Shown piece by piece: positions 1-28,088 of a DNA stretch of 28,088 bases. The translations under genes were made by a program, and so were the position numbers. Origin of the DNA: DAOVGU01 sp030637775 [NCBI: bacterium] (GTDB taxonomy: Bacteria; Ratteibacteria; UBA8468); NCBI GenBank assembly GCA_030637775.1, contig DAOWFY010000140.1, positions 1 to 28,088 of the forward strand, given 5' to 3'. The notes below the pieces were generated by a model. The model was given only the letters and a program-made list of their open reading frames with translations. It had not been told where the DNA came from and made no database searches. Positions within the stretch are counted from its first letter, which is position 1; every line of letters begins with the position of its first letter.

Positions 1-1
1 A

Positions 2-862
2 AGGATACCCTTTATATTAAATGTGCAGGACCTTTTTCCTCAAAACGCCATTGACTTAGGAATTCTTAAAAATCGTTTGCTCATCCGTTTTTTTAAGGGC
101 TTAGAGCGGTTCTCCTATAAAAGAGCTAATCATATCACTGTCCATTCCCCGGGAAACCAAAAATATGTTATAGAAAATGGTGTCATTTCTGATAAGGTAA
201 CAGTATTACCTAATTGGGTAGATACGGATTTTATTAGACCCGGGGAACGAATAAACAATTTCCGCAAGGAACACAATTTAGGAGATAAATTCGTTATTTC
301 CTTTGCCGGGATACTTGGATATTCACAGGATTTGGATGTTATCCTGAAGTCAGCTAAACATCTCCAACAATATAAGGAGATACTTTTTCTTATAGTAGGC
401 AATGGAACAAAAAAAATAGATTTAGAAAAGGAGGTAAAGATACAAGCGCTTACGAATATTAAACTCCTACCTATGCAACCTAGGGACCGCTACCCTTCAA
501 TTTTACGTGCTTCCGACATCTCTTTGGCTACTTTACGGAAAGAGGTGATTACGCCGACAGTCCCCTCAAAGATTCTTAGCATTATGGCGTCAGGCCGCCC
601 GGTTATTATCTGTATGAACTTAAATGGTGATGCACCACGAATTATTAACGAGGCACGATGTGGCTATGCTCTCCCGCCAGAAGATTCGCAAAAATTAACC
701 GAAGCCATCTTAAAACTATACCATTCACCTGAATTGCGAGAAGAGTTCGGCCGTAATGGAAGAGACTATTGCCAGCACCATTTCTCCTTGGATAAATCTG
801 CTGAAAGATATGTAAATTTAATAAGAAAGATAATGATATTCGATAAAGTGATAAAAAAATAA
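2..862 (+). CDS. Glycosyltransferase family 4, WbuB-like, 5' end cut by the window
   Basis: Transfers a sugar from a nucleotide donor to a lipid-linked glycan at the cytoplasmic face. The frame is open from base 2 with no stop, and the residues before the GTG at 23 (RIPFILN) join directly onto VQDLFPQNAIDLG, a typical WbuB-like GT4 segment. The gene therefore starts upstream of the window and roughly a hundred or more N-terminal residues are missing. The visible 286 residues hold the second Rossmann domain (FVISFAGILGYSQDLDVIL) and the donor-binding stretch with PSKILSIMASGRPVI. In enterobacterial O-antigen loci WbuB follows fnlABC and is an L-FucNAc transferase; an FnlC-like epimerase lies three genes downstream here, which supports a similar HexNAc donor, as inference. 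Donor and linkage cannot be read from the sequence. Confidence 0.85.
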   Translation, partial: RIPFILNVQDLFPQNAIDLGILKNRLLIRFFKGLERFSYKRANHITVHSPGNQKYVIENGVISDKVTVLPNWVDTDFIRPGERINNFRKEHNLGDKFVISFAGILGYSQDLDVILKSAKHLQQYKEILFLIVGNGTKKIDLEKEVKIQALTNIKLLPMQPRDRYPSILRASDISLATLRKEVITPTVPSKILSIMASGRPVIICMNLNGDAPRIINEARCGYALPPEDSQKLTEAILKLYHSPELREEFGRNGRDYCQHHFSLDKSAERYVNLIRKIMIFDKVIKK

Positions 863-901
863 TCCATAATGTACATAAAACTTAGCAAAAGGCAAATTTC
901 T

Positions 902-930
902 TTGATAGAGTATCAAGAAAAAAGTATAAT
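902..930 (+). promoter_or_regulatory. Near-consensus sigma70-type promoter
   Basis: TTGATA (902-907), a 17-base spacer, then TATAAT (925-930). The -35 box is one arm of the small palindrome TTGATA-GAG-TATCAA (902-916). A start site 6-7 bases after the -10 falls on the ATG at 937, so the message could be leaderless; no Shine-Dalgarno is seen. Confidence 0.5.
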
Positions 931-936
931 AAGAAG

Positions 937-1866
937 ATGAGAGTATTGGTAACTGGCGGTGCTGGATTTATAGGATCTAATGTAGTAAAATTACTGGATA
1001 GTAAAGGGTATGATATTATTGTATATGATAATTTATCTACGGGGTATGAAAAAAATTTAGCTCCTTACCCTCATGTACAATTAATAAAAGGTGACGTCAG
1101 AGATAAGGACAAATTGTGTGAGGCTGGAAGGAAATGCGAAATAATTTTTCATCTCGCAGCAAGTGTTGGTAATATAAAATCTTTAAAGAACCCCCGGGAA
1201 GATTCTGAGATCAACGTTACCGGGACACTCAATGTATTGGAATGTGCATCTAAAAATAAAATAAAGAAAGTTATTTACTCTTCCTCAGCTGCACTCTTCG
1301 GTGAACCACAATACTCGCCTATTGATGAGAAACATCCTTCAGAACCTGATTCTCCATATGGGGTTAGCAAGATGGCCGGAGAGAAGCATGTGCTCTGTTT
1401 TGGGCAGATTTATGATATTAGCGTAGTTTCTCTCAGATATTTCAATGTCTACGGTACCAACCAGAGATATGACGCTTACGGAAATGTAATTCCAATTTTT
1501 GCTACGTTACTTTTAGATAGTAAATCTATTACCGTTTATGGTGATGGAAACCAAACTCGTGACTTTGTTGACGTTGAGGATGTCGCAGTAGCAAATGTGC
1601 TGACAGCAGAAAAAAAGGGACTATCAGGAAAATTCAACATTGGCTCGGGAAAATCTATTACTATCAATGAATTAGTTGATATGTTCAAACATGTTTTTCC
1701 TGCTGCAAAGGTTAACTATTCTCCTCCGCGAAGAGGGGAAGTAATTCACAGTTTAGCTAAGATTGACCTGGCAAAGCAAAATTTCGGTTATAACCCTACC
1801 AAAATCAATACCAAAAAAATAGAGAAATATATTATTTGGTTAAAAAGTGAGACTGCTAAAAAATAA
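937..1866 (+). CDS. NAD-dependent sugar-nucleotide epimerase (extended SDR, GalE/WbpP-like)
   Basis: Predicted to interconvert nucleotide sugars, most likely as a 4-epimerase of a UDP-hexose or UDP-HexNAc, in the cytosol. The 309-residue protein starts with the Rossmann motif GGAGFIG, has the active-site serine region YSSSAALFGEP and the catalytic YGVSK (YxxxK), followed by RYFNVYG and YGDGNQTRDFVDVEDVA, all typical of extended SDR epimerases. The length is normal. It ends on the base where the next gene starts (TAATG), so the two are translationally coupled. A promoter-like sequence lies directly upstream. Substrate is not determined: a UDP-glucuronate or UDP-GlcNAc epimerase would look similar. 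Confidence 0.85.
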   Translation: MRVLVTGGAGFIGSNVVKLLDSKGYDIIVYDNLSTGYEKNLAPYPHVQLIKGDVRDKDKLCEAGRKCEIIFHLAASVGNIKSLKNPREDSEINVTGTLNVLECASKNKIKKVIYSSSAALFGEPQYSPIDEKHPSEPDSPYGVSKMAGEKHVLCFGQIYDISVVSLRYFNVYGTNQRYDAYGNVIPIFATLLLDSKSITVYGDGNQTRDFVDVEDVAVANVLTAEKKGLSGKFNIGSGKSITINELVDMFKHVFPAAKVNYSPPRRGEVIHSLAKIDLAKQNFGYNPTKINTKKIEKYIIWLKSETAKK

Positions 1867-2750
1867 TGAAAGTTTTAATATTGGGCGGGTCTGGGATGCT
1901 TGGGCATAAGATGTATGAGGTGCTTGCTGAAGATTTTGATACCTGGGTTACTTTTCGTCAAGAACCTATAACTTTTTATCGCTATGGCATATTTGATAGA
2001 AATAAAATTATCTATCCTGTAGACGCATTTAATCTTGCTTCAGTTAAAGATGCCATAGAAAAAGTTAAACCGGATGTGGTGATTAACTGTATTGGCATTA
2101 TCAAACAGATTAAAGAGGCAAAAGAGCCTCTTATCAGTATTGAAATAAATTCTCTTTTCCCTCATAGATTGTATAAGTATTGTTCAGCGATGGGAATTGA
2201 GGTAATTCACATAAGTACCGATTGCGTCTTTTCTGGTAAAAAGGGAATGTACAAAGAAGGTAATTTCTCCGATGCAGAAGACCTCTATGGAAGGACAAAG
2301 TATCTGGGCGAAATTCAGGGGAAGGGAGCTTTGACCGTTCGCACCTCAATTATCGGAAGAGAGCTGAAAACTACTAATGGGCTTTTAGAATGGCTCTTTA
2401 GCCAGGAGGGAAGAACCATCAAGGGGTATAAAAATGTTATCTTTGCAGGTTATACCGCTATTGGATTTGCTAAAATTATTGCCAGATGCATCAAGGAATT
2501 TACATTCTTAGAGGGAATATACCATATCGCCTCCAACCCAATCAGTAAGTTTGACTTGTTGATGAAATTTAAAAGAGCATTAAATCTTAATATTGAGATT
2601 GAGCCTTCTGAAGCTGAAAGAATTGATAGGAGCCTTGATAATACAAAATTTGTGCAAGCTACACACTACCAGGTTCCCAATTGGGATGAACTTGTGGAAG
2701 AATTTGCTTTGAAAGAATATAGCAAATATAAAAATTGGAGAAAATTATGA
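1866..2750 (+). CDS. RmlD-like SDR sugar-nucleotide reductase
   Basis: Probably reduces a 4-keto nucleotide sugar. The 294 residues start with GGSGMLGHKMYEVL (NAD(P)-binding), contain STDCVFSG and the catalytic YGRTK (YxxxK), and have the RmlD_sub_bind layout and length of dTDP-4-dehydrorhamnose reductase relatives. It overlaps the following 2-epimerase gene by ATGA. An RmlD-like reductase next to an FnlC/CapG-like 2-epimerase is the arrangement known for UDP-L-FucNAc and UDP-L-QuiNAc synthesis (FnlB-FnlC, WbvR-WbvD), so I favour a UDP-linked substrate over dTDP-rhamnose. No rmlA, rmlB or rmlC is in the window. The matching 4,6-dehydratase (FnlA/WbvB) is also not visible and may lie upstream. 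Confidence 0.78.
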   Translation: MKVLILGGSGMLGHKMYEVLAEDFDTWVTFRQEPITFYRYGIFDRNKIIYPVDAFNLASVKDAIEKVKPDVVINCIGIIKQIKEAKEPLISIEINSLFPHRLYKYCSAMGIEVIHISTDCVFSGKKGMYKEGNFSDAEDLYGRTKYLGEIQGKGALTVRTSIIGRELKTTNGLLEWLFSQEGRTIKGYKNVIFAGYTAIGFAKIIARCIKEFTFLEGIYHIASNPISKFDLLMKFKRALNLNIEIEPSEAERIDRSLDNTKFVQATHYQVPNWDELVEEFALKEYSKYKNWRKL

Positions 2751-3832
2751 AAGTAATGACTATTCTCGGGACAAGACCTGAAATAATCAGGCTGAGCCTT
2801 ATTATAAAAAGGTTGGATGAAGTTAGGATAAAAAATATCGTTGTCTATACCGGTCAGAATTATCACCCCCGACTTTCTACAATCTTTTTTAAAGAACTGA
2901 AAATAAGAAAGCCTGATATCTACCTTAATGTAAAGGAAAAAAGAGTAGGGAGTCAGATAGCCAGGATAATTGAAAGAAGCGAAGAGGTTCTTCTAAAAGA
3001 GAAACCTGACTTACTTCTGGTATTAGGGGATACCAACAGCGGACTTTCCTCAATTGCTGCTACCAGACATTTCATTCCTATTTTGCATATGGAGGCGGGC
3101 AACCGATGTTTCGATTGGCGCGTTCCGGAAGAGAAAAATCGCAAAATCATAGACCATATTAGTGACTGGTTATTCCCTTATACCGCCAACTCACGGGAAA
3201 ATCTAATTCGGGAGGGTATAGCTCCCACAAAGATAATCGTCAGCGGAAACCCCATTAGCGAAATTTTAAGATACTACCAGGACAGTTTTGAAAAGAGTAA
3301 GATATTAGAAAAACTAAAACTTAAAGCAAAAAACTATTTTCTAATAACGGTACATCGGGAAGAAAATGTTGATAACCCCCTTAACCTTGAAAACGTTCTT
3401 CAGGGAATAAGATTGGTTAGCCGGAAATATAAGAAAAGGCTAATTTGGAGTGTTCATCCCAGAACTAAAAAGAAACTGGAAGAATTACCTTCTCAATCCA
3501 GAGAAATAGGTGAATTCTGCCTGCCTTTTGGATTTTATGACTTCTTAAAGTTAGAGAAAAATGCCTTAGGTGTTATTACTGATAGTGGCACTGTCCAGGA
3601 GGAATGTTCTCTTTTCCATGTGCCCACGGCAACGGTCAGGAATTCCACTGAGCGTCCTGAAACGGTAGAATGTGGCTCTAACATAGTCACCGGTACCGAG
3701 GACCCATACCGGATATTATCCTGTGTAGATATTATGATAAAATCTTCCCGAAATTGGGTTTCTCCCTATGAAGATGACTTTAATGTCTCGGAAAAGATAG
3801 TTAAATTTATAGTGAATTGTAAGCTAAGGTAA
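2747..3832 (+). CDS. Non-hydrolysing UDP-N-acetylglucosamine 2-epimerase family (WecB/FnlC-like)
   Basis: Epimerises C2 of a UDP-HexNAc sugar. I chose the ATG at 2747, which overlaps the previous stop as ATGA and has GGAG six bases upstream; a TTG at 2735 in the same frame is less likely. The 361 residues begin MTILGTRPE, the family's N-terminal motif, and contain HMEAGNRCF with RVPEEKNRKIIDHISD, VSGNPISEIL, TVHREENVDN, and near the end TDSGTVQEEC and ERPET. The HMEAGNRCF signature is the form seen in FnlC/CapG-type enzymes acting on 6-deoxy-HexNAc as well as in some WecB relatives. With the RmlD-like gene before it, UDP-L-FucNAc or UDP-L-QuiNAc is a reasonable guess. Confidence 0.87.
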   Translation: MKVMTILGTRPEIIRLSLIIKRLDEVRIKNIVVYTGQNYHPRLSTIFFKELKIRKPDIYLNVKEKRVGSQIARIIERSEEVLLKEKPDLLLVLGDTNSGLSSIAATRHFIPILHMEAGNRCFDWRVPEEKNRKIIDHISDWLFPYTANSRENLIREGIAPTKIIVSGNPISEILRYYQDSFEKSKILEKLKLKAKNYFLITVHREENVDNPLNLENVLQGIRLVSRKYKKRLIWSVHPRTKKKLEELPSQSREIGEFCLPFGFYDFLKLEKNALGVITDSGTVQEECSLFHVPTATVRNSTERPETVECGSNIVTGTEDPYRILSCVDIMIKSSRNWVSPYEDDFNVSEKIVKFIVNCKLR

Positions 3833-3855
3833 GAAGACGTTAATTAGACATTAGC

Positions 3856-5196
3856 ATGAATACTAAATTCAGGAAAATAACTTTTATTATTGTTGACATT
3901 GTCCTGGTTAATGTTGCTCTTCTCCTGGCGACTTTGATTAGATGTAAGGGGCATTTCCTGCCTTTACCGATAGAGAAGATAATAGGGATTCATCTGATTT
4001 CTACCTTTATCTGGCTTATTTCTTTTTATCTTTGTGGATTATACAATTATGCCAGATATTCTTTTTTCTATATTTTCTGGGCAGTTCTTTTAGGTTGGGT
4101 GGGAATTATTGTAACCGTATTTTTTGTGCGTGAGTATATCTTTTCTCGGGGAGTAATTATATGCTCCTTGCCCCTGAATCTTCTATTTATTGGGGGGTGG
4201 CGAGGCAGCATCAGAAGAATTCAGCAATTAAGACAACGGAAGAAAAAAGGTAAAATTAGAACATTGATTGTAGGTACCGGGGCTGAAGCAAAAAATATTC
4301 TTGATGAGTTGCAAAAGTCTCCATTGAATTATGAAATTGTCGGTCTCCTTGGTGAGAGAACCAAGGATAAGAATATTTACGGTCTGCCTGTTTTGGGCAG
4401 AGAAAAAGATGTTCTCATGATTATCAAAGAGGAAAGAATAGAGGAAGTCATTCTTGCCCTTCCTTCTTTGGATATGGAAATCTGGAATCTCGTTAGCCGG
4501 TGCAATGAACTGGATATAAGAATTAAAGCGGTATTAGAGCTATACGATAGACTGGTGGGCAAGGTAAAGATTGATTATGTGGAGGGAATTCCTTTGTTTG
4601 AAATCGGTCAAGGACCTTTTCCCAATCCCTATCAATTGGTAAAGAGAGCAATAGATGTTGTTATTTCTCTTGTAGGGCTCCTGTTGCTTTCTCCGCTAAT
4701 CTTGATTATTTCCCTTTTGATAAAGTTGACCTCTCCCGGCTCAGTCTTTTATCGCCAGGAAAGGGTGGGTTTAGATAGAAAGCACTTCACACTTTACAAA
4801 TTTCGCTCGATGGTTATGGATGCAGAGAAGGATACCGGGCCTATCTGGGCAAGGGAAAAGGATGGTCGGGTTACCCGGATAGGAAGGATGTTGCGTCGGA
4901 GAAGCCTGGATGAAATTCCCCAGTTATGGAATATCTTAAAAGGTGAAATGAGTCTGATTGGTCCCCGGCCGGAGAGAAGATTTTTTATAGAAAAACATGG
5001 GGAATTACAGGGTAAAAGGCTCAATGTCAGACCAGGCATTACAGGCTTAGCTCAGATAAATGGCCGCTATAATCTCACTCCCCGCCAGAAGGCAAAATAT
5101 GATTATCTCTATCTAAAGAGCCAATCCTTTATCTTAGACCTGAAGATTCTCTTTAAGACAATATGGATAGTCTTGCGAGGGTATGGAGTTAGATAG
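3856..5196 (+). CDS. Undecaprenyl-phosphate sugar phosphotransferase (WbaP/WcaJ-like initiating enzyme)
   Basis: Starts repeat-unit synthesis by moving a sugar-1-phosphate onto undecaprenyl phosphate at the inner membrane. The 446 residues have the usual three parts: four hydrophobic segments in the first ~115 residues, a CoA-binding-like Rossmann domain from about residue 130 (LIVGTGAEAKNILDEL), and a C-terminal bacterial sugar transferase domain. The last has a hydrophobic re-entrant helix (AIDVVISLVGLLLLSPLIL), FYRQERVGLD, YKFRSM, the Asp-Glu catalytic pair in RSLDEIPQLWNILKGEMS, IGPRPE and RPGITGLAQINGR. Length and motifs are complete, so it should be active. A second, small PglC-like initiating enzyme lies at 13756, so this locus may contain two assembly pathways or be a composite. 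Confidence 0.92.
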   Translation: MNTKFRKITFIIVDIVLVNVALLLATLIRCKGHFLPLPIEKIIGIHLISTFIWLISFYLCGLYNYARYSFFYIFWAVLLGWVGIIVTVFFVREYIFSRGVIICSLPLNLLFIGGWRGSIRRIQQLRQRKKKGKIRTLIVGTGAEAKNILDELQKSPLNYEIVGLLGERTKDKNIYGLPVLGREKDVLMIIKEERIEEVILALPSLDMEIWNLVSRCNELDIRIKAVLELYDRLVGKVKIDYVEGIPLFEIGQGPFPNPYQLVKRAIDVVISLVGLLLLSPLILIISLLIKLTSPGSVFYRQERVGLDRKHFTLYKFRSMVMDAEKDTGPIWAREKDGRVTRIGRMLRRRSLDEIPQLWNILKGEMSLIGPRPERRFFIEKHGELQGKRLNVRPGITGLAQINGRYNLTPRQKAKYDYLYLKSQSFILDLKILFKTIWIVLRGYGVR

Positions 5197-5331
5197 AGAG
5201 GTCATCACGAATAGGATTCTGTGGCAAGTGCCATCCTGCCAAAGCCAGTCTATCGCAGAGCAATTAATTGGCTCAGGCAATAAAGTATAAAAATCCTTGA
5301 CTTTCTACCCAGTATGTGTTAAGTTATAACG

Positions 5332-5358
5332 AACTTATTACATTAATTGTAATAAGTT
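5332..5358. promoter_or_regulatory. Perfect 11-bp inverted repeat, probable operator of the AAA+ ATPase gene
   Basis: The arms AACTTATTACA (5332-5342) and TGTAATAAGTT (5348-5358) are exact reverse complements with a 5-base spacer. The site ends ten bases before the ATG at 5369 and lies just after candidate promoter elements (TTGACT 5297-5302; TATAAC 5325-5330), a position that would let a bound dimer block transcription. It lacks the GC stem and T-run of a terminator. Confidence 0.5.
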
Positions 5359-5368
5359 AGGGGATAAT

Positions 5369-6709
5369 ATGTTTAGCCGAAGGATTATTAATTATTTGAT
5401 TGACTGGAAGGATAGAGAAACTAGGAAACCTTTAATTCTCCGAGGAGCGAGGCAGGTTGGAAAGACATCGGCTGTTTTGATGTTTGCCCGGAAATATTTT
5501 AAAAATGTAGTTTATTTGAATCTGGAAAAATCTGAACATTCAACTCTTTTTAGAGAAGAACTTTCCCTGGAAGACTTTGAGAAGATTATTCAAATTAAGT
5601 TCCATCAAAGAATTATTCCCGGAGAAACATTGATTTTTATCGATGAGATTCAAAATTCCCCTTCCTTAATTAAACTTTTAAGGTTTTTCTATGAGGAGAG
5701 GCCAGATATTCACGTTATTGGAGCAGGCTCTTTACTTCAGGCAAAGATTGAAAGAGAAGGACTATCCTTGCCTGTAGGGAGGGTAGAGTATGCATACCTT
5801 TATCCTCTGGATTTTTTTGAATATTTAGAGGCGAAGAAAGAAACTGAACTTTTACATTTTTTAAGAAATGTCTCTGTACGGGAACACATTCCTCAAGGTA
5901 TTCATGAGCTTGCTTTAAAACTTTTTTACGAGTATACAATGGTTGGGGGGATGCCGGAGATAGTAAAACTATTTTTAGAAAAAAAGAGCCTTGAAGAACT
6001 TAAGAATATCTATTCATCCCTTTTTACCGGTTATGCTGAAGATGTTTACAAATATTCCTCTTTAGCCAACGCCAAATATTTAACCTACGTTATTGAAAAA
6101 GGACCTCTTTTTGCCGGGACCAATATTACTTATGAAAAATTTGGGGGTTCAAACTTTAGAAGCAGAGAAATGGGGGCGACGTTTGATATCTTAGAAAAGG
6201 TAATGCTTCTTTATCAGGTTCAAGCAACAAAATCCAGAGAACTTCCTTTAATCCCACAGAGAAAAAGGCCTAAAAAACTTTTATTTTTAGATGTCGGTTT
6301 AGTAAACTATCAAATGGGAATTCAAGAAGACTTTTTAAATCTTGGTGACCTTGATGATTTTTATAGAGGGAGAATTGCTGAACAGGTAGTTGGGCAGAAT
6401 ATTTTAGCTCAGTTTATAGATTCCTCTCCACGAGTTTTTTATTGGGCAAGGGAAAAGCCCAAAGGATCTGCCGAGGTTGATTTTTGTTTAAATAAAAAGG
6501 GGAGGATTTTAGGAATAGAAGCAAAATCGGGAAGGTCCAAAAAATTAAAATCCCTTTTTAGTTTTGGCAGTTTGGTAAAAGATAATCACCTTGTTCGGGT
6601 ATATAGCGGAGAGTTAAGAAGAGAGAGGGTTAAAATTAATGATAAAGGTTTTAGTTTAATTTCCCTTCCTTTCTATTTAGTGCCGCGAATTTTAGAGGAG
6701 TTTGGTTGA
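5369..6709 (+). CDS. AAA+ ATPase with DUF4143 domain
   Basis: A family of AAA_14 plus DUF4143 proteins whose biological role is unsettled; they are common as scattered accessory genes. The 446 residues show a Walker A GARQVGKT at 26-33, a Walker B LIFIDE at 88-93 followed by IQNS, the sensor-like GAGSLL, and a C-terminal DUF4143 region ending in a PD-(D/E)xK-like core (AEVDFCLN and IEAK, about residues 369-386). That core suggests nuclease ancestry. The length is typical. It has AGGGG five bases before the ATG, its own palindromic operator, and lies between sugar transferase and glycosyltransferase genes with which it shares no obvious function. A 13-base direct repeat brackets it, so it is probably an inserted module. 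Confidence 0.88.
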   Translation: MFSRRIINYLIDWKDRETRKPLILRGARQVGKTSAVLMFARKYFKNVVYLNLEKSEHSTLFREELSLEDFEKIIQIKFHQRIIPGETLIFIDEIQNSPSLIKLLRFFYEERPDIHVIGAGSLLQAKIEREGLSLPVGRVEYAYLYPLDFFEYLEAKKETELLHFLRNVSVREHIPQGIHELALKLFYEYTMVGGMPEIVKLFLEKKSLEELKNIYSSLFTGYAEDVYKYSSLANAKYLTYVIEKGPLFAGTNITYEKFGGSNFRSREMGATFDILEKVMLLYQVQATKSRELPLIPQRKRPKKLLFLDVGLVNYQMGIQEDFLNLGDLDDFYRGRIAEQVVGQNILAQFIDSSPRVFYWAREKPKGSAEVDFCLNKKGRILGIEAKSGRSKKLKSLFSFGSLVKDNHLVRVYSGELRRERVKINDKGFSLISLPFYLVPRILEEFG

Positions 6710-6744
6710 AAGTTGCTCAATTCAGGCAATGAAGGAGGTTAATT

Positions 6745-8664
6745 ATTAAGCTTTTATTCTTCATCATCACCTATCTTTTCTCCGGGTTTATTCTCAGCAC
6801 CTTCTTTAAGACGATTTTAAAGAAATATAAAGAGATAATAAGTCCGGGAGAAATTTATATCCTTGGCTTTGGGTTGGGGCCAATAGTTATCTCTTTGATT
6901 CTCTGTCTTCTATTCCTATTTTTACCCAATAAAGCGAATCTATTCTATATTCTTATTGTCAGCGTTATTTTTCTCTTAATACTTTTTATTGGCAGAAAAG
7001 ATATTCTTAAGGGAAAGGAATTTTTAGAATGGCTTAAAGGAATAAGGAATATAGAGAAGGACATTGTCTTGATTGTTGCTATCGTCTCCATCGTAATGCT
7101 CTATATCTTTATCCAGGGGATTAACTTTCCGATTGTTGCCAATGATGCTTCAATCTATGCTTTTAATGGCAAGCATCTTTGCCAGGAAAGAAACCTTGCC
7201 AATTACCCAATGGTAATCAATAAAAAAACCGGAGCCTCTCTTCCAGTTCATCATCCCCCAGGACTCCCTTTGATGTATACCTGGTTCTATCTACTGCAAG
7301 GGGATACCGATTCCGATATATTACCCCGAACTGTAGCTCCAATGTATGCTTTATATCTAATCATTCTATTGTGGATTATCCTGAGAACAAGAAAAAATAA
7401 ATACTGTAGCGCCTTCGGGATTCTATTGATGGCTTTAACCCCCCTGTTTATTCAACAGTCATCCGGTAATACAGTTGATCCGGTAAGAATCTTTCTTATT
7501 TTCCTTTCTTTAATCTGCTTAGTTAGATTCATAGAATCTGAATCATTTATTCTGTTTTTGCTTACCGGTATAATTACTGGTTCTTGCATATATATACATT
7601 CGGGGAGCGTTTTAGCTGTGGCAGTGATAATCGCTCTTTATCTATTACTTTATTTCTTGTTCTCCGGGAAAAGTATTAAGAGGAGATTATTCTTTACATT
7701 TTTGCTTGTGCTTGTAATTGGAGGCGGTATATATGGGGCTAAACATACCAGATTGGGTCATACTATTGAACCCGCTTATCTTTCTCTTTCTGCCCTTAAA
7801 CCTCCTGAACCCTCGCATTTCGTAAAAATAGCCCACTTTGGCAAGAGAAGAGCTGAAATTAGCCGAGAACCGGGGAGACGGCTAAAAAGGATTTTTTACG
7901 AAAGATGTCAGGTGTTTTCAACACCAAAGTTTTTTGGTCTTTCCTACTATATTTTTTTGCTCGCTCTTTTTTATTGGATAAGGTATATTCATAAAAAAAG
8001 ATTGGACATCATTTTACTCCTGGGGGCTATTCTTTATGGAGTTCCGGTAATCTATAAGTACTGGATTAACAACCGCTATATCTTCACCATCCATCCCGTA
8101 ATCGCCTATTTTGGAGGTTTAGCAATAGGTTCAGTCTATGGCCGGCTAAGAAACAATAGGTTACGGAGGTTATGGCCGGTAGTTTTAGTTCCTTTAATTG
8201 TCATCATTGGGTGGCATGCCCCTAATTCCATGTTTAACGAAAATTATGTAAAATTTGGGCCCATTAAGAAAGTAGCAAAATATATGTTTGCCAACCAAAA
8301 GGAGAAGTTCCGCAATTCAAATGAGATTCTCCAGGCAATTGAATTTATTAACACGCAAACCCCCGGGGATTCTATTGTCTTAATGTTTAGACGTGCGGAA
8401 TACTTTTACCATAGCGAAAGGAAGGGAATCTGGTATTGTGACCAGAGACTGAAAGCGTTTTATAGGTTACGTAATACAGAAAAAGCATATCGGTATCTAT
8501 TAAATTTAGGTATAGATTACATTATGGTTGATCCCCGTTATGAGCAATGTCGCGCTTTTGAAGGGTCAGAACTTAAAAATATCCTAAAGGATGAAAAAAT
8601 GTCCAAATTAGTATACGAAAATTGGGCAATGGTCTACGAAATTAAAAATGAAACCGACATTTAA
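6745..8664 (+). CDS. GT-C (GT39/ArnT-like) membrane glycosyltransferase, probable ATT start
   Basis: An integral membrane transferase expected to use a polyprenyl-phosphate sugar on the outer face of the inner membrane. The frame is open from a stop at 6730-6732. The first ordinary start, TTG at 6874, would discard a hydrophobic helix (KLLFFIITYLFSGFILSTFF). The strong Shine-Dalgarno AAGGAGGT (6732-6739) is ideally placed for an ATT codon at 6745, giving 639 residues beginning (M)KLLFFIIT. The first large loop holds VANDASIYAFNGK and VHHPPGLPLMY, matching the acidic motif and HPP segment of GT-C enzymes; about ten hydrophobic segments follow, then a soluble C-terminal region. It overlaps the flippase gene by 17 bases. 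A frameshift joining a tiny ORF MKEVNY (6729-6749) to this frame is an alternative explanation of the missing ATG. Confidence 0.75.
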   Translation: MKLLFFIITYLFSGFILSTFFKTILKKYKEIISPGEIYILGFGLGPIVISLILCLLFLFLPNKANLFYILIVSVIFLLILFIGRKDILKGKEFLEWLKGIRNIEKDIVLIVAIVSIVMLYIFIQGINFPIVANDASIYAFNGKHLCQERNLANYPMVINKKTGASLPVHHPPGLPLMYTWFYLLQGDTDSDILPRTVAPMYALYLIILLWIILRTRKNKYCSAFGILLMALTPLFIQQSSGNTVDPVRIFLIFLSLICLVRFIESESFILFLLTGIITGSCIYIHSGSVLAVAVIIALYLLLYFLFSGKSIKRRLFFTFLLVLVIGGGIYGAKHTRLGHTIEPAYLSLSALKPPEPSHFVKIAHFGKRRAEISREPGRRLKRIFYERCQVFSTPKFFGLSYYIFLLALFYWIRYIHKKRLDIILLLGAILYGVPVIYKYWINNRYIFTIHPVIAYFGGLAIGSVYGRLRNNRLRRLWPVVLVPLIVIIGWHAPNSMFNENYVKFGPIKKVAKYMFANQKEKFRNSNEILQAIEFINTQTPGDSIVLMFRRAEYFYHSERKGIWYCDQRLKAFYRLRNTEKAYRYLLNLGIDYIMVDPRYEQCRAFEGSELKNILKDEKMSKLVYENWAMVYEIKNETDI

Positions 8665-10114
8665 GGGTATTTCTCAGACTTTCGTTACGGAAACAATAGT
8701 TTTGGCAGGTTTCATCTTTATTTACCGCTTGATCGCCAAAAATTTTGGTCCCGAAGGGGTGGGGGAGTATTCCCTAATCAGAAGAGTGGTTAGTTTTATT
8801 CAACCTTTATTGATTTTAGGTTTAGGGATAGGGCTGCCGAGATATATTGCGATGAGTAGGGATAAAGACCAAAGAATTTCATATATAAAAGCAGGCTTTT
8901 TAGTTATAACAGTTTTTACATCACTTTTTTTGATTGTTATAAATCTATTCAGAGTCTATTTTGCCAGAACATTCTTTGGCAATATTGCTTATACCGATCT
9001 GGTTCTGCCTTTTTCATTTCTTCTGATGGGCTTAGTTTTACACATTTTAATCTATTCCTATTTTCGCGGACGATTATTTGTAAAAACCTTTAATTCTCTC
9101 CAAGTAATAAATTTATCTTTGGTCCCGATTATTATTCTTATTTTTTTCAGAAATATTACGATCTCAAAGTTAATAATTTTAGTAGGCAGTAACACTTTTA
9201 TAATTGCTTTTCTTTTTTCTTTACCCTTTATTAAAGACCTCTTTGCTCCTCTTAAAAAACTACAACTTAAAAATTCATTAAAGGAACTGTTTCGTTATAG
9301 TCTACCTCGCGTTCCCGGTGATTTTGCTCTTGCCGGTCTTTTTTCCTTAGGTCCCATCTTTGCGGCCCATTTTACCCCTATTGAAGAGGTAGGTTATCTT
9401 TCCGTAAGCCAGAGCCTGTTGATTGGAATGTGTGGAATGGTTGCTCCAATAGGCATAATTCTTCTTCCCAGGGTCAGTCTTTTAATCGCTCAAGGGGAGC
9501 AAGAAACAATAAAGAAAAATTTGGATTTGTTTATTGCTGCTATTTTCCAGTGTTCCATCTTTGTGTGTGCTCAACTGATAATATTCACCGAGAGCATCAT
9601 AAAGTACTGGTTGGGTCCTGAATTCTCTGGCGCTATTCCCGTAATGCGTATCGCCCTCCTTTCCACAATTTTTTATACTTTCTATATCGGGATGAGAACT
9701 ATTTTGGATGCCACAAAAGTTAAACCTCTAAATACAATAAACATTTCTATCTCCCTGGGTACTTTTTTGTTAATTGCCGGAATGCTATTGTTCATCTTTA
9801 AGTTCTTTACCCCGGTTATTAGTTTAAGCATCGCCTTTAGTTCGGGATTAATGTCTTTGGGAATTTTAACCTATATTTCCCTGAGAAAGATATATCCGGA
9901 AAACCTGAAAAAGGATTTGAAACATTTCGGGATAGCTACGGTTATTAATCTTTTATTAGCAGGCATCGCGATGTCAACAAAGCCCTTTATAACTTCAAAA
10001 CTTTACTACTTGATTATCTTTGAAATTTTCTTGGGAATAGTTTACTTATCAATTCTATGGTTACTGAAAATGGATTGGCTGAGACAAATCCCTGAAAGAA
10101 TGTTAATAAAATGA
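8648..10114 (+). CDS. Polysaccharide flippase, Wzx-like (MOP superfamily)
   Basis: Moves undecaprenyl-linked repeat units from the cytoplasmic to the periplasmic face of the inner membrane. The 488 residues are hydrophobic through nearly the whole length, with some 12-14 membrane segments. The N-terminus has the family pattern (YRLIAKNFGPEGVGEYSLIRRVVSFIQPLLILGLGIGLPRYI, shown here only as a region at residues 26-68). FRYSLPRVPGDFAL near residue 215 marks the start of the second half, as in Polysacc_synt proteins. It overlaps the GT-C gene before it and shares ATGA with the polymerase/ligase gene after it, so the three are coupled. The substrate is unknown. Confidence 0.88.
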   Translation: MKPTFKGISQTFVTETIVLAGFIFIYRLIAKNFGPEGVGEYSLIRRVVSFIQPLLILGLGIGLPRYIAMSRDKDQRISYIKAGFLVITVFTSLFLIVINLFRVYFARTFFGNIAYTDLVLPFSFLLMGLVLHILIYSYFRGRLFVKTFNSLQVINLSLVPIIILIFFRNITISKLIILVGSNTFIIAFLFSLPFIKDLFAPLKKLQLKNSLKELFRYSLPRVPGDFALAGLFSLGPIFAAHFTPIEEVGYLSVSQSLLIGMCGMVAPIGIILLPRVSLLIAQGEQETIKKNLDLFIAAIFQCSIFVCAQLIIFTESIIKYWLGPEFSGAIPVMRIALLSTIFYTFYIGMRTILDATKVKPLNTINISISLGTFLLIAGMLLFIFKFFTPVISLSIAFSSGLMSLGILTYISLRKIYPENLKKDLKHFGIATVINLLLAGIAMSTKPFITSKLYYLIIFEIFLGIVYLSILWLLKMDWLRQIPERMLIK

Positions 10115-11328
10115 TTTTAGTAATAATTTTTGCCATATTCCTTATTCCTACCAAATACACAGCCTTATCTGAGAGGTTGCATTTGCCATCCTTTCTAAAT
10201 CCAGTATTCTGGTTGTTCGCCATTATTTTCACGGTGATTATTATCAATATTCTAATAAGGCAAAAAGTTCCTAAAGTTCCCAAAAGGCTTCTTCTCCCAT
10301 ATATTGGTTTTGAAGGTTTGATGCTCTTAAGCCTTACCTACACGCCAAATTTAATATACGGGGTAGCTAAGTGTCTTGAGTTTATTACCTATACTACCTT
10401 CGCATGTTTTGCTCCTTTTTTCCTATTTCGGAGTAAATTCATCCTTGAGCGATTTTTTTATACATTAATTGCGATGGGCATCTTCCTCGCGATGGCTGTC
10501 TTTATTACTAACCCTCCGTATCTTTCCTCCCCGATTAAATTCCACACCGTATTTGGCACTAATTACTTAGCAATCCAGCAGATTGTGGGAATGGGGGCCT
10601 TAGTAATCCTTTATTACTCCTTATTTAAAAATCGCTCCAGAAAACAGGTAGGTCGGCTTATCCTCCTATTAATAATGCTTATTGGCGCTCTTTTTTATGC
10701 AGGAGGCAAGGGCGCTGTTCTCAGCTTTTTCATCACAATAATTTTTATGTCAATCGCCTCTATTAAATTTGAGAATAAGTTTAAAAAGATATTAATCAAT
10801 AAGCGGATATTAATTTTTTCCTTTTTGGTGATTTTTGCCGGAGGTTCATTATTATTTTCGAGAATGAGTAAGGCTTTTCTTGCGCGCACCAAGTTTTTAT
10901 TATTGGCTGGGTCCTATGCTCAGGTAGAAAGGTTAGAAAATGCAAAGGTTGCTTTAGAATTAGCTTATTGCCATCCTCTCTCTGGAGTAGGAGTAGGTGG
11001 ATTTAGTGATTTTTCTATTCAGATGAAGGATATAGAAAGATTTAAATACCCGCATAATATATTTTTAGAGGTTATTTCTGAATTGGGCCTGATTGGTTTC
11101 ATATTTTTTGTTCTGATAATCGCCTTTGCTTTTAAACAGCTTCTTTATTTACAAAGCAAATATCGACATTCAGAGTTATATCCCTTGCCCAATGTAATTC
11201 TTGGCCTCTTTATCTTTTCTTTCTTAAATTCTTTAGCTTCGGGTGATATCAATAACCATTTACTTTTTGCCTGGATTGGCAGCGCATATGCCATTGAACA
11301 GGTTTTAAAATCAAATTTTGACATTTAA
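10111..11328 (+). CDS. O-antigen polymerase or ligase (Wzy/WaaL family), first copy
   Basis: Either joins lipid-linked repeat units (Wzy) or transfers a finished chain to an acceptor (WaaL), in the periplasm. The 405-residue protein has about ten to twelve hydrophobic segments. It contains the Wzy_C domain pattern near residues 278-330: AKVALELAYCHPLSGVGVGG followed by YPHNIFLEVISELGLIG. The start overlaps the flippase stop as ATGA. It directly follows the Wzx-like gene, which favours a polymerase role, but sequence alone does not separate Wzy from WaaL. Repeat R1 copy A begins two bases after its stop codon. Confidence 0.82.
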   Translation: MILVIIFAIFLIPTKYTALSERLHLPSFLNPVFWLFAIIFTVIIINILIRQKVPKVPKRLLLPYIGFEGLMLLSLTYTPNLIYGVAKCLEFITYTTFACFAPFFLFRSKFILERFFYTLIAMGIFLAMAVFITNPPYLSSPIKFHTVFGTNYLAIQQIVGMGALVILYYSLFKNRSRKQVGRLILLLIMLIGALFYAGGKGAVLSFFITIIFMSIASIKFENKFKKILINKRILIFSFLVIFAGGSLLFSRMSKAFLARTKFLLLAGSYAQVERLENAKVALELAYCHPLSGVGVGGFSDFSIQMKDIERFKYPHNIFLEVISELGLIGFIFFVLIIAFAFKQLLYLQSKYRHSELYPLPNVILGLFIFSFLNSLASGDINNHLLFAWIGSAYAIEQVLKSNFDI

Positions 11329-11329
11329 A

Positions 11330-11450
11330 GTTGCTGCGAGGATTGTCTGGAAGTGTAATCTATTCGCATATTTGCTACTAAAGTAGGCTGATAGTATAAT
11401 GTCGCAATTCCCTACTAAAGATGGTATAATTAATTAGTAGCGGAATTTAT
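11330..11450 (+). repeat. Repeat R1, copy A
   Basis: Shares the ordered blocks TTGCTGYGAG, CTATYCGCATATTTGCTAC, AAGTAG, CTGATAGTA, TCGCAATTCCCTACT and AGTAGCGGAATTT with copy B (22553-22708) and its first part with copy C (23162-23243, opposite strand). The last two blocks form a hairpin (AATTCCCTACT 11406-11416 with AGTAGCGGAATT 11436-11447). This copy fills most of the gap between the O-antigen polymerase/ligase gene and mntA. Confidence 0.8.
11372..11430 (+). promoter_or_regulatory. Candidate promoters of the MntA/HepT operon, inside repeat R1
   Basis: TTGCTA (11372-11377), 17 bases, TATAAT (11395-11400) is a good sigma70-type pair. A second one is the extended -10 TGGTATAAT (11422-11430) in the loop of the R1 hairpin. 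Copy B has TACAGT and no TATAAT at the matching places, so promoter strength differs between copies. Confidence 0.5.
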
Positions 11451-11470
11451 TTCGAATATTATAGAATTAT

Positions 11471-11767
11471 ATGAAGAAAATTTCAGAAAACCCAGAAAAG
11501 GAAATTAAGAATATTATCTTTCAGTTTTTGGACCCTAAGGAATATCAAGTTTTCATTTTTGGCTCAAGGGTTACTGGAAAAGCACAAAAATATAGCGATT
11601 ACGATGTAGGAATTCGGGGCAAAAAATCTTTACCTTCCAAGATTAAAGTTTTGATTGAAGAAGCATTGGAAGAATCTGATTTGCCTTACAAGGTTGATAT
11701 TATTGATTTTTCTTTGGTCTCTCCCAACTTTAAAAAAGTGGCTTTATCAAAAATTAAAAAATTATGA
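11471..11767 (+). CDS. mntA: MntA-like nucleotidyltransferase antitoxin
   Basis: Minimal nucleotidyltransferase (MNT) of the kind that neutralises a HEPN toxin by AMPylating it. The 98 residues contain the core motif FGSRVTGKAQKYSDYDVGI (GSRxxG plus the metal-binding SDYD pair) and a later acidic position in KVDIID, the usual three-carboxylate layout. It overlaps the HEPN gene by ATGA, the standard pairing in type VII toxin-antitoxin systems and in HI0073/HI0074. No clear Shine-Dalgarno precedes the ATG; transcription probably starts in R1 copy A. The pair is unrelated to the polysaccharide genes around it. Confidence 0.85.
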   Translation: MKKISENPEKEIKNIIFQFLDPKEYQVFIFGSRVTGKAQKYSDYDVGIRGKKSLPSKIKVLIEEALEESDLPYKVDIIDFSLVSPNFKKVALSKIKKL

Positions 11768-12135
11768 CTAAGTCAGAAAGTTTGATTAAAGATCTCAAAA
11801 AGGCTAATCAAAGATTAAAAGAAGCAACTGAAGCTAAACCGACAAGGATGAATAGAGATGCAACCATTCAAAGATTTGAATTCACTTTTGAACTTGCCTG
11901 GAAGACAATTCAAGAATATGTCCGAGACCAGGGTCTTGATTGCAAAAGTCCTAAAAATTGTATTCGAGAAGGAGGTCGGCTGGAATTAATCGAGAATGTC
12001 GAAAAATGGTTTAAGTTTTTAGATAATAGAAACCTTATTGCTCACACCTATAATGAGAAATTAGCCAACAAAGTTTATCGTAAGGCCTTGAAGTTTCCCC
12101 AGGAAATAGATGGTTTATTGGAAAGCCTTGGTTAG
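11764..12135 (+). CDS. hepT: HepT-like HEPN toxin / nucleotidyltransferase substrate-binding protein (HI0074 family)
   Basis: All-helical HEPN protein that in characterised systems acts as an RNase and is silenced by MntA-type AMPylation. The 123 residues carry the conserved FEFTFELAWKTIQEYV helix and the HEPN active-site motif RNLIAH (R-x4-H) followed by TYNE; the tyrosine just after the histidine is the residue modified in studied HepT proteins. The family is also annotated as nucleotidyltransferase substrate-binding protein. It is coupled to mntA through the ATGA overlap. An imperfect hairpin with a short T-run after it (12165-12194) may end the operon. Confidence 0.85.
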   Translation: MTKSESLIKDLKKANQRLKEATEAKPTRMNRDATIQRFEFTFELAWKTIQEYVRDQGLDCKSPKNCIREGGRLELIENVEKWFKFLDNRNLIAHTYNEKLANKVYRKALKFPQEIDGLLESLG

Positions 12136-12164
12136 ACTGACCGTACCCTTCCAACAGAGCCGGC

Positions 12165-12194
12165 AACCCTTTTCTAAATAAGAAGAAAGGTTTT
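12165..12194 (+). terminator. Possible weak terminator after hepT
   Basis: AACCCTTTTCT and AGAAGAAAGGTT can pair imperfectly around AAATA, followed by TTTT. The stem is AT-rich with bulges, so this is tentative. Confidence 0.3.
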
Positions 12195-12207
12195 AGCTAA
12201 TATTTAA

Positions 12208-13224
12208 ATGGACAATTTACCTTTGGTTTCAATAATTATTCCCTGCCGCAATGAGGAAAAATTCATTGAGAAATGTCTTGATTCCATTGTCTTACAGGAT
12301 TATCCCAAGGAGAGCTTAGAGGTTTTGGTTGTCGATGGGATGAGTGGGGATGGGACAAGAGATATTATAAGAAGCTATGCGCAAGAGCATTCCTTTATCG
12401 GGCTTCTGGATAACCCAAAGAAAATCACTCCTTGTGGATTAAATACAGGCATTAAAAATGCAAAGGGAGAAATTATTTTATGGATGAGTGCCCACAACAG
12501 ATATAAGAAGGATTATATATCAAAATGCATTAAGTATCAGAAAGAATATAATGCCGATAATGTGGGTGGGAGGATGGTAACTCTACCCAGGAATGACACC
12601 TTTATCGGCAAAGCTATAGTTAATGTCTTATCTCATCCTTTTGGCGTTGGCAATTCCATTTTCAGAATAGGCGCAAAGAAACCGAGATGGGTGGATACCG
12701 TGTTTGGTGGCTGCTATAAAAAAGAGGTTTTTGATAAAATTGGGCTTTTCAACGAGAATCTTGCCCGAGGTCAGGATATGGAATTTAATTTAAGGTTAAA
12801 AAGAGCGGGACTGAAAACTTTATTAGTCCCTGAGATTGTAAGTTATTATTATGCCCGCTCTGACTTTAAGTCATTTTATAAGTATAATTTTGTAAATGGG
12901 TTCTGGGCTATTCTTCCTTTTAAATTTACCAAGATAATGCCTGTTTCCTTAAGGCATTTGATTCCTTTTATATTTGTTCTTAGTTTAATGGGGAGTGGAA
13001 TTCTCTCCTTCTTTCTTCCTCTCTTTCGCCGGATATTTTTGCTTATTGTTGGTCTATATTTCTTGACCAATATCTATTTTTCCCTTAAAATTGCCTTAAA
13101 AAAGAAAAATATAAAATACCTGTTTATGATGCCGATAGTATTTGCATCACTTCATACAGGATATGGTTTAGGTTCAATCTGGGGGGCGATAAAATTGTTG
13201 TTGCCGGGCAAAAAGAAGGATTAA
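12208..13224 (+). CDS. Glycosyltransferase family 2, ExoA-like
   Basis: Adds a sugar to the growing lipid-linked unit on the cytoplasmic side. The 338 residues open with the GT-A pattern VSIIIPCRNEEKFIEKCLDSI and VVDGMSGDGTRDI. The later FGGCYKKEVFDKIGLFNENL and GQDMEFNLRLKRAG match the acceptor and catalytic-base region, as in succinoglycan ExoA-like enzymes. Three hydrophobic segments lie in the last ~90 residues (about 250-330). At the place where ExoA relatives usually have an Asp-containing metal motif (DAH-type), this protein reads WMSAHNRY, with no Asp. It lies between two toxin-antitoxin modules. Donor sugar unknown. Confidence 0.87.
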   Translation: MDNLPLVSIIIPCRNEEKFIEKCLDSIVLQDYPKESLEVLVVDGMSGDGTRDIIRSYAQEHSFIGLLDNPKKITPCGLNTGIKNAKGEIILWMSAHNRYKKDYISKCIKYQKEYNADNVGGRMVTLPRNDTFIGKAIVNVLSHPFGVGNSIFRIGAKKPRWVDTVFGGCYKKEVFDKIGLFNENLARGQDMEFNLRLKRAGLKTLLVPEIVSYYYARSDFKSFYKYNFVNGFWAILPFKFTKIMPVSLRHLIPFIFVLSLMGSGILSFFLPLFRRIFLLIVGLYFLTNIYFSLKIALKKKNIKYLFMMPIVFASLHTGYGLGSIWGAIKLLLPGKKKD

Positions 13225-13233
13225 GATAAAAAA

Positions 13234-13276
13234 TTGTCTCTAGAGGAATTTTGTGGTAAAATTTATAATGGAGGTG
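13234..13276 (+). promoter_or_regulatory. Promoter and ribosome binding site of the RelE/ParE-type operon
   Basis: TTGTCT (13234-13239), 17 bases, TAAAAT (13257-13262); a perfect TATAAT also occurs at 13264-13269. The Shine-Dalgarno GGAGGTGAG (13270-13278) precedes the ATG at 13284. Confidence 0.45.
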
Positions 13277-13283
13277 AGGGTTA

Positions 13284-13475
13284 ATGGGCAATAAAACAGT
13301 AAATATTCCAGTAAGAACTATTCATAAACTTCAAGAGGTTTTAACAGAATTAGAAAAGGCAATTTCTCCCTATAAAGCCAAATTTCTGGCAAGAATGTAT
13401 CGAGCCAGAGCCTCTGATTTGGAGGGAAAGGGAAAGAATTTGCCAGAAATTAAAAAACGATTCGGGAAGGATTGA
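13284..13475 (+). CDS. Small probable antitoxin paired with a RelE/ParE-type toxin
   Basis: A 63-residue charged, mostly helical protein with no recognised DNA-binding domain in the visible sequence (MGNKTVNIPVRTIHKLQEV start, basic C-terminus KKRFGKD). I call it an antitoxin only from context: it sits directly before, and overlaps (TGATG) with, a RelE/ParE-like toxin, has a strong ribosome binding site and a promoter of its own, and has the size of type II antitoxins. The first residues could form a short beta strand as in ribbon-helix-helix proteins, but this is not demonstrated. Confidence 0.65.
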   Translation: MGNKTVNIPVRTIHKLQEVLTELEKAISPYKAKFLARMYRARASDLEGKGKNLPEIKKRFGKD

Positions 13476-13756
13476 TGGGCTCTCGCTATGAAGTTATTTT
13501 TCTCCCCGAGGCAGAGGAAGACTTAGAAGATTTAGATCCTTCCATCCGTAAAAGGTGTTTAACCAAAATCGAATGGTTATCTTTGCATCCTGAAGTTCTC
13601 GGCAAGAAACCTCTCCAAAGTTTACCATCTTCCCTAAAAGGTCTTAACAGTTATGTAGTCGGTAATTGGCGAATTCTTTATTGGGTATACCCATCGCAAA
13701 AGTGCATCAAAATATATGGCATTCAGCATCGTTCTTCCATATACAAACATCTTTAA
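13475..13756 (+). CDS. RelE/ParE-type toxin
   Basis: Member of the RelE/ParE fold, which includes ribosome-dependent mRNA nucleases and gyrase poisons. The ATG at 13475 overlaps the antitoxin stop, giving 93 residues. The start YEVIFLPEAEEDLEDLDPSI, the central WRILYWVYPSQKCIKIYGI and the terminal HRSSIYKHL follow the family pattern, where the last helix/strand usually has H-R-x-x-x-Y. RelE-type (RNase) and ParE-type (gyrase) cannot be told apart here. The stop codon shares its last base with the start of the sugar transferase gene (TAATG), so translation of the two is likely coupled. Confidence 0.8.
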   Translation: MGSRYEVIFLPEAEEDLEDLDPSIRKRCLTKIEWLSLHPEVLGKKPLQSLPSSLKGLNSYVVGNWRILYWVYPSQKCIKIYGIQHRSSIYKHL

Positions 13757-14358
13757 TGTTAAAGCGATTGTTTGATATTGTTTTTTCTTTTATCGGGCTT
13801 GTAGTTCTATCTCCCCTTTTTCTTCTTGTCTCCATTTTAATAAAGTTAGATTCGAAGGGTCCAGTCTTTTATCGGGGAGTAAGGATTGGCAGATTTGGTA
13901 AATCATTCAGGATATATAAATTCAGAACGCTGGTGGCCAATGCCGATAAGATTGGGGGTCCTTCTACCGCTGATGATGACCCAAGAATTACTAAAATTGG
14001 CAGACTTATCAGAAAGTATAAATTGGATGAATTCCCCCAACTTATTAATGTCCTTTTTGGCAAGATGAGCCTTGTGGGTCCCAGGCCTCAAGTTCCGGAG
14101 GATGTTGCGCTCTATACCAAAGAGGAAAGGGCTATTCTGAATGTGCTCCCCGGGATAACGGACTACGCATCGATCAAGTTCAGTAACGAGGGAAAAATCC
14201 TTCGTGGCAGTACCGATACGGATAAGGTCTATGTAGAAAAGATAAGGTCTGAAAAACTCAGGCTTGAGCTGGTATATGCCAGAAATCACTCGCTTGGGAT
14301 TGATTTCAAAATCCTGTTGAAAACTTTAAGAACCCTGTTTGATAGAGGAAGAGACTGA
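13756..14358 (+). CDS. Small monotopic sugar transferase (PglC-like initiating phosphoglycosyl transferase)
   Basis: Transfers a phospho-sugar to undecaprenyl phosphate. I use the ATG at 13756 (200 residues, MLKRLFDIVFSFIGLVVLSP); a longer open frame upstream lies inside the toxin gene and adds no family sequence. The re-entrant helix is followed by FYRGVRIGR, YKFRTL, the Asp-Glu catalytic pair in KLDEFPQLINVLFGKMS, and VGPRPQ. The region after it reads LPGITDYASIKFSNE instead of RPGITGLAQVNGR, a variant seen in a PglC-like subgroup. It overlaps the transketolase gene by one base (TGATG). It is the second initiating enzyme in the window. Confidence 0.88.
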   Translation: MLKRLFDIVFSFIGLVVLSPLFLLVSILIKLDSKGPVFYRGVRIGRFGKSFRIYKFRTLVANADKIGGPSTADDDPRITKIGRLIRKYKLDEFPQLINVLFGKMSLVGPRPQVPEDVALYTKEERAILNVLPGITDYASIKFSNEGKILRGSTDTDKVYVEKIRSEKLRLELVYARNHSLGIDFKILLKTLRTLFDRGRD

Positions 14359-15188
14359 TGGCTCAGTTATATAAAGAGGAAATTAATGAGTATAGAGAGA
14401 TTGCTAAGCAAATTAGAAGAGAAATACTTAGTATGGCCTATAAATCAAAAAGCCCGCATATTGGATCATCCCTTTCTATCGTTGAGATATTGGTAGCATT
14501 ATACTTCAAGTGTCTTTCGATTTCCCCCGATGCGCCTCAGGATGAAGGTAGAGACAGGTTCATTTTAAGCAAGGGGCATGGCTGCCCGGCATTATATGCT
14601 ACCCTTGCCTATAGAGGAGTCTTTAGCAAAGAGATTTTATCTGGATTTGCTGTCAATGGAGGTACGTTAGAGCAACATCCAAGTCGTGATATTAAGCGAG
14701 GGATTGAGGTTTCCACCGGTTCTTTGGGCCATGGGCTTTCAATCGGCGTGGGAATGGCTCTTGCCGCAAAGTATAACAGAGCAAACTATAGAGTAATTGC
14801 GCTTTTAAGTGACGGAGAAATGAACGAGGGCTCAGTTTGGGAAGCGGCGATGTTCGCTGCTCACCATAAACTTGACAACCTGATTGCAATCGTTGACTAT
14901 AATGAGCTTCAAGCATTAGGGAGAACAAATGAGGTGGTCAATTTAGAACCACTTGCTGGGAAATGGCATTCCTTTGGATGGGGGGTCCAGGAAATTGATG
15001 GACATAGTTTCAAAGAGATCATAAATATTTTTCAAAAAATTCCATTTCGGCAACAAAAACCAAGTGTTATTATCGCTCATACTATAAAAGGGAAAGGCGT
15101 CTCGTTTATGGAGGGCAAACTTCTCTGGCATTACCGACATCCAGATGACGAAGAATACAAAAGAGCATTAGAGGAGCTTTCTCGATAG
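14358..15188 (+). CDS. Transketolase-like, N-terminal (TPP-binding) subunit
   Basis: One half of a split thiamine-diphosphate transketolase. The 276 residues contain HIGSSLSIVEILVALYF, SKGHGCPALYATLA, TGSLGHGLSIGVGMALA and the TPP/metal site SDGEMNEGSVWEAAMFA ending in IVDYN (GDG-x-N type), plus a late SFMEG. It corresponds to the first domain of full-length transketolase. The next gene, five bases after the stop, encodes the rest, so they form a heteromer. Its place between a sugar transferase and a methyltransferase/aminotransferase set suggests a role in making an unusual sugar or acyl substituent rather than in central metabolism; that part is inference. Confidence 0.9.
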   Translation: MAQLYKEEINEYREIAKQIRREILSMAYKSKSPHIGSSLSIVEILVALYFKCLSISPDAPQDEGRDRFILSKGHGCPALYATLAYRGVFSKEILSGFAVNGGTLEQHPSRDIKRGIEVSTGSLGHGLSIGVGMALAAKYNRANYRVIALLSDGEMNEGSVWEAAMFAAHHKLDNLIAIVDYNELQALGRTNEVVNLEPLAGKWHSFGWGVQEIDGHSFKEIINIFQKIPFRQQKPSVIIAHTIKGKGVSFMEGKLLWHYRHPDDEEYKRALEELSR

Positions 15189-15193
15189 AACAT

Positions 15194-16117
15194 ATGAGAA
15201 CTACTTTCATAAAGACACTGGAAAAGGTCGCCGCGCGCGATGATAGTATCTTTTTGCTTACAGCAGATTTAGGCTTCAAATTATTTGATAGATTTAGGGA
15301 CGCCTATTCTGAAAGATTCATAAATGTTGGCGTTGCCGAAGCAAATATGATCGGTATTGCCGCAGGATTGGCCCTATCAGGGAAAAATGTTTATTGCTAT
15401 TCGATCGCTCCATTTTTGACGATGCGCTGTCTTGAACAGATTCGAATTGACCTCTGCTATCAAAACCTCAATGTAAAGTTGTTGGGCATTGGCGGAGGAT
15501 TGGTTTATGGCCTCGAAGGTACAACCCATCACGCAGTGGAGGATCTGGCCATTATGCGCTCATTGCCTAATATGACAGTGGTTGCTCCCGGGGATAAACG
15601 AGAAGCCGAAGCTTTAGCAAACGAATCGGTTCGGTACCAGGGTCCGATCTATATCCGGCTAAGCAAAGAGGGGGGAATCCAGGTTCATAAAACTACTCCC
15701 GGTCTTAAGATTGGCAAAGGATTCATTGTTAAGGAAGGAGCCGGTCTCACCATTATTACTGCCGGCAACCTTCTCTTTACCTCAAAATCGGTCTCGGATA
15801 TCCTGGAAAGCAAAAATGTAAAGACGACATTAATCAGCATGCATACAATAAAGCCTTTAGATATCAAACTTCTTGAAAGATGCCTCAAGACGAGTAAGGC
15901 AATATTTACCATAGAGGAACATAGTATTGTTGGAGGACTGGGTTCGGCGGTTGCCGAAGTTTTATTGGAGTTAGGTTACAAAGGAATATTTCGTCGCTTC
16001 GGACTTCCGGATAGGTATGGACCATATATTGGAAAAACCGAATATCTCCGTAAGAAATATCGCCTCACTCCAAAAGCGATTGCAAATTCCATTTTAAGAG
16101 TTTTAAATTACAAATAG
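15194..16117 (+). CDS. Transketolase-like, C-terminal (pyrimidine-binding) subunit
   Basis: Second half of the split transketolase. The 307 residues hold NVGVAEANMIGIAAGLALSG, where the Glu is the one that activates TPP, then GLEGTTHHAVEDLAIMRSLP, VVAPGD, PIYIRLSKEG and a C-terminal domain starting about residue 185 (ITAGNLLFTSKSVSDIL, FTIEEHSIVGGLGSAVAEVL). Order and length match transketolase/DXS-type second halves. The GTTHHAVED form is closer to the DXS/PDH-beta style than to classical transketolase. It is followed by a well-spaced ribosome binding site for the TylF-like gene. Confidence 0.9.
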   Translation: MRTTFIKTLEKVAARDDSIFLLTADLGFKLFDRFRDAYSERFINVGVAEANMIGIAAGLALSGKNVYCYSIAPFLTMRCLEQIRIDLCYQNLNVKLLGIGGGLVYGLEGTTHHAVEDLAIMRSLPNMTVVAPGDKREAEALANESVRYQGPIYIRLSKEGGIQVHKTTPGLKIGKGFIVKEGAGLTIITAGNLLFTSKSVSDILESKNVKTTLISMHTIKPLDIKLLERCLKTSKAIFTIEEHSIVGGLGSAVAEVLLELGYKGIFRRFGLPDRYGPYIGKTEYLRKKYRLTPKAIANSILRVLNYK

Positions 16118-16133
16118 CGAGGAGGGTTATGAT

Positions 16134-16889
16134 ATGAAATCCAAGATTAAGCCCGAAGGTGGTCTTAGGACAAAAGCGGAAAGAGAAGTGGGTAAAAAAC
16201 TGGAAAGGATTTTTCTTGATTGCCCCGAGAGCATCGAGGCAAAGTTGGAAAACTTTACAAAATATGTAAAACGGCAAAAAGTCACACGTTTTTTAGCGCT
16301 ATACGAAATTTTTAAAAAAGTTTTACCCATTAAAGGCTCGATCATCGAGTGCGGTGTCTATCGAGGTTTTGGACTTATGGCCTGGGCCCAGATGAGCGCT
16401 GTTTTGGAACCAGCAAATCTAACCAGGCGAATATATGGATTTGATACCTTCGAGGGGTTCTCTTCGGTGACAAAAGAAGACAAAAGCAAACATTGTCAGG
16501 TAAAACCCGGCGGTCTTTCTTCTAATTCATTTAATGAGTTGAACAAGTTAATCAAAGCGTATGATTCAAACAGGTTTTTGGGTCATATAAGCAAGGTTCA
16601 ATTAATAAAGGGGAATGCCACCAAAACCATTCCAGAATTTATTAAAAATAACAAACACCTTGTTGTAAGTCTGTTATTTTTAGATTTTGATTTATTTGAA
16701 CCAACCAGGGTCGCAATTGAAAACTTCTACCCCAGGATGCCAAAAGGCTCAATCATCGCCTTTGATGAATTAGATAACCCTATTTGGCCAGGGGAGTCGA
16801 TGGCTCTTCTTAAAACGATAGGGATAAACAGGTTAAAAATAGAGAGGATTGAATTTGATCCCTATATCGGTTATGCCGTTATCAATTAA
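16134..16889 (+). CDS. TylF/MycF-like O-methyltransferase
   Basis: Probable SAM- and metal-dependent methyltransferase acting on a sugar hydroxyl. The Shine-Dalgarno GGAGGG (16121-16126) lies seven bases before the ATG at 16134. Of the 251 residues, the central part carries GSIIECGVYRGFGLMAWA (SAM loop), YGFDTFEGFSSV, and the metal-binding stretch LDFDLFEPTRVAIENFYPRM followed by GSIIAFDELD, as in TylF/macrocin-O-methyltransferase proteins. The variant ending FDELDNPIWPGESMAL is a recognisable sub-form. The N-terminal ~70 residues are charged and less conserved. Acceptor unknown; context suggests the sugar built by the neighbouring enzymes. Confidence 0.82.
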   Translation: MKSKIKPEGGLRTKAEREVGKKLERIFLDCPESIEAKLENFTKYVKRQKVTRFLALYEIFKKVLPIKGSIIECGVYRGFGLMAWAQMSAVLEPANLTRRIYGFDTFEGFSSVTKEDKSKHCQVKPGGLSSNSFNELNKLIKAYDSNRFLGHISKVQLIKGNATKTIPEFIKNNKHLVVSLLFLDFDLFEPTRVAIENFYPRMPKGSIIAFDELDNPIWPGESMALLKTIGINRLKIERIEFDPYIGYAVIN

Positions 16890-16904
16890 AAGAACTTAAA
16901 TAAT

Positions 16905-18014
16905 ATGACTTATAAAGTTCCTTTTGTGAATTATCCCGCCCACTATCGGAGTATGGAAAGGGAAATAGATACGGTTATAAAGGAGGTTCTGTCTAAGGGA
17001 GACCTGATTCTCCGTTCCGATGTACGGGATTTTGAAGATAATATGGCCAATTTTCTGGAAGTAAAGTATGCAGTGGGTGTTAACAGCTGCACCGATGCGA
17101 TGACACTTTCTTTAGTAGCTGCCGGAATAAAAAGGAATGATGAAGTTATCACCGTCGCCCATACCTTTGTGGCTACAATATCGGCTATTGTCCATTGTGG
17201 TGCTACCCCTGTTCTAATAGATGTTGGAGAAGATTTTAATATGGATATGGAAAAATTAGAGCCGGCCATAACCCCTAAAACAAGGGCGATTATCCCGGTT
17301 CATCTTAATGGTCATCTTTGTGATATGGAAAGGTTAGTCTCTATTGCAAATAAGCATAATTTAATCGTGATCGAGGATTCGGCTCAGGCGTTAGGTGCAA
17401 CATTTAATAAAAAAAAGGGAGGGGCATTTGGCCTGGCTGGCTGTTTTAGTTTCTACCCCGCAAAAATTCTGGGAGCAGCAGGAGATGCCGGACTGGTATC
17501 TACGAACGACAAAAATTTTGCAGAAAAAATTCGCCTTCTTAGAGATCATGGGCGGCGAGGCAAAAATGAGATAGCCTGCTATGGTTTCACCAGTCGTTTA
17601 GACAACCTTCAGGCAGCTATCCTCAATATTAAGTTAAAATATGTGCCAAATTGGATTCAAAGAAGACGGGAAATCGTTGACCTTTACAACGAGGGGCTTT
17701 CTAACGTCCCCGGCATAAAACTACCGCCTCCACCAAATTCCGATACTCGATTCTTCGATGTGTATCAAAATTATGTTTTGAGGGTTTCTAAAAGAGACAC
17801 CCTCGCCTTACATTTAAAGGAGAGGGGAATTGAAACTATAATTTCAAACCCTATACCCCTCCACCATCAGAAGGCTTTGGGGCTTTTGCATTTCAATCTT
17901 CCAAACACTGAGCAATTTGCAAAAAAGGTTATCTCTCTTCCAAATGTGCCCGAGCTAACTGACGAACAGATTGAATATGTAATCCAATCAATTCGTAGTT
18001 TATATACGGAATAA
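16905..18014 (+). CDS. DegT/DnrJ/EryC1/StrS-family aminotransferase
   Basis: PLP-dependent enzyme that aminates a keto nucleotide sugar, normally with glutamate as donor. The 369 residues include NSCTDAMTLSLVAAGI (cofactor phosphate contact), VAHTFVATISAIVHCGATPV, DSAQALGA with the Asp that contacts the pyridine nitrogen, and the Schiff-base lysine in FSFYPAKILGAAGDAG (about residue 187). Later LDNLQAAIL and YQNYVLR are typical. The length is normal. It sits one base before a SAM methyltransferase gene and close to the transketolase pair. The substrate could be a 4-keto or 3-keto sugar; the WbpM/CapD-like dehydratase downstream is a candidate supplier of a 4-keto intermediate. Confidence 0.9.
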   Translation: MTYKVPFVNYPAHYRSMEREIDTVIKEVLSKGDLILRSDVRDFEDNMANFLEVKYAVGVNSCTDAMTLSLVAAGIKRNDEVITVAHTFVATISAIVHCGATPVLIDVGEDFNMDMEKLEPAITPKTRAIIPVHLNGHLCDMERLVSIANKHNLIVIEDSAQALGATFNKKKGGAFGLAGCFSFYPAKILGAAGDAGLVSTNDKNFAEKIRLLRDHGRRGKNEIACYGFTSRLDNLQAAILNIKLKYVPNWIQRRREIVDLYNEGLSNVPGIKLPPPPNSDTRFFDVYQNYVLRVSKRDTLALHLKERGIETIISNPIPLHHQKALGLLHFNLPNTEQFAKKVISLPNVPELTDEQIEYVIQSIRSLYTE

Positions 18015-18015
18015 T

Positions 18016-18795
18016 ATGAGAACCGATTATTCTACAGTAACAGAAATACCGGGAAGCAAGATAACAGGCGAGCAATTAACCAGAATTTATCAACGTTATT
18101 TCTTTGCTGCGCAATTCTGTCAGGGAAAGGATGTATTGGAGGTTGCCTGTGGGGCGGGAATAGGGTTGGGTTATCTGGCAAAATTTGCAAAAAGGGTGGT
18201 TGCTGGGGATATTGATAAAAACATTTTAAGATATGCCCAGGAGCATTATCAAGGAAGAGACAATATTGAACTTCAATTGCTTGATGCTCATCAGTTACCT
18301 TTTGAAAATGGTAGCTTTGACGTGGTACTCTTGTATGAGGCAATCTACTATCTTGCTCAACCCAAAAAATTTGTTGAGGAAGCCCATCGGGTGCTAAGAG
18401 AAGACGGAACACTTATCACCTGTACAGTAAACAAGGATTGGTCCGATTTTAACACTTCTCCATTCAGCACTAAATATTTTTCTGCTTCCGAGCTCTTTTT
18501 GTTGCTTAATCGGAGGTTTTCCAAGGTAGAGATTTATGGAGCATTCCCTACCTCTGCCAATTCAATAAAGGACAAGATAATATCTTCAATCAAGAGAACT
18601 GCCGTCACCCTTCACCTGATGCCAAAAACGATGAAAGGTAAAGAGTTTCTTAAAAGAATCTTCTTTGGTCAACTATTGAGACTGCCCGCAGAAATAAAGG
18701 AGAAAATGACCGAATATTCTTTTCCTCTTCCCATTTCACCTACCTCCCCTAATCCTTGCTATAAGATCTTGTTTGCTGTAGCTCGGCCCCACTGA
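18016..18795 (+). CDS. Class I SAM-dependent methyltransferase
   Basis: Cytosolic methyltransferase of the Methyltransf_11 type. The 259 residues contain the SAM-binding loop VLEVACGAGIGLGYLAKF, the acidic strand end VAGDIDK, DAHQLPFENGSFDVVLLYEA and HRVLREDGTLI. The C-terminal ~100 residues are less conserved and probably recognise the acceptor. It follows the aminotransferase stop by one base, so the two are in one transcript. With two methyltransferases in the same stretch the polysaccharide probably carries methyl groups, but an N-methyl or C-methyl sugar cannot be excluded. Confidence 0.82.
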   Translation: MRTDYSTVTEIPGSKITGEQLTRIYQRYFFAAQFCQGKDVLEVACGAGIGLGYLAKFAKRVVAGDIDKNILRYAQEHYQGRDNIELQLLDAHQLPFENGSFDVVLLYEAIYYLAQPKKFVEEAHRVLREDGTLITCTVNKDWSDFNTSPFSTKYFSASELFLLLNRRFSKVEIYGAFPTSANSIKDKIISSIKRTAVTLHLMPKTMKGKEFLKRIFFGQLLRLPAEIKEKMTEYSFPLPISPTSPNPCYKILFAVARPH

Positions 18796-18830
18796 GAATC
18801 TTCTTTACTTTTGACCATAAAACTGGTAAA

Positions 18831-20642
18831 ATGATGATGATGAAAAAGGGAATTTTTTTTCTATTAATCGCCGATATCATCCTTATTTATTCGGCAACAA
18901 TCTTAGCCTTCTGTATCCGCTTTCCTGACTTTCTGACCACACCTAACTTTCAGGCATACCAACCGATTGCTGTCTTTCTTGTAGTCATTAAACTTATTGT
19001 TTATTTGCTCTTTGGTCTCTACGGTGGAATCTGGAGGTACGCCAGCATTAATGAAGCCTTCTCTATATTTAAGGCAGTAACTGTAGCCTCCTTAGCAACG
19101 ATCGGTTTTGTCTTCTTTGTCCGGGTTCTTTCCTTTCCCCGTTCAGTCCTTCTGCTTGATTGGTTTTTCAATCTCCTTTTTATCGGTGGGGTAAGGTTTG
19201 CTCTCCGGTTGCGTAAAGAATTTCGAAAGCGTCAAGTGGCTCCCAACAAGCGGTTACTCATTATGGGAGCCGGCGATGCCGGGGAGATGGTCTTGCGTGA
19301 GATTCAGAAACACCCCGAGTTAGGTTATAAGGTTGTAGGCTTTATCGATGATGACTTAAAAAAGGTGGGAAGAAGAATCCATAATTTAGGGGTTTTAGGA
19401 ACAAGAAGGGAAATTGCCAGAATCGTTTCCCAGAAGAATGTTAATGAAATTGTTATCGCCATCCCTTCTGCCTCGGGGAAGACGATTAGAGAAATTGTCA
19501 GTTATTGCGAAAGGACAAGGGCAAAGTTAAAGATTCTACCCGGAATGTATAAGGTCATTAAGGGAGATGTGACTATCTCCCAGATCAGGGAGGTAAAACC
19601 AGAGGATCTTTTGGGCAGAGAGACGATTGAGATAAACTTAGAGGAGATCTCTCAATATTTAAGGGATAAATCTGTACTTGTCACCGGAGCAGCCGGCTCC
19701 ATCGGTTGCGAACTTTCCCGTCAAGTTATGAAATTTAACCCTAAGAAACTTCTCCTTTTGGATAATAATGAAAACGAGACCTATTTCCTGCAGATGGAGT
19801 TAAAGAAAAAGGAACATTCATTCCCGATCATTTTTCTTGTCAATGATATCAAAGAGAAGCAAGTCTTAGAGGCGATCTGGAAAGAGCACCAGCCAGAGGT
19901 AGTTTTCCACGCCGCCGCACACAAGCATGTTCCCTTGATGGAGGAAAATGTTGTTGGGGCAGTGAGAAATAACGTCCTGGGAACAAAAAATTTAATGGAG
20001 GCAGCAAAAAAAACGGAGAGGTTCATTCTTATCTCCACCGATAAGGCGGTGAATCCAAAAAGTATTATGGGGGCAACCAAAAGAATTACTGAATTAATGA
20101 TGCAACTCTCTACAAATGAAACAAAATTCTGTGCGGTGAGATTCGGCAATGTCCTGGGAAGTAAAGGAAGTGTAATTCCCCTCTTTAAAAAACAGATTGC
20201 CGAAGGTGGTCCGGTAACCGTAACCCATCCGGAAATAAAGCGCTACTTTATGAGTGCCCGGGAGGCGGTCAGCCTCATCATTCAGGCCGGAGCAATGAGT
20301 AAAGGTGGGGAGGTCTTTATTCTCGATATGGGAGAGCCGATAAAGATTATTGATTTAGCAAAAGACCTCATCACCCTCTCTGGTCTTCAACCGGAGACCG
20401 ATATTCCTGTTAAGATTATTGGTCTTCGTCCGGGAGAGAAGCTCAACGAGGAACTACTGACCGCCGAGGAGGGTATAAAAGCTACCAAGCATAAGAAGAT
20501 CTTTGTTGCCAGACCGGATACTGTTAATCCAGAAGAGTTACTAAAAGACCTCGATGATTTAGAAAGACTTACTCTCTCCGGAGAAAGAGATTCGATCGTC
20601 AAAAGGCTTCAGAAGATGAGGGTATTGCGAGGAGATGAATGA
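18831..20642 (+). CDS. Membrane-bound UDP-HexNAc 4,6-dehydratase (WbpM/CapD-like)
   Basis: Removes water from a UDP-HexNAc to give the 4-keto-6-deoxy form, the entry to several bacterial amino sugars. The 603 residues have four hydrophobic segments in the first ~115, a CoA-binding-like domain (LLIMGAGDAGEMVLREI), and a C-terminal SDR domain from about residue 282 with VTGAAGSIGCELSRQV, HAAAHKHVPLME, STDKAVNPKSIMGATKR and ITHP-like TVTHPEIKRYFMS. The catalytic position reads MGATK, the MxxxK form normal for large WbpM-type enzymes in place of YxxxK. The start is ATG repeated four times (18831-18842) with no Shine-Dalgarno. It overlaps the next gene by ATGA. Confidence 0.92.
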   Translation: MMMMKKGIFFLLIADIILIYSATILAFCIRFPDFLTTPNFQAYQPIAVFLVVIKLIVYLLFGLYGGIWRYASINEAFSIFKAVTVASLATIGFVFFVRVLSFPRSVLLLDWFFNLLFIGGVRFALRLRKEFRKRQVAPNKRLLIMGAGDAGEMVLREIQKHPELGYKVVGFIDDDLKKVGRRIHNLGVLGTRREIARIVSQKNVNEIVIAIPSASGKTIREIVSYCERTRAKLKILPGMYKVIKGDVTISQIREVKPEDLLGRETIEINLEEISQYLRDKSVLVTGAAGSIGCELSRQVMKFNPKKLLLLDNNENETYFLQMELKKKEHSFPIIFLVNDIKEKQVLEAIWKEHQPEVVFHAAAHKHVPLMEENVVGAVRNNVLGTKNLMEAAKKTERFILISTDKAVNPKSIMGATKRITELMMQLSTNETKFCAVRFGNVLGSKGSVIPLFKKQIAEGGPVTVTHPEIKRYFMSAREAVSLIIQAGAMSKGGEVFILDMGEPIKIIDLAKDLITLSGLQPETDIPVKIIGLRPGEKLNEELLTAEEGIKATKHKKIFVARPDTVNPEELLKDLDDLERLTLSGERDSIVKRLQKMRVLRGDE

Positions 20643-21844
20643 ATGCCCGAGAAAAATTGGTGAACCACTTAGAAAATATTGTAGAAATCTTTTTTCTCCT
20701 CTCGGTCTTCTGCATCCCTGCCGGTCCCGTCCTAAAGTATATCTTCCAGGGCGTTCTTCTTTTTACCTGGATTGTTAAACTTATCGTAAAAAGAGGAATA
20801 GAATTTAACCCTACCTCTCTGGATTACCCCATCCTTCTTTTCGTTATTCTTGGTTTTGCCTCTGTCGTCATAAATTATACGACATTTTATCAAGCCGGGA
20901 AGGGCTTTTCCAATCTCTTGGAATGGTTCTTTGCCTTTTACATTATCGTCCATCTTATCAGAAGAAAGGAACAGCTTAAAAGATTTACCAAGGTCTGGCT
21001 TTTCTCCGCCCTTACCGTTACCTTATATGGTATTTATCAAATTATAAGAGAACCAGGAGGTGCTGTAATCAGCTCCTTTTTCACTCTTAACTCCTATCTG
21101 GCTCAATACCTTGTCCTTATTATGCCGGTAATCCTTGCGCTCCTTCTCTTTAAAAAAACAAAAAAGGAGGGCTCCCGTCCGGTGGACGGGATGGGGAGAA
21201 TCTTTTTGGGAATAATCCTTCTTTTAACCTGGTTTCTCCTTGGCTTAACTATGGAAAGAGGTCCCTGGTTAGGAATCATAGTTGGACTTCTGATGATGGG
21301 GATAGTTCTTCGGGATAAGCGCATCCTTATCGGAATCCCCCTTCTCCTTATGTTGAGCTTCTTTATCTCTCCTCCATCCATCAGAATAAGAGCCATCTCT
21401 ATCTTCCAGCCACGCTGGAGTTTAGAAAGGCTTTACTGCTGGAGGTCTTGTCTCTCAATGACTAAAGACCATCCCTTCTTTGGGGTGGGATTGGGCAACT
21501 TCCGTTATGTTTACCCAAAATATATGCTCGGCGCAGCAAAGGTGAAGTTCCTGCATGCCCATAATATCTTCTTCCAGATTGCTACCGAAATGGGAATCCC
21601 GGGACTGCTTGTTTTCCTCTGGCTATTGTTTAATTTCTTTAAAGCCACCCTTTCTCACATTCAGAAAGACAAATACTTAAGAGCCCTGAATGTAGGTTTT
21701 TCCGCGGGAATCATTGCGATATTGGTCACCAGCCTTTTCCATGATATCTTTCATAGCCGGCAGATTGCCACTTTAACCTGGTATATTATCGGAATGGCGA
21801 TAGCCTCTCATAAGCTGAAAGATCAAGAGACCCCCGGCGATTAA
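20639..21844 (+). CDS. O-antigen ligase/polymerase (WaaL/Wzy family), second copy, with an in-frame palindromic element
   Basis: Periplasmic-side membrane enzyme that either ligates or polymerises the glycan. The 401 residues have about ten to twelve hydrophobic segments and the Wzy_C pattern: SMTKDHPFFGVGLGNFRYV followed by HAHNIFFQIATEMGIPG near residues 280-330. The start shares ATGA with the dehydratase stop. In a short cytoplasmic loop the sequence KEGSRPVDGMGR (176-187) is encoded by palindromic element P1, also found in gyrA in the same frame. Its last 72 bases overlap the end of lgt on the other strand. As a second member of the family in the window it may be the ligase, with the copy at 10111 the polymerase, but this is a guess. 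Confidence 0.83.
   Translation: MNAREKLVNHLENIVEIFFLLSVFCIPAGPVLKYIFQGVLLFTWIVKLIVKRGIEFNPTSLDYPILLFVILGFASVVINYTTFYQAGKGFSNLLEWFFAFYIIVHLIRRKEQLKRFTKVWLFSALTVTLYGIYQIIREPGGAVISSFFTLNSYLAQYLVLIMPVILALLLFKKTKKEGSRPVDGMGRIFLGIILLLTWFLLGLTMERGPWLGIIVGLLMMGIVLRDKRILIGIPLLLMLSFFISPPSIRIRAISIFQPRWSLERLYCWRSCLSMTKDHPFFGVGLGNFRYVYPKYMLGAAKVKFLHAHNIFFQIATEMGIPGLLVFLWLLFNFFKATLSHIQKDKYLRALNVGFSAGIIAILVTSLFHDIFHSRQIATLTWYIIGMAIASHKLKDQETPGD
21164..21198 (+). repeat. Palindromic element P1 in the second O-antigen ligase gene
   Basis: AAGGAGGGCTCCCGT, a variable triplet, GTG, then ACGGGATGG follow one another as in gyrA (26529-26561, minus strand). The core palindrome CCCGTCC-GGT-GGACGGG spans 21174-21190. 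It is read in frame as EGSRPVDGM. Confidence 0.65.
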
Positions 21845-22552
21845 AAAGATGAAAAAGGAGATGACCTGGGTAGGATAAAGGGAAAAGAAAACCGGATTTA
21901 AGTTACCTCTGAGAAAATCTATACTATATCGAGATATGGAATAGAGGAGGAAATAGAAAATTACAATATTTCCATCTTTTGCCCAAGGAGAAAGACTCTT
22001 TTTCTGTTTGCAAAGAAAGAGCAAAATTAAAAAAATTGAAAAATTACTCAAGCTATAGTACAGTTGTGTTGGATGTCGGGATATACCGTCGAAGGGAAAC
22101 CTTGCCCCCCAGAAAAAATCCGTTTCTTTGCCATAGCAGCAGCCGTTAAGGAAGCAGCCAATCCTTCCTATTGCTTGCGCCAAAGGGAGGTAGAGCCCAA
22201 AGTAATCCAATACCCTTAGGGTTGGCAGGCCTGTTCTGCGCAGAAAGAATATTGCCGCGAATAGACCAAAGATGAGGCCTCCTTGAGCCGCCATTCCTCC
22301 GTGGCGGATGGCAATGACTTCGGCAGGATGATGAAGATAGTAGGAGAAATGAACAAGGATATGCAGTAACCTTGCCCCAAAAAGCCCGATGATAACAACC
22401 AGAAAGACAATATTTAAGAGAGCTTCTTCATTCAGTCCTTCCTTTCTTCCGCGGCGTAGCACCAGGAAGCTAACCCAGAGGACTGAAAAAGCAATGACCA
22501 CACCATAGGAATAGATAGCAAAATTACCAATCTTAAAGAGGACGGGATGCAT
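21773..22552 (-). CDS. lgt: Prolipoprotein diacylglyceryl transferase
   Basis: Transfers diacylglycerol from phosphatidylglycerol to the lipobox cysteine, the first step of lipoprotein maturation, in the inner membrane. The 259 residues contain seven or so hydrophobic segments, HGGMAAQGGLIFG, the signature GRIGCFLNGCCYG (the C-rich form of GRxGNFxNGE-x-x-G) and HPTQLYYSL, all in the expected order. Length is typical. The second-step enzyme lspA is just upstream in the same direction. No Shine-Dalgarno is seen: repeat R1 copy B ends directly against the ATG. The 3' end overlaps the + strand O-antigen ligase gene by 72 bases, with no terminator between them. Confidence 0.95.
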   Translation of the reverse strand: MHPVLFKIGNFAIYSYGVVIAFSVLWVSFLVLRRGRKEGLNEEALLNIVFLVVIIGLFGARLLHILVHFSYYLHHPAEVIAIRHGGMAAQGGLIFGLFAAIFFLRRTGLPTLRVLDYFGLYLPLAQAIGRIGCFLNGCCYGKETDFFWGARFPFDGISRHPTQLYYSLSNFSIFLILLFLCKQKKSLSPWAKDGNIVIFYFLLYSISRYSIDFLRGNLNPVFFSLYPTQVISFFIFLIAGGLLIFQLMRGYRHSDNIPG

Positions 22553-22708
22553 TTGCTGTGAGAATTATCTGAAAGTTAATCTATCCGCATATTTGCTACA
22601 AGATTAATTTGAAAGTTAACTTTCGCATATTGCTACTGAAGTAGCCTGATAGTACAGTCTCGCAATTCCCTACTGAAGACAACTTGATTAGGAAGTAGCG
22701 GAATTTTT
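22553..22708 (+). repeat. Repeat R1, copy B, with an internal duplication
   Basis: Same ordered blocks as copy A. It carries an extra unit: GAAAGTTAATCTATCCGCAT and following (22571-22599) is partly repeated as GAAAGTTAACTTTCGCAT and following (22611-22636). The perfect small hairpin GCTACT-GA-AGTAGC (22632-22645) and the larger hairpin AATTCCCTACT (22664-22674) with AGTAGCGGAATT (22694-22705) are present. It fills the whole lgt-lspA gap and runs into the lspA 3' end. Confidence 0.8.
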
Positions 22709-23155
22709 TATCTCATGAATTAACAGAATTATAATTCCAATTGTGATGCCACTATCGGCTAAATTAAAGATCGGCCAAACCCTGAAATCAAGGAAATCAA
22801 TCACCGCCCCAAATCTTACCCGGTCGATAAGGTTTCCCAAAATTCCTCCTGTGATAAGTCCGGTTGCTATCCTTTGAGCTCGATTCCTTCTTGCTCTTCG
22901 CAAGAAAAATATAAGCATACCTATTGCTAAGAGAGATAGGACCAGATAAAATAAAAGGGGGATTTTCCCTTTGAAGAGGCCAAAGGAGATCCCAGGATTT
23001 TTAATGTAGGTAAGATACAAAAGATGAGGGATAAGCACAACCGATTGACCCTGGTATAGAGAAAGTCTGACCAAATATTTTGTCAGCTGGTCAAAAAAAA
23101 GGACAATAATCCCAACCCAAATGGACATATGGACATGGGGGTCAGGTCTCAACAT
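22688..23155 (-). CDS. lspA: Lipoprotein signal peptidase (signal peptidase II)
   Basis: Cuts the signal peptide from diacylglyceryl-modified prolipoproteins in the inner membrane. Motifs in order: FFDQLTKYL, YIKNPGISFGLF (NxGxxFG type), GNLIDRV, and the catalytic aspartates in GAVIDFLDF and FNLADSGI. Four hydrophobic segments; 155 residues. The start is uncertain: the ATG at 23155 lies in the arm of an inverted repeat and adds MLRPDPHVH, while the ATG at 23128 (MSIWVGIIVLFFDQ) leaves a slightly short first helix; neither has a Shine-Dalgarno. The last five codons (NSATS) come from repeat R1 copy B. Thus both ends of this gene are touched by repeat DNA. Confidence 0.93.
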   Translation of the reverse strand: MLRPDPHVHMSIWVGIIVLFFDQLTKYLVRLSLYQGQSVVLIPHLLYLTYIKNPGISFGLFKGKIPLLFYLVLSLLAIGMLIFFLRRARRNRAQRIATGLITGGILGNLIDRVRFGAVIDFLDFRVWPIFNLADSGITIGIIILLIHEIKNSATS

Positions 23156-23283
23156 TTGACAAACTTACGACACCATACTTTCTGCTTACTTTAGTAGTAA
23201 TATGCGGATAGCCCCTGATTAAATCAGGGGTACTCACAGCAAATGTTTATTTGGTAAATTGTCAAATGTTGAGACCTGACCCC
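23138..23283. mobile_element. Non-autonomous element bounded by a 23-bp perfect inverted repeat
   Basis: The left arm (23138-23160, beginning GGGGTCAGGTCTC and ending ACATTTGAC) is the exact reverse complement of the right arm (23261-23283). The 100 bases between hold R1 copy C and no gene. From memory, ends of this kind accompany REP-associated tyrosine transposases in many bacteria; no transposase is present here, so a REPIN/MITE-like element is the best description. Confidence 0.65.
23162..23243 (-). repeat. Repeat R1, copy C, with an internal palindrome
   Basis: Read on the minus strand it has TTTGCTGTGAG, CTATCCGCATATT, CTACTAAAGTA, then a diverged stretch matching TAGTATAATGTCGCAA of copy A. 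The spacer between the first two blocks is replaced by the palindrome CCCCTGATT-A-AATCAGGGG (23212-23230). The 3' hairpin part is missing. It lies wholly inside the 23-bp inverted repeat element. Confidence 0.65.
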
Positions 23284-23639
23284 TCATCTTTCTTCTGGCA
23301 GGCAATGCAAAGTCTGGCATAAGGAAGAGCGCGCAGCCTCTTTTTGCCAATCTTTTTACGGCATTCCTCGCAAATCCCAAATAATTTTTTTTCAAGTTTT
23401 GCCAGAGCATTATTAATTTCTACGATCAGTTTACCTTCGGAAGAGGCAAGATCCAGGTCCAAATTTTTCTCAAAGTTATCACTGGCCAACTCAGCCAAGT
23501 GTGTTGGAATACCTGGATTCTCGCCTTCTACCTGTCTCAACTCCAAACTACCCTTCTGGAGAGCTCCAATCGCCTCTAAAATTCTAATCTTTTCCTTGAT
23601 CAGCAATTTTTTGTATTTCTCCCTTTCCTTTTTATTCAT
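23262..23639 (-). CDS. DksA/TraR-family zinc-finger protein
   Basis: Small regulator of the type that binds the secondary channel of RNA polymerase. I prefer the ATG at 23639 (MNKKEREKYKKLL, 125 residues) because a purine-rich ribosome binding site (GGGGAAGG) precedes it; an ATG at 23654 overlapping the archease stop adds MRGRK. A long charged helical region is followed by the four-cysteine finger CEEC...CIAC in LFGICEECRKKIGKKRLRAL. The acidic tip residues of true DksA are not clear, so I do not assign the symbol. The C-terminal GSGLNI and the stop codon are encoded by the right arm of the inverted-repeat element. Downstream genes lspA and lgt are in the same direction, a common order. Confidence 0.87.
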   Translation of the reverse strand: MNKKEREKYKKLLIKEKIRILEAIGALQKGSLELRQVEGENPGIPTHLAELASDNFEKNLDLDLASSEGKLIVEINNALAKLEKKLFGICEECRKKIGKKRLRALPYARLCIACQKKDEGSGLNI

Positions 23640-23650
23640 TTTCCTTCCCC

Positions 23651-24115
23651 TCATAAATCAAAGATAATTCTTGTTTGCCAGAGATTTGGCTTTTTCTGTA
23701 ATACTTTCAGGTTATGGTAAGTAGCAGCTTTTATCTCCCTTTTTGGGATTTGGCTATTTTTTTTAATCTTTCCCTTCAGGCAAAATCTATTTTTTATCTT
23801 TCCAATCTTAATTTTGAATTGAGCAAAAATTGCTTTTTCCTTCTCCGCAAGATAGAGCAGTTCGTTAAGGAAACTTACCAAAAGTTCCTCCAAGGTTTTT
23901 GCTGTAACCTTAATTTTGAATTCAATACCATAGGAATTTCCTTTGTAGGGGCTTGATTTATCAAGCCCGCGGGTCGGATGAATCCGACCCCTACACAGTT
24001 TTCCTCCCGCGATGATGCTAAACATCCCGGCTGCGCTCTCTGTAAAGAGTTCCTCCTTGCTCTTCCCTTCGATCAAAAGTCCAATATCTGCCGTATGGTC
24101 AATGACCCGAAACAT
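23651..24115 (-). CDS. Archease, with an in-frame palindromic element
   Basis: Archease activates the RNA ligase RtcB (no rtcB is in the window). Family features: [19 protein letters not shown] at the start, [19 protein letters not shown] in the middle, [11 protein letters not shown] and the end RIIFDL with the metal-binding Asp. The 154 residues exceed the usual ~135-140. The excess is residues 41-58 ([10 protein letters not shown], then LDKSSPYK), encoded by a 52-bp palindromic element at 23944-23995 placed in the region between the first helix and the next strand. The start overlaps the gyrA end by 17 bases, with GGAGGAGGG as ribosome binding site. Function is probably retained because both flanks are conserved and in frame. 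Confidence 0.88.
23944..23995. repeat. Palindromic element P2 inside archease
   Basis: Outer arms TGTAGGGG (23944-23951) and CCCCTACA (23988-23995) enclose two hairpins: GCTTGAT-TT-ATCAAGC (23951-23966) and GGGTCGGAT-GA-ATCCGACCC (23971-23990). The outer arms extend to 11 bases with one mismatch. No stop codon is created in the archease frame. Confidence 0.75.
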
Positions 24116-26591
24116 TACCCTCCTCCATCAGGATAACGGAGATATCGCCAATGAAGTCCCCTTTATCTAAGTTAATCAGTTTTACGCCCTGAGTGTTTCT
24201 TCCGATGGGACGGATATCCTTCACGGGAAGGCGAATAATTATCCCTCTTGTGGTAATCAGCATAATCTCATCATCAACGCTTACACTCTTGATGCCCACA
24301 ACATCTCCATTCCTCCCCTTGGTCTTGATATCAATAATTCCCTTGCCACCCCTCTTCTGTTTCCGGTAAAGTTTAACCTTGCTGCGCTTTCCAAAGCCAT
24401 TGGCCGTGACGGTAAGCAGGGAATAATCTTCTTCGGCCACCTCGGCTCCTTTTACCAAATCGCCCTTGGACAGTCTAATTCCACGCACCCCTCTTGCGGT
24501 CCTCCCCATCGGCCGGACATCCTCTTCAGAAAAGTGAATCGATTTACCCTCTCTGGTGGAGAGAATAAGGTCCTTTTTTCCATCGGTAAGTTTTACCTCA
24601 ATCAACTCATCATCCTTTTTCAGGGTAAGAGCGATGATTCCCCCGCGCCTTTGGTGGCTATAGGCAGAAACAGCGGTCTTCTTCACCATTCCCTTCCTGG
24701 TTGCCATCAGCAGAAACAGATTGGCAGAATATTCCTTAATGGGAATAACGGCGGTAACTACCTCCTCGGTGCTAATCTTAAGAAGATTGATGATTGCCTT
24801 TCCCTTTGACTGTCGACTGGCTTCCGGAATCTGATAGGTGGGGAGCCAGTAGACCCGGCCCTTATTGGTGAAGAATAAAAGGGTATCATGGGTAGAGGCA
24901 ATAAAGAAATGCTTGATGTAGTCCTCATCCTTGGTTCTTGCCCCAATGATCCCTTTTCCTCCTCGGTGTTGCCTGCGGTAGGTATCTACCGGAACCCGTT
25001 TCACATAACCGGAGGCAGAAATCGTAATGGCAACATCCTCCTTTTTCACTAAATCAATCTCGGAAAGATCCTCTATTGCCCCAATAATCTTTGTCCTGCG
25101 CTGATCACCAAATCGCTTTTTCAAAGCCGCTAAATCATCCCTAATTACACCGGAAATCTTTTTTTCGCTGGCAAGAATAGACTTCAGTCGCTGAATCTCT
25201 TTTGTCAGTGCTTTGTGTTCCTCATCTATTTTTTCCCGCTCCAATTTAGTCAGACGAGAAAGGGGCATCGCGAGGATGCTGTCGGCCTGAATGGAAGAAA
25301 GTTTAAATGTTTTTATCAGAGAGGATTTAGCTGCTTCCACACTACTGCTCTTTTTGATGAGCTTTATCACCCGATCGATATGCAGGAGAGCAATCTTCAA
25401 ACCAGCAAGGATATGGGCTCGATTCTCTGCTCTCTTCAACTCAAATTGGGTGCGCCGCCTCACCACCTCTCTTCTGTGCTCTAAATAGTGAATCAGCAGT
25501 TCCCGAAGGGGGAGTATTCTTGGTCGATTTTTGACAAGAGCGAGATTAATAATGCCAAAACTGGTGCGCAATGCGGTATGCTTATAGAGTTGATTAAGGA
25601 TAACGTCGGGGTTTTCCCCTGATTTTAGTTCAATGCAGATCCTCATCCCCTCCTTATCGGACTCATCGCGGATTGTGCTGATTCCTTCAATTTTCCTTTC
25701 CTGGGCAAGTGTCGCAATATTTTCGATGAGAGCGCTCTTGTTTACTTCATAGGGGAGTTCCGTAACAATTAAAGCGGCTCTTCCCCTTTCCAACTCCTCT
25801 CCTTTTACCTTGCTCTGTAAGGTAATGATGCCCCTTCCCGTGCGGTAAGCCTCCAGGATTCCTTTTCTTCCGCAGATAAAGCCCCCGGTGGGGAAGTCCG
25901 GTCCGGACAAGACCTTCATCAATTCTTCCAGGTTGCTATCCGGTTTCTCAATCAGAAGAGTAAGGGCATCGATTACCTCATTAATGTTATGGGGAGGGAT
26001 GTTGGTTGCCATGCCCACGGCAATGCCTGAACTGCCATTAAGAAGAAGATTGGGGAGGGAGGAAGGAAGAATGGTTGGCTCGGCCAATGTCCCATCGAAA
26101 TTTGGCGCAAAATTGACCGTTTCCTTATCGATATCGGAGAGAAGAGAAGAGGCAACAGGGGAAAGCCTTGCTTCGGTATACCTCATTGCTGCCGGAGGGT
26201 CTCCATCAACCGAGCCAAAATTTCCCTGACCATCAATAAGAGGGTATCTCAAGGAAAAATCCTGACACATCCGGGTAATGGTGTCATAGATCGCCGCATC
26301 CCCATGGGGGTGATATTTTCCCATCACCTCACCAACAATTCTGGCACTCTTCTTGTAAGGCTTGCCGACAGTTACCCCTAATTCAGACATTCCGTAGAGA
26401 ATTCTCCGGTGCACCGGTTTTAGACCGTCCCTGACATCGGGAAGAGCCCTTCCCACAATAACGCTCATCGCATAGTCAATGTAGGAAGATTTCATCTCCC
26501 TCTCAATCTCTACCGGAACTACCCTCTTCTCCATCCCGTGCACAACACGGGAGCCCTCCTTAACTATCACCTCTTTTTCTTTCTTCACCAT
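24099..26591 (-). CDS. gyrA: DNA gyrase subunit A, with a repeat-encoded N-terminal segment
   Basis: Breakage-reunion subunit of gyrase, partner of GyrB (not in the window). Motifs: [35 protein letters not shown], the active-site tyrosine 138 in [11 protein letters not shown], and in the C-terminal beta-pinwheel RQHRGGKG and KQKRGGKG, close to the GyrA box (QRRGGKG). Length 830, normal for GyrA. The residue equivalent to E. coli Ser83 is Ala99. Numbering is 16 higher than in E. coli because of an N-terminal extension in which [12 protein letters not shown] (11-22) is encoded by element P1. A later start at Met20 is possible but has no ribosome binding site at a normal distance. The end overlaps archease by 17 bases. 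Confidence 0.95.
26529..26561 (-). repeat. Palindromic element P1 in gyrA
   Basis: On the minus strand AAGGAGGGCTCCCGT, a variable triplet, GTG, one changed triplet, then GGGATGG; the ligase copy at 21164-21198 matches at about 27 of 33 bases and is read in the same frame. The palindrome CCCGTG-CACAA-CACGGG lies at 26535-26551. Confidence 0.65.
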
Positions 26592-26632
26592 TTTATTTTT
26601 TATTGGTTTTTATTGTTTTTTCTTTCTCCCGA

Positions 26633-26728
26633 GAGATGACTGAAGTTTGTGAGCGAGTTGGCGGTTATGCTCCCAGAGCACGATAGTGCCGAGGAATAAG
26701 AAAGCCCGAGCGAACAAACTTTAGTCAT
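26633..26728. repeat. Repeat R2, complete copy, with 15-bp inverted ends
   Basis: Arms ATGACTGAAGTTTGT (26636-26650) and ACAAACTTTAGTCAT (26714-26728) pair at 14 of 15 positions. The interior carries smaller complementary segments such as GCAC-GATA-GTGC (26678-26689 region). The first 54 bases match 28035-28088 at 50 positions. The right arm includes the TGA stop of the GspE/PilB gene. Confidence 0.75.
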
Positions 26729-27978
26729 TTCTTATCACTTTTTGTCATTCTCAGAACATCAGGAAGAGCAACAATTCCCAAGACGCTCTTCTTCATTCCA
26801 TCCTCGCGAAGAGTCTGCATTCCCGCTTTTCGAGCCCCCTCCTTGACTCCCTCGGTGGGAGCTTTCTCCAGGATTAATCCTCTAATCTCTTCATTGGTAA
26901 CCATCAATTCAAATAGTCCGGTCCTTCCCTTATATCCCGTGCCATTGCATTCGTTGCATCCCTCCCCGCGACAAAAGAAGGAAGCCTCTTCCCCCCTCTC
27001 CTCAATCCTCCCCCCTTGAGGGGGAGAAGATAGGTGGGGGGGTAAATTCAGTTCTGCAAGTACTTCCGGTGAAGGTTGGTACTGCTTTTTGCAGGAATCA
27101 CACAGGGTGCGTACCAATGTTTGTGAAAGAACACCGATGACCGAGGAGGCAATCAGGAAGGGTTCAACCCCCATATCAATCAGCCGGGTAACAGCTCCAG
27201 GGGCGGTATTGGTATGCAAAGTGGCAAAGACAAGCTGGCCGGTCTGGGCTACCTGAAAAGAGATGGAAGCGGTCTCTGCATCCCTAATCTCGCCGACCAT
27301 AACCACATCCGGGTCCTGTCGTAAAATTGAGCGAAGCCCCGTGGCAAAGTTCATCCCGGCCTTAGGATTGATTTGGGCCTGAACAAGGCCGGGGATATGG
27401 TATTCCACCGGATCCTCAATGGTAATGATATGGGTTCGGGCCGATTTAATCTTGTTAAGGGAACTATAAAGGGTAGTGCTTTTTCCCCCGCCGGTAGGAC
27501 CGGCAACCAAAATGATGCCGTAGGGCTCTTCCAAAATCTTCTGGTAGCGGGCAAGAGTCGGAGGCTGAAATCCTAACTGGTCAAAACCTAAAAGAATATT
27601 GCGCTTATCCAGGATTCTAATCGCCACCGCCTCACCAAAGATGGTAGGATAGGTGGAGATACGCAGATGCACCCCTCCACCCTTAACCGTGGCTTTGTAG
27701 GCTCCACTCTGGGGAATGCGTCTTTCTGCAATATCCAAATTTGCCAGGACCTTGATTCTGGTAACAATCGCCTGATAAAATTCTCTCGGTGGGGGGTCGA
27801 AGTTATAGAGAAGTCCATTGATTCTAAAACGAAGGGAGGTGGTCTCCTCGGTCTCTAAATGGACATCGGTGGCCTTCTGCTCCACCGCCTGAGAGAGAAT
27901 AGAATCGACAATGGCGGTAGCCGAGGAATATTCCGTTTCCGAAATTTTAGCTTTAGTAAAATCAAGTCTCTCCACCAT
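26725..27978 (-). CDS. GspE/PilB-type secretion or pilus-assembly ATPase, with an in-frame palindromic element
   Basis: Hexameric ATPase powering type II secretion or type IV pilus assembly at the inner membrane. Motifs: Walker A GPTGGGKSTTLY (about residues 160-171), the Asp box IITIEDPVEY, Walker B RQDPDVVMVGEIRDAETA, the His box FATLHTNTA, and a tetracysteine zinc site (CDSC and CNECNGTGYKGR). The usual N-terminal MshEN-type domain is absent; the protein starts almost at the T2SSE core. Start ATG 27978 chosen; an in-frame TTG at 28014 is also possible, and neither has a good ribosome binding site. A loop between the cysteine pairs, beginning PPHLSSPPQGGRIEERG, is encoded by element P3. The stop codon lies in repeat R2. 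GspE and PilB cannot be told apart without partners. Confidence 0.9.
   Translation of the reverse strand: MVERLDFTKAKISETEYSSATAIVDSILSQAVEQKATDVHLETEETTSLRFRINGLLYNFDPPPREFYQAIVTRIKVLANLDIAERRIPQSGAYKATVKGGGVHLRISTYPTIFGEAVAIRILDKRNILLGFDQLGFQPPTLARYQKILEEPYGIILVAGPTGGGKSTTLYSSLNKIKSARTHIITIEDPVEYHIPGLVQAQINPKAGMNFATGLRSILRQDPDVVMVGEIRDAETASISFQVAQTGQLVFATLHTNTAPGAVTRLIDMGVEPFLIASSVIGVLSQTLVRTLCDSCKKQYQPSPEVLAELNLPPHLSSPPQGGRIEERGEEASFFCRGEGCNECNGTGYKGRTGLFELMVTNEEIRGLILEKAPTEGVKEGARKAGMQTLREDGMKKSVLGIVALPDVLRMTKSDKK
26991..27042. repeat. Palindromic element P3 inside the GspE/PilB gene
   Basis: A 52-base C- and G-rich imperfect palindrome: outer runs CCCCCC (26991-26996) and GGGGGG (27036-27042), inner CTCCCCCC-TTGA-GGGGGAG (27008-27025). 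It codes without a stop for PPHLSSPPQGGRIEERG in a region where PilB proteins vary in length. Confidence 0.7.
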
Positions 27979-28031
27979 AATATATACACACAGACAATGG
28001 TCGTTGCGCAGCAATCATTAAGTAATTACAG

Positions 28032-28088
28032 GAGATGACTGGGGTTTGGAAGCGAGTTGGCGGTTATGCTCCCAGAGCACGATAGTGC
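28032..28088. repeat. Repeat R2, second copy, cut by the window end
   Basis: GAGATGACT and the 48 bases after it match 26633-26689 at all but four positions in the same orientation. The two copies flank the GspE/PilB gene as direct repeats. The right arm lies beyond the window. Confidence 0.75.

What the first reader, a model, noticed from the sequence alone, without database searches (positions are those of the whole stretch)
20639..28014. A cluster of repeat-to-protein conversions: several repeat families entering conserved genes
Within 7.4 kb, P1 (twice), P2 and P3 lie inside coding regions, and the 23-bp inverted repeat, R1 and R2 form gene starts, stops or tails. Six of seven genes in this interval are affected. 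The + strand polysaccharide genes upstream show no such inserts that I can see. This points to a genome with high activity of small palindromic elements and strong frame filtering, a system beyond the single-family Rickettsia case.
Basis: inference. Interest (0 to 1): 0.82.

Follow-up and report, generated by a model that had tools for sequence, protein, structure and literature searches.

The report
Palindromic DNA repeats inside conserved genes
In an uncultured bacterium, several families of tiny hairpin-forming DNA repeats have landed inside conserved genes without breaking them and are probably read as extra stretches of protein, a multi-family relative of a phenomenon first described in Rickettsia.

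Summary
P1 (twice), P2 and P3 lie in frame inside O-antigen ligase, gyrA, archease and a PilB/GspE-type ATPase; TIR, R1 and R2 repeats overlap starts, stops or tails; six of seven genes are touched. In this Omnitrophota MAG (1.4 Mb) all 18 P1 matches lie in ORFs (17 sense, in frame), as do 14 of 22 examined P2 and 12 of 20 P3 elements, in genes such as dnaX, polA, uvrA, recJ, ftsK and alaS. Relatives show clean empty sites (P1 adds 27 bp), shared sites and palindromes nested in palindromes. Reading-frame use is non-random. In a small, partly targeted G000-G001 comparison, 23 of 31 in-frame length differences are palindromic or repeated. P2 is a GTAG REP; TIR/R1 are ends of a Y1-transposase (TIRYT-like) element; the mover of P1, P2 and P3 was not found. 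In-frame intragenic REPs were already known (Rickettsia RPEs; GTAG/CGTC REPs, 2013), and Rickettsia has several families, so this is a new variant, not a new kind. Unexplained: P1's 17:1 sense bias although all six readings are open, and why the same REP unit lies in long ORFs here but not in another Omnitrophota family.

The parts
21166..21194 (+). P1 copy in the O-antigen ligase gene, read EGSRPVDGM
26531..26559 (-). P1 copy near the start of gyrA, read EGSRVVHGM; absent from the 28 other gyrA N-termini read
23944..23995 (-). P2: pair of inverted GTAG REP units in archease, read [17 protein letters not shown]
26991..27043 (-). P3 imperfect palindrome in the PilB/GspE-type ATPase gene; absent from 19 aligned homologs
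23138..23283 (.). 146-bp MITE with 25-bp TIRs; ends match those of a Y1-transposase element (L265)
22577..22709 (.). R1 copies; overlap the last codons of lspA; R1 also lies inside the Y1 element
11356..11451 (.). R1 copy between genes upstream of the interval
26633..26734 (.). R2, a roughly 100-bp dispersed repeat between gyrA and the ATPase gene, overlapping the ATPase gene end
28032..28088 (.). R2 copy cut by the window end
20639..21844 (+). O-antigen ligase (Wzy_C) host gene
21773..22552 (-). lgt, not affected
22688..23155 (-). lspA; listed start in the TIR, end in R1
23262..23654 (-). dksA/traR-type gene; tail in the TIR
23651..24115 (-). archease host gene
24099..26591 (-). gyrA host gene
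26725..27978 (-). PilB/GspE-type ATPase host gene (ATG start; a TTG at 28014 is doubtful)

Best explanation
Several families of small palindromic mobile repeats insert across this genome. Where the net insert is a multiple of three (P1: 27 bp at two clean empty sites), has no stop in the host's frame and falls in a variable spot, the host gene stays open and the insert is kept as a translated loop or tail; other insertions are lost. P2 is a pair of inverted GTAG REP units, presumably moved in trans by a RAYT-type Y1 transposase through single-stranded DNA. TIR and R1 are ends of a TIRYT-like Y1 element and its MITEs. P1 and P3 probably use a comparable hairpin route. Shown: the repeats, in-frame placement, empty and shared sites, nesting, biased reading frames. 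Inferred: the mobilising enzymes for P1-P3, translation, and near-neutrality.
For: Copies against reversed controls. All 18 P1 inside ORFs, 17 sense and in frame. P2 readings 12:2:0 over three open readings, p=1.4e-4; P1 sense readings 13:7:1 over G000 plus four G001 copies, p=0.006. 36 of 39 listed hosts have a Pfam family at E<=1e-4 (window hosts E<=1e-3). Clean empty sites: P1 27 bp in aspartokinase and RecJ, a GTAG unit 30 bp in DegT; P3 absent from 19 other ATPase homologs. Shared sites: PheT, aspartokinase, RecJ, archease. Flanks of 23 inserts less conserved than their genes, 70% against 82%, p=0.003. Archease model disordered at 42-62, the insert being 41-57. Y1 gene between the TIRs with R1 in L265 and G001 L267.
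Against: No transposase gene with P1, P2 or P3 ends was seen among the 8 Y1 loci read. Translation is not shown. P1's 17:1 sense bias is not explained by stop codons, all six readings being open. 18 of 18 in genes is not unusual at 0.90 coding. The ortholog comparison is small and partly targeted: only 8 of 76 pairs are untargeted, with 3 events, 2 meeting the criterion. One host is a likely pseudogene. P2 lies in no predicted gene in 6 of 22 and P3 in 6 of 20 cases.
Confidence: 0.8

Rival explanations
1. Gene location and orientation come from strand-directed insertion (single-stranded DNA of the lagging-strand template, as documented for IS608 and ISDra2) rather than mainly from selection on the protein.
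For: P1 17 of 18 sense, p=1.4e-4, with all six readings open; PMC6006769 passages on IS200/IS605 targeting of the lagging-strand template; repeated nesting of palindromes in palindromes.
Against: Contigs are short and replication strand was not tested; P2 reading bias follows hydrophilicity; antisense P1 exists in PheT and another G001 ORF.
Confidence: 0.15
2. The inserts are functional, domesticated modules kept by positive selection (pause hairpins, loops with a role).
For: Sites shared between genera (aspartokinase G000/G002, RecJ G000/G003) and kept hairpins.
Against: Many unrelated hosts; exact absence in close relatives; different repeats at the same archease site; less conserved flanks.
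Confidence: 0.06
3. The inserts are not translated but skipped by ribosome bypassing or removed from RNA (a class of element recalled from yeast mitochondria).
For: Short, hairpin-forming, in otherwise conserved genes.
Against: Three of six P2 readings contain stops, yet all 14 intragenic G000 copies use stop-free readings; net lengths at the measured empty sites are multiples of three. Caveat: genes were called from open frames, so copies that break a frame could be missed.
Confidence: 0.04
4. Assembly artefact or decaying genes.
For: MAG in 177 contigs; the Sir2-like host L098 has its downstream part in another frame.
Against: The same sites are occupied in separate MAGs; hosts are conserved genes with open frames and Pfam domains.
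Confidence: 0.02

Closest known systems
Intragenic GTAG/CGTC REPs (Di Nocera et al. 2013, PMC3733652; section 15 and passages seen)
   Same: Tagged palindromes in frame inside genes of several species, dimers encoding 20-30 residues, many in DNA synthesis and repair genes; P2 carries the GTAG tag; the paper lists UvrA, DNA polymerase I and tRNA synthetase hosts, as here.
   Different: There most REPs are intergenic; here 14 of 22 examined P2 elements are intragenic. P1 and P3 carry neither tag. Nested palindromes and species-level empty sites are shown here.
Rickettsia palindromic elements (PMC3767692 and PMC2229807, passages seen)
   Same: Palindromes inserted in frame in conserved genes; several families; different families near the same site in orthologs; PheT among the proteins modelled there and a P1 host here.
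   Different: RPEs are about 100-150 bp in obligate intracellular bacteria; P1 adds 27 bp, P2 and P3 are about 50 bp, in an Omnitrophota MAG. Sequence relation not tested.
TIRYT / TIRtrons (PMC3733652 passages)
   Same: Y1 transposase gene flanked by long TIRs, with dispersed TIR repeats; TIR begins GGGGTCAG, which fits GGGGWSAS.
   Different: Here the element also contains R1 and left a MITE between lspA and dksA.
Double-foot REPs of TnpA-REP subclass 2.4 (Quentin et al. 2018, PMC6006769, passages)
   Same: GTAG at one end and CTAC at the other, as in P2; REPs inserted in frame within genes.
   Different: Those reported lie within tnpA-REP genes; here hosts are many other genes, and no P2-associated Y1 gene was seen.

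Membership tests
GTAG REP (for P2) | GTAG/GTGG tag 0-2 nt before a hairpin with basal stem of 7-20 bp and loop of 2-5 nt (definition in PMC6006769 passages) | tested here: met
   GTAG followed directly by GGGTCGGAT NN ATCCGACCC, 9-bp stem and 2-nt loop
GTAG REP (for P2) | multiple dispersed copies | tested here: met
   47 half-site matches against 1 in the control
GTAG REP (for P2) | cognate RAYT gene flanked by the same REP | tested here: not met
   None of the 8 Y1 loci of G000-G003 shows P2; the MAGs are incomplete, and PMC3733652 also reports REPs without obvious correlation to the genes, so I call P2 REP-like by tag and structure
GTAG or CGTC REP (for P1 and P3) | unpaired GTAG or CGTC tag at one end | tested here: not met
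   No such end in the aligned P1 copies, where CGTC lies within the stem, nor in P3; by eye
TIRYT / TIRtron (for TIR, R1) | Y1 transposase gene between long TIRs | tested here: met
   PF01797 match E=2e-16 in G000:C119; TIRs at L265:921-945 and 2080-2104 around ORF 925-1863
TIRYT / TIRtron (for TIR, R1) | TIR motif GGGGWSAS (some members) | tested here: met
   TIR starts GGGGTCAG
Rickettsia palindromic elements | palindromic repeat in frame within conserved genes | tested here: met
Rickettsia palindromic elements | sequence homology to RPE families | not tested
   No RPE sequences were fetched; not filed as RPE
Rickettsia palindromic elements | host protein expressed and active with the insert (guanylate kinase, PMC2229807 passage) | not testable with these tools
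   needs proteomics or enzyme assays

The most novel reading that the evidence does not exclude
P1 is a coding-sequence-adapted mobile palindrome: 27 bp net, so always in frame, stop-free in all six readings, and placed on the sense strand of genes by a still unknown single-strand mechanism; together with the REP-like families it makes palindrome insertion a main source of protein-length change in this Omnitrophota family.
Probability: 0.15. Interest if true: 0.88.

Novelty: new variant of a known kind. Interest (0 to 1): 0.62.

Why it matters
It adds a multi-family case of mobile palindromes becoming coding sequence, well outside Rickettsia, with clean empty sites, shared older sites and nested insertions in related genomes. 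It makes two questions testable: what moves such repeats, and whether frame filtering alone or strand-directed insertion puts them inside genes. One GTAG unit that lies in long ORFs in this family and not in another Omnitrophota family is a natural experiment. It also warns that alignments and models of such proteins contain mobile-DNA segments.

Tried and rejected
Chance repeats: rejected by copy numbers against reversed-pattern controls. Mostly pseudogene hosts: rejected; one of 39 listed hosts (L098) looks broken. Rfam: 0 matches at gathering score in 20400-28088. P2 in viral contigs: 0 exact matches to one 31-position pattern. De novo 14-mer repeats in the 512-kb sample recovered R2, TIR, P3, R1, P2 and other families, but not P1 at its threshold of four. 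Patterns written for two further palindromes found 0 copies in the G000 sample. Weak 3-mismatch P1-pattern matches in G004 and G026 do not look like P1.

Limits. Gene calls are from a home-made hexamer and length caller that missed lgt and lspA in the window, so counts outside genes may be high; one G001 P2 copy (C176) is outside genes for that caller but in a 520-residue open frame. The Counter counts each palindrome on both strands; I counted reading peptides by hand. In one search, 15 of 47 rows belong to one divergent protein (a9, 62.5% identity) and were dropped; 32 rows became 31 events. One search printed 14 of the archease rows. No control genus could be compared. Orientation against replication strand was not tested. 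DNA-repair enrichment was not tested. An earlier count said 22 archease relatives and an earlier one says 29 gyrA relatives lack the insert; the printed rows bear out 11 and 28. PMC186582 is not held.

Full report
Source. The window is the start of contig C12 of an unnamed MAG of 1,397,272 bases in 177 contigs, 83.5% complete. The nearest named gyrA relatives are Candidatus Omnitrophota MAGs, the best at 62% identity, so I place it in Omnitrophota by inference. G001 is of the same genus; G002 and G003 of the same family.

What is in the interval. P1 lies in the O-antigen ligase (21166-21194) and gyrA (26531-26559), P2 in archease (23944-23995), P3 in a PilB/GspE-type ATPase (26991-27043). A 146-bp MITE with 25-bp TIRs lies between lspA and dksA/traR, R1 beside lspA, R2 by the ATPase gene. 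Six of seven genes are touched; lgt is not.

Genome-wide counts. P1: 18 matches, reversed control 0; all 18 lie inside ORFs, 17 sense and in frame (readings 10:6:1), one antisense in PheT. Coding fraction in the sample is 0.90, so 18 of 18 in genes is not unusual by itself. P2: 47 half-site matches, 1 in the control. Grouped by position (my grouping), 22 elements have context: 14 inside genes, 2 at gene ends, 6 in no predicted gene; six further places, mostly 2-mismatch matches, were not examined (C171, C143, C62, C78:8271, C89:609, C102). P3: 25 matches, 2 in the control, making 20 elements: 12 inside genes, 2 at edges, 6 outside. In contrast, in the 512-kb sample TIR is inside genes in 1 of 19, R1 in 0 of 19 and R2 in 1 of 5.

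Hosts. One search lists 39 distinct host ORFs; four are window proteins and 35 were scanned; three of these (L095, L098, L215) had no family at E<=1e-4. Hosts include FtsK, a class-III aminotransferase, DnaX, DNA polymerase I, RecJ (P1 and P3), aspartokinase (two P1), LplA, PheT, UvrA, a class-I tRNA synthetase, UvrC, a Mur-ligase-domain protein, DegT, a semialdehyde dehydrogenase, an IF-2B-family protein, an AIRS-domain protein, PfkB (P2 and P3), AlaRS and ETF alpha; finer names such as ArgC, MtnA or IleRS are my reading. L098 is Sir2-like by eye and its downstream part lies in another frame: the one likely pseudogene. Overlap with the DNA-repair bias of Di Nocera et al. was not tested for enrichment.

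Frame filtering. P2 has three stop-free readings of six. The 14 intragenic G000 copies use them 12:2:0 (p=1.4e-4 against equal use); in the G001 sequence held, 8:1:1 (hand count), some at shared sites. The preferred reading [17 protein letters not shown] is hydrophilic (GRAVY -1.23); [17 protein letters not shown] is not (0.65). The third open reading, antisense, is also hydrophilic (-1.00) yet nearly unused, so hydrophilicity is not the whole story. P1 sense readings over G000 and four G001 copies are 13:7:1 (p=0.006). P1 is open in all six readings with similar hydropathy, yet 17 of 18 are sense (p=1.4e-4; 21 of 23 with five further G001 copies, p=6.6e-5). Stops do not explain that.

Empty and shared sites. 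Against G001, P1 is missing cleanly by 27 bp at the second aspartokinase site and in RecJ, and a single GTAG unit by 30 bp in DegT. The gyrA P1 is absent from 28 of 28 other gyrA N-termini printed (the G001 copy lacks its N-terminus); the net difference from G002 is 30 bp by hand. P3 in the ATPase is absent from 19 of 19 other homologs aligned (the G001 row is a paralog at 52%). Shared sites: PheT (G000, G001), first aspartokinase site (G000, G002), RecJ (G000, G003 but not G001), archease P2 (G000, G001). RecJ thus implies precise loss or repeated insertion. Archease in G001 carries another palindrome nested in frame inside P2, G002 has a different repeat at that site, and the 11 further rows printed have no insert. 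Other nestings, by eye: P1 in P3 in the polymerase I gene and L095, and in G001 L229 and G003 L226, the last outside genes; R1 inside a GTAG-type unit in the G001 O-antigen ligase.

How much protein variation. Between held parts of G000 and G001, 76 reciprocal-best pairs (median 85% identity) gave 47 internal differences of 7 or more residues. Without one divergent protein (15 rows) and after merging, 31 events remain: 23 are hairpin-rich (p<0.05 against 400 coding windows) or match three or more places; 22 by the stricter cut. Eight were neither. The set is biased towards contigs with P1, P2 or P3: only 8 pairs are untargeted, with 3 events, 2 meeting the stricter cut. Residues beside such inserts are less conserved than their genes (70% against 82%, n=23, p=0.003). 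An AlphaFold2 model of archease from 5 sequences (mean pLDDT 77) is below 50 at residues 42-62; the P2 peptide is 41-57.

Movers. TIR and R1 lie on an element with a Y1_Tnp gene in L265 and in G001 L267, fitting the TIRYT description and its GGGGWSAS motif. The window MITE shares these ends. G001 has TIRs at the same place with another interior, and its lspA seems to start within the TIR. None of the 8 Y1 loci shows P1 or P2; one (L268) has a loose P3 match nearby.

Distribution. The P2 unit occurs in 6 of 35 genomes of the phylum: G000-G003, and G004 and G008 of another family, with 52 places in G008. P1 occurs in 4 of 35, all of this family. With the archease protein as query, P2-type matches lie in open frames of 200 or more residues in 14 of 23 places in G000 and G001 (archease itself excluded) and in 0 of 19 in G008 (Fisher p=2.7e-5). 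The two loci read from G008 and G004 are outside predicted genes, one from G003 is inside. A P2-like dimer outside predicted genes also stands in an Auribacterota record (L059). Whether the lineages differ in tolerance or in targeting I cannot tell.

Prior art. Searches listed no paper on intragenic palindromes in Omnitrophota; the library holds open-licence papers only. I saw section 15 and passages of PMC3733652, and passages of PMC3767692, PMC2229807 and PMC6006769. They establish in-frame palindromes in several species, several RPE families, an active RPE-bearing guanylate kinase, and double-foot REPs. The finding is therefore a new variant of a known kind.

Noticed in passing
L265:921-2104 and L267:668-1898: Complete-looking TIRYT-type element (Y1 transposase ORF, 25-bp TIRs, R1 inside) in G000 and G001; source of the TIR and R1 repeats.
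   Followed up: yes
G008 and G004; L059:9840-9893: The 24-base P2 unit is identical in another Omnitrophota family, and a similar dimer stands in an Auribacterota record, which hints at horizontal spread.
   Followed up: partly
L105 and L224 (PheT): At one shared PheT site P1 has CCCATCC..GGATGGG in G000 and CCCGTCC..GGACGGG in G001: paired stem changes, so conversion, template switching or repeated insertion.
   Followed up: no
window 26633-26734 and 28032-28088: R2, a roughly 100-bp dispersed repeat with inverted ends, about 30 matches in the genome; looks like a MITE, mover unknown.
   Followed up: partly
L098:1393-1641: Sir2-like P1 host whose downstream part lies in another frame; likely pseudogene.
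   Followed up: partly
window 11471-12135 and 13472-13756: Small gene pair and a single gene that look like MNT/HEPN and RelE-type toxin-antitoxin genes (recalled resemblance, no family search).
   Followed up: no
L349:2900-3070 (G001): TIRs at the same lspA-dksA site as in the window but with a different interior.
   Followed up: partly
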